Assembly (NCBI GenBank): GCA_025362315.1
Contig: JANYGP010000071.1
Location: forward strand, 1-64,000
Length of the DNA stretch: 64,000 nucleotides
Direction: 5' to 3'
Origin: Polaromonas sp.
Lineage (GTDB): Bacteria; Pseudomonadota; Gammaproteobacteria; Burkholderiales; Burkholderiaceae_C
Part shown: piece after piece, positions 1 through 64,000 of the stretch
How the letters are laid out: every line of letters begins with the position of its first letter
Numbering within the stretch: the stretch's first letter is position 1
The notes under the pieces: generated by a model
What the model was told of the DNA's origin: nothing
What the model saw: only the letters and a program-made list of their open reading frames with translations
Database searches by the model: none
Position numbers and translations under genes: made by a program

Positions 1-1263
1 AAACACGCCAATCAGCATGCCGTTGTAGCGCAGCACGTTTTCTTCCGCCATGGTTTTGCGCAGCGGCACGACTTCATCGCGGTAATGGCGGGCCACGTCA
101 TACGCGGTGCGGTAGGCCGAGTAGCTTTCACGCAGCTGCGATGTAGCGCTGCGCACAGTGCCTTCATAACGATTCGCTGCAGCGAGCGACTGCGCGTTCA
201 TCGCGTCGCGTTTGGCGTTGCCCCAGTCAAAAATCGGCAGGCGTATCCCCAGCTCATAGCCGCGCCTGGCTGCAGCGCTACCCACGCCGCCCGCTTTGTC
301 AAAAACCGTATCGCGTCGCACACCGATTTCCACATCAACCAGGCTGGTGATCAGATTCAGGCCCTGCGATTTGCCTGCTGCATCGAGCTGGCCGTGCGCC
401 AGTTGCACATCCAGCCGCTGGTCAGCAGCTACACCGTTGACGACGCTGGCGGCACGGGCCTCTTTGGGCAAATCAGGCAGGCGGTCTGGCAGCAGGAGCT
501 GCGCGGACTGCACATCTGTCAGGCCCAAAAGCCGCGACAATTCCTCCCGTGCAGCCAGTGCAGCATGTTGCGCGGATGCAAGACGCACAGTGGTGTCTGC
601 GTAAAAAACCTGCTGGCGTGCCCGTTGCAGCTTGTTGAAGTTGCCAACCTGCTGCATGCGCCTGGCCAGCTCGGCACTGGCCTCGGCGGTGGTGTTGATC
701 TGCTGGGCATATTGCAACACCTGAGCGCTGCCCACAGCGCGTACCCAGGCCTGGCGCGTTTGCGTGACCTGCTCCACCACATTGGCCGACAGCTGGACGC
801 GCGCCTGTGCCATGCGGCTCTGCGCAATGGCTTGCCTGCGCGGCAGCGTGAGCAAGTCCAGCAGGCCAAAAGACAACAGCCGCCCCAGTTCAAGTTCGTC
901 CTTGAAAGTCATGCGTTCAAAGCTAAAAACCGGATTGGCGATTTGACCGGCCTGGTTGGCCGCTGCCATGTCGGCCCAGCTTTGCGCCAGCATGGTTTGT
1001 ACTGCCGGGCTGTTGGCCAAAGTAAGTTGTACCGCGTTGTCCATGGTCAATGGCTTCGCAAGCAGGTCAGCAGCCAGTGTGGCACTGGCTTTTTGCTGCA
1101 GGTCTGTGCGACTGAGTGCCAGCTTGCCGCCAGTGAAAGCTTCGGCTGTCTGGTTGGTACGGCTGATGGAATCGTCAACATTGACAGAAGCACAGCCCGC
1201 CATTGCCAACGCTGATACGGCTACTATTGCCAGCTTCAAGGGGGTCAGAACTTGGGCTTTCAT
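1..1263 (-). CDS. TolC-family outer membrane efflux protein (lipoprotein-like), partial, runs off the window start
   Basis: Minus-strand frame from ATG at 1263 reads MKAQVLTPLKLAIVAVSALAMAGCASVNVDDSISRTNQTAEAF... open to the window edge; lipobox LAMAGC and TolC-like helices; absent from the ORF track because it has no in-window stop. Confidence 0.8.
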   Translation of the reverse strand, partial: MKAQVLTPLKLAIVAVSALAMAGCASVNVDDSISRTNQTAEAFTGGKLALSRTDLQQKASATLAADLLAKPLTMDNAVQLTLANSPAVQTMLAQSWADMAAANQAGQIANPVFSFERMTFKDELELGRLLSFGLLDLLTLPRRQAIAQSRMAQARVQLSANVVEQVTQTRQAWVRAVGSAQVLQYAQQINTTAEASAELARRMQQVGNFNKLQRARQQVFYADTTVRLASAQHAALAAREELSRLLGLTDVQSAQLLLPDRLPDLPKEARAASVVNGVAADQRLDVQLAHGQLDAAGKSQGLNLITSLVDVEIGVRRDTVFDKAGGVGSAAARRGYELGIRLPIFDWGNAKRDAMNAQSLAAANRYEGTVRSATSQLRESYSAYRTAYDVARHYRDEVVPLRKTMAEENVLRYNGMLIGVF

Positions 1264-1601
1264 GGCGTGACTTTCGTGCTGGGCCTGATCGATACATCTG
1301 GTACCTTGACTGCAGGTGCTGGCGCATTGACAGTTTCCTGGCTCTGTTTGGCATATTCACGCCAACCACCAATGCGTGCGGCCTCGTCGTTGGCAGCTTT
1401 CCAGTTGCTCACGGGCTCGTCCGTGTAGGGCCTGAAGTTTTTAAAAGCGGATGAAGTCGGTGCCTCCAGAGCAGAGGTCGCTGGACTCGTGGTTTGTGCA
1501 AAGGCACTGCCTGCCAGCACGACACTGAACGCGGCTACAGCGCGTGTGCATTTCCACCTCACGCTGGAAACCGGCAAAGTGGGGAACAAGGATAAAGACA
1601 T
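1260..1601 (-). CDS. Hypothetical exported protein, ATGA-overlapped with the TolC-like gene
   Basis: ORF with signal peptide (VLAGSAFAQ); stop overlaps start of downstream gene. Confidence 0.6.
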   Translation of the reverse strand: MSLSLFPTLPVSSVRWKCTRAVAAFSVVLAGSAFAQTTSPATSALEAPTSSAFKNFRPYTDEPVSNWKAANDEAARIGGWREYAKQSQETVNAPAPAVKVPDVSIRPSTKVTP

Positions 1602-1712
1602 GAAAAAATTTCCTGAAGTCAATGCAAGCGATGGGTGTATCGCAAAAGCTGGTCAGTGGCACAAAGTGCACTGTCCAAACGGCAAAGTACAGACCCAGCT
1701 TGGGCCTGTGGG

Positions 1713-2132
1713 TCAGGAAATCGGTGGTTTTTGGCCCAGCGCTGCGTTTGCGCTGGTAAACGAAGCCCGCGCCTCTGGCCGCAGAGCAGGCTGGGCAAAG
1801 GGCATGGAAACCCCGTTGGCCGTGGGTGACAACGCCAGCGTGTGGCAGACCTGGCAGGCCACGCAAGTCTGGCAAGGATTGCTTTGCGAAGTCTCGCCTG
1901 CAGTGCTGCTGTGCGCAGCAACATCGCTGGCTTCATGGCACTTCGACTGCGCTTGGTGATGATGATCAGAATCGGCTGTAGCCATTTGAATACGGGCGTC
2001 AGCAGCTACCATTTCAATAGTAACCACGCCCACTTTTCCAGCCAGATTGGCCATTTGTGTTGCCATGGTGTCGCCAGCCCAGGCACGCAGGGGCAACAAC
2101 AAAATCATGACGATGAGCAACAGGCGGCGCAT
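1713..2132 (-). CDS. Hypothetical exported protein with His/Cys motifs (CQTCVACQVC), possibly metal-related
   Basis: Signal peptide MRRLLLIVMILLLPLRAWA; Cys-rich C-terminal half; contains a copy of the dispersed repeat. Confidence 0.55.
   Translation of the reverse strand: MRRLLLIVMILLLPLRAWAGDTMATQMANLAGKVGVVTIEMVAADARIQMATADSDHHHQAQSKCHEASDVAAHSSTAGETSQSNPCQTCVACQVCHTLALSPTANGVSMPFAQPALRPEARASFTSANAALGQKPPIS
1974..2024 (-). repeat. Dispersed ~48-bp repeat, copy 1 (inside CDS, sense)
   Basis: RC gttactattgaaatggtagctgctgacgcccgtattcaaatggctacagcc. Confidence 0.85.
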
Positions 2133-2200
2133 GACGTGATGATAGCCCTTGCGCAAAAAAGTTCAAGAAGTTTGCGGTTTATTGCAGCAAATGCCAGTTG

Positions 2201-3121
2201 TTACTTGAGGTAATTGCGCAGCCGCTGCTCATCATCGCGCAGCTGCAGGCGCATCAGCGATAAAAAATCACGGGCGGTGGTCGACAGTGCCTTGCCTGCC
2301 GGCAGGGCCAGCAGACAGGCAAATGAAACATCTGCCGAAAACCGGCGCACCACCAGCCCCCGATCCGCATAGTCAAGCGCCGTAATCGGATTGACCAGTC
2401 CCACACCCAAACCCCGCAGCGCCAGCTCGCACACACTGGCTGCGTACGGCGTTTGCACGGCAATGCGCAGCGTCACGCCGTGTTCTGCCATGGCGGCCTG
2501 CAGCCGCCTGCGCGATGCGTCCTCCGGGTTCAGCGCCAGAAAACTGACTTCAGCCAGTTGGGCGGGCTGAATGGTTTTGAAGCGTGTCAGCGCATGGCCG
2601 GGCGGCATCACGACGACCCCAGGAAACTGGGCAAACGTGGAGTGGTCAATGCCATCGAGCGACATCTCGTCTGCCATCAAACCAAAATCTGCCATGCCGG
2701 TGGCCACACGTTCACGCACGTCTTTCGAGCTCAACACTTGCAGCGACACCTGTGGCCAGTTGTCTGCACCACACAGGCTGCGCAGACGCTCAAGTGCACG
2801 AGGCATAAACCCCAATCCAAACGCCGGATAACAGCTGATGCTGAGCTGGTTGACGCCAAAGTCACGCAAGCTGCGCAGCTTGTGTTCAATGGCGTCCATA
2901 CCAATGAAAATCCGCTCAACTTCGGTCAACAGCGCTTGCGCCTCAGGGGTTGGCACCAGGCGACCACTCAGGCGGCTGAACAGCAACATATCGGCCTGTT
3001 GCTCCAGCCGTTTGAGCGACTGACTGATGGCGGGCTGCGTGACATGCAAAAGCAAAGCCGCCTTGCGGGTAGATCCGCCGCGCATCAAGGCCCGAAAGGT
3101 TTCAATTTCAGCAAATTTCAT
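2201..3121 (-). CDS. LysR-family transcriptional regulator
   Basis: N-terminal HTH MKFAEIETFRALMRGGSTRKAALLLHVTQPAISQSLKRLE. Confidence 0.9.
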   Translation of the reverse strand: MKFAEIETFRALMRGGSTRKAALLLHVTQPAISQSLKRLEQQADMLLFSRLSGRLVPTPEAQALLTEVERIFIGMDAIEHKLRSLRDFGVNQLSISCYPAFGLGFMPRALERLRSLCGADNWPQVSLQVLSSKDVRERVATGMADFGLMADEMSLDGIDHSTFAQFPGVVVMPPGHALTRFKTIQPAQLAEVSFLALNPEDASRRRLQAAMAEHGVTLRIAVQTPYAASVCELALRGLGVGLVNPITALDYADRGLVVRRFSADVSFACLLALPAGKALSTTARDFLSLMRLQLRDDEQRLRNYLK

Positions 3122-3213
3122 CGATAAGTTATTTTATAGGTCGCAATTGAAACCACACATAACTTTATTTAAATTTACCTACGATAAAGCCTTAACAACC
3201 CAATGGAGATCCC

Positions 3214-3678
3214 ATGTCCCACGCACTTTTCAAAGTTTTCGCGGTCACTGCAGCAGTGTTTAGCCTACACACCACTGCGTCGGCCCATGATTTCACGGCT
3301 GACATTGCCCAGTTCAACAAGACTGCCGCAACAAAAAAAATGGACAGCAAGGAAGCGATTGCGGCCCGGGTTGCACTGGAGCGTTCGCAGGGTGTGATGG
3401 AACAAGCTGATGTCAAGATGCTGCTGCGCATACGCGGCCTGACCAATTCAGCCTTGCGTGAATTAGGCGAGCAACCTGCCTTTTTAGCCAGCGAAATGAA
3501 ACGCGTAGAAGCTGCGTTGGCCGCGCCTAAAACGACTGATCCTGTCAAGCTTGCCAAAGCGCGAGAGCTGTATCAAACGCTGCTGGCCGAAAAGCCCGCC
3601 TACGACGCGCTGGAAAATGAGGGCGTTGACGGCATGAAGTCGGCCCTAATGCTGATTGAAAAGGCGCCTAACAAGTAA
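3214..3678 (+). CDS. Hypothetical exported protein
   Basis: ORF with signal peptide, codirectional with the downstream PLP enzyme. Confidence 0.55.
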   Translation: MSHALFKVFAVTAAVFSLHTTASAHDFTADIAQFNKTAATKKMDSKEAIAARVALERSQGVMEQADVKMLLRIRGLTNSALRELGEQPAFLASEMKRVEAALAAPKTTDPVKLAKARELYQTLLAEKPAYDALENEGVDGMKSALMLIEKAPNK

Positions 3679-4856
3679 TGTTGTCGGCCACGCAAGACCA
3701 GTTGACGTGCCTTGAGGCTCCGGGTGTAGCAGTTAGGCGTCACCCTGCGCTGCGTGGGTTGGCCTGCCTGCGGTGTCGGGCCGAACAACCACTGCGCCTG
3801 CTTCACGGCGGGTGCCCCGTTTGTGCAAAGCAAGGCGTGTATGTCAGCCTTGCAGCGGACTACACGCGCACCGCGGGGGTGACCAATTACGCGCCCTACC
3901 TGTCTTCAGTATCCCTGGGTGAAGGCAATACACCGCTGATTGACGTTGCGGCGCTGGCCCAAATTGCGGGCATTGGTCAGCTGCGCATCAAGGACGAATC
4001 GAAAAACCCCACGGGCTCGCACAAAGACCGCATGTCTGCCATCGGCGTGACGCAGGCGCTTGATTTTGGCGCGCACACGGTGGTGTTGGCCTCGTCGGGC
4101 AATGCAGCGATTTCAGCGGCGCATTACGCGCACGCCGTTGGCTTGAATTGCGAAGTTGCCAGTTACGCAGGCATGCCTGCTGCGTATGCCGACGCGCTCG
4201 ATGCGTATGGCGCCAGGCGTTTTGCGTTTGATGACAACGCTGGGCGCTGGGATTTTGTTGCCAAGCGCGCCGCGCAGCCAGGTTATCTGGCGCTGACCAA
4301 CCACCACATGCCCGCCCTCGGCAGCGCACCGTTGGCCATTGAAGGCTACAAAGCTATTGCGTATGAATGCCATGCCGATGGTTATTGGCCTGAGCACATC
4401 ATGGTGCCCACAGCGCGCGGAGATTTAGCGTGGGGCATTTACGCCGGTTTTCGTGATTTGCTTGAAGCTGGTGCCATCAAAACCTTGCCCAAAATCTGGA
4501 TTGTGGAGCCGTTTGCGCGCTTGTCGAGCGTGCTGGCAGGTCAGGATTTGCACAGTAGCTTTCCGGGATCTACAGCACAGTTCTCTACCGCAGGGGCAAC
4601 CGTTACGTATTTGCAGTGGCAAGCGGCCACTGCCAGCGGCGGAGGTGCGCTGGTGGTGCCTGATGTACAGGCCTGTACCGCACGTACGCTGCTTGCTGCT
4701 CATGGCATCAGCGCTGAACTGTGTGCAGCGGCAGGCTTTGCCGCCATCGAGCAACTGAATACTTTGAAGATTGCCACGGCAAATTCAAAAGTGATGCTGG
4801 TGCTGACCGCCAACGCATCGCGCGACCCCAGTTATTTATCGTCCCCGCAAACTTAA
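3678..4856 (+). CDS. Threonine synthase-like pyridoxal-phosphate-dependent enzyme
   Basis: IKDESKNPTGSHKDRMS lysine motif and ASSGNAAISAAHYA; N-terminal CxxC zinc-like segment. Confidence 0.85.
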   Translation: MLSATQDQLTCLEAPGVAVRRHPALRGLACLRCRAEQPLRLLHGGCPVCAKQGVYVSLAADYTRTAGVTNYAPYLSSVSLGEGNTPLIDVAALAQIAGIGQLRIKDESKNPTGSHKDRMSAIGVTQALDFGAHTVVLASSGNAAISAAHYAHAVGLNCEVASYAGMPAAYADALDAYGARRFAFDDNAGRWDFVAKRAAQPGYLALTNHHMPALGSAPLAIEGYKAIAYECHADGYWPEHIMVPTARGDLAWGIYAGFRDLLEAGAIKTLPKIWIVEPFARLSSVLAGQDLHSSFPGSTAQFSTAGATVTYLQWQAATASGGGALVVPDVQACTARTLLAAHGISAELCAAAGFAAIEQLNTLKIATANSKVMLVLTANASRDPSYLSSPQT

Positions 4857-4866
4857 GGAACAAGCC

Positions 4867-5850
4867 ATGTCCAACCTTCAACGCCGTACCTTGCTGGCCA
4901 GCGCCGCTGCCAGCCTGGCCACCGCCAGCCCATTCGCCTGGGCCGCCTACCCTGACAAAGCCATCAAAATCATCGTGCCCTGGGCACCTGGCGGCAGCAC
5001 TGACGCGATTGGTCGTGCCTTGGCGCAGCGCCTGTCTGAAACGCTGGGCCAAGCAGTGGTGGTAGACAACAAAGCTGGCGCAGCCGGGCAAATTGGAACC
5101 GACGCATTGGCCAAATCTGCGGCTGACGGCTACACGCTGGGCATTGTTGAGCTGCCCCATGCGATTGCGCCAGCAGTCGTTGCCAAATTGCCGTATGACT
5201 TGCTGCGTGACTTTTCACCCATCACGCTGATTGGCACGTCGCCGCTGATTTTGTTTACCGGTGTGGGCGATGACAGCAAAGACCTGAAAACATTTTTAAA
5301 AACCGCAACCACCACCAAAGGCGGCCCGCCTGCCATTGCCCACAGCGGGTCGGGCACCATCAGCCATCTCGTCGGTGAAATGTTTGCACAGCGCACCAAA
5401 ATCAAGTTCAACATGGTGCCGTACCGCGGCTCGGCCCCGGCGCTGATTGATGTGGCAGCCGGCACCGTGGGCGCCCACTTTGCCACGCTGGCCAGCGGTG
5501 CAGCGCTGCTGTCGGCAGGCAAAATCCGCGCGCTGGCTGTGACCAGCAATGCACGCATGGGTGTGCCTGCGCTGCTGGATGTGCCAACATTTACCGAACT
5601 GGGTGTCAAGGACATGGTGGTCAACCAGTGGTGGGCACTGGTGGCACCGATCACCACGCCGATTGACGTGCTCGACAAGTTGCGGGTGGACACCCTTGGA
5701 GCATTGGCCAGCGCCAGTGTGCAGCAACGCATGTCGACATTGGGTGTTGATTTGAAGGGCACATCAAGAGACGCCCTGCGAGGCTTTATGCGCAGCGAGT
5801 CTGATCGCTGGCAAACCGTCGCTCGGGACATCGGCTTGAAGCCGCAATAA
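4867..5850 (+). CDS. Bug/TctC-family tripartite tricarboxylate transporter substrate-binding protein
   Basis: YPDKAIKIIVPWAPGGSTDAIGRALAQRL... NKAGAAGQIGTDALAKSAADGYTL. Confidence 0.92.
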   Translation: MSNLQRRTLLASAAASLATASPFAWAAYPDKAIKIIVPWAPGGSTDAIGRALAQRLSETLGQAVVVDNKAGAAGQIGTDALAKSAADGYTLGIVELPHAIAPAVVAKLPYDLLRDFSPITLIGTSPLILFTGVGDDSKDLKTFLKTATTTKGGPPAIAHSGSGTISHLVGEMFAQRTKIKFNMVPYRGSAPALIDVAAGTVGAHFATLASGAALLSAGKIRALAVTSNARMGVPALLDVPTFTELGVKDMVVNQWWALVAPITTPIDVLDKLRVDTLGALASASVQQRMSTLGVDLKGTSRDALRGFMRSESDRWQTVARDIGLKPQ

Positions 5851-5864
5851 GCGATACGGGTGGC

Positions 5865-6638
5865 CTACATCACCACCAACATCACCGCCGCCATCAACAC
5901 CATGCCCACGTCTTCCACAATCGTGACCGTGGTCATGGGCAGCTTGAACACGGTGCCAAGGCAAGCGCACTGAATTTGCGTTTTGCTGGCCACCGCCTTG
6001 ACCACACCAATCGCTGAAAAGCCCATCACGATGATGGTGGCCCAGTGCGTCAACGTGGGGTTCAGGTTGGCAAGATAAGCAACACCCAGCGCCAGCTCAA
6101 CAAATGGGTATATCAAGCCCCAGCTGCGCCAGCGCATGGCCAGCAGGTCATAACCCGCGTAGGCATCGGCAAACGCGTTGATGTCCAGCAGCTTGAAAAA
6201 CGAAAACACCAAAAAGAAACCCGCCATGAAATAGCGCATGGTTTCCATAGCCGTCACATTTTGGGCACCGCCGCCCATGCCAATTTGCACCAGCAGGCTG
6301 GCACCCGCAATGAACCCGACGATCAGCAGCAGCGGCTTGTAGGTAGTCAGCCAGATAAGAGGGGTGATTGCAGCCGCTATTATTTCAGGAGCTGCTTGCG
6401 CCCGTATTGATTGGGCTACAGGCAGATTTGACACTTGATTTGGCACCAATTGGTACTTGCCAGCACCTGCCACTGCGTTTTGCAAAGCCTCAAAACTGGC
6501 GGTGGTGTTTGTCAACTCAACCTGCATCGGCTCCAGGCTGACCAAAACACTTTCCGCCAACGGCGTCAGGCTTTTTGTGACACGCCCCACGCAAGCCTTA
6601 CAGTGCAGCCCGGTCAGGGTGAAGGTCTGGGTGACCAT
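5865..6638 (-). CDS. Heavy-metal-associated (HMA) domain fused to a MauE/DoxX-like membrane domain
   Basis: N-terminal LHCKACVGRV HMA motif followed by about four TM helices. Confidence 0.75.
   Translation of the reverse strand: MVTQTFTLTGLHCKACVGRVTKSLTPLAESVLVSLEPMQVELTNTTASFEALQNAVAGAGKYQLVPNQVSNLPVAQSIRAQAAPEIIAAAITPLIWLTTYKPLLLIVGFIAGASLLVQIGMGGGAQNVTAMETMRYFMAGFFLVFSFFKLLDINAFADAYAGYDLLAMRWRSWGLIYPFVELALGVAYLANLNPTLTHWATIIVMGFSAIGVVKAVASKTQIQCACLGTVFKLPMTTVTIVEDVGMVLMAAVMLVVM
6376..6423 (+). repeat. Dispersed repeat, copy 2 (inside CDS, antisense)
   Basis: gctattatttcaggagctgcttgcgcccgtattgattgggctacaggc. Confidence 0.9.
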
Positions 6639-6643
6639 CGCAG

Positions 6644-7309
6644 TTACTCCAAGTGGTTAGGTTCGGCAAGTTTGGCTGCTCTGATTTCCGCTGTCGCTTG
6701 CCGAATCACCGACCAGCCGCCCACCAGCGCCAACAGCGCCATGCCAGCAGCCACTGCCAAGTCTGGCCACGCGCTGCCGGTGCCCAGCACGCCCAGCGCC
6801 GCCAGCATGACAGCGATATTGCCAATCGCGTCGTTGCGTGAGCAAAGCCACACGCTGCGCATGTTGGCATCGCCTTCTCGGTAGGCGTACAGCATGGCTG
6901 CCACGGCAACGTTGGCCACCAGTGCCAAAAACCCAATGCCGCCCATGGTGAAAGCTTCGGGTGTTGTGCCCTGGCTGTACATCCAGACGACACGGCCCAA
7001 CACAAATATGCCAAACCCAAACATGCACGCGCCTTTGAGCAACGCCGCTTTAGCCCGCAACGCCACCGTCGCTGACAGCACCGCCAGCGACACGCCGTAG
7101 TTAGCCGCATCGCCAAAAAAGTCAATCGCATCCGCCAGCAAAGAGGTGGAGCCAGATTTGAAGCCTGCGCCAATCTCAACGCCAAACATGGCGAGGTTGA
7201 TTACCAGCGCAACCCACAAAATTTTGCGGTAGCTCGGGCTGTTTGCGGTTTTTTCGTCCGGCTCATGGTGGTGGTGATGGTGATGGTGGTGATCGTGATG
7301 GGCTGACAT
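6644..7309 (-). CDS. Cation diffusion facilitator family transporter with His-rich N-terminus
   Basis: MSAHHDHHHHHHHHHEPDEK... LADAIDFFGDAANYGVSL CDF motif. Confidence 0.9.
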   Translation of the reverse strand: MSAHHDHHHHHHHHHEPDEKTANSPSYRKILWVALVINLAMFGVEIGAGFKSGSTSLLADAIDFFGDAANYGVSLAVLSATVALRAKAALLKGACMFGFGIFVLGRVVWMYSQGTTPEAFTMGGIGFLALVANVAVAAMLYAYREGDANMRSVWLCSRNDAIGNIAVMLAALGVLGTGSAWPDLAVAAGMALLALVGGWSVIRQATAEIRAAKLAEPNHLE

Positions 7310-7339
7310 GTTTTCTTCCTGATTTCAATCAATGGCATG

Positions 7340-7370
7340 ATTAGAAACTTTAAACCCACTTGAAGGTCAA
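7340..7370 (-). promoter_or_regulatory. MerR-type promoter/operator (TTGACC-N19-TCTAAT with internal dyad)
   Basis: Minus strand ttgacc-ttcaagtgggtttaaagtt-tctaat; dyad ACYTTMAA-N5-TTKAARGT between the boxes; upstream of the CDF gene. Confidence 0.65.
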
Positions 7371-7375
7371 GCACC

Positions 7376-8446
7376 GTGAAAATGACTTTTTTTAGCGCGG
7401 GAAATATTGGGCTGTGGTCAGCGCTTGCATCTGCTTTTTTATTTGGTGCAGGCACGCCGCTGGCTAAAAACCTTTTGGGCCAAGTCAGCCCGTGGCTGCT
7501 GGCCGGGCTGCTGTACGCTGGCTCTGGCTTGGGCTTGCTGGTTTACCGAACTTCTAAAAACTTACCGCGCCCCCAGCTGAGTCGGGTGGAGTCACTTTGG
7601 TTGTTAGCTGCCGTGGTCTGCGGTGGCGGGGCTGCGCCCGTGCTGCTGATGTTCGGTTTGTCCGGTATCGCGGCCAGCCATGCATCGCTGTTGCTCAACG
7701 CCGAAGCGGTGTTGACAACGCTGTTGGCCTGGGCGCTGTTTAAGGAGCATCTGGGCCGCCGCATCGTGCTGGGCATGGCGCTGATAGTGGCGGGTGCGCT
7801 GCTGCTGGGCTGGCCGTCTGGGGGCCTATCTGAAGGCTTGTCTGGCGGTGCCACGCTTGCGGAGCTTTGGCCTGCCGCGGCGATTGTGCTGGCCTGCGCT
7901 TTTTGGGCGCTAGACAACAACCTGACGCGCAAGGTGGCGCACGTTGATGCCTCATGGATTGCTTGCGTCAAAGGCCTGTCGGCGGGCCTGGGCAATCTGC
8001 TGCTGGCGTTCTTGCTGGGGGCAACGTGGCCCTCGGTGCCAAGCATGTTTGCTGCGATGACCGTCGGTTTTTTAGCCTACGGTGTCAGTCTTGCCCTGTT
8101 TGTGGTGGCTTTGCGGCACTTGGGGGCATCACGCGCGGGTGCTTATTTTTCAACTGCGCCGTTTGTGGGGGCTGTTATCTCGGTCGTGTTTTATGCAGAA
8201 CCCGTGACTTGGCAACTGGGTCTGGCCAGCGCATTGATGGGGTGGGGCGTGTGGCTGCATGTGACAGAAAACCATGCTCACTTTCACGCACACGAGCCAC
8301 TGGTGCATACGCATGAACACACCCATGACAGCCATCACCAGCATGGTCATTGTGATACGGGGTCGCACACCCATGCACACCGCCATGAACCTTTAAATCA
8401 CAGCCATGCCCACTTCCCCGATGCGCACCACCGCCACCAGCACTGA
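7376..8446 (+). CDS. DMT/EamA-family transporter with His-rich C-terminal tail
   Basis: 10-TM EamA-like sequence ending HAHFHAHEPLVHTHEHTHDSHHQHGHCDTGSHTHAHRH... Confidence 0.85.
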   Translation: MKMTFFSAGNIGLWSALASAFLFGAGTPLAKNLLGQVSPWLLAGLLYAGSGLGLLVYRTSKNLPRPQLSRVESLWLLAAVVCGGGAAPVLLMFGLSGIAASHASLLLNAEAVLTTLLAWALFKEHLGRRIVLGMALIVAGALLLGWPSGGLSEGLSGGATLAELWPAAAIVLACAFWALDNNLTRKVAHVDASWIACVKGLSAGLGNLLLAFLLGATWPSVPSMFAAMTVGFLAYGVSLALFVVALRHLGASRAGAYFSTAPFVGAVISVVFYAEPVTWQLGLASALMGWGVWLHVTENHAHFHAHEPLVHTHEHTHDSHHQHGHCDTGSHTHAHRHEPLNHSHAHFPDAHHRHQH

Positions 8447-8456
8447 GCCGCGCAAA

Positions 8457-8906
8457 ATGCACCATTACAAAATTAGCGAAGCTGCCGCTGCAAGCGGTGT
8501 AACGCCAGCCAACATCCGGTTCTATGAGAAAGAAAAGCTCCTCAAGCAAAGCATTCGCGGCGACAACAGCTACCGAATGTATAGCGATGCTGATGTGCAC
8601 CAGCTGCGCTTTATTCGCGCTTGCAGATCGCTTGACATGTCACTCAGCGAGGTGCGCACTCTGCTGGGGCTGAACTTGAACAACAAAGCGGATTGCGCGA
8701 CGGCGCGCGGTGCGCTGGACGAACATCTCGCGCATGTACACAGCCGACTGGCTGAATTGAAGACTCTTGAAAAAGACCTCAGGGCGCTGCGTGGCCGATG
8801 CGATGGCTTGGACACCACTTGCCACATCATTAAAGCGCTGCATGAGCGGGCCAACAGCTTGCCTAGATTAGCCAGGCAGACCAACCAAAGCAAACGCCAT
8901 GTTTAA
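8457..8906 (+). CDS. MerR-family transcriptional regulator (CadR/PbrR-like)
   Basis: MHHYKISEAAAASGVTPANIRFYEKEKLLKQS...; start chosen at 8457 rather than 8406. Confidence 0.85.
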   Translation: MHHYKISEAAAASGVTPANIRFYEKEKLLKQSIRGDNSYRMYSDADVHQLRFIRACRSLDMSLSEVRTLLGLNLNNKADCATARGALDEHLAHVHSRLAELKTLEKDLRALRGRCDGLDTTCHIIKALHERANSLPRLARQTNQSKRHV

Positions 8907-10060
8907 GCGGGTTGGTGATGATTTTTGACCACTGCCGAGCGGTCAAACCCCAGCGTCAGCAGCGCTGCCAAACCAAACGGTGCGCCGACCCAGCTCAAGT
9001 TGGCCAGCCCCACGGATTGAATCAACGCGCCGCTGACCACTGCGCCCAGCGCCGTGCCCAAGTACAGCATGGAGCTGTTCAAACTGAGCAGCAGCGGCGC
9101 TTGTGCGGGCGACAAGCTGACCAGGCGGCTTTGCTGCGGCGCGGTCATGCCAAAGCCGGCAGTGCCCCACACGACCAGCGTGGCAATCGTGGCGGGCAAG
9201 TTGCCCTGCGTGAAGGGCAGCACACACATCGTCAAGACCAGCACCACCAGCTGCGCTGCTAAGGTTTGCAGTGAGCCAAATTTATCGTTGGCCCAGCCGC
9301 CTATCAGCGTGCCGACCACACCTGCCACACCAAAAACAGCCAGCACGCCAGACAGCTGAATGGCGCTGATGGCGTTCAAAGCCAGCAACACGGGGCCAAC
9401 GTAAGCAAACACACTGAAAATCGCAATGAAAAACAGCAGTGTGCGCAGCCACACGCGTAGCACGGCCGTCTGCTTGGCGGCCGCTTTAAAGCCCGCAAAA
9501 CTAGCACTTTGTGTGACCACACCTTTGGGCAGCAGCACGGTGGCGGCCAGCAGCGCGGCCAAGCTGGCCGCTGCGCACAGCCACACCGGCATGTGCCAGC
9601 CGTAGGTAAAGCCCAGCCACGCGCCAATTGGCAATGCAATGGCGTAGCTGATGCTCATACCCAAAAACACAGTAGAAAGCGCGCGGCCGCGCAGTGCGGG
9701 TGCGACCAAAGTGACGGCATAGGCTGACACGACAGCGGTAAACACAGCGCCTGCGCCCATCACAATGCGGCCCAGCAGCAACACCGACAAATTAGGTGCA
9801 AGTGCACACACCAAGTTGCCCAACGCAAACAAACCCAGCGCCATTTGAATGGCCAGCTTTCGTGGCCAACGGGCAGTGAGCAAAATCAACACCGGCGCCA
9901 GAAGAGCCGTTGCCACAGCGTAGGCGGTCATCACTTGCCCGGCAGCAGCCACGCTCACGCCAAGGCCTTGCGCCAGCGGCTGCAATATGCCGCTGAGCAC
10001 AAAAGCGCCGCTGCCAATCACCAAATTGCACAGGGCAAAGAAATAAAGAATGCGCGGCAT
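8903..10060 (-). CDS. MFS transporter
   Basis: 12-TM MFS sequence. Confidence 0.85.
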   Translation of the reverse strand: MPRILYFFALCNLVIGSGAFVLSGILQPLAQGLGVSVAAAGQVMTAYAVATALLAPVLILLTARWPRKLAIQMALGLFALGNLVCALAPNLSVLLLGRIVMGAGAVFTAVVSAYAVTLVAPALRGRALSTVFLGMSISYAIALPIGAWLGFTYGWHMPVWLCAAASLAALLAATVLLPKGVVTQSASFAGFKAAAKQTAVLRVWLRTLLFFIAIFSVFAYVGPVLLALNAISAIQLSGVLAVFGVAGVVGTLIGGWANDKFGSLQTLAAQLVVLVLTMCVLPFTQGNLPATIATLVVWGTAGFGMTAPQQSRLVSLSPAQAPLLLSLNSSMLYLGTALGAVVSGALIQSVGLANLSWVGAPFGLAALLTLGFDRSAVVKNHHQPA

Positions 10061-10088
10061 GGCCGTGTGACCAGGTTCAGGCTGGGGT

Positions 10089-11045
10089 TTAGGCCTTGCC
10101 AGCGAGCCGCTTCAAGCCCTGCCACTGCTGGGACCAAAAACCGCTGCCGTAGTCGCGGTTGCCATCGACCTGGTCACGCACACCGGTCGGGTCATAGCGC
10201 GGCTCAAAATTGGCGGTGCCAAACAGCATGTCCCACCAAGGCAACAGCACGCCAAAATTATGTCCGCCCAGCGTGGTTTTACCGCCTGATTCATGCCCCA
10301 GCCCGATGCTGTGGTGCAGCCGGTGAAAGCGCGGGCTGACCCACAGCCGCTCGCCCACGGTGCCAAACCACAGCCGCAGGTTGGCATGTTGAAAGCTTTC
10401 ACTGAGCTGGGTCACAAACACGATGGCAATGAACTGCCCCGGCGCCACACCGATCAATTGCGCGACCAGCACCACGGACACATCGACCAGCACATCGTCG
10501 AGCAAGTGGTTGCGGTTGTCGCTCCACATGGTCATTTGCCGCTGGGCATGGTGCAGCGAATGCAGACGCCACCACCACTCAAGCTGGTGCTGCCCGCGGT
10601 GCACCCAGTAGCCCACAAAGTCAAACACGACGATGTAAATCAGCAGACTGACCAGGGCAATGTCTGTCACACCGGGCCACAGCTGGTCCAGGTGAAAAGT
10701 ACCGTAGCCTGCGGTCCGGACAGCGCCAAACAGCTCGTCAAACAAGGGGTCCAGTGTGAGGAACAGCACCACACGGAACAGCCCCAGCCGGTGAATCAGG
10801 GTATACAGGACGTCGGTGCGAATCGTGGCACGGTCGGTTACCGCATCCACAGGCCGCCAGCGCTGCAGCGGGCCAATGACTGCCAGCAAAATGACAATTT
10901 GCAGGACGCCCAGTATCAGCCATGCAGTTGCCTCGTAGCCCAGCTCAAGCAGACTGCTTTGACCCAGCGCGAGCAGCACGGGCTGCACGACAGATTCAAA
11001 CAGCACTTGCTGCGCGGCACTGAAAATATTGGTGAACCAATCCAT
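10089..11045 (-). CDS. Sterol desaturase / fatty acid hydroxylase family protein
   Basis: Histidine motifs HRGQHQ, HSLHHAQ, HRLHHS. Confidence 0.88.
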   Translation of the reverse strand: MDWFTNIFSAAQQVLFESVVQPVLLALGQSSLLELGYEATAWLILGVLQIVILLAVIGPLQRWRPVDAVTDRATIRTDVLYTLIHRLGLFRVVLFLTLDPLFDELFGAVRTAGYGTFHLDQLWPGVTDIALVSLLIYIVVFDFVGYWVHRGQHQLEWWWRLHSLHHAQRQMTMWSDNRNHLLDDVLVDVSVVLVAQLIGVAPGQFIAIVFVTQLSESFQHANLRLWFGTVGERLWVSPRFHRLHHSIGLGHESGGKTTLGGHNFGVLLPWWDMLFGTANFEPRYDPTGVRDQVDGNRDYGSGFWSQQWQGLKRLAGKA

Positions 11046-11050
11046 GGGCG

Positions 11051-11938
11051 TTATTTTGCTGGCTGGGAAGAAACTGCGCTGCTGCGCTGCGCAATCCATG
11101 CGGCATGGTCAGGATGTTCACGCAGTGTTTTAAAACAAAAACCACGCGATTGCAGCCCCGTGATCAAGGGTTCCAGCACTGCAGGGGCCCATGGATCTTT
11201 ACGCGACCAGATGCCAAGGTGCGCCACCAGAACATCGCCCGAACGCACATCCCGCAGGGCTTTCCTCAAGAGCAAATCGTTGGGGTATTTGTCACTGGGC
11301 AACTCATCACCCAAAAAACCCGCCGCCGCCCAGCCAACATGGGCATAGCCGCAGCTTTTGGCCGCGGCCAATAACGCAGGAGAAGTCTTGCCACCAGGCG
11401 CCCTGAAAAGCGGCACCGATTTAACGCCTGTCATGGTCTCAAGGCGCTGACTGGCTTTGCTCAGCTCTTCACAGTATTGAGCAGCTGACCACAATGCCTC
11501 TTTGCCCTCTTGTGGCCCAGCTGAAGGACGCACCTTGAACTGCACGCCGCTGGTAGCGCCTGCGACATCAGCGCGCCAGTAGGTGTGGTCAAAGGTGTGG
11601 GACGCAAATTCATGGCCTTCTGCTGCACGCGCCTTCCACCACGGCGCCCAGGTATTGCCCAGCGAACCGTCGCCAGTTTTGGTGCGCTCGTTGGCTGCAA
11701 AAAACGTGACTTTGACACTGTGTTTTTTCAACACATCGGCCATCAGCGGCGCAACTTCCATGTGGCCTGTGTCCAGCGTCAGGTAGACCGGTTTGCAGGC
11801 GGCACCATTGCCTGGAGTGGTATTTTGCGAATCATTTAGCCCTGCAGCCCAAGTAAATTGGGCGCAAGCAGCTCCCGATAGTATAGCAATAAAGTTGCGG
11901 ATGCGGTTTGCCGCAGTGCTCGGGCTAGCGAGGCGCAT
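11051..11938 (-). CDS. Polysaccharide deacetylase family protein
   Basis: VYLTLDTGHME..., HEFASHTFDHTYW, FRAPGGKTSPALLA; ATG at 11938 preferred. Confidence 0.8.
   Translation of the reverse strand: MRLASPSTAANRIRNFIAILSGAACAQFTWAAGLNDSQNTTPGNGAACKPVYLTLDTGHMEVAPLMADVLKKHSVKVTFFAANERTKTGDGSLGNTWAPWWKARAAEGHEFASHTFDHTYWRADVAGATSGVQFKVRPSAGPQEGKEALWSAAQYCEELSKASQRLETMTGVKSVPLFRAPGGKTSPALLAAAKSCGYAHVGWAAAGFLGDELPSDKYPNDLLLRKALRDVRSGDVLVAHLGIWSRKDPWAPAVLEPLITGLQSRGFCFKTLREHPDHAAWIAQRSSAVSSQPAK
11840..11890 (-). repeat. Dispersed repeat, copy 3 (inside CDS, sense)
   Basis: RC attgctatactatcgggagctgcttgcgcccaatttacttgggctgcaggg. Confidence 0.9.
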
Positions 11939-12953
11939 GGTCCAGAGTCCAGACGCCGTGCGGGCTTCGGCCCACATTGACCTGATTGACAATCTTGCGC
12001 GTGGCCACATCAATCACAGTCAATTTTTTGGACCAGCGTGACGTCACCAGAATCTGTTTGCCGTCTCTGGAAATATCCATGCAGTCCGGGCCGCCCGGTG
12101 CTGTGAATGTGTCCACCACCTCCATGGTTTGCAGGTCAAGCCTGCTGATGGTGTTGGCCACCCGGTTGCTGACCAGCACATGCCGCCTGTCACCTACAGC
12201 GCGAAACGCGTGTGCGCCTGCGGCTGTCTTGATGGTTTTGCTGCGCTTGGGTTCTTTTCCGGTTACATCAAAAACCTGCACGCTGTCGCCTCCGGTCAGT
12301 GCAACCAGCACAAACCTGTCATCGGGCGTGCCATACACATCCGCCGGCACGGAGCCGGTCGGCGTGCGCCACTTGATCGTTTGTGTGGCCAGGTCAATGG
12401 CCACCAGCTCGTCGCTGTCCTGCATGGTGGAGTAAACCGTGGTGCTTTTGCTGTCAATCCACAAATGGCTGGGCGTCCTGCTGGTAGAAATGCGTTTGAC
12501 GAGCACGATTTCGTTGCCGTCCCAGCGGTAGACGTCGATGTGGTTGAGCCGGTTGGCTGCCGTCACAAACCACTTCATGTCCGGCGAAAACCGCAAATGA
12601 TATGGATCAATGATGCCGCGAATGGTGCGCTGCACTTCGGCTGTTTTGGGGTCAATGAAGGTCAGCGAATCAGACAGCGCGTTGGCCACAATGATCGACT
12701 TTTCGTCTGGCGTCATGTAAAGGTGATGCGGCTCTTTGCCGGTGGCGATGCGCTTGGTCTCTGTCCAGGTCACCGGGTCAATGACACTGACGTTTGCGTC
12801 CAGTGAATTGAGCACAAAAATCGGCGATGTGATGGACTGACCCATGCCTTGTGCCAAGGCAGGAAGTGCTGACAGCCAGCCCAGGCCAAGGGCCAGTGCT
12901 GCACGCCGGGAAAACGGGTGCGAAACAGATGCAAAAAGGTTCACGGGATTCAC
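11925..12953 (-). CDS. YVTN-type beta-propeller repeat protein
   Basis: Repeated blades such as NSLDANVSVIDPVTWTETKRIATGKEPHHL. Confidence 0.82.
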   Translation of the reverse strand: MNPVNLFASVSHPFSRRAALALGLGWLSALPALAQGMGQSITSPIFVLNSLDANVSVIDPVTWTETKRIATGKEPHHLYMTPDEKSIIVANALSDSLTFIDPKTAEVQRTIRGIIDPYHLRFSPDMKWFVTAANRLNHIDVYRWDGNEIVLVKRISTSRTPSHLWIDSKSTTVYSTMQDSDELVAIDLATQTIKWRTPTGSVPADVYGTPDDRFVLVALTGGDSVQVFDVTGKEPKRSKTIKTAAGAHAFRAVGDRRHVLVSNRVANTISRLDLQTMEVVDTFTAPGGPDCMDISRDGKQILVTSRWSKKLTVIDVATRKIVNQVNVGRSPHGVWTLDHAPR

Positions 12954-13072
12954 TTAAAAACGCCCTTTTTCAAGGCAATCGTCTAGTGTAATGGTGCGCT
13001 GCGGTGTTCATGTGTCTGCAATGTGTATCAAGCTTGCATAGTCAGGTCGGTGTTTGCGCTGCTTGCGTGTTG

Positions 13073-13163
13073 AAGACCGGGCTACCGATGCGTTTTGCTG
13101 CGTGTCCCCCGGCCTAAGGCCCTCCTCCTTGACCTCCGCAAAACGCATCGGTAGCCCAGTCTT
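13073..13163. repeat. Inverted repeat, 26-nt arms (25/26 complementary) around a 39-nt core
   Basis: Left arm aagaccgggctaccgatgcgttttgc, right arm gcaaaacgcatcggtagcccagtctt. Confidence 0.9.
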
Positions 13164-13195
13164 TGGTTTGTGCATAGAAAATTCAGAACACCGTG

Positions 13196-13300
13196 CGCTT
13201 GCCAGCAACGGGTACGGCGCGTTTCCCGCAGCGAAATCAAGGAGGAGACCCCATCCAGAGGCGGGGGACATTCGCGAAGGGAGATGCGCCGTAGCCGGTG
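13196..13300. repeat. Second, diverged element sharing the core of 13073-13163 in inverted orientation
   Basis: tcaaggaggagaccccatccagaggcgggggaca here versus reverse-complement core tcaaggaggagggccttaggccgggggaca; flanked by acggcgc/gcgccgt. Confidence 0.65.
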
Positions 13301-13330
13301 CGGGTTACAAAGCTCAAAAAGTGCAAAGAA

Positions 13331-14303
13331 TCAATCCAATTTGGCTCCAGAAGCTTTCACAGCCAACGCCGAACGCGGTGTTTCACTGACCAAAAACTGT
13401 GCAAATTCATCATTCTCCAGATACGCCGGGTCAGCGCCTTGCGTCGCCATGCGGATTTTAACGTCGGGATTGTTCATGACTTGTTTGAAGGCATCACCGA
13501 GCCTGGCTGTGATGTCTTTGGGCAAGCCCGCAAGTGCCAGAAAGCCGTAAAAACCGACCACCTCAAAGCCCTTGATGCCCGATTCAATGATGGTGGGTAC
13601 GTCAGGCAATGCCGGATTGCGATCTTTACCTGTCCTAGCCAAGGCGCGCACTTTGCCCTGCTTGTGGTAGCTGGCTGCCTGCGGAATCGACTCTGCCATG
13701 AACTGGATTTGTCCGGCCCTCAGGTCAGTAAACGCAGGCGCACTGCCCCTGTACGGGATGTGCACCATGAACAGATTGGCGGCACTCTTGAACATTTCAG
13801 GCACCAGGTGGCTGATGCCGCCGTTGCCCGCTGAGCCGTCATTGATTTGGCCGGGGCTGGCTTGGGCACGAGTCATGAATTCTTTCAGTGTGGTGACTGG
13901 CAACTTGGGGTTGACCAGCAGCGCCAGCGGCTGCATGGCGGTGCGCGCAATCGGCGTGAAATCCTTGAGCTTGCTGTACGGCAGCCTGGTGTAAAGCGCT
14001 GGGTTGATCACCATCACGCCCGTGTTGGCCAGCATCAGCGTGTAGCCGTCGGCTGGCGCCTTCATCACGCATTGCGCGCCAACCGTGCCGCCGGCGCCTG
14101 ACTTGTAGTCAATGACGATGGGCTGGCCCAAAACGGCTTGCAATTTCTTGCAATTTGTCTGTGAGCAAGCGCGCATGCTGGTCAAGCGGGCCCCCTGCAG
14201 GAAAACCGATGACCACGCGAACCGGCTTGTCGGGAAATGCAGCCAGGACGCTGCCAGCGCACAGCAGAGTTGTTACAAAAACAGTCGTAAAAAAGCGTTG
14301 CAT
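13331..14303 (-). pseudogene. Bug/TctC-family substrate-binding protein, frameshifted by a 10-bp tandem duplication
   Basis: N-terminus MQRFFTTVFVTTLLCAG...PDKPVRVVIGFPAGGPLDQHARLLTDKLQ is in one frame, LGQPIVIDYKSGAGGTVGAQ... in another; exact duplication at 14137-14156. Confidence 0.9.
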
Positions 14304-14455
14304 GAAAAAGCCCTGCATGGGACTTTGCGGACAATGTGAAGTTGCTTGATGATAGACAGACCACGAAGCACAAGGGACACTTGCAGATCAGGTGCTTCCC
14401 CGATGCACCACCTGGAAAGTCCGGTTAGGCTCAGAACATCTTTTCGGAGTCGCAA

Positions 14456-16177
14456 GTGTCATTTCCACCGCATCAACGCCATTACGCCATCTGGCCCAAG
14501 CGCATTCCGCGCAGCATCACACCGCCCGCCACGTCGCTGTGGCAAAACCTGGCGACCAATGCGCTGCGTTTCCCGGACAAAGCCGCACTGGTGTTTTTTG
14601 ACCGCATCTTGACGTATCGGGAGGTGTTTGCACAAGCTGAAGCGCTGGCTGCAACGCTGGCACGGATGGGCGTCAAAAAGGGCGACCGTGTGGTGCTGAA
14701 TCTGCAAAACTGCCCGCAGTGGGTGATTGCCCACTTTGCGATTTTGCGGGCCAATGCTGTTGTAGTGCCTGTTAACCCGATGAACCGGGCTCAAGAGCTC
14801 AAGCACTACATTCTGGACCCGGACGCACGGGTTGCCATCACATCTGCGGACCTGGCTGCTGAGCTGGCCAAGGCCAATGCGCAGCTTGCGCCTGATGAGC
14901 ACTTGAGCCATGTCATCGTGACCCATTACAGCGATGCGTTTGACATGTCTGCAGCTGATGCAGCCATGCCTGAAGCGTGGACAGTGTGGCTGGGCACGCA
15001 CCATGAACTGCCCGTCATGGAAGGCTGCCAGGTGATGACATGGGCGGATGCCCTGAACGGCAACACAGCCGATTTGCCTGCGCACACCGCCACGCCGCAA
15101 GACCTGGCCGTGCTCCCCTACACCAGCGGCACCACGGGCCTGCCCAAAGGCTGCATGCACACGCATGCCAGCATCATGCACAACGCGGTGGCGACGGCGT
15201 TGTGGGGCAGCACGAATTTTGAAAATGTGATTTTGTCAGTGGTGCCGATGTTTCACATCACCGGCATGGTGTCTGTGATGCATGCGTCGATGTACGGCGG
15301 AACCACGCTGGTCATCATGCCGCGCTGGGACCGCGAGTTGGCAGGGCATCTCATTTCTCGTTGGCGCGTCACGCACTGGACCAACATCCCCACCATGGTA
15401 ATTGACCTCTTGGGGAGCCCCAACTTCGCTACTTTTGACGTCAGCAGCCTGGTTTACATCGGCGGTGGCGGCGCGGCCATGCCGCAGGCGGTGGCGCAGC
15501 GTCTGTTTGACAGTTATGGCCTGCACTACGCCGAAGGCTACGGCCTGACAGAAACCGCCGCACCGTCCCACAGCAACCCGCATGACCGTTGCAAGCAGCA
15601 GTGCCTCGGTGTGCCATTTGTCAGCGTGGATGCCCGCGTGATAGACCCGACAACACTCAAGGAAATGCCGCAGGGCGAGCAGGGTGAAATCATCATGAAT
15701 GGCCCGCAGATATTCAGCGGCTACTGGAAGCGGCCAGACGCTACAGCAGATGCATTCATCGAGCTGGACGGCAAGCGGTTTTTTCGCTCGGGTGATTTGG
15801 GCCGGGTGGATGACGAAGGTTATTTTTTCATCACGGACCGCCTCAAGAGAATGATCAACGCGTCAGGCTTCAAGGTCTGGCCTGCAGAGGTCGAGGCATT
15901 GATGTTCAGGCACCCAGCCATTCAGGAAGCCTGCATTATTTCTACCATCAACGCCTATCGGGGCGAGTCTGTCAAGGCGGTGGTGGTGCTGCGCACTGCG
16001 TTCAAAGGACAGGTGACAGAGGACGACATCATCAGCTGGTGCAAGGACAACATGGCCGCCTACAAATACCCGCGTGTGGTGCAGTTTGTGGATGCTCTGC
16101 CCAAAAGCGGCGCTGGCAAAGTCATGTGGCGGGCGCTGCAGGAGGCGGAGTCGGCCAAGGCAACTACTTCAGATTAG
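14456..16177 (+). CDS. AMP-dependent acyl-CoA synthetase / fatty-acid-CoA ligase
   Basis: YTSGTTGLPKGCMHTH AMP-binding motif; C-terminal ITDRLKRMINASGFKVWPAEVE. Confidence 0.92.
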   Translation: MSFPPHQRHYAIWPKRIPRSITPPATSLWQNLATNALRFPDKAALVFFDRILTYREVFAQAEALAATLARMGVKKGDRVVLNLQNCPQWVIAHFAILRANAVVVPVNPMNRAQELKHYILDPDARVAITSADLAAELAKANAQLAPDEHLSHVIVTHYSDAFDMSAADAAMPEAWTVWLGTHHELPVMEGCQVMTWADALNGNTADLPAHTATPQDLAVLPYTSGTTGLPKGCMHTHASIMHNAVATALWGSTNFENVILSVVPMFHITGMVSVMHASMYGGTTLVIMPRWDRELAGHLISRWRVTHWTNIPTMVIDLLGSPNFATFDVSSLVYIGGGGAAMPQAVAQRLFDSYGLHYAEGYGLTETAAPSHSNPHDRCKQQCLGVPFVSVDARVIDPTTLKEMPQGEQGEIIMNGPQIFSGYWKRPDATADAFIELDGKRFFRSGDLGRVDDEGYFFITDRLKRMINASGFKVWPAEVEALMFRHPAIQEACIISTINAYRGESVKAVVVLRTAFKGQVTEDDIISWCKDNMAAYKYPRVVQFVDALPKSGAGKVMWRALQEAESAKATTSD

Positions 16178-16190
16178 TTGCTAATTAGTT

Positions 16191-16240
16191 GCTATCAAAA
16201 TATGATTCTCTGGCGCCCATATTACCTGGGATACAGCCTG
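16191..16240 (+). repeat. Dispersed repeat, copy 4, diverged, intergenic
   Basis: gctatcaaaatatgattctctggcgcccatattacctgggatacagcctg. Confidence 0.6.
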
Positions 16241-16339
16241 TTTTACCTGTAATCAAGGTGAAATCGGCGGGCTGCAAGTTAACCTTTTTTGCTTTGCATG
16301 CCTTGACTGGCAAACGTCAGCACAGCCGTTGAGATTACG

Positions 16340-17590
16340 ATGGCCAACATGAACAGTTCAAACACCCTGCCCCAGCCCAGCGTAGTGCCTTTGCGTGTGG
16401 ACGCGCAGGTGATTGGCCTGGTGGGTATGGCGCACTTGATCAGCCACTTCAGCCAGCTGCTGCTGGCGCCGCTGTTTCCGTGGCTGAAAGCAGAGTTCAA
16501 TGTCAGCTACGCACAGCTCGGGTTTTTGATGACGGTGTTCTTTGTGGTGTCGTGTGCGGTGCAGGCGGCATCGGGCTTTGTGGTCGACAAGCTGGGACCG
16601 CGCCCCGTGTTGTTTGTGGGCTTGGGCCTGATTGGTGTTGCTGCGTTTGGTTACGCCATGAGCACCAGTTACTGGATGCTGGCCGGCGTTGCTGTCATAG
16701 GCGGCGTGGGCAATGGCGTGTTTCATCCGGTCAACTACACGCTGCTGAACCGCAAAGTCAGCAGCAAGCGCCTGGGCCACGCATACAGCGTGCATGGCAT
16801 CACCGGCAGCTTGGGCTGGGCGCTGGCACCTGCCATGCTGGTGCCACTGGCCCTTGGCTTTTCATGGCGGGTGGCGCTGATGGCTGCTGGCACTTTGGCC
16901 TTTGTGGTGCTGGCTGTGGTGCTGCTCAACCGTGACAAGCTGGCGCTCCCAGTGGCCGCAGCCAATAACAACAACAACAACAAAGCTGTGCAAGACAGCA
17001 GCCTGGGCTTTCTAAAAATCCCGGCGGTGTGGATGTGCTTTACCTTTTTCTTTTGGTATGCGGCTGTGCTCAGCGTCATCCAGACCTTTGCACCCGAGGC
17101 AGCGCGCCAGCTGCATGACGTGCCGCTCAGTCTGGTGGCTATCTGCCTGAGTGTTTACATGCTGGGCAGTGCCAGCGGCATGGTGCTGGGGGGCTTTTTG
17201 GCAGCGGACTCCACGCGCTGCGAGCGCATTGTGTGTATGAGTTTTGCAGTCGCAGCGCTGATGGCGCTGCTGCTGGCTTTGGGCCAGTACCCGGCCTGGC
17301 TGGTGCCGGTTTTGTTTGGCGTGATGGGCATTGCATCAGGTGTGGCCGGGCCGTCGCGTGACCTGCTGGTCAAACAGTCCACCCCGGACAACGCCACCGG
17401 GCGCGTCTACGGCGTGGTGTACGCTGGGCTGGACATTGGCCAGGCTGTGACGCCCCTGGTGTTTGGCTTGCTGATGGATCATGGCCAGTACATGCAAGTG
17501 CTGCTGGGCTTGGTGGTGCTGCAGTGCGTGCTGGTGTTCAGCGCACTGAATGTTCGCAAAGTCAGGCGGGTGGCGCTGGTGGCTGGGTGA
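16340..17590 (+). CDS. MFS transporter
   Basis: 12-TM MFS sequence with a central poly-Asn loop. Confidence 0.88.
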   Translation: MANMNSSNTLPQPSVVPLRVDAQVIGLVGMAHLISHFSQLLLAPLFPWLKAEFNVSYAQLGFLMTVFFVVSCAVQAASGFVVDKLGPRPVLFVGLGLIGVAAFGYAMSTSYWMLAGVAVIGGVGNGVFHPVNYTLLNRKVSSKRLGHAYSVHGITGSLGWALAPAMLVPLALGFSWRVALMAAGTLAFVVLAVVLLNRDKLALPVAAANNNNNNKAVQDSSLGFLKIPAVWMCFTFFFWYAAVLSVIQTFAPEAARQLHDVPLSLVAICLSVYMLGSASGMVLGGFLAADSTRCERIVCMSFAVAALMALLLALGQYPAWLVPVLFGVMGIASGVAGPSRDLLVKQSTPDNATGRVYGVVYAGLDIGQAVTPLVFGLLMDHGQYMQVLLGLVVLQCVLVFSALNVRKVRRVALVAG

Positions 17591-17739
17591 TCTGGCCCGC
17601 CGCAACAGGCCCTCTGACTCGCCTGTTGGTTGGATTTCCGTGTTTTGGCAATCTGGTGGAGAACTGAAGTTGCTCTGCGGTATCAAACCAAGGGTTTGTA
17701 CTTATTAACCATGTTTGCAAGTCATCATTGACCGGTTTT

Positions 17740-17766
17740 TTGGCACTCTGCCACACTGAGTGCTAA
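17740..17766 (+). promoter_or_regulatory. CIRCE (HrcA) operator upstream of rpoH
   Basis: ttggcactc-N9-gagtgctaa; 17/18 match to TTAGCACTC-N9-GAGTGCTAA; overlaps a plausible ttggca-N18-taatat promoter. Confidence 0.85.
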
Positions 17767-17803
17767 TATTTCATTTGCAAACTGTTTTTAAAGGAGTTTT
17801 GCT

Positions 17804-18787
17804 GTGTCTGTTGCTGCTTTCCCTGTTCCTTTTCCTACTCCAGTTTCTTCCCCACTTCCTTCACCTGGCTTGCTGGCAGCCTCTGGCGTTGTCAACGCCA
17901 ACCCATGGTCCCTGCTGCCACCACTGGGTAACCTGGATGCCTACATTACGGCGGTCAATCGCCTGCCCATGCTCACGTTGGAGCAGGAGCAAGGCTTTGC
18001 CCGCCAACTTCGTGAAAGCAACGACATGGCCTCGGCTGAAAAACTGGTGCTGTCGCATTTGCGGGTGGTGGTGTCCACGTCACGCAAATACTTGGGCTAC
18101 GGCCTGCCGCATGGCGACTTGATTCAAGAGGGCAATATTGGCCTGATGAAAGCTGTCAAACGTTTTGACCCGGACCAAGGCGTCAGGCTGGTCAGCTACG
18201 CGCTGCACTGGATCAAGGCCGAGATGCATGAATATATTTTGAAAAACTGGCGCATGGTGAAAGTAGCTACCACCAAAGCACAGCGCAAACTGTTTTTTAA
18301 CCTGCGCTCCATGAAGCAGGGCTTCAAGGACGATGCTGATGTGGCCACCCACCGCGACACCCTGAGCGACGATCAGATCAGCCACATGGCCAAAACGCTG
18401 AACGTCAAGCGGGAAGAAGTCATTGAGATGGAGCAGCGCATGTCAGGCGGTGATGTGCTGCTGGACCCGAGCCCGGGCGACGATGGCGACGATGCTTTTG
18501 GGCCGATTGCGTATCTGGCCGATGCAACACAGGAGCCAGCGGCCTTGCTAGAAGCGCAAACCCAGGACTACCTGGCCACCGACGGCATCGCACTGGCATT
18601 GCAGGGGCTGGACGACCGCTCACGCAAGATTGTGGAAGAGCGCTGGTTAAAAGTGAACGACGACGGTTCAGGCGGCATGACGCTGCATGACCTGGCAGCT
18701 ATTTATGGTGTCAGCGCCGAGCGGATTCGCCAGATTGAGGTGGCAGCCATGAAGAAGATGAAAAAGGTGCTTGCAGAATATGCTTGA
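17804..18787 (+). CDS. rpoH: RNA polymerase sigma-32 factor
   Basis: SRKYLGYGLPHGDLIQEGNIGLMKAVKRFDPDQGVRLVSYALHWIKAEMHEYIL; C-terminal HTH. Confidence 0.95.
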   Translation: MSVAAFPVPFPTPVSSPLPSPGLLAASGVVNANPWSLLPPLGNLDAYITAVNRLPMLTLEQEQGFARQLRESNDMASAEKLVLSHLRVVVSTSRKYLGYGLPHGDLIQEGNIGLMKAVKRFDPDQGVRLVSYALHWIKAEMHEYILKNWRMVKVATTKAQRKLFFNLRSMKQGFKDDADVATHRDTLSDDQISHMAKTLNVKREEVIEMEQRMSGGDVLLDPSPGDDGDDAFGPIAYLADATQEPAALLEAQTQDYLATDGIALALQGLDDRSRKIVEERWLKVNDDGSGGMTLHDLAAIYGVSAERIRQIEVAAMKKMKKVLAEYA

Positions 18788-18824
18788 CCAGTAAAGGTCA
18801 GGGAGCGCAAAGCGGTTACTCATC

Positions 18825-18858
18825 AAGCCATTGCAACTGAGATTGCAGTGGCTTTTTT
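18825..18858 (+). terminator. Rho-independent terminator after rpoH
   Basis: aagccattgca-actgagat-tgcagtggctttttt. Confidence 0.8.
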
Positions 18859-18870
18859 TACTGCCTGAAT

Positions 18871-19518
18871 TTATTTTCCCTGCAACAGCTGGCGCAGATC
18901 ATTGGTCAAGCCAGCCGCGTCGCTGCCGTAGCGGCTGTAAAGCCGCAGGCGGCCTTGGGTGTCGTAAATATAGTAGCCAGCCGAATGGTCCATGCTGTAG
19001 CTGGTAGGGGTTTTGCCTTCAACTTTTTTGTAGTAGATTTTGAAGTCCTTGGCGATTGCGGGCAGTTGGGCCAAGGTCGGGCGCAAGGCCAGAAATGCCG
19101 GGTCAAAGTTGGCCATGTAGGCTTTTAAAATCTCGGGGGTATCGCGATCCGGATCAACTGAGACAAACACCGCTTGCAGCTTGTCACCGTCTTCGCCCAA
19201 TGATTTTTTAATGCCTGCCAGCTCAGTCATGGACGCTGGGCACACGTCAGGGCATTGGGTAAAGCCAAAAAACACCACCACCAGGCTGCCCGCAAAGTCG
19301 CGGATTGAGCGGACTTTGCCGTTCTGGTCCACCACGCCATTGGACTGAGCAAAGTCCTTGGCGTAATCAGCGCCGGTGAGATCAATGCTTTTAAATTGCG
19401 GTTTTTCGGGTGTGCAAGCCGTCAACAGTGCCGTGAAAAAAAATAAAAATAAGGTCTTAGCGCATATATTATGGGCGCTAGCAGCTACTGAATTCATAGC
19501 ATTCATGTTGAGTTTCAT
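18871..19518 (-). CDS. SCO1/SenC-family copper chaperone (lipoprotein)
   Basis: VVFFGFTQCPDVCPASMTEL and downstream conserved His (YSMDHSAGYY). Confidence 0.92.
   Translation of the reverse strand: MKLNMNAMNSVAASAHNICAKTLFLFFFTALLTACTPEKPQFKSIDLTGADYAKDFAQSNGVVDQNGKVRSIRDFAGSLVVVFFGFTQCPDVCPASMTELAGIKKSLGEDGDKLQAVFVSVDPDRDTPEILKAYMANFDPAFLALRPTLAQLPAIAKDFKIYYKKVEGKTPTSYSMDHSAGYYIYDTQGRLRLYSRYGSDAAGLTNDLRQLLQGK
19453..19500 (-). repeat. Dispersed repeat, copy 5 (inside SCO CDS, sense)
   Basis: RC gctatgaattcagtagctgctagcgcccataatatatgcgctaagacc. Confidence 0.8.
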
Positions 19519-19533
19519 GTCGAGCCTATGGGC

Positions 19534-20439
19534 TTATATCAGGTAATGATCCAGCAACAGCGCCGCAAAAAGCGCAGACAGATGAATCAGTGAAAAGCGA
19601 AACGTCTTTCTGGCCAGCGCGTCTGAATAGTTGCGCCACAGTTTGAAGCCATACCAGCTAAAGCCTACGCTTAAACCCACCGCAGCCAGCAGATAAATCC
19701 AGCCCGCCATCTGAAAAACAAACGGCATCAGGCAAGCCGGGAACAGCACCAGCGTGTATAAAAACACCTGCAAGCGCGTAAATTCATTGCCATGGGTCAC
19801 TGGCAACATGGGCAAGCCGGCCTTGCGGTAGTCTTCCACCCGGTACAGCGCCAGCGCCCAGAAGTGCGGTGGTGTCCACAAGAAAATAATCAAAAACAAA
19901 ATGAGGGCTTCAGGCCCGACAGTGCCTGTCATGGCGGCCCACCCCAGCACCGGCGGCATGGCGCCTGATGCGCCGCCTATCACGATGTTTTGCGGCGTCA
20001 GCGGTTTCAAAATCACGGTGTAAATCACCGCGTAACCGACGAAGGTGGCAAACGTCAGCCACATGGTCAGCGGGTTGACCCACACATACAAAATCACCGA
20101 GCCAATGGCACACAATGTGGCTGAAAAGCTCAAGGTCAGCCAGTTGCTGATTTGTCCCTGCGCTGTTGCACGCATGGCGGTGCGCTTCATCCGCGCGTCA
20201 ATGCCCTGCTCAACCAGGCAATTAAAAGCTGCTGCTGCTCCCGCCACCAGCCATATGCCCAGGCAAGCCGTCAAGCCCAGCTTGAAGTCAGCCGCGCTGG
20301 GCATGCCCGGGACGGCCAGCACCATGCCAATCAATGCACAAAATACGATCAGCTGCACCACGCGCGGCTTGGTCAGCACATAGAACTGCCGAAACTTTGA
20401 CGGCAGGCCGGGCGCCGGAAGGGTATTGGCAGTGCTCAT
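19534..20439 (-). CDS. ctaB: Protoheme IX farnesyltransferase (heme O synthase)
   Basis: UbiA-family TM protein; [18 protein letters not shown]; next to ctaA. Confidence 0.92.
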
Positions 20440-21680
20440 GCAAACAACCGCGGCCCGACTGTTGCCGGCGCGTTGACATGTTGCTCTGCAGCGCGAGTCG
20501 TGCAGACAATGCCTGTGAGCACAATCACCAGCGCTGCAGCACCTCCCGTGTGCATGACAGCTGCTGCCAGCGGCCAGCCAAGCAGCACATTGCCCAGCCC
20601 GGTGGCCACCTGCAGCACGGCCAGGCTAGCCAGCCACTGCGCGGCACGGCGCAGAGCTGGTGTTTTGTAAAGATAAAACGCCAGGACGAGCATGGCGGCA
20701 AACACGACATAAGCACTCAATCGGTGAACATAGTGAATGGCCGTCAAAGCCTGAAAGCTGATGTTGTCCCCGCCCAAGCCCGCGCCCAGTTCACGCCAGA
20801 CAGTAAAACCTTCTTTGAAATTCATCGCTGGCCACCATGAATTTTGGCAGGCAGGAAAGTCAGTGCAAGCCATCACTGCATAGTTGGTGCTAACCCAGCC
20901 GCCCAAAGCAATCTGGAGCCACAACAAGGCAAATGTGCCAACAATCAAGGTTCTGATTGCACGTGGCAGTTGGGCAGTTGCTGGCTCGCCCTGCACTTGC
21001 GCATAGCGAACGCTTTGCACCTTCAAAAGCGTCAGCAAAACCATACCACCCAGCAAATGCATGGTGACGATTGCTGGAAACAATTTCATGGTGACTGTCA
21101 ACGCACCAAACGCACCCTGTATGCACACCCAGAACAATGTGAATACCGGCAATAACGGGGCTATATTGCCTGTATGCATACCGACTTCAGGCAGCTTACT
21201 GCCCTGCTGGCGGACAGGCGTACCGGGTGCATGTGTGGCGTTGTGTTTCTTGCCGCGCCTGCGTTCAAACCAGCTGGCAACGCTGGCAACAGCCAGCGTC
21301 AGTATCAACACCCCTACACCGGTAGCCAGGTAACGGTGAATCATTTCAATCCAGGCCTTGGGGTGCGTGACAGGGCCTGTCGGCATGGCCGATTGGGCTG
21401 CATTGATTTGCTGGACAGCGCCAATCGGGCTGGCATGACCGTAACAGCCAGGCCAGTCGGGGCAACCCAGGCCAGAATCTGTCAACCGGGTGAACGCGCC
21501 AAAAATGACCAGATCAAATGTCAGGAAAAGCGTGACCCATGTCAGCGTGCGCAAACGCTGGGCCATGGTGGATTTTCGGCTCTTCAGCCAGACCCAGGCC
21601 AGTGGGCCAATGGCCACCACCATGCCCATGATCATCAGGCGCAGTGCCGGGCTCAGGTTGTAAAGGTCGATGTCGTTCAT
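20436..21680 (-). CDS. ctaA: Heme A synthase (COX15/CtaA)
   Basis: Multi-TM COX15 family; [21 protein letters not shown]. Confidence 0.92.
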
Positions 21681-21785
21681 GAGCGTACGGAGCACAAGGA
21701 TACCCGCAGGCATGCAGAGCCTCGTAGGGTAGGCGTCAAATCAGGCAAGGTGGCAAGCGAAGGGGTCAACATGGAAGTCAACATG

Positions 21786-22472
21786 CTAGCGACCTTCCTT
21801 GTCCCAGCTTCCCGAGGCACGAAGCAGGCGGTCCAGATCTCGCTTGGCCTTGGCGGCCCCTGCGGCGTCCATACGAGCCGGAAAGCGCATCATCAAATTT
21901 CCAAGTGGGTCCACCACATACAAATGCGCTTCAGCAGGCTGATCTTCAGCTGCAGGCAACCACTGCAGCACGGCATCTTTTGAGACACGCAAAACAGTTG
22001 AATCGGACAAAGCCGGTTTCAGGCGTGCATCAACATCGCCTGAATCAAGTACCAGCCAGACACGGTCTAGCCGGCCTTTCTCTTTGCCAAGAACCTCACG
22101 CAGTTGCCGTTGAAAATAAAGGCGTTGCTGGCAAGCAGCATCACAAGCAGATGTGCCAAGACTGATCAGCAGCCACTGGTTTTTAAGCGACGTCAGCGTA
22201 CCGGGTTTGCCGGTCAAATCTGTCGTTGCAATGCCGGGCAAAGGGCGCTGCGGCGTGATCAGCTCACCATAATTGCGGCGGCCCTCAGGGCGAATGACGT
22301 AGTACGTGAAGTACGATGCGACAACCGGCGCTGCGCACACCAGCAGCACGGCAACCATTTTCCAGCGCCCTGTGCGGGTGCCTGTCCCTTGTCTGGCTGG
22401 CACTGAAAGTGCGTGTACTGTCAGGCCCAAGGGTTGGTCAGCGGGTACTTTTGAAGAGGAAACGTCAGGCAT
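21786..22472 (-). CDS. Cytochrome oxidase-associated transmembrane protein, thioredoxin-like
   Basis: Single TM plus SCO-like soluble domain within the cox locus. Confidence 0.7.
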   Translation of the reverse strand: MPDVSSSKVPADQPLGLTVHALSVPARQGTGTRTGRWKMVAVLLVCAAPVVASYFTYYVIRPEGRRNYGELITPQRPLPGIATTDLTGKPGTLTSLKNQWLLISLGTSACDAACQQRLYFQRQLREVLGKEKGRLDRVWLVLDSGDVDARLKPALSDSTVLRVSKDAVLQWLPAAEDQPAEAHLYVVDPLGNLMMRFPARMDAAGAAKAKRDLDRLLRASGSWDKEGR

Positions 22473-23208
22473 GAAAAGCTAGTTTGCGCTTGATGCGCCA
22501 GGGATTGAAAATTTGAAACCAGGCATACAAGCCCACCACCAGCGCACACATTGCAAACCACTGAAAAGCGTATCCGTAATGCTTTTCAATCCCCACATTA
22601 GGCGCCGCCCAGTCGCGGAGCAGACCTTCGTTAGCGGGACCGGTTTGTACAATTGACACTGGAAGCAATGCCAGAGCCGTCTCGGCACCAAGCGCGTTGA
22701 TGTCAAGATTTTGCCGTATGCGCCCTGTATCCGCCCCCTTGAATTCGTATAACTTGGAGGGTGGTGGGGCAATGCGCCCACGCACTGTCACGCGGCCAGC
22801 TGGAGTCTGAACAAGGGGCAGCGCTGTGCGGTCTGCAAAATTGCGCTGTACCCAGCCGCGTTGAACCAAGATAGCCTGGCCGGTGTCCTCAAGGATCAAG
22901 GGTGTGACTGCTATCAGGCCAGTCTTTCCATTCATTTGCCGGTTGTCCAGAAACACAGTGTGCTCAACGCGCCAGACACCTTTGAGTGTGGCCTGGCGGT
23001 GCACTGCATCGTTTAAATTTTTAAAATTCGCCAGATCAGCGGCTTTCAGGATGGACTGGTTGCCTTGCGCCTCAATGGCATGCATCAAAGCCTGCTTTTG
23101 TGCAGCTCGACGCAGTTGCCACTGCCCCAGCGAGAATGTCAGCGCCGCTACCAGCAACGCTGCAACCGTGAGCAGCCAAAACCTGGATCGCTGTGAAACT
23201 TTTTGCAT
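22465..23208 (-). CDS. SURF1-family cytochrome oxidase biogenesis protein
   Basis: LGQWQLRRAAQKQAL and VQRGWV... Confidence 0.9.
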   Translation of the reverse strand: MQKVSQRSRFWLLTVAALLVAALTFSLGQWQLRRAAQKQALMHAIEAQGNQSILKAADLANFKNLNDAVHRQATLKGVWRVEHTVFLDNRQMNGKTGLIAVTPLILEDTGQAILVQRGWVQRNFADRTALPLVQTPAGRVTVRGRIAPPPSKLYEFKGADTGRIRQNLDINALGAETALALLPVSIVQTGPANEGLLRDWAAPNVGIEKHYGYAFQWFAMCALVVGLYAWFQIFNPWRIKRKLAFHA

Positions 23209-23226
23209 CAGCGGATAATCTCCAGC

Positions 23227-23448
23227 ATGACGTACCTTGTAGCTATTGCATTTTTAGCCATTGTTGCCAGCCTGGCGACTGCACTTTTTTTCATGATGAA
23301 AGACGGTGCAAACGGCAAGGCCAAAACAAGTGGCATGGCCCGTGCGCTGGCATTTCGCATCGGATTTTCAGTGCTGCTGTTTGTCTGCATTTTGATTGCC
23401 TGGAAGATGGGCTACATCCAGCCGACAGGCTTGCCGACTGGAAAATAA
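23227..23448 (+). CDS. Twin transmembrane protein (DUF2909-like)
   Basis: Two TM helices; MTYLVAIAFLAIVASLATALFFMMKDG. Confidence 0.75.
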   Translation: MTYLVAIAFLAIVASLATALFFMMKDGANGKAKTSGMARALAFRIGFSVLLFVCILIAWKMGYIQPTGLPTGK

Positions 23449-23467
23449 ATAGACATTTTAAAAAACA

Positions 23468-23495
23468 GCAAAGGCCGCACACAGCGGCCTTTTGC
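23468..23495. terminator. Bidirectional hairpin between convergent genes
   Basis: aaaggccgc-acaca-gcggcctttt. Confidence 0.7.
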
Positions 23496-23516
23496 ATGGA
23501 CTGTCATCGCTGGCGT

Positions 23517-24398
23517 TTAAAGCCAGTACACCAAAATGTAAAGTCCCAGCCAGACCACATCCACAAAGTGCCAGTACCACGCGGCACCTTCAAAACCAAA
23601 ATGCTTGTCTGCTGTGAAGTGTCCTTTTTGCAGGCGCAAAGTAATGAAAAGCAGCATCAACATTCCCACGAACACGTGAAAACCGTGAAAGCCCGTCAGC
23701 ATGTAAAAGGTCGAGCCATAAACGCCTGAATTCAGCTTGAGGTTCAGGTCGGAATACAGATGTGAATACTCATATCCCTGAACGCACAGGAAAACAAAAC
23801 CCAAAATGACTGTAGTCCACATGAAGCCGATGGTTTGCAACCGGTGGCCAGCGCGAAGCGCATGGTGCGCAATCGTCATGGTTACGCCAGACGTCAGTAG
23901 CAATGCGGTGTTGATGGTCGGCAGCCAGAAGGGACCAACTGTCTGAAACGGCTCCACAACGTCAGCCGGAGAAGCTGTAACACCAGCAGCCATGCTGGGC
24001 CATACAGCCTTGAACTCGGGCCAGAGCAGCGAATTCTCAAGGCCACCGAGCGCCGGAATTGAGTGCATGCGCGCCCACCACAGCGATGTAAAAAACGCAC
24101 CGAAAAACATGACTTCAGAAAAAATAAACCAGCTCATTGCCCAACGGTACGACAAATCAATTTTGTGCCCGTACAAACCGCCTTGGCTCTCACGAACCGA
24201 TTCACTGAACCAGCGAAACAAGGTTCCTAACCAAACCACCATGCCAAAAGCGAGTGAATAAATTCCCCACTCGTGCCCGTTGATCCATTGGCTTGCACCC
24301 AACACGACGAAAAGCAGGCCCAGCGACGCCATCACCGGGTGGCTGGAAGGCGCCGGAATAAAGTAATGCGGCGTGCCTGTTGTGGAAGTAGATGACAT
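23517..24398 (-). CDS. coxC: Cytochrome c oxidase subunit III
   Basis: 7-TM COX3 family; FLCVQGYEYSHL, GFHGFHVFVGM. Confidence 0.95.
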   Translation of the reverse strand: MSSTSTTGTPHYFIPAPSSHPVMASLGLLFVVLGASQWINGHEWGIYSLAFGMVVWLGTLFRWFSESVRESQGGLYGHKIDLSYRWAMSWFIFSEVMFFGAFFTSLWWARMHSIPALGGLENSLLWPEFKAVWPSMAAGVTASPADVVEPFQTVGPFWLPTINTALLLTSGVTMTIAHHALRAGHRLQTIGFMWTTVILGFVFLCVQGYEYSHLYSDLNLKLNSGVYGSTFYMLTGFHGFHVFVGMLMLLFITLRLQKGHFTADKHFGFEGAAWYWHFVDVVWLGLYILVYWL

Positions 24399-24569
24399 AT
24401 TTAGATTCCTGCTCTCTCTGCTCTCGAATTTATCGATGACTTAATGACTTGACCGGCTATGCCGCGGGTTAAAACAGTGGTGGCGTAACTTCAACGCCGT
24501 GATTTCAATGTCTTGACGTGATTTTTTTGTTAATTGTTGAATTTGCTTAATGCACTCTGCAAGAAGGAT

Positions 24570-24800
24570 TTACTTCACTACAACCCACGTGGCTAGCGCC
24601 ACCAAACTACCGACAAAGATAAACACCCCTACCAACCCAACCACAACAATGTGCACGGGGTTGAGCTGGGCCACATCTTGCTCGTAGTCAGTTTTAGCGC
24701 GCAAGCCGACAAATGACCACATCACTGCTTTAACTGTGCGAAAAATTGACCTTTTGCGCTTGTACGCCGGGACCGCCGAATCAACATCAGCGCGGATCAT
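24570..24800 (-). CDS. DUF2970-like small membrane protein
   Basis: One TM, in cox cluster; RTVKAVMWSFVGLRAKTDYEQDVAQLNPVHIVVVG. Confidence 0.75.
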   Translation of the reverse strand: MIRADVDSAVPAYKRKRSIFRTVKAVMWSFVGLRAKTDYEQDVAQLNPVHIVVVGLVGVFIFVGSLVALATWVVVK

Positions 24801-25393
24801 GCGCCGAAAGCCTTTTCAATCACTACATTGGCGGCCTGTGGTGCAGCAGGGGTACGCCCACCAACTTCAAAAAACGTGTACGACAAGGTAATGGTGCTCA
24901 CGTCCTTAGATAACTTTGGGTCGATCACGAAAGCCACCGGCCATTGCTTTTTCTCACCAGGCGCAAGCGTGTACTGCTGAAAACAAAAGCATTCCAGCTT
25001 GTTGAAATGTGCGCCAGCCTGAGCAGGCGCATAGCTGGGAATGGCTTGCGCAGACATGGTGCGGTTTTGAGTGTTCTGAAACTCAAACATCACAGTAGCA
25101 AGCTCGCCAGGATGAACCTTCAATGTGCTTTGCGCAGGCTTGAAATGCCAAGGACCGCGCGTGTTGGTGTCGAACTCGACTGTGATGCTGCGTGTTAGGT
25201 CTAACTGTGTGTTGGCAGGTAACTTGGACGTCGCGCCAGGAATCCGTTTGTCCCCAAGCGCCAGCACGTTGATGCCTGTCATCTCGCAAATCGCCCGATA
25301 CAAAGGCACCAGTCCATAGCCAAACCCAAACATGGCCAGAACGATGACGGCCAGCTTACTGACCATTTTGATGTTTTCGCGCCGGATAACCAT
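24797..25393 (-). CDS. ctaG: Cytochrome c oxidase assembly protein CtaG/Cox11
   Basis: Cu-binding motif KLECFCFQQYTLAPGE. Confidence 0.93.
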   Translation of the reverse strand: MVIRRENIKMVSKLAVIVLAMFGFGYGLVPLYRAICEMTGINVLALGDKRIPGATSKLPANTQLDLTRSITVEFDTNTRGPWHFKPAQSTLKVHPGELATVMFEFQNTQNRTMSAQAIPSYAPAQAGAHFNKLECFCFQQYTLAPGEKKQWPVAFVIDPKLSKDVSTITLSYTFFEVGGRTPAAPQAANVVIEKAFGA

Positions 25394-25405
25394 AAAAGGG
25401 CAGCT

Positions 25406-25519
25406 TCAACGACCAAAAAAAGCAAACTTTGCCATGAACCCCATGAAGAACACTGCAGCTACTGACGCAAGGATAAGACCCATGCGCAAGTTGTTTTTCT
25501 TTTGATCTGGTGTGGTCAT
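25406..25519 (-). CDS. Cytochrome oxidase small assembly protein (37 aa), absent from the supplied ORF track
   Basis: MTTPDQKKNNLRMGLILASVAAVFFMGFMAKFAFFGR* read on the minus strand between ctaG and ctaD; one TM. Confidence 0.8.
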   Translation of the reverse strand: MTTPDQKKNNLRMGLILASVAAVFFMGFMAKFAFFGR

Positions 25520-25535
25520 GGCACTGGTGTTGTTA

Positions 25536-27185
25536 TCAGCCGATCACGCGGGTAGCTGCGGCGTTTAACTTCGGTGGGGTGTCAAAAGTGTGAAACGGTG
25601 CAGGCGAGGGAACTTCCCACTCAAGACCTTCAGCGCCTTTGCCGCCTTCGTCAACCCACGGGTTGGCCTTGGCAGGCTCGCCCTTGCCTTGCATTGCAGG
25701 CAACACAACAAAAATAAAGAAATACAACTGCGCAAAGCCGAAGAAAAACGCACCGACCGAAGCAATAGCATTGAAATCGGCGAACTGCATCGGATAGTCT
25801 GCGTAGCGGCGCGGCATGCCGGCGAGTCCTAAAAAGTGCATTGGGAAAAAGGTCACATTGAACGAAATCAACGACCACCAAAAGTGAATCTTGCCGCGTG
25901 TTTCGTTATACATAACGCCAGTCCACTTTGGCGACCAGTAATAATAGCCGGCAAACATCGCGTACAGAGATCCAGCCACCAACACGTAGTGGAAGTGAGC
26001 CACTACGTAGTAAGTGTCGTGCAGTTGAATGTCAATGGGTGCTACGGACAAGATCATTCCCGTCAAGCCGCCCATGGTGAAGACAAAAATGAATCCGACC
26101 GCAAACAGCATCGGCGTTTCAAATGTCATCGAGCCCTTCCACATTGTGGCAATCCAATTAAAGATTTTCACGCCTGTTGGTACTGCAATCAACATCGTGG
26201 AGTACATGAAGAAAAGCTGCCCAGTGACCGGCATTCCACTGGTAAACATGTGGTGCGCCCAGACCACAAAACTCAAGATCGCAATGGAGCCTGTGGCGTA
26301 CACCATGGAGGCGTAACCAAACAAACGCTTGCGCGAGAACGCCGGGATGATTTGGCTGATGATGCCGAAGGCGGGCAAAATCATGATGTACACCTCAGGG
26401 TGACCGAAGAACCAGAAGATGTGCTGGTACATCACTGGGTCACCGCCGCCAGCTGGGTTGAAAAAGCTGGTGCCAAAGTGGCGGTCTGTCAGCGTCATCG
26501 TGATGGCGCCAGCCAGCACAGGCATCACAGCAATCAGCAAATACGCCGTGATCAGCCAGGTCCAGCAAAACATCGGCATTTTCATCAATGTCATGCCAGG
26601 CGCGCGCATGTTCAAAATTGTCACGATGATGTTGATCGAACCCATAATGGACGACGCGCCAAGCAAATGCAGCGCAAAGATACTGGTGTCCATTGATGGG
26701 CCCATTTGCAGCGTTAGCGGCGCGTATAGCGTCCAGCCAGTTGCGGGCGCACCGCCCGGCATGAAAAACGAGGTTGCGAGCAACAGCGCAGCTGGAATCA
26801 TCAACCAAAAACTGAAATTATTCAGTCGGGCAAATGCCATGTCGGCGGCACCAATTTGTAGCGGAATCATCCAATTGGCAAACCCCACAAAGGCTGGCAT
26901 GATGGCGCCAAACACCATGATCAGGCCGTGCATGGTGGTCAGTTGGTTGAAGAGCTCCGGGTTGACTAACTGCAAACCCGGCTGAAACAACTCAGCACGA
27001 ATACCGAGCGCCAGTACACCACCAAACATTAAATTGAAAAAGGCAAACAGCAGGTACAGCGTGCCAATGTCTTTGTGGTTTGTGGCGAATACCCATCGGC
27101 GCCAGCCAACAGGTGCGCCGTGGTCATGGTGATCATCATGCGCGTTGCCACCAACGTGGCCTTTGGGGTCTAGTACTGCACTCAT
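25536..27185 (-). CDS. ctaD: Cytochrome c oxidase subunit I
   Basis: Classic COX1 motifs WFFGHPEVYIMILPAFG, HDTYYVVAHFHYVL. Confidence 0.97.
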   Translation of the reverse strand: MSAVLDPKGHVGGNAHDDHHDHGAPVGWRRWVFATNHKDIGTLYLLFAFFNLMFGGVLALGIRAELFQPGLQLVNPELFNQLTTMHGLIMVFGAIMPAFVGFANWMIPLQIGAADMAFARLNNFSFWLMIPAALLLATSFFMPGGAPATGWTLYAPLTLQMGPSMDTSIFALHLLGASSIMGSINIIVTILNMRAPGMTLMKMPMFCWTWLITAYLLIAVMPVLAGAITMTLTDRHFGTSFFNPAGGGDPVMYQHIFWFFGHPEVYIMILPAFGIISQIIPAFSRKRLFGYASMVYATGSIAILSFVVWAHHMFTSGMPVTGQLFFMYSTMLIAVPTGVKIFNWIATMWKGSMTFETPMLFAVGFIFVFTMGGLTGMILSVAPIDIQLHDTYYVVAHFHYVLVAGSLYAMFAGYYYWSPKWTGVMYNETRGKIHFWWSLISFNVTFFPMHFLGLAGMPRRYADYPMQFADFNAIASVGAFFFGFAQLYFFIFVVLPAMQGKGEPAKANPWVDEGGKGAEGLEWEVPSPAPFHTFDTPPKLNAAATRVIG

Positions 27186-27292
27186 CTTTGCTTCCTTCTC
27201 GTCCGGGCGAATGACAACACAGCCAGCCGCCTTAATTTAATATCCGAAAAACCTATTTCAACTTCAACAAACTTCGATTCGCTACAAGCTGC

Positions 27293-28495
27293 TTATTTGC
27301 GGGCAGCCAACAGTTCAGCGGGCTGCACGGTCTGACCGGTCTGGTTAGACCAGTTATTTTTGGTGTAGCTGATCACAGCAGCCAGATCAGTGTCGCTGAG
27401 TGACTTCCAGGCCGGCATCGCGCCGTTGTTGGCACCATTCAGCAAAATTGCGATTTGCTTAGCATGGTCAGAATCTAGTACCACCGCGGAGCCATCCAAC
27501 GCCTTGATTGCGCCGCCGCCTTTACCAGTCACTTGGTGGCAAGCTTGACAATTTGCTGCATAAACTTTTTCTCCCCGCGTCTTCAAATCGGCTAGGACCC
27601 AGACCTTTGACGGGTCGTCGGCTTTAGCTGACATTTCCTTATTTTTGCCAGCAACCCATGCGGAATAATCTTGCGCTGACAAGACCTTTACATGGATCGG
27701 CATGTAGGAGTGCTCTTTACCGCACAGTTTTGAGCACTGACCGTAAAAGTCACCGACTTTTTCCGCCCTAAACCAAGTGTCACGTACAAAGCCCGGAATT
27801 GCGTCCTGGTTGATGCCGAACGCGGGCACCATGAACGCATGAATCACGTCATTCGCGGTGGTAATAACCCGAATTTTCTTGTTGACGGGCACAACCAGAG
27901 GCTGGTCAACCTTCAACAAATAATCGTCTGCGGATTCGCCTGCCTTGGGGCCACCGGCGCTTGAAAGAACACGCTGGGCGTTGTCAAGGGTTGACAACAT
28001 GGCAATGCCCTCGCCCTCGCCTTTGATGTAGTCGTAACCCCACTTCCATTGCATCCCGGTCGCTTTGATGGTTAGGTCAGAGTTAGTCGTGTCTTTTTCT
28101 GAAACAACTGCTTTGGTTGCGGGCAGCGCCATCGCAATGACAATCAAAAAAGGCACCACGGTCCACGCGATTTCAACCGCTGCTGATTCGTGAAAATTGG
28201 CGGACTTGTGACCCACCGATTTGCGGTGCTTCAAGATGGAATAAAACATCACACCAAAAACTGCTACGAATATGGTCAGGCAAATAGCCAGCATGAACCA
28301 GTGCAGCCAGGCTTGGTCCTCTGCAACTTTGGTGACCGCGGGATGAAGGTTGTATTGCCTGACGCCTGGGCCACCCGGCAAATCGTTGACGGCGTAGGCC
28401 GCGGTGCCAAACCATGCTGCTAAAAATGCGAGCAAGTTAGCCGCACGCAACGGCAACGTCCGTGCCAGATAGCACAGGGTTTTACATACGTTCAT
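27293..28495 (-). CDS. coxB: Cytochrome c oxidase subunit II with C-terminal cytochrome c domain (caa3-type)
   Basis: CuA motif GQCSKLCGKEHSYMPI and heme c motif NCQACHQ. Confidence 0.95.
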   Translation of the reverse strand: MNVCKTLCYLARTLPLRAANLLAFLAAWFGTAAYAVNDLPGGPGVRQYNLHPAVTKVAEDQAWLHWFMLAICLTIFVAVFGVMFYSILKHRKSVGHKSANFHESAAVEIAWTVVPFLIVIAMALPATKAVVSEKDTTNSDLTIKATGMQWKWGYDYIKGEGEGIAMLSTLDNAQRVLSSAGGPKAGESADDYLLKVDQPLVVPVNKKIRVITTANDVIHAFMVPAFGINQDAIPGFVRDTWFRAEKVGDFYGQCSKLCGKEHSYMPIHVKVLSAQDYSAWVAGKNKEMSAKADDPSKVWVLADLKTRGEKVYAANCQACHQVTGKGGGAIKALDGSAVVLDSDHAKQIAILLNGANNGAMPAWKSLSDTDLAAVISYTKNNWSNQTGQTVQPAELLAARK

Positions 28496-28591
28496 CGTGA
28501 TCACTTCTGGTACCTTGAAATTTCTAGCCTACAGACCGATTAGGAAAATAAATCCATCACCCGAGATTATAAAGTTTGTTGCACTACTGCT

Positions 28592-29107
28592 CTAACAGCC
28601 GCGCAATGCAAAACGAATTTCCCGGGCCAATGCAGGCCGCAGTTCTGGCCGGACATGCCGCCCGACGCGAACAGAGCGGCCCTGACCCGACACCTCAATG
28701 AGAGATCCATCGCCGCCTTTGGGCTCAACACGAACCCACTCACGGTTAAATTCAGCACGATGCAATCGCCCTGCCGTTTGCAGCTCTACCACCAGCTGCC
28801 CACCTTGCAAAGAAATTTTTTCACCGTCACGCGCATGCCGGGCGTAAACCGTGAAAGCGATGGCAACTGCAGTCAGTTCAGCCCAGGCAAAAGGCATGAT
28901 GAGTGTTGCGCCCTGAAACCAGAAAAAAGTGGCGATGCCCAGAGAGACCACGCTGAGCGATGCAAATAGCGCCAGCAACTGGGCAGGCGTCACAGAACAA
29001 TTGCGCTGAAGCGACCACTGCACACCCTGCAGGTCCGGCTCGGTGCCGCCAAAGGTAGCGCCAAAACGTGTGGTAGCCAGGGGTGGTTGATAAACAGGGT
29101 CCGACAC
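28592..29107 (-). CDS. DUF2244-domain membrane protein
   Basis: Two TM plus C-terminal basic domain; GTG start at 29107 preferred over the 29266 extension. Confidence 0.7.
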   Translation of the reverse strand: MSDPVYQPPLATTRFGATFGGTEPDLQGVQWSLQRNCSVTPAQLLALFASLSVVSLGIATFFWFQGATLIMPFAWAELTAVAIAFTVYARHARDGEKISLQGGQLVVELQTAGRLHRAEFNREWVRVEPKGGDGSLIEVSGQGRSVRVGRHVRPELRPALAREIRFALRGC

Positions 29108-29323
29108 TGAGCAACACTCAAAAAATAACTGCCTGCCGGAACGTTCCGAACGGGAGGCTGGTTGGACTTGGGAAAATACCCATATCGACAGCCGAATTAT
29201 AACGGGGTTGACCCGGGCGAAAGCTTGCAAAGCCCTGCAAACCTGAGTACCTGGCAGGCCTTTCAAACCTGCCTGTCAAACATGCCCGCCAAAGCAGTGC
29301 ACAGGCAGGTTTGGCATGCTGCC

Positions 29324-30235
29324 CTAGCCGGGCAATTGCCTGCTGCTTCCCAGCAAGCTGCGCATGTCCTCAATTGACACAGCACTGACCGCGCCGACCT
29401 TGATTTTGGGTTGGACCTTGAGCGCATGGCCGTAAATGATTTCAAAAGTCAGTGACAGCCTGCCATCCGCATCGCTGGTCAAATGTGCACACAGCTCACG
29501 TTCCAGTTGGGCGCGCCATGTCTTGCCCCGCAATGCCGAAAACCGGGCGGGGTGAAAGTTGCGGCCCAGCTCAGCCAGCTCTTGCAGCAGCCTGGCTGGT
29601 GACTCGTATGTCAATGTGATGCGCTCCATGTCCATCACGGGTTCTGCAAAACCAGCAGCAATCAGCATGTCGCCCCAGTCGTGCATGTCAGTCAGGTCAT
29701 GACCTGCCGGTGGCCAGCCGAGCTGCTGGTACACCTGGCGCAGCTCCACGCAGGTGTCTGGCCCCAGACATGAAAACATCAAAAATCCGCCGGCTTTCAA
29801 CGCGCCGTGCCATTGGGCCAGCAGCGTTTGGGGACTGGCAGCCTCGTGCAACAACATATTGGCCCAAAGCATGTCAATACTGCCTGGTGCCGGGGCCTCA
29901 AAGCGCGTTGTCTGGGCTGACCAGCCTGCAGGCTGCCACCACTTGTTTGCTATTTCTTTGATAGCTGCTTGCGCCCGTTTTGATTGGGATTCCACCACAA
30001 AACACTGTGATTTTAAGTATTTTTTAACCAGTTTGCGGTGGGTTTGAAGACCACCCCTCACAGCGCCCCAGTGTGCCCAGGATTGTGGCTGCAAGGTGAT
30101 CCATTGCAACCTGTCCAGCATGCGGCTGGCCACTTCTTCATGCAGCCACGGCGACGTCAGCGGTGCGATGCGCTGCCAGCGGGCTACAGCAACTGGATCG
30201 AGGCTAGGCGGGCGTTGGTTTGGGTGATTTTCCAT
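29324..30235 (-). CDS. BioC-like SAM-dependent methyltransferase
   Basis: GGFLMFSCLGPDTCVELRQVY; LWANMLLHEAASPQTLLAQWHGALKAGG. Confidence 0.75.
   Translation of the reverse strand: MENHPNQRPPSLDPVAVARWQRIAPLTSPWLHEEVASRMLDRLQWITLQPQSWAHWGAVRGGLQTHRKLVKKYLKSQCFVVESQSKRAQAAIKEIANKWWQPAGWSAQTTRFEAPAPGSIDMLWANMLLHEAASPQTLLAQWHGALKAGGFLMFSCLGPDTCVELRQVYQQLGWPPAGHDLTDMHDWGDMLIAAGFAEPVMDMERITLTYESPARLLQELAELGRNFHPARFSALRGKTWRAQLERELCAHLTSDADGRLSLTFEIIYGHALKVQPKIKVGAVSAVSIEDMRSLLGSSRQLPG
29949..29993 (+). repeat. Dispersed repeat, copy 6 (inside CDS, antisense)
   Basis: gctatttctttgatagctgcttgcgcccgttttgattgggattcc. Confidence 0.9.
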
Positions 30236-31020
30236 GGCTTGCGTCCGAGTATATTGACCGGGTGATTCAAAGCTTGCCGCAAAACCCTTTTTCAAAACTT
30301 TCACGGCTGCTACCCAGTCAATGTGCGGTGTGCCGCAGCTGGCCTGCCGAGCCGGTGTGCGCTGCGTGTGTCGCGCGTTTTGCGCCTGTGGGGCTGCGTT
30401 GCCTTGGCTGCGCTATTTTGCTGCCGGTCGGGCTTTTGCACGGACCTGCGTCTGGCTCCCGGCTGTGCGCCTCATGCATCCGGCAGCCGCCGCCACTGGA
30501 CAGCACGCTGGCAGCGCTTGACTATGCCTACCCGTGGTCAGCGCTGATCGGTACCTTCAAGTTTGGCAACCAGCCTGGCTGGGCGCCATTTTTTGCAGGC
30601 ATGTTGCTCCAGGTGCCGGGTGTTCGTCAAGCGTTGGCAGAGCTCGGTCAGAACGATCTGATCCTGCCCATTCCCCTTTCAAAAGAGCGACTGCAAACGC
30701 GTGGTTTCAACCAGGCCTGGGAGCTGGCCAAAGCACTGGCCCAGCAGTCAGGCCATGCTGGCCAAACCAGCAGCACGCTGCTGCTCAGAGTCAAAAACAC
30801 CAGGCCGCAAACTGAACTCAAGCGCGAAGCGCGGCTGGACAATGTCCGGGGCGCTTTTCAGGTCGATCCTCTGCGCCTGACGCAGCTCAAGGGCAGGCGC
30901 GTGGTGCTGGTCGATGACGTGGTGACCAGTGGCGCGTCGCTGTTCACGGCTGCAGCAGTGCTGCAGGCAGCGGGTGCAGCGCACATCACCGGGATTGTTC
31001 TAAGCCGAACGCCACAATAA
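30220..31020 (+). CDS. ComF-family phosphoribosyltransferase (true start probably downstream of 30220)
   Basis: Zn-type Cys pairs, ERLQTRGFNQAWELA, VVLVDDVVTSGASLFTAA. Confidence 0.9.
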   Translation: MGDFPWLASEYIDRVIQSLPQNPFSKLSRLLPSQCAVCRSWPAEPVCAACVARFAPVGLRCLGCAILLPVGLLHGPASGSRLCASCIRQPPPLDSTLAALDYAYPWSALIGTFKFGNQPGWAPFFAGMLLQVPGVRQALAELGQNDLILPIPLSKERLQTRGFNQAWELAKALAQQSGHAGQTSSTLLLRVKNTRPQTELKREARLDNVRGAFQVDPLRLTQLKGRRVVLVDDVVTSGASLFTAAAVLQAAGAAHITGIVLSRTPQ

Positions 31021-31024
31021 GCGC

Positions 31025-31501
31025 ATGTTCAACATCGTTTTGGTCGAACCCGAAATCCCACCCAACACAGGCAATGTCATCCGCCTGGCGGCCAACACCG
31101 GTTGCCGGCTGCACCTGATCGAGCCGCTGGGGTTTTCAATGGATGACAAGCACATGCGGCGCGCCGGACTGGATTACCACGAGTACGCCGAGCTCAAACG
31201 GCATGCCAGCTGGCAGGCGTTTGTAACCCAGGAGCAGCCCGACACCGGGCGCCTGTTTGCCATGACCACCCGTGGCTCACGCAATCTGTATGAAGTTGCC
31301 TTCAAACCCGGCGACTGGCTGGTGTTTGGCTCCGAGACCAAGGGCCTAGACGCCGCATTGCGCGACTCATTTGCCAGCAGCCAGCGCCTGCGTTTGCCCA
31401 TGCTGCCCGGCCAGCGCAGCCTCAATTTGTCCAATGCTGTAGCGGTAACTGTCTTTGAAGCCTGGCGGCAAAACGGCTTTGACCCAAACGCTCACGGGTA
31501 G
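31025..31501 (+). CDS. trmL: tRNA (cytidine/uridine-2'-O-)-methyltransferase TrmL
   Basis: MFNIVLVEPEIPPNTGNVIRLAANTGCRLHLIEPLGF; SPOUT knot LRLPMLPGQRSLNLSNAVAVTVFEAWRQ. Confidence 0.93.
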   Translation: MFNIVLVEPEIPPNTGNVIRLAANTGCRLHLIEPLGFSMDDKHMRRAGLDYHEYAELKRHASWQAFVTQEQPDTGRLFAMTTRGSRNLYEVAFKPGDWLVFGSETKGLDAALRDSFASSQRLRLPMLPGQRSLNLSNAVAVTVFEAWRQNGFDPNAHG

Positions 31502-31947
31502 CGGCGCACCAGCGATTCAGCCACGCACACGGGCTTGGCAAAACCTTCGCGCTCAACCGTGACTTCCCAGGTCATTTGCATGCCATCGTTGTCAATGGCC
31601 TCGGTTGCCAGCAACGTCATGTGGGCCCGCAAGCGGCTGCCCACAGGCACAGGCGCTGTGAAACGCACCTTGTTCAGCCCGTAATTCACGCCCATGCGGG
31701 AGCCAGCAATGTAAAACGAGGACTCAAAAAACTGGGGAATCAGTGACAGCGTCAAAAAACCATGCGCAATCGGCGCACCAAACGGGCCTTGCGAGGCTTT
31801 TTCAGGGTCGACATGAATCCACTGGTGGTCGCCAGTGGCCTGCGCAAACAAATTGATCTGTTGCTGGGTAATGGTCAGCCAGTCGCTGACAGCAACCTTT
31901 TGGCCCACGCGCGCTGCCAGTTCGGCCAGGGTTTGAAAGGTTTTCAT
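31492..31947 (-). CDS. MaoC-family hot-dog dehydratase
   Basis: FAQATGDHQWIHVDPEKA...GPFGAPIAHGFLTLSL. Confidence 0.9.
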   Translation of the reverse strand: MKTFQTLAELAARVGQKVAVSDWLTITQQQINLFAQATGDHQWIHVDPEKASQGPFGAPIAHGFLTLSLIPQFFESSFYIAGSRMGVNYGLNKVRFTAPVPVGSRLRAHMTLLATEAIDNDGMQMTWEVTVEREGFAKPVCVAESLVRRYP

Positions 31948-32573
31948 GGATGGTTTGACGAGTCCAGCCAGCTGCAAATACTCTTGAACTGCTCCAGGTC
32001 TTTTTCGACACGGCTGGGCGCAACATCAAATACCGTCAGTCCGCGTGCTGCCAGATGAATGTAGTTTTGAGTGTCCCGCACCATGCCCAGTACGGGCAAG
32101 CCCAGCGAATCCACAAAATCACGCAGCTTGTCTGCCGCAATCGTGCGGGAATCGACACGCATGCCAACGATGCCAATTTGTAGCTTGCCTGCATGACGGT
32201 GCTCGGCCAGCTGGTCCAGAAACGCCCGGGTTGCAAAAATATCAAACACGCTGGGTTGCAGCGGCACAATGATTTTATCAGCCAGCTTGACCACGTCATT
32301 AAAGCGCCAGCCATGCAGCCCGCCGGGTGTGTCCAGCACCACGTGGGTGGTCCCCTTGGGGGGTTTGGCAATCATGTCGGCATTGATGTCCCAGGTTGAA
32401 ATGGGCCGGGCAGCCGGTGGGCGCAGCCCCAACCACAGCCTGGACGACTGCTGCCTGTCGGCATCGCCCAGCATGACCGGATGGCCCTGGGATGCAAAGT
32501 AGCCCGCCACGTTGGTGGCAAGTGTCGTTTTACCGACGCCGCCTTTGGGATTGGCAATGACAACAACCGGCAT
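31944..32573 (-). CDS. Orphan ParA/MinD-like ATPase
   Basis: MPVVVIANPKGGVGKTTLATNVAGYFA deviant Walker A; no ParB nearby; ATGA overlap with the MaoC gene. Confidence 0.88.
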   Translation of the reverse strand: MPVVVIANPKGGVGKTTLATNVAGYFASQGHPVMLGDADRQQSSRLWLGLRPPAARPISTWDINADMIAKPPKGTTHVVLDTPGGLHGWRFNDVVKLADKIIVPLQPSVFDIFATRAFLDQLAEHRHAGKLQIGIVGMRVDSRTIAADKLRDFVDSLGLPVLGMVRDTQNYIHLAARGLTVFDVAPSRVEKDLEQFKSICSWLDSSNHP

Positions 32574-32636
32574 GCGTGACTCCTCTGGGTGGTGGGCTCT
32601 GGATGGTAGGACATTCTTCTGCGCTATGGTAACGCC

Positions 32637-33305
32637 ATGAAAGACATTGACACAGACATTGACGTGCTGGCAGCCCATCCGGCCATGAGCGAATCCGGCG
32701 TCAACCGGCCCTTGATGCCCTCTGCTGCTGTGACCCGTGTGCATCTTCGGGATCTCCATGCCAGCTACCCCGACTACAGCATAGATGTGGCGGCCGAGCA
32801 AATTGCCATGGCTCGGGCGAAGCTGGTGGTGGTGGTGGTGGTGGTGCTGTTGCACCCAATCCAGGGGTACAGCATGCCGGCGCTGCAAAAAATGCGGATT
32901 GACGAGGTTTTAACCCACTGCTGGGCCTATGAAGAAGGTGGCAACAAGCTGCAAGGCAAAGACCTGTGGCTGGTGGCAACCACTGGCGGGCCTGAAACGT
33001 CTTATCACCCACAAAGTTACAACCGCTATTTTTTCGACGCGTTTTTACCGCCTTACGAGCAGACAGCTGCCTTGTGCGGCATGCGATTTTTACCGCCGCT
33101 GATCTTGCACAAAGCACGCAATATCGGGCAGGGCGATCTCGACCGGCACGTTGCCACGTTCAGCCAGCGGCTGCAAACTTATCCCCGCTGGGCAGAGCTT
33201 GACGACCTTGCACCCTTTCCGGCACACGCGGCTGACGACATCCACGGCACTGATCGCCTGGACAGGCAAAAACACAAGCCCACAGCCGGGCAGGAGGACA
33301 ACTGA
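32637..33305 (+). CDS. kefF: KefF-like quinone oxidoreductase, ancillary to KefC, with a poly-Val tract
   Basis: KDLWLVATTGGPETSYHPQSYNRYFFDAFLPPYEQTAALCGMRFLPP; immediately upstream of kefC. Confidence 0.82.
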   Translation: MKDIDTDIDVLAAHPAMSESGVNRPLMPSAAVTRVHLRDLHASYPDYSIDVAAEQIAMARAKLVVVVVVVLLHPIQGYSMPALQKMRIDEVLTHCWAYEEGGNKLQGKDLWLVATTGGPETSYHPQSYNRYFFDAFLPPYEQTAALCGMRFLPPLILHKARNIGQGDLDRHVATFSQRLQTYPRWAELDDLAPFPAHAADDIHGTDRLDRQKHKPTAGQEDN

Positions 33306-35158
33306 TGGAACACGCACCTTCCTGGCTGATCAACAGCTTTGTTTACCTGGCGGCCGCCGTGATTGCCGTACCCGTGGCAAAAAAACTGGGTCTGGGCTCC
33401 ATCATTGGCTATCTGGCAGCTGGCATCGCCATCGGACCTTGGGGCCTGAAGCTGGTCACCAACGTCGAGGACATTCTTCACTTTGCTGAGTTTGGCGTGG
33501 TGCTGATGCTGTTTTTGGTGGGGCTCGAGCTGGAGCCCAAACGCTTGTGGAATTTGCGCCGGCCCATTTTTGGCTGGGGCAGCGCGCAGGTGCTGTCATG
33601 CGCAGCTGTCATCATGGGGGTAGCCATGGCTTTCGGGGTTGGCTGGAAGATTGCGCTGGTGGCAGGTCTGGGCCTGGCGCTGTCAAGCACAGCCATTGCA
33701 CTGCAGGCCATTGGCCAGCGCAACCTGATGCCAACGTCCAGTGGACAGGCTGGGTTTTCGATTTTGCTGTTTCAGGACGTGGCCGCCATTCCAATTTTGG
33801 CACTGTTGCCGCTCTTGGGCGCTGTTTATGTGTCAAATGAGGCCCTGGCGCATACAAATCATGCGTTGGCAGCTCTTAAAATAATAGCAGTCGTGAGCGG
33901 CATCATTTTGGGTGGCCGCCTGCTGCTGCGCCCCGTGCTGCGCTGGATAGCCAACAGCGACACGCCCGAAATTTTTACGGCGGCTTCGCTGCTGCTGGTC
34001 GTCGGCATTGCGGCACTGATGCAGTTTGTCGGTTTGTCGATGGCCCTGGGAGCGTTTTTGGCCGGCGTGTTGCTCGCCGAAAGCGAATATCGCCGCGAGC
34101 TGGAAACCGACATTGAACCCTTCAAAGGTTTGCTGCTGGGGCTGTTTTTTATCGCCGTGGGCATGAGCATTGACTTCGGCGTGCTGCTGCTTTTCCCCGG
34201 TTTGATGGCTGCCATCTTGTTTGGGTTTTTGGGCCTGAAGCTGGCTGTGATTTATGCGCTGGCGCGCGCCATGAAGCTGCCGTTTCAGGAGCGACCAGTG
34301 TTCACCGTGCTGCTGGCCCAGGGCGGGGAATTTGCATTTGTGGTGTTTCAGGCAGCTGCCGGGGCCAATGTGCTGTCCATGCAAACCGCGTCGCTCTTGA
34401 CAGGCGCGGTGGCGCTGTCGATGCTGATCACGCCCTTGCTGCTGATTGCAGTCGACAAGCTGGTGGTGCCCCGCTACGCCAACTGCAACACACCCAACAT
34501 GCCTGAAATATCAGAGCAGCAAAACTCTAGCGTCATCATTGCCGGATTTGGCCGCTACGGCCAGATCGTGGCGCGCATGCTGCTTGCCCAGGGCATGGCC
34601 CCCACTGTGCTGGACCACGATGCAGAGCGCATTGAATCCGCCCGCACTTTTGGCTACCGGGTGTTCTATGGGGATGCCACGCGGCTGGATTTGCTGCGCA
34701 CGGCGGGCGCCGGCAGCGCTGCCATTTTGGTGGTGGCCGTGGACAGCATGGCGCAATCCCTCAAACTGGTGGACATGGCCAAAATGCATTTTGTCCAGTT
34801 GCACATCGTGGCCCGGGCACGCGACGTCACGCACTGGAACCAGCTGCGCGACCGGGGCGTGATGCATATTGAACGTGAACTGTTTGAGGCCAGCCTCAGA
34901 AGTGCGCGCAGCGTGCTGGAACTGTCAGGCCACACACCACACGAGGCCCGCCAGGTGGCCATGCGATTCAGGCGGCACAACCTGGCGCTGTTTGAACAGC
35001 TCTATCCGCACCACAAAGATGCTGCCAAAGTGGTTGCGGTGGCCCGGCAAGGCCGCGCGCAACTCGAAGAGCAGATGGCCAGGGAACGCGAGCAACTCGC
35101 TGAAAAGCCGCAGGGCTGGAACAACGAAACTGCAGATGCTGTGCAGCCAAAGCGTTGA
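33305..35158 (+). CDS. kefC: Glutathione-regulated K+/H+ antiporter KefC/KefB family
   Basis: CPA2 TM domain plus TrkA-N domain IIAGFGRYGQIVARMLLAQG. Confidence 0.92.
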   Translation: MEHAPSWLINSFVYLAAAVIAVPVAKKLGLGSIIGYLAAGIAIGPWGLKLVTNVEDILHFAEFGVVLMLFLVGLELEPKRLWNLRRPIFGWGSAQVLSCAAVIMGVAMAFGVGWKIALVAGLGLALSSTAIALQAIGQRNLMPTSSGQAGFSILLFQDVAAIPILALLPLLGAVYVSNEALAHTNHALAALKIIAVVSGIILGGRLLLRPVLRWIANSDTPEIFTAASLLLVVGIAALMQFVGLSMALGAFLAGVLLAESEYRRELETDIEPFKGLLLGLFFIAVGMSIDFGVLLLFPGLMAAILFGFLGLKLAVIYALARAMKLPFQERPVFTVLLAQGGEFAFVVFQAAAGANVLSMQTASLLTGAVALSMLITPLLLIAVDKLVVPRYANCNTPNMPEISEQQNSSVIIAGFGRYGQIVARMLLAQGMAPTVLDHDAERIESARTFGYRVFYGDATRLDLLRTAGAGSAAILVVAVDSMAQSLKLVDMAKMHFVQLHIVARARDVTHWNQLRDRGVMHIERELFEASLRSARSVLELSGHTPHEARQVAMRFRRHNLALFEQLYPHHKDAAKVVAVARQGRAQLEEQMAREREQLAEKPQGWNNETADAVQPKR

Positions 35159-35207
35159 CCTGGCGGCCAGCCGTCTACTTCGCTCACGGCGGGGTCAAAA
35201 AGGAAGC

Positions 35208-36413
35208 CTACTTTTTGATCAGCACCAGCCCCTTCAGGTACTCGCCTTCCGGAAAGTTCACTGTCATCGGGTGATCGGGCGCCCCGCCCATGCGCTCGGT
35301 GATGTAGGCGTCCACGCCAGCGTCAATGCCTGCGCCAGCGACGATTTTGTGAAACAGATCAGCGCTGATGCCGCCGGAACACGAATAGGTAAACAGCACG
35401 CCGCCGGGCTCCAGCAGCATCAAGGCCAGCCGGTTGATGTCTTTGTACGCGCGCGCGGCGCGATCAGCGTGGTGGGCAGTGGGCGCAAACTTGGGCGGGT
35501 CGAGCACGATGGCGTCAAATGTTGCGCCGTCTTTCACATACTGGCGCAAGCTGGCATTGACATCAGCATCCAGCATGGTGGTGCGTAATGCATCAAATCC
35601 ATTGAGGGCTACGTTGGCAATGGCACGTTCGATGGCCGGGCCGGATGAATCGATGGAGGTGACATGTTCAGCACCGCCGCTCAGTGCGGCCACAGCAAAG
35701 CCGCCGGTGTAGCTGTAGCAGTTCAGCACCCGCCTCAAGCCCATGCGGCGAACGGTGTGGCTGAATTTATGGCGGCTGTCGCGCTGGTCCAGGTAAAAGC
35801 CGGTTTTGTGTCCCTCGGCAATGTCAAGGCTCAGCTTCCAGTCGTGCTCGGTCAACATCAATTCCGTGCTCCCAGAGCCAGCCAGCCAGCCCGTTGCCTC
35901 GGGCAAGCCTTCCAGCGCCCGAACGCTGGCATCCGACCGCTCATACAGGCGGGTTAAACCGGTTTGCTCCAGCAGCGCATCCACAATCACTGCCTTGAAG
36001 CGCTCTGATCCGCAGCTTGAAAACTGCGCCACCAGCGTGTCGCCATAACGGTCCACCACCAGGCCCGGCAGGCCGTCTGATTCACCGTGAATCAGCCGAA
36101 GTCCGTTACTTTGTATATCAAACAGGCCTCTAGCGCTTATAGAACGGGCGCAAGCAGCTATAAAAAAAGAAGCGTCAATGCGTTGAGCTTCGTCAAAGTT
36201 CCAGACCCTGGCACGTATTTTGGACTGCGGACTGTAGGCCGCCCAGCCGAGGAACTGACCGCTTGCGCTGTCGATGCGCACCGTCTCGCCGGCTACCAAG
36301 TCGCGTGTGGCACTGTCTGTGGCACCGTCTGTGGCAACAGCACCATCAAACACCCAGGGGTGGCGGCGCAGCAGGGATTTTTCTTTTCCGGGTTTGAGTT
36401 GCAATGATTTCAT
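35208..36413 (-). CDS. rlmI: 23S rRNA (cytosine) methyltransferase RlmI family
   Basis: PUA start MKSLQLKPGKEKSLLRRHPWVFDGAV; HKTGFYLDQRDSR; LDPPKFA. Confidence 0.92.
   Translation of the reverse strand: MKSLQLKPGKEKSLLRRHPWVFDGAVATDGATDSATRDLVAGETVRIDSASGQFLGWAAYSPQSKIRARVWNFDEAQRIDASFFIAACARSISARGLFDIQSNGLRLIHGESDGLPGLVVDRYGDTLVAQFSSCGSERFKAVIVDALLEQTGLTRLYERSDASVRALEGLPEATGWLAGSGSTELMLTEHDWKLSLDIAEGHKTGFYLDQRDSRHKFSHTVRRMGLRRVLNCYSYTGGFAVAALSGGAEHVTSIDSSGPAIERAIANVALNGFDALRTTMLDADVNASLRQYVKDGATFDAIVLDPPKFAPTAHHADRAARAYKDINRLALMLLEPGGVLFTYSCSGGISADLFHKIVAGAGIDAGVDAYITERMGGAPDHPMTVNFPEGEYLKGLVLIKK
36126..36173 (-). repeat. Dispersed repeat, copy 7 (inside rlmI, sense)
   Basis: RC gcttctttttttatagctgcttgcgcccgttctataagcgctagaggc. 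Confidence 0.88.
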
Positions 36414-36490
36414 GGCCCGATTGTCGCGGTAGACCCTGCGCATGGCGCTTTTGTCAACCCACTGCAAGAAACCACGTAACAATAGAGGGT

Positions 36491-38206
36491 ATGCATTTAG
36501 GTTGCCGGCAGCGTGGTCTTGTCATCATTTTGTTTTGCTTGCTGTGTCTTTTTTCAGCAAGTCAGCCAGTGCATTCCCGCTCAGTTCTGGACCTGGACAT
36601 CAACAAGCAGCCTGTGGCGCTGGCAGACTGGGGCGAATACTGGATTGACAGCCAGGTGGACCGCCCGGCCACAGAGGTTGACAGCAGCCCAACAATCCCC
36701 TGGGCAGCCACCTTGCTGCGCGGCATTTATCCGCTCAAGGCAGGCAGTACCCTGTGGGTTCGATTCACCGTGCCGCCCGCACCGGATGAAGACCGGTGGG
36801 TGCTTGAAATACCCTACCCTGCTTTAGACCGTGCATCGCTTTATTCAAAGAACAAGGCCGGGCAGTTCACCGAACAGCGCTCCGGGGACCTGACTGCTGT
36901 CAACCAGTGGCCTACCCCGCATCGCCACCCGCTGCTGCAAGTGCAGTTCAATGCGGAGGAGCCTACACGCTATTTGCTGCGCATTGAAAATGCACAGGGC
37001 TTCAGCGCGCCGCTGCAATTTATCACCAGCCGTCAGGTCCTGCGGGGTGAGCAACAAAGTTCGCTTTTTCTGGGTTTTTACTTTGGCATGGCCCTGCTGG
37101 GCACGCTGATTGGGCTGATCTGCTTTGTCAGGCTGCGCGAGCAGGCTTACCTGTACTACAGCGCCACATGCGTGCTGGTGGGTTTGACGCTGGCTGCCCT
37201 GACGGGCGCTGCGGCGCTGCACTTGTGGCCATCGTCGCCCAAATGGGCTGACATGTCGCTGTCGATATTGGGGGTCGGGTCCCTGATGTCGATTTTGCTT
37301 TTAAATGCACGCGTGGTGTCGCTGGCGCAGCGCTCACGTCTGCTGCACTGGCTGGTGCTGATCACCGCGGCGGCAGGGCTGGTGGTGTGCGTGTTGCTGG
37401 CAACAACGCCCAGCGCCCTGCGGCTTGCGCTGTTTGTGCCTTACCTTGTTTTGGTGCCCATTGTGCTGGTTAGCATCAACTTGTGGGCCTGGCGCCTTGG
37501 CGACCGCTATGGCGGCTGGTTGCTGGTAGCTGCAGTGGTGTTTGCCATGGGCTGGAGCGTTGCAGCTGCCAGGTATCTGGGGTGGCTGCCACTGAGCATT
37601 TTGACGGAGCAAAGCGGCCTGGCAACCGTGGCGCTTCAATTGCCGATATTTTTGACCGCCCTGATTTTGCGCAGCCAGGAAAGCCGGCACAACCGCAGCC
37701 GTATTTTGGGACTGAACCGGATTGACCCGGAGACAGGTTTGCACACAGAACATGTCTTCAACGAGCGTCTGGTGCGCATGAGCGCAAGGTCAACACGGCT
37801 CGGGCATCAAAGCGCAGTGGTGCTGATTGACCTCATCAACACCGAGCAGACCGAGCGTGACTTTGGCCGCAAGGCAGCGGCAGAGCTGCCACTGCGTGTT
37901 GCCTCACGCCTGTTGTCGACCATCCGCGACATCGACAGCGCAGCTCGTTTGTCAAACAGGCTATTTGGCATTCTGGTTGAAGGTCCGATCAGCGACGAGC
38001 AGGCAACATCACTTGGGCCGCGCATTGTGGCGCGGTGCCTGATGCCATTGAAAGGGATGCCCGCCACGTGCGTTGCCAAGGTGCGAATTGCCTACGCGCT
38101 GGTGCCTTATTCAGGTGCAACTGGCCCCAGCCTGTTGTCCCGGCTTGAACAACGACTGGCCACAGCGTCAGATGCCGATGACAAACGGGCTGTGTTCACC
38201 CTGTAG
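36491..38206 (+). CDS. 7TMR-DISM sensor with degenerate GGDEF-like domain
   Basis: Periplasmic DISMED2-like region, 7TM region, C-terminal RIDPETGLHTEHVFNERL...; no GGDEF signature. Confidence 0.75.
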   Translation: MHLGCRQRGLVIILFCLLCLFSASQPVHSRSVLDLDINKQPVALADWGEYWIDSQVDRPATEVDSSPTIPWAATLLRGIYPLKAGSTLWVRFTVPPAPDEDRWVLEIPYPALDRASLYSKNKAGQFTEQRSGDLTAVNQWPTPHRHPLLQVQFNAEEPTRYLLRIENAQGFSAPLQFITSRQVLRGEQQSSLFLGFYFGMALLGTLIGLICFVRLREQAYLYYSATCVLVGLTLAALTGAAALHLWPSSPKWADMSLSILGVGSLMSILLLNARVVSLAQRSRLLHWLVLITAAAGLVVCVLLATTPSALRLALFVPYLVLVPIVLVSINLWAWRLGDRYGGWLLVAAVVFAMGWSVAAARYLGWLPLSILTEQSGLATVALQLPIFLTALILRSQESRHNRSRILGLNRIDPETGLHTEHVFNERLVRMSARSTRLGHQSAVVLIDLINTEQTERDFGRKAAAELPLRVASRLLSTIRDIDSAARLSNRLFGILVEGPISDEQATSLGPRIVARCLMPLKGMPATCVAKVRIAYALVPYSGATGPSLLSRLEQRLATASDADDKRAVFTL

Positions 38207-38317
38207 TGCAGATGAGCGAGTTGCCTTTACGCCGCCCGTAAAACCAGCACCTGCGTTTGCCCTTTTTGCAGATCCCGCAGGAACCGCGAATGCTGTGAAT
38301 GCTGTGAATGCAGGTTG

Positions 38318-38371
38318 TACTGATACTGATACTGATACTGCTTCTGCTTCTGCTACTGCTGTTGCTGCTGC
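38318..38371 (+). repeat. Hexanucleotide near-tandem repeat (tactga/tactgc/ttctgc...), about nine units
   Basis: tactgatactgatactgatactgcttctgcttctgctactgctgttgctgctgc. Confidence 0.8.
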
Positions 38372-38684
38372 CGGTGATTCAGTGCAGCTCGCTGGCTGCA
38401 CACGCCTTGGCTGGAACGGCCGTGGAGCTGTTGCGATACTTGGCGTTTTTGCTGCAGCCCCTGAAATGCGGGTGCCCATGCGTTTGCGCATGGCGGCGCC
38501 CATGCCCTACATTCCCGTACCGCACGCACTGGCGTTGTAGGCACGGGAGTGGGCGTGGCTCAGTGGTCACCGTTGAGCTGCCAGCACAGGGGACAGGCAC
38601 ACGGTGTTCATGCTGGGCGGTGCGCGTTCAAACTCGCTGCGCGCACCACTTTCAACAGTGCTGCAAAAAGCGTTTTGAGACCTT

Positions 38685-39653
38685 CTACTTGCCGCGCGTT
38701 GCCCTGGGATGCGCCGCATCATAAACTTTGGCCAGATGCTGAAAATCAAGCCGCGTGTAAATCTGCGTGGTGGTGATGCTGGCATGGCCCAGCAGCTCCT
38801 GAACTGCCCGCAAATCGCCACTGGACTGCAGCACATGGCTGGCAAATGAATGCCGCAGCATGTGGGGATGCACCGGGGTCGCCAGGCCTGCCTTCAGCGA
38901 TCGCTGCTTGAGCCGCACACGAATGTGCTGGGGGCTCAGGCGCTTGCCTTGCGCGTTGATGAACAGCGCCGCATCCTGCTTTGCCCACTGCGCCCGCATG
39001 GCAATCCATTGATTTAAAGCTGCAATGGCTTTGCTGCCCACCGGCACACTGCGGCGCTTGCCGCCTTTGCCCAGCACGTGGGCCTGGGCGCTGTCGACAT
39101 CGATCCAGCCGCGTGCGTCAGTGCCGTCTCGCGCATCCAGCCCGGTCAGCTCTGAAATCCGCAGTCCGCAGCCATACAGCAGCTCGGTGATGCAGTGGTC
39201 GCGGGCCTCGCGCACCGGGTCGGCATCTTCGCTGGCATAGCTGGCCAGTTGTACGGCTTCTTCAACGCCCAGTGCTTTGGGCAAGGGCTTGGGCACTTTG
39301 GGCGAGCGCACGCCCTGCACCGGGTTGCTGGCCACTTGCCCCTGCAGACCCAGCCAGTTGTAAAACCCGCGCCAGCCCGACAGAATCAGCGCAATGCCGC
39401 GTGGACTGCGGCCAGCGCTGTGCATCTGCGCCACCCAGCGCCGCATGTGGGTGTGGGTGACCTCGGGCAGCAATACACCTGCAGCTTGCGCCTGGGTTTG
39501 CAGTTTTTGCAGGTCAGCGGTGTACAGCAAAGCCGTGCGTTCCGCCAGGCGCTTTTCAACCCGAACGTAGCTCAGGTAGCGCTGCGCCAGCGGTTCCAGC
39601 CCGCATGCCTGGTCAGGGTGGGTCACTGGCGGCACTGCCATCACGGTGGGCAC
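38685..39653 (-). CDS. xerC: Tyrosine recombinase XerC
   Basis: HMLRHSFASHVLQSSGDLRAVQELLGHASITTTQIYTRLDF; dapF-DUF484-xerC arrangement. Confidence 0.92.
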   Translation of the reverse strand: MPTVMAVPPVTHPDQACGLEPLAQRYLSYVRVEKRLAERTALLYTADLQKLQTQAQAAGVLLPEVTHTHMRRWVAQMHSAGRSPRGIALILSGWRGFYNWLGLQGQVASNPVQGVRSPKVPKPLPKALGVEEAVQLASYASEDADPVREARDHCITELLYGCGLRISELTGLDARDGTDARGWIDVDSAQAHVLGKGGKRRSVPVGSKAIAALNQWIAMRAQWAKQDAALFINAQGKRLSPQHIRVRLKQRSLKAGLATPVHPHMLRHSFASHVLQSSGDLRAVQELLGHASITTTQIYTRLDFQHLAKVYDAAHPRATRGK

Positions 39654-39674
39654 AAATCAACTGGCCATGCTGGC

Positions 39675-40373
39675 TCAGTCGGCCATCGCCATGGGCAGCA
39701 GACGCGTCAGCGCCGCGCCCGCCAGGTCGCCAATTTGCGCCAGGAAATCAACACCCATGTCAGCATGAAAACGCTGCGCATCAGGTGATGCCATGACCAG
39801 CATGCCAAACGCCTGGCTGCTGGCATCTTCGCGCAACGGAACCAGCGCCACCGACATCGCCAGCGCGGGCTCTGGCAACCAGCTGGCAGCCTCAAAACCC
39901 GAATTGACACCGCAATAAGGTGCCTGCAACGACGAAGCAAAAGCCTGGGTGTCACTGCTGACACCCACTGTGAAAGACTCCCCGGTGAACACACCATTGA
40001 TGCGCCACAGCTTGATGGCTGCCTGCGGCACGTCAAACCGGGCCTTGAGCTCGCGCACCAGGGTCTCTGGCAGGTCACGTGCATGGGCAGTCAGCAAGAG
40101 GTTGCGGGTGCACTGCTGGAGCTTGTCTGAAATGGCGACGTTTTCACTGCCATGGCGAATCATCTCGACAATCTTGCTTTCAAGCGATTTGATTTTGTCG
40201 CGCAGCAGGCCGGCCTGGCGTTCCTGCAAACTGACAGCACGCGCACCGTGCCCGCTGGACAACTGCACCGTTGCCAGCAAATCCGCATGCCGCTCAAAAA
40301 AGTCGGGCGTGTTGGCCAGAAAGTTGGCAATGTCGTCTTCAGTGATCGGGTTGGTGTGGTCTGTTGGGTTCAT
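39675..40373 (-). CDS. DUF484-family protein
   Basis: NTPDFFERHADLLATVQLSSGHGARAVSLQERQAGLLRDKI. Confidence 0.9.
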   Translation of the reverse strand: MNPTDHTNPITEDDIANFLANTPDFFERHADLLATVQLSSGHGARAVSLQERQAGLLRDKIKSLESKIVEMIRHGSENVAISDKLQQCTRNLLLTAHARDLPETLVRELKARFDVPQAAIKLWRINGVFTGESFTVGVSSDTQAFASSLQAPYCGVNSGFEAASWLPEPALAMSVALVPLREDASSQAFGMLVMASPDAQRFHADMGVDFLAQIGDLAGAALTRLLPMAMAD

Positions 40374-40403
40374 GGCGTCATTGTCGTGTGTTTGCAGGCG
40401 GGT

Positions 40404-41318
40404 TCAGTCGGTTTCGGGAACATCGATTTCAGAGCTGAAAACAGTCGTTGCGGGACCGGTCATCATCACCGGCGCATCCGGTGCGCCAGACCATTCAATC
40501 GTCAACACACCGCCGCGCGTCTGCACATCAACAGGGGTGTCCAGCAGCCCCAGCCGTATGCCGGCCACCACTGCAGCGCATGCACCGGTGCCGCAGGCCA
40601 GCGTCTCGCCAGCACCGCGCTCGTACACCCTCAGCCGGATATGGGTGCGGTCAATCATCTGCATGAACCCGGCATTGACCCGCCTGGCAAAGCGCGGATG
40701 ACTTTCAACCAGCGGGCCCATGAGTGCAACAGGTGCAGTGTCGACATCGGCAACCAGCTGCACGGCATGCGGGTTGCCCATTGACAACACCGCGACCATC
40801 GGTGCTACAAATACAGGAGCTGCTTGCGCTTTATTTACTTGGGCTTCAGGCATATTCAATGCCCATTTTTGCCACGAATTGACGATTTGGGGCTGCAAAC
40901 CCGCCGCATCAAACGGAATGTGCGCCAAATCAAAAACAGGCGCGCCCATGTCCACCGTCACGCGGCCATCACTTTGCATGGCCAGCGTGAGGATGCGGTT
41001 CATGGTTTGCACTTTCAGCACGGACTTGTCGGTCAAACCCTGCTCGCGTGCAAAGCGCACAAAGCAGCGTGCACCATTGCCGCAGTGCTCCACCTCACCG
41101 CCATCGGCGTTGTGAATGGCATACGCAAAATCAACATCGGCTGTTGCGGCAGTCCGGACTGACAAGATCTGGTCAGCGCCGACGCCGAAATGGCGGTCAG
41201 CCAAAAACCGGTATTGCGCAGCGGTCAAACCCAGCAAGCCACGCGTTTCATCCAGCACAACAAAGTCGTTGCCGGCACCCTGCATTTTGGTGAATTTCAC
41301 CCGCTTGAATTGCGTCAT
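40404..41318 (-). CDS. dapF: Diaminopimelate epimerase
   Basis: [40 protein letters not shown]. Confidence 0.95.
40804..40851 (+). repeat. Dispersed repeat, copy 8 (inside dapF, antisense)
   Basis: gctacaaatacaggagctgcttgcgctttatttacttgggcttcaggc. Confidence 0.85.
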
Positions 41319-41369
41319 GACTGGATTATCGCGCTACGCTATGGTTTTAGAACGACCGAGTGACACACC

Positions 41370-41936
41370 ATGCGCATCCCAGACTGGACACCCGCCGCCA
41401 AACCCCAACCCGACGACCTGGTGCAAGCCATCCTGAAACGCCGGGGCGGCGAACTCATCAACCTGGACAAAGCCCTGCTGTGGAGCGAGCCGCTGGCGCG
41501 CGGCTGGAATGTGTACCTGAAAGCCGTTCGAACTGATTTGCCCACCAGCTGGAAGCTTCGCGAACTCGGCATTTGCACTGTTGCCTTGCTGACAGGCGCA
41601 GCGTACGAGTACCACCACCATGCGCCGGATTTCTTGAAAGCAGGAGGAACGCAGGCCGAGCTGGATGCATTGCAGCTTGTCTGTGCTAAATACAAGTCTA
41701 ATACGGCTGTAGCCCAATCAAATACTGCGCTACCAGCTATTGAAAGCATAGTGATTCAGTACGCTGCGCAAATGACGCTTGACGTGAAAGTGTCTGACGA
41801 CGTCTTTGCACAAATCAAACAACACTTCGACACCACCCAAATCGTCGAGCTGACCGCAGCCATTGCAACGTACAACATGGTGGCGCGGTTTTTGGTGGCG
41901 TTGGGTGTATCACCGGAGCTTGACGATGGTACGTAA
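41370..41936 (+). CDS. Carboxymuconolactone decarboxylase-like protein
   Basis: LGICTVALLTGAAYEYHHHAPDFLKAG; MTLDVKVSDDVFAQI. Confidence 0.75.
   Translation: MRIPDWTPAAKPQPDDLVQAILKRRGGELINLDKALLWSEPLARGWNVYLKAVRTDLPTSWKLRELGICTVALLTGAAYEYHHHAPDFLKAGGTQAELDALQLVCAKYKSNTAVAQSNTALPAIESIVIQYAAQMTLDVKVSDDVFAQIKQHFDTTQIVELTAAIATYNMVARFLVALGVSPELDDGT
41705..41751 (-). repeat. Dispersed repeat, copy 9 (inside CMD-like CDS, antisense)
   Basis: RC ctatgctttcaatagctggtagcgcagtatttgattgggctacagcc. Confidence 0.85.
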
Positions 41937-42002
41937 AACTATGTTTGACATTGATAAAAGATTCCTGTCACCTGAATGCTTGTTTTTCAAATCCGGGACT
42001 GT

Positions 42003-42263
42003 ATGGAACTACAACTGCACAAGCTTGGCAACTCGACAGGGTTGACGCTTCCCCCATCGTTGATGCGCGACCTGGGTCTGGCTGCGGGTCAATTGATGAC
42101 CTTGAAAAAAACCAGCAGTGGTGCGTTGCTACTGACACCTAAAAAAGTGCAGCGTAAATATTCAGCGGCTGAACTCAATGCCCAATGCAACCTGAAAGCG
42201 GTTATGCCTGATGACTTGGTGGCATGGGAACAAATGTTGCCCGTTGGCAACGAAGCGCTGTGA
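42003..42263 (+). CDS. MazE/AbrB-type antitoxin
   Basis: MELQLHKLGNSTGLTLPPSLMRDLGLAAGQLMTL swapped-hairpin motif; adjacent to MazF-like gene. Confidence 0.88.
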   Translation: MELQLHKLGNSTGLTLPPSLMRDLGLAAGQLMTLKKTSSGALLLTPKKVQRKYSAAELNAQCNLKAVMPDDLVAWEQMLPVGNEAL

Positions 42264-42298
42264 TGCGCACAAAAACTGCGCTTTAAGGCGACATTTTC

Positions 42299-42613
42299 AT
42301 GATCTCCCTCGACCCTGCTGTTGGCAGCGAAATACGCGGAATGCGGCCAGTCTTGATTTTGTCAAACAAAGACTTCAATCTGGGTGGACATGCATTGGTA
42401 GCACCCATTACCCAAGGCGGCAACTTTGAACGAGTTGCCGGCTGGGCCGTCACCTTGGTGGGCAGTGGCGCAGCCACACAAGGTGCTGTTGTGGTCAGTC
42501 AATGCCGTCTGCTTGACCTGGCTGCCCGGGCTGGCAAAAAACTGGAAGCCGTGCCAGACGATTTGCTTGAAGATTGCCTGGCCAAACTGGAGGCAATGAC
42601 TGCACGGCCCTAG
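42299..42613 (+). CDS. MazF/ChpB/PemK-type toxin, N-terminally shortened by an in-frame stop at 42284-42286
   Basis: MISLDPAVGSEIRGMRPVLILSNKDFN; TGATG-coupled frame from 42263 reads MRTKTAL*GDIFMISLDP. Confidence 0.85.
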   Translation: MISLDPAVGSEIRGMRPVLILSNKDFNLGGHALVAPITQGGNFERVAGWAVTLVGSGAATQGAVVVSQCRLLDLAARAGKKLEAVPDDLLEDCLAKLEAMTARP

Positions 42614-42673
42614 CAAAACACGGAGTTTCATCCCTGTTAGTCGTCCAGAACATGAAAGATGTTCAGGGCAAGT

Positions 42674-43645
42674 TCAATCCGCCTTGATGCCGTTGTCCTT
42701 CACAACCTTGGCCCAAATATCCATCTGCTTGTCAATGAACACACGCGCTGCATCAGCACTACCACCCACCACATCAATGCCTTGCGCATCGAGCTTTTTG
42801 GCGATGTCTGGCGTTTTCAGTACGGTGTTGAGCGCTTCGTTCATGCGCTTCAAAATATCGGGCGGCGTTTTGGCTGGGGCCAGCACAGCCCACCAGGCAG
42901 GAGCTTCAAAGCCGGGGTAGCCGCTCTCGGCAATGGTGGGCACGTTGGGCAAATCAGGGCTGCGCTTGGGGCTGGTCACGGCCAGTGGGCGCATGCGGCC
43001 GCTGTCAATGTGTGGCTTGGTCACAAACACGGAACCGATTGACAACGGAACATGGCCAGCCACCGCATCGTTCATCAGCGGGCCGCCGCCTTTGTACGGG
43101 ATGTGTGCCCAGTCAATGCCGCCATTTTTGCCCAGCAGCGTCATCGCCACATGGCCCAGGCTGCCTGAGCCAATGCTGCCGTAACTGACGTTCTTTTTGG
43201 CTTTGGCAGCAAGCACGACGTCTGCAAAAGTTTTGTATTCACTGCCTGTAAAAGTGGCCAGCACCATCGGCGATGTGCCAACCAGCACGATGGGTGTCAG
43301 GTCTTTTTTGCTGTCAAACGGCAGATTCGGAATGAGCGCCGGATTCACCCCATGCGTGTCAAACACGACTGCAAAGGTGTAGCCGTCTGCAGGAGCCGCC
43401 GCCACTGCCGCAGCACCTATGGAGCCAGATGCACCGCCCTTGTTTTCAACAATGACAGTTTGGCCCAGCAGCGTTTGCAGCGGCACCTGCAAAATGCGCG
43501 CCACCTGGTCCACCGAGCCGCCTGGCGGAAAAACTGCCACCAGCTTGATCGGGCCCCGCGCTGGCCAGGCCGGGGTTGCCTGTGCCCAGGCGCCAGCCAT
43601 GGTCATGACCAGCAATACGCCTGTAAATAAACGTTTTGTAGACAT
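42674..43645 (-). CDS. Bug/TctC-family substrate-binding protein
   Basis: WPARGPIKLVAVFPPGGSVDQVARIL...NKGGASGSIGAAAVAAAPADGYTF. Confidence 0.92.
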   Translation of the reverse strand: MSTKRLFTGVLLVMTMAGAWAQATPAWPARGPIKLVAVFPPGGSVDQVARILQVPLQTLLGQTVIVENKGGASGSIGAAAVAAAPADGYTFAVVFDTHGVNPALIPNLPFDSKKDLTPIVLVGTSPMVLATFTGSEYKTFADVVLAAKAKKNVSYGSIGSGSLGHVAMTLLGKNGGIDWAHIPYKGGGPLMNDAVAGHVPLSIGSVFVTKPHIDSGRMRPLAVTSPKRSPDLPNVPTIAESGYPGFEAPAWWAVLAPAKTPPDILKRMNEALNTVLKTPDIAKKLDAQGIDVVGGSADAARVFIDKQMDIWAKVVKDNGIKAD

Positions 43646-43671
43646 CTTTGTACCCGTGATTTAATTGCCTG

Positions 43672-45336
43672 ATGGTACGAATAAATCAACTCCTTCACCC
43701 TCCGCGCAAACCCGCAGACTTGCGTCATGCGGCTACTGTTTTGCTGCTGCGCGATGGCGCTGAAGGCATTGAAGTGCTGATGACCCGCCGCTCCATGAAA
43801 GCCAGCTTTGCGCCCGGTGCGTACGTGTTCCCGGGCGGCGGCATTGATGCAGCTGACAGCGCGGCGCATGGCCAGTCAACCCGGCGCGCGACGCAAAGCG
43901 ATTTGCACTTGACGCAAGCCATTGCTGCCATTCGTGAAAGTTTTGAGGAGCTGGGCGTGCTGCTGGCCAGGCATGCCGATGGCAGTCATGCCAGCACGGC
44001 TGACATTGCAGCGCTGGACCGCAAGGCACCGTTTGCAGCCCAGTGCAAGGCACGTGGGTTGACGCTGGCCGGAGCCGATGTGTCCGTGCTGGCGCACTGG
44101 GTGACCGACCGGGACATGCTGCTGCGCTTTGATGTGCCTTTTCTGGTGGCCCGCATGCCCGAGGGCCAGGAGCCGGTGGCTGATGAGGCCGAGCAGTTTG
44201 AGCCAGAGTGGATCCGCCCTGCTGATGCACTGGCACGTCATCTGGCGGGGAATTTTTTCATTATTTTCCCGACGATCCGTACGCTGGAGCGGCTGCAACA
44301 TCACGCCAGTGTTGACGCGGTACTGGCTGCGTGCGCCACTGAAAAACCATTGTGGACGTCGTGTCCCCGAGCCGGTTATTTGCAGGGCAAGGAAGCCCGC
44401 TACATGGAGCATGAGCCGCCGTATGGCGAACTTGAACTGGTTAGCCCCGACGGGCAAATCGTGCACCACCTCGACTGGCAAACCAATGTGCCCGTCAGGC
44501 TTTTGAGAAACGTCATGCGCCTGACTGCACCCAACCCCGGGGTGATGACCGGGCCAGGGACCAACAGCTATCTGATTGGAGACGTGCAGTCAGGCTACAT
44601 CGTGATTGACCCCGGCCCCGCGGATGCGGACCACATTGAGCGGCTGTACAAAGCGGCAAGCGGCGATATCCGGCTGATCGTGTGCACCCACTCACACCCT
44701 GACCATTCGCCTGGTGCCCGGCCCCTGCAGGCACTGTGTGAAGCGGCAGGCCAACGCCCGTTGATTGCCGGCTTGTCATCTGCCCCCACAGCGCGCGCAG
44801 ACAGCAGCTTCAATCCAGACAGAACGCTATTGAATCATGAGCTGCTGGCGCCCGGATTGTTTGGGCTTAAGGCCAATTTGACACCTGAAACTGGTCAAAA
44901 TACACATACCTTGAAGGTGTTGCATTCCCCAGGTCACGCCGCCAACCACCTGTGCCTGGTGCTGGTGGAAGACGGCTTGCTGCTCAGCGGCGATCATATT
45001 TTGAACGGCAGCACCACGGTCATCAATCCGCCTGACGGCAACATGACTGCTTACCTTGATTCACTCGACATGCTGGGCAACGCCTGCACCGAACACAGCA
45101 TTGACTTCATTTTGCCGGCCCATGGTTACGCCATCGGCCAGGCAAAAACTGCGATTGCCCAGCTCAAGGCCCACCGCTTGAAACGCGAAGCCAAAATCAG
45201 TGCGGTGATGCTGGCAATGCCTGACGGCACACTGGACGACTGGGTGCCGCTGGCGTATGACGATGTGGACGAACGCATCTGGCCAGTGGCCAAGCGGTCG
45301 CTGCTGGCGCATGTGGAGCGACTGCAAAACCAGTAA
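43672..45336 (+). CDS. NUDIX-like N-terminal domain fused to metallo-beta-lactamase-fold hydrolase
   Basis: ATVLLLRDGAEGIEVLMTRRSMKASFAPGAYVFPGGGIDAAD; THSHPDHSPGARPL, LLSGDHILNGSTTVI. Confidence 0.88.
   Translation: MVRINQLLHPPRKPADLRHAATVLLLRDGAEGIEVLMTRRSMKASFAPGAYVFPGGGIDAADSAAHGQSTRRATQSDLHLTQAIAAIRESFEELGVLLARHADGSHASTADIAALDRKAPFAAQCKARGLTLAGADVSVLAHWVTDRDMLLRFDVPFLVARMPEGQEPVADEAEQFEPEWIRPADALARHLAGNFFIIFPTIRTLERLQHHASVDAVLAACATEKPLWTSCPRAGYLQGKEARYMEHEPPYGELELVSPDGQIVHHLDWQTNVPVRLLRNVMRLTAPNPGVMTGPGTNSYLIGDVQSGYIVIDPGPADADHIERLYKAASGDIRLIVCTHSHPDHSPGARPLQALCEAAGQRPLIAGLSSAPTARADSSFNPDRTLLNHELLAPGLFGLKANLTPETGQNTHTLKVLHSPGHAANHLCLVLVEDGLLLSGDHILNGSTTVINPPDGNMTAYLDSLDMLGNACTEHSIDFILPAHGYAIGQAKTAIAQLKAHRLKREAKISAVMLAMPDGTLDDWVPLAYDDVDERIWPVAKRSLLAHVERLQNQ
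44826..44873 (+). repeat. Dispersed repeat, copy 10 (inside MBL CDS, sense, other frame)
   Basis: gctattgaatcatgagctgctggcgcccggattgtttgggcttaaggc. Confidence 0.85.
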
Positions 45337-45339
45337 CAG

Positions 45340-45528
45340 TCAATGCCGCTTGTCGGCTTTCCACGTGCCCCCATAGCGGTAAAACGGCTGGGACAACAGC
45401 TTGGCCTGACACGCTGGGCACACCAGCTTCCATACGCCTGACGTGTCTGCAAGCACGCGGTACAAGGTGCTGCTTTCCAGCTGACAACATGCACACAACT
45501 TGATTCGGGAGCGGGCGGGTTTAGGCAC
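45340..45528 (-). CDS. Small Cys-pair (zinc-ribbon-like) hypothetical protein
   Basis: LCACCQ...LVCPACQ spacing in a 62-aa ORF. Confidence 0.6.
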   Translation of the reverse strand: MPKPARSRIKLCACCQLESSTLYRVLADTSGVWKLVCPACQAKLLSQPFYRYGGTWKADKRH

Positions 45529-45575
45529 CTGGTGATTGTGTCAGGCAAAAAAAACAAACCTGATAAAACTGTCAA

Positions 45576-46352
45576 TCAGGGGCCTGTCACCAGTGAAAGC
45601 GTGCTTTCTTCCAGGCTCTTGTCTTGGCTCATCACCTGGCTTTTTTCCTGGCTTTGTTCCTGGCTTTGTTCCTTGCTTTTCGCCGTTTTTGCCTTGGCTT
45701 CGCCGATTGGGTCACCCAGCTGGGAGCGTTCAGCCATGCCAAGTTCAGCGCCGGTTGCAGCGTCCAGCGCCGGGTTGGACTTGCCCCGTGCAGCCATCTG
45801 CTGAAGGGTTTTTATCTCCATCGGCTGCAGCGCGACACTGGCCAGACCACTGCCGCCATCAACTGCCGATTGCTGGTCACGTGCACTGATGTATTCCCAC
45901 TGCTCGCCCTGATTCCAGGCGCCGCGCACTTCTGGCAGGGCATCGGGACCGCTGCTTTGGGACATGTCGAAATACTTGTGGGTAAAGCGCGGGTCGCCCG
46001 CTGTTTTGCCTGGCGGGAAGTTGCCTTCAATGGCGTAAAGCGCTTTTTCAAACGACTTCTGTTGCGCTATTTTGCGGGTCATCAAAAATGTCAGTACATC
46101 CTAGGCACCCTTGTTCAGCATGGCCACGATGGTGCCGATGACTTCGAGGTGGCTCAACTCTTCAGTCGCAATGTCCATCAGCAGGTCGTTGCGGTCCGGA
46201 TCATCTTCGCCCAAAGCTTGTGTGAAATACCGGCAAGCAGAGGCCAACTCGCCCATAGGGCCGCCAAATTGCTCATGTACCAGGTTGGCCAGTCCCGGGT
46301 TGGTGCTGCTGACCCGAACGGTGCAATGAAGGCGTTTGTCGTGTGAGAACAT
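45576..46352 (-). pseudogene. Manganese catalase remnant: N- and C-terminal parts joined in one frame by a TAG, centre missing
   Basis: N part MFSHDKRLHCTVRVSSTNPGL...ATEELSHLEVIGTIVAMLNKGA*, C part DVLTFLMTRKIAQQKSFEKALYAIEGNFPPGKTAGDPRF...WEYISARDQQSAVDGG. Confidence 0.88.
45611..45682. repeat. 12-bp minisatellite, about six units, in the Mn-catalase remnant tail
   Basis: Units ccaggctcttgt/cttggctcatca/cctggctttttt/cctggctttgtt/cctggctttgtt/ccttgcttttcg. Confidence 0.85.
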
Positions 46353-46541
46353 TGAAATCTGCAAAAAATTCCAAGTGGTTGAAGGTTTATTCAATGCACT
46401 GAATCGTTCATTGCAAGATGGATCATTCAATGTAGACCTCCAGGCAAAAAATTTTGCCAAGACGACGAGCCCACAAATCGCAGGCAGGGCCTGACAGCCG
46501 CAATATATGGCAGGCTGAAGACCCGTTCTGTCACGCTGTAT

Positions 46542-46588
46542 GCTATTGAATGATGAGCTGTCAGCGCCCGAATTCAAAAGGCTATGGC
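46542..46588 (+). repeat. Dispersed repeat, copy 11, intergenic
   Basis: gctattgaatgatgagctgtcagcgcccgaattcaaaaggctatggc. Confidence 0.75.
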
Positions 46589-46671
46589 CCAATTGGACAG
46601 TGAATTCAGCCTGAGCGCAGGCCTTGGGTGTCAGCCGGACCCACTCATTGGGAAATGCTTTAAATAAAAGT

Positions 46672-47070
46672 GTGAAGCCCGCCGATAAGCCGGATTTTGT
46701 GCGCTGAAGCGTTTTGCAACGCCCCAGTGTGACCGCCATTAATCTGGGCCGGGAGTCGCCTGCCCGGCTCGGTGCCACCTACCCGCCAGCTCCGCGGAAC
46801 GACATCAACGCTGGCCTATTTGGTGTTGCTGCGCGTAGAGATTGCCCGTTTCACCCGACCTGAAACTTCCTTTCGGTTGCCCCAAGCCGACTCGTCTCTG
46901 TTGCTCTGATCCTCACCTCACGGTGGAGAGGTGTTACCTCCTACGCTGTCCTGTGCAGTCCGGACGTTCCTCCAGTGCGGGGTTTCCCCCGACGCTTGCG
47001 CGTCGGCTTTTCACCGATGCTTGCGCGTCGGTTGTCAGCTATGCACCAGCGGCGGTCTGGCGTGCTTCAC
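46672..47070 (-). ncRNA. rnpB: RNase P RNA, bacterial type A
   Basis: Minus-strand GGAGGAACGTCCGGACTGCACAGG, CAACAGAGACGAG, ACCAAATAGG, 3' AAAATCCGGCTTATCGG; complementary 5'/3' ends (gaagc/gcttc). Confidence 0.93.
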
Positions 47071-47090
47071 AGCTTGATTATCAATCGATT

Positions 47091-47510
47091 TCAGTCCCAT
47101 GGGTTGAGCAGCACCAAGCTATCAACACCTCCAAAATTTTTGGTATTGCGTGTGACCAAAGTGAATTGATGGGCCAAAGCAATGGCTGCAATCATGGCGT
47201 CTTCAACACTGCAGGGATGGCCGCGTTTTTGCTGCTGGGCAGCAAGTTTGCCGTACAGCGGCGCGCACCGCGCATCCAGACTCAAACATCGCTGGGCAAA
47301 GTCTTCTTCGACCAACAAACCTGTCGCCTTGACAAGCGCATTCTTGCGTTTGCCTGCAGGCATCAAGGCCAGGCCCAACTGCATTTCGCACAAGGTAACA
47401 GCACTGATGTAAATGCTTTGCACGGCTGTTTTGGCGAACCAGCCAATGACGCCCAAATTAGGCGCAGGTCTGGTCATCTCGGAGATGACATTTGTATCAA
47501 TCAAATACAT
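47091..47510 (-). CDS. PIN-domain toxin (VapC/FitB-like)
   Basis: MYLIDTNVISEMTR; acidic residues; VTRNTKNF. Confidence 0.92.
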   Translation of the reverse strand: MYLIDTNVISEMTRPAPNLGVIGWFAKTAVQSIYISAVTLCEMQLGLALMPAGKRKNALVKATGLLVEEDFAQRCLSLDARCAPLYGKLAAQQQKRGHPCSVEDAMIAAIALAHQFTLVTRNTKNFGGVDSLVLLNPWD

Positions 47511-47532
47511 CGGTAATTGACTTTAAAGTGGG

Positions 47533-47793
47533 TCAAACCGAATCGCTGCCTGAGAACGGCGGCGCCCACATCGCACTGCGCGGCGCCAGAGAGATTTCGC
47601 CCAGCCCCGCAAATCGCGCCTGAATGCGGCTGCCCAAATCTCTTTTTATCAAAGCTGGCGCGCAGCCCTCGTTTGCTGCTTGGGTCAGAATGCGGCGTAC
47701 CGCTTCTTCCATGGCAATGCCTTGCTCCGCTGCGCGCACGCGCAGCTTGGTTTTGACATGTGGATCAAGATTGCGAACAGTGAGCACGGACAT
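47533..47793 (-). CDS. FitA/VapB-like ribbon-helix-helix antitoxin
   Basis: MSVLTVRNLDPHVKTKLRVRAAEQGIAMEEAVRRIL. Confidence 0.9.
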   Translation of the reverse strand: MSVLTVRNLDPHVKTKLRVRAAEQGIAMEEAVRRILTQAANEGCAPALIKRDLGSRIQARFAGLGEISLAPRSAMWAPPFSGSDSV

Positions 47794-47920
47794 GGTGAAC
47801 CCCCGGATTTAATTGCTGTCATTGTAGTCATTGACAGCAATGAAGTCACTTGATAAACCAATGGTTAAAATATCGCCTGATCCGAAATACAGATCCACGA
47901 AACAGGACTTGACAGTCAAC

Positions 47921-49540
47921 ATGATCCGCATCACTGAACTCAAGCTGCCGCTTGACCACGACAACGCTGCGCTACCTGCGCTGATTGTCAAAACGCTGGG
48001 CGTGTTACCCGCCGATGTCATCAGCCACACCATCTACAAACGCAGCTACGACGCACGCATGAAAAAGCTGCTGCTCGTGTACATCGCCGATGTTCAAGTT
48101 GCCCCTGCACTTGAAGATGGGCTGCTCAGGCGGTTTGAAACGCACCCACACATTCGCCCCGCACCAGACCAGAGCTACCACCCGGTCGCGCAACTCAACG
48201 CCGCACCCGCCCTCAGGCCGGTCGTTGTTGGCTTTGGCCCGTGCGGCATTTTTGCAGCGCTGCTGCTGGCGCAAATGGGGTTTAAACCCATTGTGCTGGA
48301 GCGTGGCAAAAAAGTTCGCGAACGCACCCAGGACACCTGGGGTCTGTGGCGCAAAAGTACCCTGAATCCGGAGTCGAATGTGCAGTTTGGCGAGGGCGGT
48401 GCGGGCACGTTTTCAGACGGCAAATTGTGGAGTCAAATCAAGGACCCGCGCCATTTGGGCCGCAAGGTCATGCTGGAGTTTGTCAAAGCAGGGGCCCCGG
48501 GAGAAATTTTGCTGGTCAGCAAGCCGCATATTGGCACGTTCAAACTGGTCAAGGTGGTGGAGCACATGCGCGAGCAAATCATTGCGCTGGGTGGTGAAGT
48601 CCGGTTTGAGCAGCGCGTCAGCGATGTGCTGATTGAAGACGGCTGCATTCGCGGCTTGACTGTCCAAAATTTGAATGACAACACGCAGTACGACATGCAC
48701 GCCGACCACGTTGTGCTGGCGCTGGGCCACAGCTCGCGTGACACGGTGGCCATGCTGCATTCACGCGGGGTGTACATGGAAGCGAAGCCGTTTTCAATCG
48801 GCTTTCGCATTGAGCACCCACAAGGCGTGATTGACCGTGCCCGGCTGGGCCAGCACGCTGGCCACCCGCTGCTGGGCGCTGCAGATTACAAGCTGGTACA
48901 CCATGCAACCAATGGCCGCAGCGTTTACAGCTTTTGCATGTGCCCGGGCGGCACGGTGGTGGCCGCCACATCAGAGCCGGGCCGCGTGGTCACCAACGGC
49001 ATGAGCCAATATTCGCGCAACGAACGCAATGCCAACGCGGGCATGGTGGTGGGCATCACGCCGGCTGACTATCCCGGTAATCCATTGGCAGGGTTTGCGT
49101 TTCAGCGTGCGCTGGAGTCACACGCCTACACACTGGGCGGCAGCAATTACCAGGCGCCTGGCCAGCTGGTGGGCGACTTTATTGCGGGCAAGCCTTCTAC
49201 CCGGCTGGGCAGCGTTGAGCCGTCCTACAAGCCTGGGGTGCTGCTGGGTGACTTGCACAGCGCCCTGCCCGCCTATGCGATTGCGGCCATGCGCGAGGCG
49301 CTGCCGGTATTCGGCAAAAAAATTCGCGGCTTCGACATGCATGATGCGGTGCTGACCGGCGTGGAAACACGCACCTCATCGCCCGTCAAAATCACCCGCG
49401 GTAATGACTTTCAGAGTCTGAACGTCAAAGGCTTGTACCCGGCAGGTGAGGGAGCCAGCTATGCGGGCGGCATTCTGTCTGCCGGGGTCGATGGCATTGA
49501 AGTGGCGGAAGCTGTGGCTTTGAACATGACCGGGCAGTGA
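47921..49540 (+). CDS. NAD(P)/FAD-dependent oxidoreductase
   Basis: VVVGFGPCGIFAALLLAQMGFKPIVLERG FAD motif; start at 47921 preferred. Confidence 0.88.
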   Translation: MIRITELKLPLDHDNAALPALIVKTLGVLPADVISHTIYKRSYDARMKKLLLVYIADVQVAPALEDGLLRRFETHPHIRPAPDQSYHPVAQLNAAPALRPVVVGFGPCGIFAALLLAQMGFKPIVLERGKKVRERTQDTWGLWRKSTLNPESNVQFGEGGAGTFSDGKLWSQIKDPRHLGRKVMLEFVKAGAPGEILLVSKPHIGTFKLVKVVEHMREQIIALGGEVRFEQRVSDVLIEDGCIRGLTVQNLNDNTQYDMHADHVVLALGHSSRDTVAMLHSRGVYMEAKPFSIGFRIEHPQGVIDRARLGQHAGHPLLGAADYKLVHHATNGRSVYSFCMCPGGTVVAATSEPGRVVTNGMSQYSRNERNANAGMVVGITPADYPGNPLAGFAFQRALESHAYTLGGSNYQAPGQLVGDFIAGKPSTRLGSVEPSYKPGVLLGDLHSALPAYAIAAMREALPVFGKKIRGFDMHDAVLTGVETRTSSPVKITRGNDFQSLNVKGLYPAGEGASYAGGILSAGVDGIEVAEAVALNMTGQ

Positions 49541-50226
49541 TAATGCAGGCCATGCAAAATATTGCCCAAGAATCCACGATTGAGCTGGCTGAACAGCAGC
49601 CAAAGCCCAAACAGTACGCGTCACGTCAAATCAGTCCGGTGCTCGAAAAGCTGTTTGAGCTGCATCCACAACTGTTCGGTGCGAAGTTTTTACCGCTCAA
49701 GCTCGGCATCTTTCACGACCTGCTGGCACGCCATCCGGACGCGTTCAAAAAAGACGAACTCAAGCTGGCCATGGGCCAGCATGCCCGGTCAACCCGCTAC
49801 CTTGAATGCGTGGCTGCTGGACTGGCGCGCCATGACCTGGACGGCGCTGTGGTGGAGCCGGTTGTGCCCGAGCACGTTCACCACGCAATTCTGGAAGTCT
49901 TTCGCCGCAGGCAGGCCAGGACCAAAGAAGACTTGCGGCCCCGCCTGTCTGGTTTGTTAAAGCGTGCCATTGAAAATTCAGGCTTGACTCCAGACGCTTA
50001 TGCAGCGCTGGTGCAGGTGCAGGGCGATGCCACCAACGGATTGCTGGACGACGCGCTGGCCGAGCTGAAAGCAGAAGCTGCCAAGCGCGAAGCCTTGATG
50101 AGCACCTACACCGCCAGTGGCAAAACCGAAGCAGAGTTTGCCGAAATGTACGGCATGGACTTGAAGCTGGTGACCCGAGTGCTGGCGCGGGTGCGAGCTG
50201 AGCAAACTTCACAAGCTGAAAGCTGA
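49537..50226 (+). CDS. ProQ/FinO-family RNA chaperone
   Basis: PVLEKLFELHPQLFGAKFLPLKLGIFHDLLARHPDAFKKDELKLAMGQHARSTRYLECV. Confidence 0.9.
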   Translation: MIMQAMQNIAQESTIELAEQQPKPKQYASRQISPVLEKLFELHPQLFGAKFLPLKLGIFHDLLARHPDAFKKDELKLAMGQHARSTRYLECVAAGLARHDLDGAVVEPVVPEHVHHAILEVFRRRQARTKEDLRPRLSGLLKRAIENSGLTPDAYAALVQVQGDATNGLLDDALAELKAEAAKREALMSTYTASGKTEAEFAEMYGMDLKLVTRVLARVRAEQTSQAES

Positions 50227-50230
50227 ACGT

Positions 50231-50255
50231 AAAAAAGCCCAGAAAGGCCTTTTTT
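50231..50255 (+). terminator. Terminator after proQ-like gene
   Basis: aaaaaagcc-cagaaa-ggcctttttt. Confidence 0.75.
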
Positions 50256-50271
50256 ATATGTACAAGCAGCT

Positions 50272-50316
50272 TTCAGCCCAAGTGTTACGGGCGCAAGCAG
50301 CTATTTAATTGATAGC
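50272..50316 (-). repeat. Dispersed repeat, copy 12, intergenic (proQ-htpX)
   Basis: RC gctatcaattaaatagctgcttgcgcccgtaacacttgggctgaa. Confidence 0.9.
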
Positions 50317-50326
50317 GGATTTGTAA

Positions 50327-51205
50327 TCAAACCTTGCCAGGCTGCGCGTTTTTCAATGCAGCAATGCGCTCTTCAATCGGCGGATGGGTTGAAAACAACT
50401 TGCCAATGCCACCCGTGATGCCCATGGCGGCCACAGATTTTGGCAATTCACCGGGCACCATTCCGCCCAGGCGAGCCAGGGCGTTCATCATGGGTTGCGT
50501 TTTGCCCATCAGCTGCGCGGCTCCTGCATCTGCACGAAACTCGCGGTGACGCGAGAACCAGGACACCACCATGTGCGCGGCCACACCCAGGACGATGTCC
50601 ATCACGATGGTGGTGATGTAGTAACCCATGCCGGGGCCATCGTTGGTATTTTTCAAAATAACCTTATCGACAAAGTACCCCACCACCCGGCTTATGAAAA
50701 CCACAAACGTGTTCATCACACCCTGAATCAGCGTCATCGTCACCATGTCACCATTGGCAATGTGGGCGACTTCATGCCCAATCACCGCTTCGATTTCTTC
50801 TTTGGTCATGCCTTGCAGCAGACCCGTAGACACAGCCACCAGAGCGGAGTTTTTAAACGCACCGGTTGCAAACGCATTGGGTGCGCCTTCAAAAATGCCA
50901 ACTTCCGGCATGCCAATATTTGCCTTGTCTGCAAACTTTTTGACGGTATCCACAATCCAGGCTTCGTCGGCGTTTTGTGGCTCCTTGATCACTTTCACGC
51001 CTGCACTCCACTTGGCAACGGGCTTGCTGATCAACAGCGAAATAAATGCACCGCCAAAACCCATGATCAGCGCAAAGCCCAGCAGTGAGGTGAGGTTCAA
51101 ACCCTGCGCAGTGATAAAGCGGTTCAGGCCAAGGATATTGACAATGATGCCCAGCACCACCACAACTGCCAGGTTGGTCATGACAAACAGAAAAATACGT
51201 TTCAT
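50327..51205 (-). CDS. htpX: Membrane protease HtpX
   Basis: [28 protein letters not shown]48 TM protease. Confidence 0.95.
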
Positions 51206-51284
51206 GGCGTCTCCGAAAAAATTAAATCAAGCTGAAAATCAACAACTACTCAAATGGGGCAATGTCTCCGAACCGCAAGGCCTG

Positions 51285-52046
51285 CTACTTCCCGGCGGTG
51301 CGTCTGATCCGTATTTTCTGGCTTTCTGGCCTGAAAACAAGAATATCCTCATAAAAGGAAAGTTTCTCATTTTCAAAAGTCCAGCCAGGCACACCGAGTA
51401 CGGGAAGCGGCGCAAAAGGCTTGCCGGCCAGCTTCGGTGCCGTCAGATCAGCCGCTATCCAGGCATCAAGCTCTGCTATTGAATCAATAGCTGGTTGCGC
51501 ACAATATACGTGCGCTGTGATCGCTTTTCTTGGTGAAACAAGCTTTTCCAGCAGGGCATGGCCAAACAACACCAGTTGCGCATTTGCCCACAGAGGGCGC
51601 AGCTCAATGAACAATCGCTGCCAGTCCCTGGCAAACAATGCATCCCAAAGCGGCTGTGGTGCCAGCAAAAACGCCGCATTTTCATCAAAAAGCGTTAACG
51701 CGTCTCGCACCACGCCGCGCGTTTGCCGCACACCATCAACTGCAATGTGTGCTGCCTGCAGCTCGTTGAGCTTTTTCTTGGTTTGCGGAAACGTCAGCCA
51801 GCACAAGCCATTGAAAAAATCATGCAGGTTGTCGCGCGTAGGAACGGTTTGGGTGTCAAAAATAAACTGCTCGTAAGCTTGGCCATCGGGCAGGACTGAT
51901 TGAGGTACAAACCTGACCGGCGAATCAGAAACTGCATTCAGTGACTTGGCAACATCGGTGCCCGTAAAGACAGGGGCTGTTGCGACATAAGGCAAAAGCC
52001 AGGGCGCGCTCCAGTTGATCACACCGCAGTGGAGGTCATGCGCCAT
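51285..52046 (-). CDS. DUF3025-family protein
   Basis: [33 protein letters not shown]; overlaps the 3' end of pyrC. Confidence 0.8.
51475..51524 (+). repeat. Dispersed repeat, copy 13 (inside DUF3025 CDS, antisense)
   Basis: gctattgaatcaatagctggttgcgcacaatatacgtgcgctgtgatcgc. Confidence 0.75.
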
Positions 52047-53080
52047 GCCAACGACTGCCCACTGCGCAGCGGCTTGAGCAGCCCTTCACCAAACGCAAAG
52101 CTTTCAGGCGGTGTCCAGCTTTCCTTGCTTAAAGTGACGCGGCCTGTATTGCGCGGCAAACCATAAAAGTCAGCGCCGTTGAAGCTGGCAAAGGCCTCCA
52201 GCTGATGCAGTGCACCTGCTGCTTCAAAAGCCTCGGCATACAGCTCCATGGCTGCATGGGCGGTGTAGCAACCTGCACAGCCACTGGCATGCTCTTTCAA
52301 ATGGGCAGGGTGCGGGGCACTGTCTGTGCCCAGAAAAAAGCGAGTGTTGCCACTGGTGGCCGCTTCTACCAGCGCCAGGCGATGCGTTTCACGTTTGAGC
52401 ACAGGCAGGCAGTAATAATGTGGACGCATGCCGCCTGTAAACATGGCGTTGCGGTTGTACAGCAAGTGGTGTGCAGTGATTGTGGCAGCCGTGTGCTTGT
52501 CAGCATCACGCACGTAGTGTGCAGCTTCTTTTGTTGTGATGTGTTCAAACACGATTTTCAGTTCTGGAAAATCACGCCGCAAAGGGATCAGCTGCGTTTC
52601 AATAAACACTGCCTCCCGGTCAAAAAGATCAATGTCGGGTGAAGTGACTTCACCGTGCACCAGCAGCAACATACCGCCCCGCTGCATGGCCTCCAGAGTC
52701 TTGTAGGTTTTACGCAAATCAGTCACACCCGCATCGCTGTTGGTGGTGGCGCCTGCAGGGTACAGCTTGCAGGCAAGCACGCCAGCCTCTTTGGCGCGTT
52801 TGATCTCATCTGCTGGCAGCTTGTCCGTCAAATACAGCGTCATCAAAGGCTCAAACGCAAGCCCTTCAGGCACAGCTGCCAGAATGCGGCTTTTGTACGC
52901 AAGAGCCTGCGCAGCAGTCGTCACGGGTGGACGCAAATTCGGCATGATGACGGCACGACCAAACTGGGCTGCGGTATGCGGCACCACAGTGTGCAGCGCG
53001 TCGCCATCACGGACATGCAAGTGCCAGTCGTCCGGGCGGGTGATGGTGAACGAAGTCGCAGTGCTGGTTTGGTTTGTCAT
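52019..53080 (-). CDS. pyrC: Dihydroorotase
   Basis: [31 protein letters not shown]. Confidence 0.95.
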
Positions 53081-53123
53081 AGTGGAAACTTTTTATCATG
53101 GCGAAAATTTCAATCCGACAGAT

Positions 53124-53204
53124 CCGTCATCCCAGAGAAAGCGGGGATCCAGTGCCTGCATTTGCTCATGATCTCCTGGATTCCTGCCTTCAGGGAAATG
53201 ACGG
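53124..53204. repeat. Imperfect inverted repeat of the ccgtcat-ccc...aatccag type
   Basis: ccgtcatcccagagaaagcggggatccag (53124-53152) / ctggattcctgccttcagggaaatgacgg (53176-53204). Confidence 0.75.
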
Positions 53205-53273
53205 TTTTTTAGGTGTCTGCGACGCCATCGCTGAATGAATTGTCGCACCGTGTCTAATGAAGATCGAGGCGAA

Positions 53274-53299
53274 AAAAAGCCCGCTGTTGCGGGCTTTTT
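53274..53299 (-). terminator. Terminator downstream of gltL
   Basis: aaaaagcccgc-tgtt-gcgggcttttt. Confidence 0.85.
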
Positions 53300-53316
53300 A
53301 TAAAACGCGCTGAAAG

Positions 53317-54060
53317 TCAATGCGCCAAAATTTTGTTCAAAAAATCTTTTGTGCGCGGCTGGCGGTTTTCAGGGTGCTGGAAAAATTCATTGGTTGAGCA
53401 GTCTTCCAGAATCTTGCCGCCCACGTCCATAAATATGACCCGGCTGCCGACTTTTTTGGCAAAACCCATTTCGTGCGTGACCACCATCATGGTCATGCCT
53501 TCTTTGGCCAGGTCCATCATGCAGTCCAATACTTCACCAACCATTTCAGGGTCGAGTGCCGATGTCGGCTCGTCAAACAACATGGCGATCGGGTCCATGC
53601 TGAGCGCGCGGGCAATGGCCACGCGCTGCTGCTGACCACCAGACAGCTGGCCCGGAAACTTGTCTTTGTGCAGCATCAGGCCCACGCGGTCCAGATACTT
53701 CAGGCCATGAGTTTTGGCTTCTTCAGGCTTTCTGCCCAAAACCTTGACTTGTGCCAATGTCAGGTTTTCAGTCACGCTCAAATGCGGGAAGAGCTCAAAA
53801 TTCTGAAACACCATGCCGACCCTGGAACGAAGTTTTGGCAAATCTGTTTTCGGGTCATGCACCGCCTGGCCATCCACAAAAATCTGGCCTTTTTGAAATG
53901 GCTCCAGTGCATTGATGGTTTTGATCAGCGTAGACTTGCCCGAGCCCGATGGCCCGCACACGACCACCACTTCACCTTTGTTGATGCTGGTGGTGCAGTT
54001 GTTCAACACCTGCACGGTACCGTACCACTTGGACACATCTTTCATTTCAATCATTGCCAT
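53317..54060 (-). CDS. gltL: Glutamate/aspartate-type ABC transporter ATP-binding protein
   Basis: [37 protein letters not shown]. Confidence 0.93.
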
Positions 54061-54099
54061 CTTTTTTCTCCAGTACTGTGTGTTGGTGCATCTTGGTGA

Positions 54100-54786
54100 T
54101 CAACGGATGATCGCAATTTTGGTTTGCAGGCGTTTGACCATGTACGACAGGCCAAAGCACATGGCAAAGTAAACCACGGCCGCCAGCAGATAAGCCTCTT
54201 CAGGCCGCCCGTAGATCTTGCCGGCAGTGCTGAAACCTTTCAACAGGTCATAAGCGCCGATGGCATATACGAGCGACGTGTCCTGAAACAAGATGATGGT
54301 CTGCGTGAGCAAAATTGGCACCATGTTGCGAAAGGCCTGCGGCAGGATGATCAGCTTCATGTTCTGTGAATAGGTCATGCCCATGGCCCGTCCGGCATTG
54401 ACCTGCCCGCGTGAGATGGACTGAATGCCCGCCCGCATGATTTCACTGAAATAGGCCGCTTCAAAGGCCACAAAAGTGATGATGGCCGAGATTTCAGCCC
54501 GGTTATTGGCCCCACCCGGTATCAATGCATAAAACCCGGCTGGCACCAGCAAAAAAAACCACAAAATCACCATCACCAGCGGCACAGATCGCATGCCGTT
54601 GACATAAACAGTTGCCAGCGTAGCCAGCCACGCTTTGCCTGACAAGCGCATCAAAGCCAGAACAGTGCCCAAAATAATGCCGCCGATGGTGGCAATGATG
54701 GTGAGCTGGATGCTGAACCAGAACCCCTTGATCACGAACTTGGAAATAATTTCCCAGTTCAAAAAACCCATGTCCAATCCCAGCAT
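54100..54786 (-). CDS. gltK: Polar amino-acid ABC transporter permease
   Basis: HisM-like permease; FEAAYFSEIMRAGIQSISRGQVNAGRAMGM. Confidence 0.9.
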   Translation of the reverse strand: MLGLDMGFLNWEIISKFVIKGFWFSIQLTIIATIGGIILGTVLALMRLSGKAWLATLATVYVNGMRSVPLVMVILWFFLLVPAGFYALIPGGANNRAEISAIITFVAFEAAYFSEIMRAGIQSISRGQVNAGRAMGMTYSQNMKLIILPQAFRNMVPILLTQTIILFQDTSLVYAIGAYDLLKGFSTAGKIYGRPEEAYLLAAVVYFAMCFGLSYMVKRLQTKIAIIR

Positions 54787-54787
54787 G

Positions 54788-55510
54788 TCAGTGCCCTCCG
54801 CCTGATGCACCGGCCAGAACAAAGCCCGGAATTTGCGCCTTTTTTTCAATGACTGCGCAAATCCGGTTCACGGCAAAGGCCGATACAGCGTAAAGCAGCG
54901 TGACTGCCAGATAAATTTCAATACCGCGTGAGGTTTCTTCCTGCGCCTGCATGGCAAACATCGTCAGTTCGGCAATCGACACGGCAAAAGCCACCGATGA
55001 ATTTTTCAACAAGTTCATTGACTCGCTGGTCAGCGGCGGAATGATGATGCGAAAGGCCATTGGCAAAATGACATAGCGATAGGTTTGCGCGGTGGTAAAC
55101 CCCATCGCCATGCCTGCATAGCGCTGACCTCTGGGCAAGGCCTGGATACCGGCCCGAAACTGCTCGGCAATACGGGCCGATGTGAAAAACCCCAGTGCAA
55201 ACACCACCAGAATAAAACTGGGCAACTCCTTCATGGCCGGAATCATTTTTGGCACCACAAAATACCAGATGAAGATTTGCACCAAAAGCGGGATATTTCT
55301 GAACAACTCCACCCAGGCATTGGCCAGCCTGACCAGCCCCGGGCTGTTTGGCAGCGTGCGCAATGTGCCTACCAGTGCACCGACCAGCATGGCCACCACC
55401 CATGAAGCGCCTGCAACAGCCAGTGTCCAGCCCCAGGCATCAAACATCCACTGCAGGTAAGTGCGTCCACTGCCGTCGTCGTTTAAAAATACTTTCCAGT
55501 CCCAATTCAT
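54788..55510 (-). CDS. gltJ: Polar amino-acid ABC transporter permease
   Basis: HisM-like permease; FTSARIAEQFRAGIQALPRGQRYAGMAMGF. Confidence 0.9.
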   Translation of the reverse strand: MNWDWKVFLNDDGSGRTYLQWMFDAWGWTLAVAGASWVVAMLVGALVGTLRTLPNSPGLVRLANAWVELFRNIPLLVQIFIWYFVVPKMIPAMKELPSFILVVFALGFFTSARIAEQFRAGIQALPRGQRYAGMAMGFTTAQTYRYVILPMAFRIIIPPLTSESMNLLKNSSVAFAVSIAELTMFAMQAQEETSRGIEIYLAVTLLYAVSAFAVNRICAVIEKKAQIPGFVLAGASGGGH

Positions 55511-55592
55511 GGAGGCTCCAGGGTGTTGTTGTTGTTGCAATTGGCTGTGTGTGCCAAATGTCAGGAATGCAGCGCTTGAACGCCCTGAAACA

Positions 55593-55629
55593 ACAAACCC
55601 CGCTGATTCAAATTCATGGCGGGGTTTGT
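55593..55629 (-). terminator. Intercistronic hairpin between gltI and gltJ
   Basis: acaaaccccgc-N15-gcggggtttgt, 11-bp perfect stem. Confidence 0.75.
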
Positions 55630-55657
55630 CGTCAAGCTGATGCGCTGTGCTGCAAGA

Positions 55658-56566
55658 TTACTTTTTGGCGTAGTCTTCCATGGGCTTTTCATTCGGCGTA
55701 GCCCAAGCAGCTTTGGTGCTCTCACTGGCAACGTAACCAACCTTGGCATTTTTCGGCGGGATGGGCTGCATGAACCACTTGTCATACAGCTTGGCTACTT
55801 CTCCGGACTTCATCATTTCCTTGACGGTGTCGTCACCAATTTTCTTGAACGCAGCATCGTCCTTTCGGATCATGATGGCGATGGGTTCAACGCTCAACAC
55901 TTCACCTACGATTTTAAAGTCAGCAGGCGTTTTTGATCCTGCAATCTGCCCTGCCAGAAGTGCTCCGTCCATGACAAAAGCTTCAGCTCTGCCCGATTCA
56001 AGCAGCAAAAAACTGTCAGAGTGGTCTTTGCCAAATACTTCCTTGAAATCAATGTTGCTGGCACGTTCGTTTTTACGCAATGTCTGAACGGACGTTGTAC
56101 CTGTTGTTGTGGCAACGTTTTTACCGTTGAGCTGAACAATTGACGTGATGCCAGAGTTGTTTTTAACAGCAATGCGCACCTCTTCAACAAATGTGGTGGG
56201 CAAGAAGGCCACGTCTTTTTGACGGGTTGCATTGTTGGTGGTGGAGCCGCACTCAATGTCGACTGTGCCGTTTTGGACCAATGGAATGCGGTTTTGTGAA
56301 GTCACTGGCTGGTATTTGATTTCCAGCTTGCGGCCAGCCGCTTTTTCAAGGTTGGCGACTACCTTGTTGCAAACCTCAATGTGGTAACCGGTGTATTTGC
56401 CTTCACCCAGCGTGAAAGACAGTGGGCTGGACGAGTCGCGCACACCCATGGTGACAACGCCAGAGGCCTTGACCTTGGCAACCGTGTCTGTGGCCTGCGC
56501 AAATGCAGCGCCGGACAGGCCTGTTGCAAAAACGGCCAAAGCAAGGGAAGCGAGTTTGAATTTCAT
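55658..56566 (-). CDS. gltI: Glutamate/aspartate ABC transporter substrate-binding protein
   Basis: SBP family 3; SSPLSFTLGEGKYTGYHIEVCNKVV. Confidence 0.93.
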   Translation of the reverse strand: MKFKLASLALAVFATGLSGAAFAQATDTVAKVKASGVVTMGVRDSSSPLSFTLGEGKYTGYHIEVCNKVVANLEKAAGRKLEIKYQPVTSQNRIPLVQNGTVDIECGSTTNNATRQKDVAFLPTTFVEEVRIAVKNNSGITSIVQLNGKNVATTTGTTSVQTLRKNERASNIDFKEVFGKDHSDSFLLLESGRAEAFVMDGALLAGQIAGSKTPADFKIVGEVLSVEPIAIMIRKDDAAFKKIGDDTVKEMMKSGEVAKLYDKWFMQPIPPKNAKVGYVASESTKAAWATPNEKPMEDYAKK

Positions 56567-56915
56567 GATTTCTCCGAGGGTTAAATGAAAACTGAATATG
56601 AATCTATTTTAGAGAAGCAATTTGCGCACCATGCCCAAGGTTTACCCGAGCCTGCATTGCGCAGACTGCAAGGAACAAGGCAGCATGTCTGATTAGAATT
56701 TTTAAATGCTTTTCGAAAATTGTGACTGACACCGTCAATCGTCAATCGTCAACCGTCACTGAATGAATCCAGCGCATCAAGCAGACTTTGTGCCGAAGAC
56801 ACACATCTGGACGACTAATAAATGCCAGCGACCAAACTTTAAATTCAAACACATCTGCTTGCAAATGCTGTCTTCAAAACGCGTTATGCAATTTATTTAT
56901 AAGTGCCTAGGGTTG

Positions 56916-57860
56916 CTACTTAGGACGTGTTCGGGGTTGAATTTGCGATTCCAGGTAGGTCCATAAAGCTTGTGCTGATCGTTTGACAGCTGCGTTTGAC
57001 GCAGGCCGCTCGCGGTAAACACGTATGTCCATTGTCATTTCAAGAGGCAGAACCGTCTGGGACACAGCACTGACCAGCTTTTTGGCACGCAACTCTTTTT
57101 TCACTGCGCTCATTGGCAAAAACGCAATGCCGTGGCCTTCCAGTGCCATGGCTTTCAGGCCTTCGGCCATGTCGGTTTCATACACCCGGTCCAAATGGAT
57201 GGCGGTGCTCGATTGCTTCAATATCAAGTCCACCACACGACCCAGATAAGCACCCGACGCGTAACCCAGATACGGCAGGGGCTGGCCAGATCGGCCCGGC
57301 AATTTATAAAGTGGCTCACCTGCCAGATCAGGTTTGACAAATGGCGACAGCACTTCCTGCCCCAGTGTCACCATTTCATAGCGATTGGGATCGAGCTGAA
57401 AAGGCTGCGAATCATGGTGGTAAGCAATCAGGAGATCGCAGCTGCCCTCAACCAGCCGCAGTACGGCGTCATGCACGTTCAGCGCAATCAGGCGACTTTT
57501 GATGGGGCCAAACTTTTCACGCAGGCTGCTGACCCAGGCCGGAAAAAACGTAAAAGCCAGCGTGTGCGGCACGGCAAACTCAATGACGTCCTGCCCTGCC
57601 GACGTGTGGCCCCTGAGCATGGCGCGGGTTGATTGCAGGCCTTGCAGCATTTCAAGTGACTGGCTGTAAAGGGTTTCGCCTGCCGGTGTGAGCCGCGTGG
57701 GATACGAGCTGCGGTCTACCAGGTCGGTGCCTGCCCAGGCCTCCAGCGCCTGAATACGGCGCGAAAACGCCGGTTGCGTGACATGCCGCAGGGTTGCCGA
57801 GCGGCTGAAGCTGCGGGTTTCAGCCAGACTGACGAAATCTTCCAGCCATTTGGTTTCCAT
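56916..57860 (-). CDS. LysR-family transcriptional regulator
   Basis: METKWLEDFVSLAETRSFSRSATLRHVTQPAFSRRIQALE. Confidence 0.92.
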   Translation of the reverse strand: METKWLEDFVSLAETRSFSRSATLRHVTQPAFSRRIQALEAWAGTDLVDRSSYPTRLTPAGETLYSQSLEMLQGLQSTRAMLRGHTSAGQDVIEFAVPHTLAFTFFPAWVSSLREKFGPIKSRLIALNVHDAVLRLVEGSCDLLIAYHHDSQPFQLDPNRYEMVTLGQEVLSPFVKPDLAGEPLYKLPGRSGQPLPYLGYASGAYLGRVVDLILKQSSTAIHLDRVYETDMAEGLKAMALEGHGIAFLPMSAVKKELRAKKLVSAVSQTVLPLEMTMDIRVYRERPASNAAVKRSAQALWTYLESQIQPRTRPK

Positions 57861-57943
57861 GCCGCAATTATGCGAGTTCAGGCACACAGGGCTTGAACAA
57901 TATTTATGGCCAAGTCAGATCCACGCCCAGCCATAGGTGGATT

Positions 57944-57991
57944 GCTATTTAAATAATAGCTGCTAGCGCCAATATCAATTGGGCTGTAAGC
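57944..57991 (+). repeat. Dispersed repeat, copy 14, intergenic (LysR-greB)
   Basis: gctatttaaataatagctgctagcgccaatatcaattgggctgtaagc. Confidence 0.9.
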
Positions 57992-58072
57992 ACTTTTTAA
58001 CAATATAAATTGCATGTGACGGGCTTTGAGGTCATGTGGGTATGGTGTGAACCGTTATCCTCGCTACTAAAA

Positions 58073-58708
58073 ATGAACAAAGCTTTCACCAAAGAATCAG
58101 ATGCTGACGATGAAGAGGCAGCCCCCCTGCCGCGCGTGGCTGATGCCAAAAACTACATCACGCCAGCTGGTTATGCACGACTGCGAAGCGAGCTTTTGCA
58201 GTTGATTGACGCGGACCGCCCCAAGGTGGTGGAAGCGGTGTATTGGGCAGCCAGCAACGGGGACCGGTCTGAAAACGGTGACTACATCTACGGCAAAAAG
58301 CGGTTGCGGGAAATAGACCGGCGCATCCGGTTTTTAACCCAGCGGCTGGAAATCGCCCACATTGTTGACCCCAGCGTGCATCATGGCAAAACCCAGGTTT
58401 TTTTCGGCTGCACAGTGACGTATGAAGACGCAGGTGCCCAGCAGACGACCATCACCATCCTGGGCGTTGACGAGGCAGATACGCTGGCCGGCCAGGTCAG
58501 CTGGCTGTCCCCTGTGGCTACTGCACTTTTAAAGTCCGAGTTGGGCGACGATGTGCAGATGATGACGCCCGACGGCGTGCAGACTTTGAGCGTTGTTCAG
58601 GTGGACTATCCGCAGCCCGGCGCCAGTGCAGAAATTGCACCCCCCCACACATTGATCAATTGCCAGGACGGGCGCGCTGCACACGCAGCACCGACGATGT
58701 TCGCTTGA
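58073..58708 (+). CDS. greB: Transcription elongation factor GreB
   Basis: NYITPAGYARLRSELLQLIDADRPKVVEAVYWAASNGDRSENGDYIYGKKRLREIDRR. Confidence 0.93.
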   Translation: MNKAFTKESDADDEEAAPLPRVADAKNYITPAGYARLRSELLQLIDADRPKVVEAVYWAASNGDRSENGDYIYGKKRLREIDRRIRFLTQRLEIAHIVDPSVHHGKTQVFFGCTVTYEDAGAQQTTITILGVDEADTLAGQVSWLSPVATALLKSELGDDVQMMTPDGVQTLSVVQVDYPQPGASAEIAPPHTLINCQDGRAAHAAPTMFA

Positions 58709-60956
58709 CATTGCGAAGCACCGTTGCCAGGTGCGCCCTGTCCCGCACGGCAATTCCAAATTTAAGCTCGGTTGCATCCTGAGCCCGCTCCTGACCCATA
58801 TTGACATGGGTGATGTCGGCCTCGGCCACCGCCAGAGCAGCGGCTACCCGGGCCAGAACACCCTTGCCGTTGGTCACAGTGACGAGCAGCGTTGTTTCAA
58901 AAAGCCTCATCGGCTCATCTGCCCAATCCACGGCAATGAATCGCTCGGTGTCGCGGTGTTGCAGGCGTTTGGCCACTGAGCAATCGTCGGTATGCACCAC
59001 CAGGCCTTCGCCACGGCCGAGATAGCCCAGAACTTTGTCGCCGGGAATGGGCTTGCAGCAACTGGCATATTGCACCGACGCCCCTTCGCTGCCGTCCAGC
59101 ACCAGCGCGCCTTGCGACACGGACTCATGCGCCGTGAAACGCTCGCGGCTGAGCAGCAGGGCATCGGGTTTTTCACCCTTTTCAGCGAGCAAAGCCACAA
59201 TCCGCTTGGCCACCATGCTGGCAATGCGCTTGCCAAGCCCCACATCCGTCAGCAAATCTGCACGCGATTTGTTGCCACTGAAACGCAATATCTTTTCCCA
59301 GATCACTCGCTCAGCCTTGGTGTCGTCAGGCAGTTTTTCGATGCCTTCAGAGCGCAGCGCCTGGGTGAGCATTTTTTCGCCCAGCTCCTGCGATTCAGCC
59401 AGTGCCATGGTTTTCAGGTGATGCCGGATTTTCGACCGCGCCTTGCCGGTCTGGACAAAACCAAGCCAGCCGGGATTGGGGCTGGCAACAGTGGATGTGA
59501 TGATTTCAATGACATCGCCGTTGCTCAGTGGCGAGCGCAACGGCACCTGCTCGCCATTGATTTTGGCCGCAACAGCGCGGTGGCCAATGTCGCTGTGAAT
59601 GGCATAGGCAAAGTCCACAATGGTGGCGCCCCGCGGCATCGCCATGATCTGGCTTTTCGGGGTGAACACATAAACTTCATCGGGGAAAAGATCAATTTTG
59701 ACGTGGTCCCAAAATTCCGCCGCATCCCGGGTTTCATGCTGGATGTCCAGCAACGACTGCAGCCACTGGGTGCCCAGCCGTGCAGATGCATCACTGTCGG
59801 GCTCGTTGGCCTTGTAAAGCCAGTGGGCAGCCACACCCGACTCAGCCACCACATGCATGGCCTCGGTCCGCATCTGAAACTCAATGTTGGTGCCAAACGG
59901 CCCGACCAGCGTGGTGTGCAGCGACTGGTAACCATTGATTTTGGGAATTGCGATGTAGTCCTTGAACTTGCCGGGCAGTGGCTTGTACTGCTGGTGCATG
60001 ACCCCCAAAGCCGTGTAACAGGCATTGAGCGTGCCCACAATGACCCGAAAACCATAGATGTCTGTGACCTGGGCAAAAGACAGGTGTTTGTCGTCCATCT
60101 TTCGGTAGATGGAATACAGTGTTTTTTCCCGACCGGAAATTTCCGCTGTTATCTGCTGCGTGGCAAATTCTGCTTCCACCTCTGCCTGCACCCGTTTAAT
60201 GACGTCACGACGTCGACTTCGGGCTTTGAGCAATGCCTTGGTGAGCACCTGGTACCGCCACGGATACAAATGCTGAAAAGACAGGTCCTGCAGTTCGCGA
60301 TACGTTGTGTTCAAGCCAAGCCGGTGGGCAATCGGAACGTAAATATCCAGGGTTTCGCGTGAAATGCGCGCCCACTTCTCGCGCGGTGCATTCCCAAGGG
60401 TTTGCATGTTGTGGCTGCGGTCAGCCAGTTTGATCAAGATGACGCGAACATCGCGGGCCATGGCCAAAAGCATTTTTCGAAACGATTCCGCCTGGTTTTC
60501 TTCCCGGGTGTTGAACTCCAGCTTTTCCAGTTTTGTCAGGCCATCGACCAGTTCCGCCACAGGCGCGCCAAAACGTTCGATCAACTCGACTTTGGTCACG
60601 CCGCAATCCTCAATGGCGTCGTGCAGCAGCGCGGCCATCAGGGCCTGGGCATCCAGCTTCCACAGCGCGCACTGCAAGGCAACTGCAATTGGATGGGTAA
60701 TGTATGGCTCACCACTGTTGCGCAGTTGTCCTAGATGTGCTTCGTCCGCAAACCGGTAAGCGCTGCGAACGTTGTCCACATCCTGAGGGCTCATGTAGTC
60801 AAGTCTGGCAGTCAGTGCGGCAAAGCTGGCTGCGGCGGCATTGGCCGCATTGGCAGCTGCCGGCGTGGCCTTGACCGCTGCCTTGGCAAGCCGCGCTGGC
60901 TTTAAGGGCCGGTCTGGCCTGGTGGGCCGGGTGAGTGAAGGCAGTGCGCTCATCAC
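58656..60956 (-). CDS. spoT: Bifunctional (p)ppGpp synthetase/hydrolase
   Basis: HD domain HLGQLRNSGEPYITHPIAVA, synthetase domain, TGS and ACT-like C-terminus. Confidence 0.94.
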   Translation of the reverse strand: MMSALPSLTRPTRPDRPLKPARLAKAAVKATPAAANAANAAAASFAALTARLDYMSPQDVDNVRSAYRFADEAHLGQLRNSGEPYITHPIAVALQCALWKLDAQALMAALLHDAIEDCGVTKVELIERFGAPVAELVDGLTKLEKLEFNTREENQAESFRKMLLAMARDVRVILIKLADRSHNMQTLGNAPREKWARISRETLDIYVPIAHRLGLNTTYRELQDLSFQHLYPWRYQVLTKALLKARSRRRDVIKRVQAEVEAEFATQQITAEISGREKTLYSIYRKMDDKHLSFAQVTDIYGFRVIVGTLNACYTALGVMHQQYKPLPGKFKDYIAIPKINGYQSLHTTLVGPFGTNIEFQMRTEAMHVVAESGVAAHWLYKANEPDSDASARLGTQWLQSLLDIQHETRDAAEFWDHVKIDLFPDEVYVFTPKSQIMAMPRGATIVDFAYAIHSDIGHRAVAAKINGEQVPLRSPLSNGDVIEIITSTVASPNPGWLGFVQTGKARSKIRHHLKTMALAESQELGEKMLTQALRSEGIEKLPDDTKAERVIWEKILRFSGNKSRADLLTDVGLGKRIASMVAKRIVALLAEKGEKPDALLLSRERFTAHESVSQGALVLDGSEGASVQYASCCKPIPGDKVLGYLGRGEGLVVHTDDCSVAKRLQHRDTERFIAVDWADEPMRLFETTLLVTVTNGKGVLARVAAALAVAEADITHVNMGQERAQDATELKFGIAVRDRAHLATVLRNVKRTSSVLRVQRARPGN

Positions 60957-61046
60957 TTAATGTATCGCGGAGTGCAAAAAATACAAGGTCAACGGACTTG
61001 ATGCGCAGAACAGATCAGTTGCAAACGCACCGCGGACATGACAAAT

Positions 61047-61075
61047 AAAAAAGCACCGGCTCGCGGTGCTTTTTT
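61047..61075. terminator. Hairpin between rpoZ and spoT
   Basis: aaaaaagcaccg-gctcg-cggtgctttttt. Confidence 0.75.
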
Positions 61076-61092
61076 GGGACAGAAACTTGATC

Positions 61093-61296
61093 TTAGCCCG
61101 GGACTTTTTTCAGCATTTCCAGGCCTACTTTGCCTTCAGCGATTTCGCGCAGCGCCGTCACGACAGGCTTGTTTTTACTGTCGATTTTTGCGGCGTGACC
61201 CTGGCTCAACATGCGCGCACGGTACGTTGCGGCCAAAACCAGCTGAAAGCGGTTCGGAATTTTTGCCAGGCAGTCTTCAACAGTGATACGGGCCAT
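61093..61296 (-). CDS. rpoZ: RNA polymerase omega subunit
   Basis: [30 protein letters not shown]. Confidence 0.95.
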
Positions 61297-61335
61297 AAGA
61301 AATTCTCCGGGTAGGGTCAAGATTCGAGTAATGCA

Positions 61336-61956
61336 TCAAACAATGTGCAAGGCTTTAAAAGTGTCAGCCTTTGAAATGCGCTGGGCCAAAAACTTCAGCC
61401 GCTGGGCGTGAACAATGGTTTTCAAGTCAAAAACCGCGCGTTCAAACAACTCGTTAATTATAACGAAGTCAAATTCTGCAGCCTGCGCCATCTCGACAGC
61501 TGCATTTTTAAGCCGGAGCGCGATGATTTCTGGTGCATCTTCACCCCGGCGCTCCAGCCGCGCGCGCAACTCATCCCAGCTGGGTGGCAAGATAAAAATC
61601 AGCACCGCGTTGGCAAATATCCGCTTGATGTTCAGTGCGCCCTGAAAATCGATTTCTAAAATCACATCTGCGCCTTGCGTCATCCGTTCTTCAATGGCCT
61701 GGCGCGACGTACCATAGCGCTGCCCATGAACATACGCCCATTCCAGAAATGAATCGCGCTGCACCATGGCATCAAATTCCGGCGGTGAAATGAAAAAGTA
61801 TTCACGGCCGTGCTTTTCCTGGCCACGCGGTGCCCGGGTGGTGTGAGACACGGCAGGCTGCACACGCGCATCAATTTCCATCAGTGCCTTGACCAGGCTG
61901 GATTTTCCTGCGCCGCTTGGCGCAGCGACCACAAATAAATTTCCGGGATAGTCCAT
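61336..61956 (-). CDS. gmk: Guanylate kinase
   Basis: [42 protein letters not shown]. Confidence 0.95.
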
Positions 61957-61987
61957 GCTATTTTTATTGTGAAAATGTCAGTCAGGC

Positions 61988-62905
61988 TTATTCGATGTTT
62001 TGAACCTGCTCGCGCATCTGCTCAATCAGCACTTTCATGTCCACTGAAATTTTCGTCAGTTCAAGTGACGCTGATTTGGAACCGAGGGTGTTGGCCTCGC
62101 GCTGCAGTTCCTGAATCAGGAAATCCAGCCGCTTGCCAAGCTCGCCTCCGGCATTGAGCAGGCGGTCAATTTCATCAAGATGCGATGCCAGTCGGCTGAC
62201 TTCTTCTGCCACATCAATGCGTATGGCAAAGGCGGTGGCTTCTGCCAGTGCCCTGTCCCTGGCCATATCGGGCGTCGCTGCGTCGTTGCCCAACGCCAGG
62301 GCTTCCTTGAACCGCTCCAGAAACTTGTCCTTTTGCTGGCTGACCAGCTTGGGCACCATGGGCGAAACCAGTGCGCACAGCGCGCGTATCTGAGCTGTGC
62401 GCTCCAGCAGCATTGTTTTGAGCCGGCTGCCTTCGCGTTCGCGGGCCGCCAGCAATTCTTTCAAGGCTTTTTTGGCCAACTTGAGCAGCTCTTCGGTGTG
62501 GTCATGTGGCGCTGTGTCCTGACCGCTGGCAAGGCGCATGACATCGGCTGCACTGAAGGGCGCAGCGTGAGGAAGCCACGACTTGATGGTGTCTTCAAGG
62601 CAATTCAAGCGCTGCAGGGTTGCCGGTGGCGGGGCCTGCAGGCTGCTGGACGAACTGACGCTGACGCCCACGCGCAGCTCAACCTTGCCACGTTTTAACT
62701 TGGCATTCAGCAGCTCGCGCAGGGCCGGCTCCATTTGCCGCAACTCATCTGGCAGCCGAAAAGCCAGGTCCAAAAAGCGGCTGTTCACACTGCGAATCTC
62801 CAGGCCCAGGCGCACCGGGTTGTGGGCGCCGTCGTCTGGCTGACCCGGCTTTGACAAGGTGCTGGACTGGACGGCTGCGTAACCCGTCATGCTGTAAACT
62901 GACAT
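61988..62905 (-). CDS. yicC: YicC-family endoribonuclease
   Basis: MSVYSMTGYAAVQ; EIRSVNSRFLDLAFRLPDELR; C-terminal SLELTKISVDMKVLIEQMREQVQNIE. Confidence 0.93.
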   Translation of the reverse strand: MSVYSMTGYAAVQSSTLSKPGQPDDGAHNPVRLGLEIRSVNSRFLDLAFRLPDELRQMEPALRELLNAKLKRGKVELRVGVSVSSSSSLQAPPPATLQRLNCLEDTIKSWLPHAAPFSAADVMRLASGQDTAPHDHTEELLKLAKKALKELLAAREREGSRLKTMLLERTAQIRALCALVSPMVPKLVSQQKDKFLERFKEALALGNDAATPDMARDRALAEATAFAIRIDVAEEVSRLASHLDEIDRLLNAGGELGKRLDFLIQELQREANTLGSKSASLELTKISVDMKVLIEQMREQVQNIE

Positions 62906-62985
62906 TTGTGTTGTAAAAGTTAAATAAAAAAACGAGGACTTCAGGGCAGCAACGGGTGGATTCACCTCTGCATACGTATCAAATT

Positions 62986-63993
62986 ATGTCAAAGGCCAAA
63001 CCAGCTCCCCTGCCGCCTGACACCGTGATTGGTGGTTACCGGGTTGTGCGCAAGCTGTCGTCGGGGGGTTTTGGTGTAGTTTACTTGGCCGTTGACAACG
63101 AAGGCCAGCAGGTAGCTGTCAAAGAGTACCTGCCCTCTTCACTGGCGGGCCGGCCACCCGGCGAGTTGCTGCCGCAGGTGCTGCCGGAAAAGCTGTCTTT
63201 GTACCGCCTGGGTTTGAAAAGTTTTTTTGAAGAAGGCCGCTCGCTCGCTCAAATCTCGCATGGCTCGGTGGTCAGCGTGCTGAACTTTTTCCGTGAAAAC
63301 GAAACCGTTTACATGGTGATGAATTACCTGGAGGGCGGCACGCTGCAGGACTTCATCATCACGGCGCGCGAACTCAAAAAACAGAAAGTTTTCAGGGAGT
63401 CGACGATCCGCTCGCTGTTTGATGAAATTTTGCGCGGCTTGCGCATCGTGCATCAACACAAGATGCTGCACCTGGACATCAAACCAGCCAATATTTTTGT
63501 CACCGACGACAACCGTGCCGTTTTGATTGATTTTGGCGCCGCTCGCGAAGTGCTGTCCAAAGAAGGCAACTTTATTCGTCCCATGTACACACCTGGCTTT
63601 GCAGCGCCTGAGATGTACCGGCGTGACTCTTCGATGGGACCGTGGACAGACATTTATGCCATTGGCGCCTGCATTTACGCCACCATGCAGGGCTACCCGC
63701 CAAACGATGCGCCGCAGCGGCTCGAAAAAGACCGCTTGTCGCTGGCCCTGTCCCGTTTGAGGGGCGTGTATTCAGACAACCTGATCGAAGTGGTGGAGTG
63801 GTGCATGTCGCTGGATCCGCTGTCAAGGCCACAGTCGGTTTTTGCGCTGCAAAAAGAGCTCAGCCGTGAAGGTGAGAGGCGTTACACCAAGCTGAGCGTG
63901 AGCGAAAAGGTCAGGCTGCAGTTTGACAACATGATTTCTGACACCAAAAAGTCAGCCAAAAAAGCGGTAGGCGCGGTAACGCGATTCAAATGA
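62986..63993 (+). CDS. Serine/threonine protein kinase
   Basis: GGYRVVRKLSSGGFGVVYLAVD; HLDIKPANIFV; DFGAAR; PGFAAPE. Confidence 0.92.
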   Translation: MSKAKPAPLPPDTVIGGYRVVRKLSSGGFGVVYLAVDNEGQQVAVKEYLPSSLAGRPPGELLPQVLPEKLSLYRLGLKSFFEEGRSLAQISHGSVVSVLNFFRENETVYMVMNYLEGGTLQDFIITARELKKQKVFRESTIRSLFDEILRGLRIVHQHKMLHLDIKPANIFVTDDNRAVLIDFGAAREVLSKEGNFIRPMYTPGFAAPEMYRRDSSMGPWTDIYAIGACIYATMQGYPPNDAPQRLEKDRLSLALSRLRGVYSDNLIEVVEWCMSLDPLSRPQSVFALQKELSREGERRYTKLSVSEKVRLQFDNMISDTKKSAKKAVGAVTRFK

Positions 63994-64000
63994 AATTTTC

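Follow-up and report, generated by a model that had tools for sequence, protein, structure and literature searches.

The window analysed here, a stretch of 64 kb from a Polaromonas draft genome (G000; 3.48 Mb in 122 contigs, 88.5% complete), carries the sigma-32 gene rpoH. The encoded protein reached 380.6 bits against TIGR02392 (cut-off 323.1) and is thus RpoH. Directly in front of this gene, where an earlier note on this DNA had placed it, lies a 27-bp palindrome matching CIRCE, the operator sequence recognized by HrcA, a heat-shock repressor. The features of the locus are compiled in Table 1. Upstream of rpoH we found a gene for an MFS transporter (16340-17590), in which a run of AAC and AAT codons encodes six asparagines (16965-16990). 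Between both genes there is a weak terminator-like hairpin of 6 pairs (17684-17698), with 0.4 of this kind expected by chance.

Table 1. Features found or predicted at the rpoH locus (positions refer to the 64-kb window).
Feature	Position	Strand	Details
Decayed sigma-E promoter	17728-17755	+	TTGACCG 17728-17734, CCACA 17751-17755; homologous to GGAACYY-N16-TCTAA in relatives
CIRCE, predicted HrcA operator	17740-17766	+	Arms 17740-17748 and 17758-17766; spacer 17749-17757
Sigma-70-like promoter within CIRCE (predicted)	17740-17769	+	-35 TTGGCA 17740-17745; extended -10 TGC-TAATAT 17761-17769
Shine-Dalgarno AAGGAG of rpoH	17791-17796	+	Sequence; AAGGAG conserved in same-genus relatives
rpoH, sigma-32	17804-18787	+	327 aa, GTG start; TIGR02392 and PRK06596 above cut-off

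The operator reads TTGGCACTC-TGCCACACT-GAGTGCTAA and agrees with the consensus TTAGCACTC-N9-GAGTGCTAA at 17 of 18 positions, the one mismatch being a G in place of A at position 3. No other CIRCE match with up to 3 mismatches occurs in the window, and shuffling with preserved dinucleotides gave an expectation of 0.01 matches of such quality per 64 kb. The match claimed in the earlier note was thereby confirmed. The range given there, 17740-17769, is right as well and comprises the CIRCE and, beyond it, three more bases that complete the TAATAT hexamer of an overlapping promoter. The right edge of the CIRCE is located about 37-38 nt 5' of the rpoH start codon.

This predicted promoter, TTGGCA-N18-TAATAT with a TG extension and the hexamer TAATAT at 17764-17769, matches the sigma-70 consensus at 9 of 12 positions. 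TTGGCA constitutes the beginning of the left CIRCE arm, and the right arm GAGTGCTAA provides the TGC and the TAA of the extended -10. No other sigma-70-type match was obtained in a scan of 17580-17830, where 0.2 were expected. Furthermore, TAA(T/C)AT was present at the right CIRCE arm in 70 of 79 Comamonadaceae-type rpoH loci. The right arm of groESL CIRCEs is followed by TAACAA and similar sequences, conservation of TAANAT being seen at rpoH and not at groESL. These data fit the overlap of promoter and operator that had been proposed. Transcription of rpoH would start at about 17776, leaving a short leader of about 28 nt.

The earlier note had made its proposal dependent on the presence of HrcA in this genome. 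We found hrcA as an intact single-copy gene (PF01628, 226 bits; G000:C90:85429-86082) encoding 339 aa (L003 1444-2463), on the same contig but outside the window, 67 kb beyond rpoH. It adjoins, in divergent orientation, a gene resembling NAD kinase genes (judged by eye) and is not part of any dnaK operon. The whole draft genome contains exactly two CIRCEs with up to 3 mismatches, at rpoH and groESL, and zero sites matching a reversed control pattern. The second CIRCE is located upstream of groES-groEL on another contig (L001) and has identical arms including the TTGG variant. Just 5' of it there is a sigma-32-like CTTGAAA box together with CACTAT, which is also the pattern of the family. Neither dnaK nor hrcA of the draft genome possesses a CIRCE. 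The statement that CIRCE classically controls groESL and dnaK consequently applies here to groESL and not to dnaK, although a further CIRCE, e.g. at dnaK, could be missing due to the draft state of the genome. Since hrcA itself lacks a CIRCE, autoregulation of HrcA via this element seems not to occur.

Conservation of the operator in front of rpoH, suggested as a check in the earlier note, was observed throughout the relatives. CIRCEs with up to 2 mismatches were present upstream of rpoH in all 80 Comamonadaceae-type loci returned for the RpoH protein (Polaromonas, Variovorax, Rhodoferax, Ramlibacter, Acidovorax, Limnohabitans, Diaphorobacter and others). A CIRCE was also found in 22 of 22 genomes of the same genus with an rpoH locus returned. 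Of 250 genomes of the order, 222 contain CIRCE, mostly with exactly two sites, and 220 contain hrcA. We compared the rpoH upstream regions of 90 genomes of the order and found the CIRCE in 83 of 83 genomes with hrcA and in none of the 7 without it. In that scan, 82 of the 83 were detected at up to 4 mismatches; the rpoH locus of the 83rd, G173, is shortened, and its CIRCE is visible in the Comamonadaceae-type locus set. Of 30 rpoH loci from other families of the class, 26 possess a CIRCE. With only 0.01 matches expected per window, no reversed-pattern site in the genome and conservation in well over 150 loci, which by itself already refutes it, a chance match to the consensus has a negligible probability and was rejected. 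We regard the 27-bp palindrome as a true CIRCE lying exactly on the rpoH promoter, and binding of HrcA to it is predicted.

The joint occurrence of gene and operator extends to their loss. Among 228 good-quality genomes, 201 contain both hrcA and CIRCE, 23 neither, 2 only hrcA and 2 only CIRCE (Fisher p=4e-27, a value from a comparison of both listings by hand that overstates the significance since relatives are not independent). The exceptions are G030, G085, G168 and G199; two have hrcA but no CIRCE (the HrcA match of G085 being very weak) and two have a CIRCE-like site but no hrcA. Losses were observed in the families f4, f20, f25, f32, f35, f41, f42, f45 and f51. Since several of these families have members keeping both, several independent joint losses are likely. 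This pattern agrees with the reported absence of HrcA from Neisseria and its presence in Chromobacterium (PMC3135505).

In most relatives, a sigma-E-type promoter, GGAACTT-N16-TCNNA, is superimposed on the rpoH CIRCE. In the 79 Comamonadaceae-type rpoH loci, the CIRCE arms are near-invariant, GGAAC(C/T)(C/T) begins at -12 relative to the CIRCE, and the spacer contains TCTAA, with 16 nt between the two elements. By its sequence, GGAAC(C/T)(C/T)-N16-TCTAA is a known form of the RpoE/sigma-E promoter, and RpoE is encoded in the genome studied here (TIGR02939 above cut-off). Most other families have GGAACTT at -16, 4 nt further upstream, the -10 then consisting of the TC that ends the left CIRCE arm and three spacer bases (TCTAA, TCTCA, TCAAA, TCTTA). 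In the genomes of f32 and f4 examined, the sigma-E promoter lies wholly upstream of the CIRCE, at -28 to -31. The sigma-E -35 thus occurs in registers of -17 to -14, -12, or -28 to -31 relative to the CIRCE (L294-L323, L033-L062, L176-L235), as if the relative placement of promoter and operator had shifted from lineage to lineage. Two genomes without CIRCE, G496 (locus L302) and G493 (locus L304), contain a strong GGAACTT-N16-TCNNA promoter some 115 nt upstream of where the RpoH match begins, an arrangement like that of E. coli rpoH P3.

The motif GAAC was present in the 30 nt before the rpoH CIRCE in 64 of 79 Comamonadaceae-type loci (0.108 expected per sequence, p=1e-47), in 51 of 82 across the order (p=1e-32) and in 23 of 26 in other orders (p=2e-22), all p values assuming independent sequences, which relatives are not. 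Before groESL CIRCEs, used as a control, it was found in 2 of 30 cases (0.099 expected). A stricter test was applied to those spacer bases that the -35 and the arms leave free to vary. Where GAAC (or GAAAC) stands at -16 to -14, 64 of 71 genomes have A in spacer column 11, compared to 7 of 30 genomes without it. In the Comamonadaceae-type loci, TCNNA occupies spacer columns 11-15 in 58 of the 61 cases that have GAAC and in 0 of the 16 that lack it. Both halves of the sigma-E promoter therefore appear and vanish together, as expected of a real promoter. At the groESL CIRCEs, GAAC is not in excess, TCNNA is missing and TAANAT does not follow, indicating that these are not general properties of CIRCE.

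In the window itself, alignment to the relatives revealed TTGACCG-N16-CCACA at the homologous place, both sigma-E elements being lost, and no GGAACTT-N15-17-TCNNA was found at rpoH. An alternative sigma-E match at 17660 was rejected as no better than chance (P about 0.1). G323, the relative with the closest RpoH (89% identical), is also degenerate, with GGAGCTA and ACTAA. Within the genus, only 8 of 23 have GAAC at the standard place and all have kept the CIRCE. The persistence of CIRCE where the underlying sigma-E promoter decayed, in the window and in much of the genus, argues for selection on the operator itself, apart from the sigma-E promoter. The window would then represent a branch which retained the operator and the sigma-70-like promoter and dropped the sigma-E half.

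These observations also bear on the idea that the palindrome is kept merely as the promoter's own -35 and -10 bases, with HrcA inactive at this site. Both sigma-70-like hexamers do sit in the arms, and the sigma-E -10 of the relatives uses arm bases, too. But a promoter needs no 9-9-9 palindrome fitting the HrcA operator, and CTC and GAG, the parts of the arms that the hexamers do not cover, are just as invariant. Moreover, the arms persist where the sigma-E promoter decayed and vanish along with hrcA though rpoH remains. Pure promoter conservation is highly improbable in the light of the palindrome, the invariance of CTC and GAG and the parallel loss of arms and hrcA, and was rejected.

With the operator on the rpoH promoter and a second one at groESL, HrcA very probably represses rpoH and would hence sit above the sigma-32 regulon. 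HrcA repression feeding into this regulon had been the interpretation of the earlier note, and all computational evidence is in its favour. In the circuit we infer, HrcA bound to the CIRCE would exclude RNA polymerase, as at groESL, and keep rpoH low in unstressed cells. Heat or folding stress would inactivate HrcA, either because GroEL is titrated away or because HrcA itself is heat-sensitive, and rpoH and groESL would be derepressed together. The resulting sigma-32 would drive its regulon including groESL, via the sigma-32-like promoter beside the groESL CIRCE. GroEL, known to restore HrcA activity in Bacillus subtilis, would do so here as well and close the loop, and chaperones would restrain sigma-32 as they do in E. 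coli. A report on Campylobacter describes HrcA in its title as sensing heat itself (PMC8533110), which may apply here, too. Binding of HrcA at the rpoH site could be weak, or important under some conditions only.

It might also be that HrcA binds with little effect on sigma-32, translation and stability mainly setting the amount of RpoH and the CIRCE just trimming basal transcription. We consider this rather unlikely. A precedent is E. coli, in which heat regulates sigma-32 largely after transcription, and the short leader predicted for rpoH would fit as well. In addition, having the CIRCE consensus was no guarantee that groESL operons of Mesorhizobium loti were strongly induced by heat (PMC3989490). 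Against this, nearly all genomes with hrcA have the operator at rpoH, which implies a lasting advantage. Furthermore, rpoH, hrcA, groES, groEL and dnaK rise together in Variovorax WDL1 growing in a consortium (PMC5911999), which fits transcriptional control without singling out HrcA. Repression of rpoH by HrcA thus remains our preferred reading for this locus.

For the Burkholderiales and many other Gammaproteobacteria (in the GTDB sense), we are somewhat inclined to regard the overlay at rpoH as a composite element, in which bases shared by sigma-E promoter and operator would create an AND logic of sigma-E and HrcA at the top of the heat-shock regulon. With the final TC of the left CIRCE arm starting the sigma-E -10, HrcA would gate the envelope-stress input into rpoH, too. 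Envelope stress would then raise sigma-32 only after cytoplasmic folding stress has freed HrcA. This layer would have been lost in the genome studied here. Where hrcA is missing and rpoH has just the sigma-E promoter, as in E. coli, the composite element would be present in reduced form.

HrcA repression and sigma-32 represent the two classical bacterial heat-shock strategies, which are usually described side by side and meet at groESL. Here, an HrcA site lies on sigma-32's own gene, in essentially every hrcA-bearing genome of the order examined, and a hierarchy with HrcA above sigma-32 becomes directly testable. If the sigma-E overlay in the relatives holds true, rpoH would integrate cytoplasmic and envelope stress. 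The textbook circuit of E. coli, which lacks HrcA (control row of the hrcA profile search), would guide poorly for these bacteria.

A CIRCE at rpoH has been predicted before, at -51 from the start codon in Geobacter sulfurreducens (Rodionov et al., PMC545781, Table 8). Our search of the open-access literature yielded no further text on such a site, HrcA not being treated in PMC5343134. The survey by Permina and Gelfand (doi 10.1159/000077248), cited in PMC545781 for beta-, gamma- and epsilon-proteobacteria, may contain sites of this kind at rpoH. The same search gave no description of a sigma-E promoter overlapping a CIRCE, and it is this composite of the relatives that we put forward as novel.

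G. sulfurreducens shares with the locus described here the predicted HrcA operator directly before rpoH and the CIRCE at groESL. In that organism, hrcA-grpE-dnaK-dnaJ has a CIRCE as well, whereas here hrcA stands alone and CIRCEs were found only at groESL and rpoH. The Geobacter site was predicted in one of the genomes studied (PMC545781), whereas the link described here spans a whole order. With E. coli rpoH P3 and the rpoH (fam) promoter of Bordetella bronchiseptica, which is transcribed by SigE in vitro (PMC3490749, containing 0 occurrences of HrcA and CIRCE), the relatives have GGAACTT-N16-TCNNA before rpoH in common. In contrast to these, the sigma-E promoter of the relatives shares bases with a CIRCE, and that of the window is decayed. 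The classical HrcA/CIRCE systems at groESL and dnaK operons have the same operator sequence, spacing and repressor family, but here the target is the gene of the alternative heat-shock sigma factor and the promoter hexamers lie inside the operator. This differs also from groESL in these bacteria, where a sigma-32-like promoter is located just before the CIRCE.
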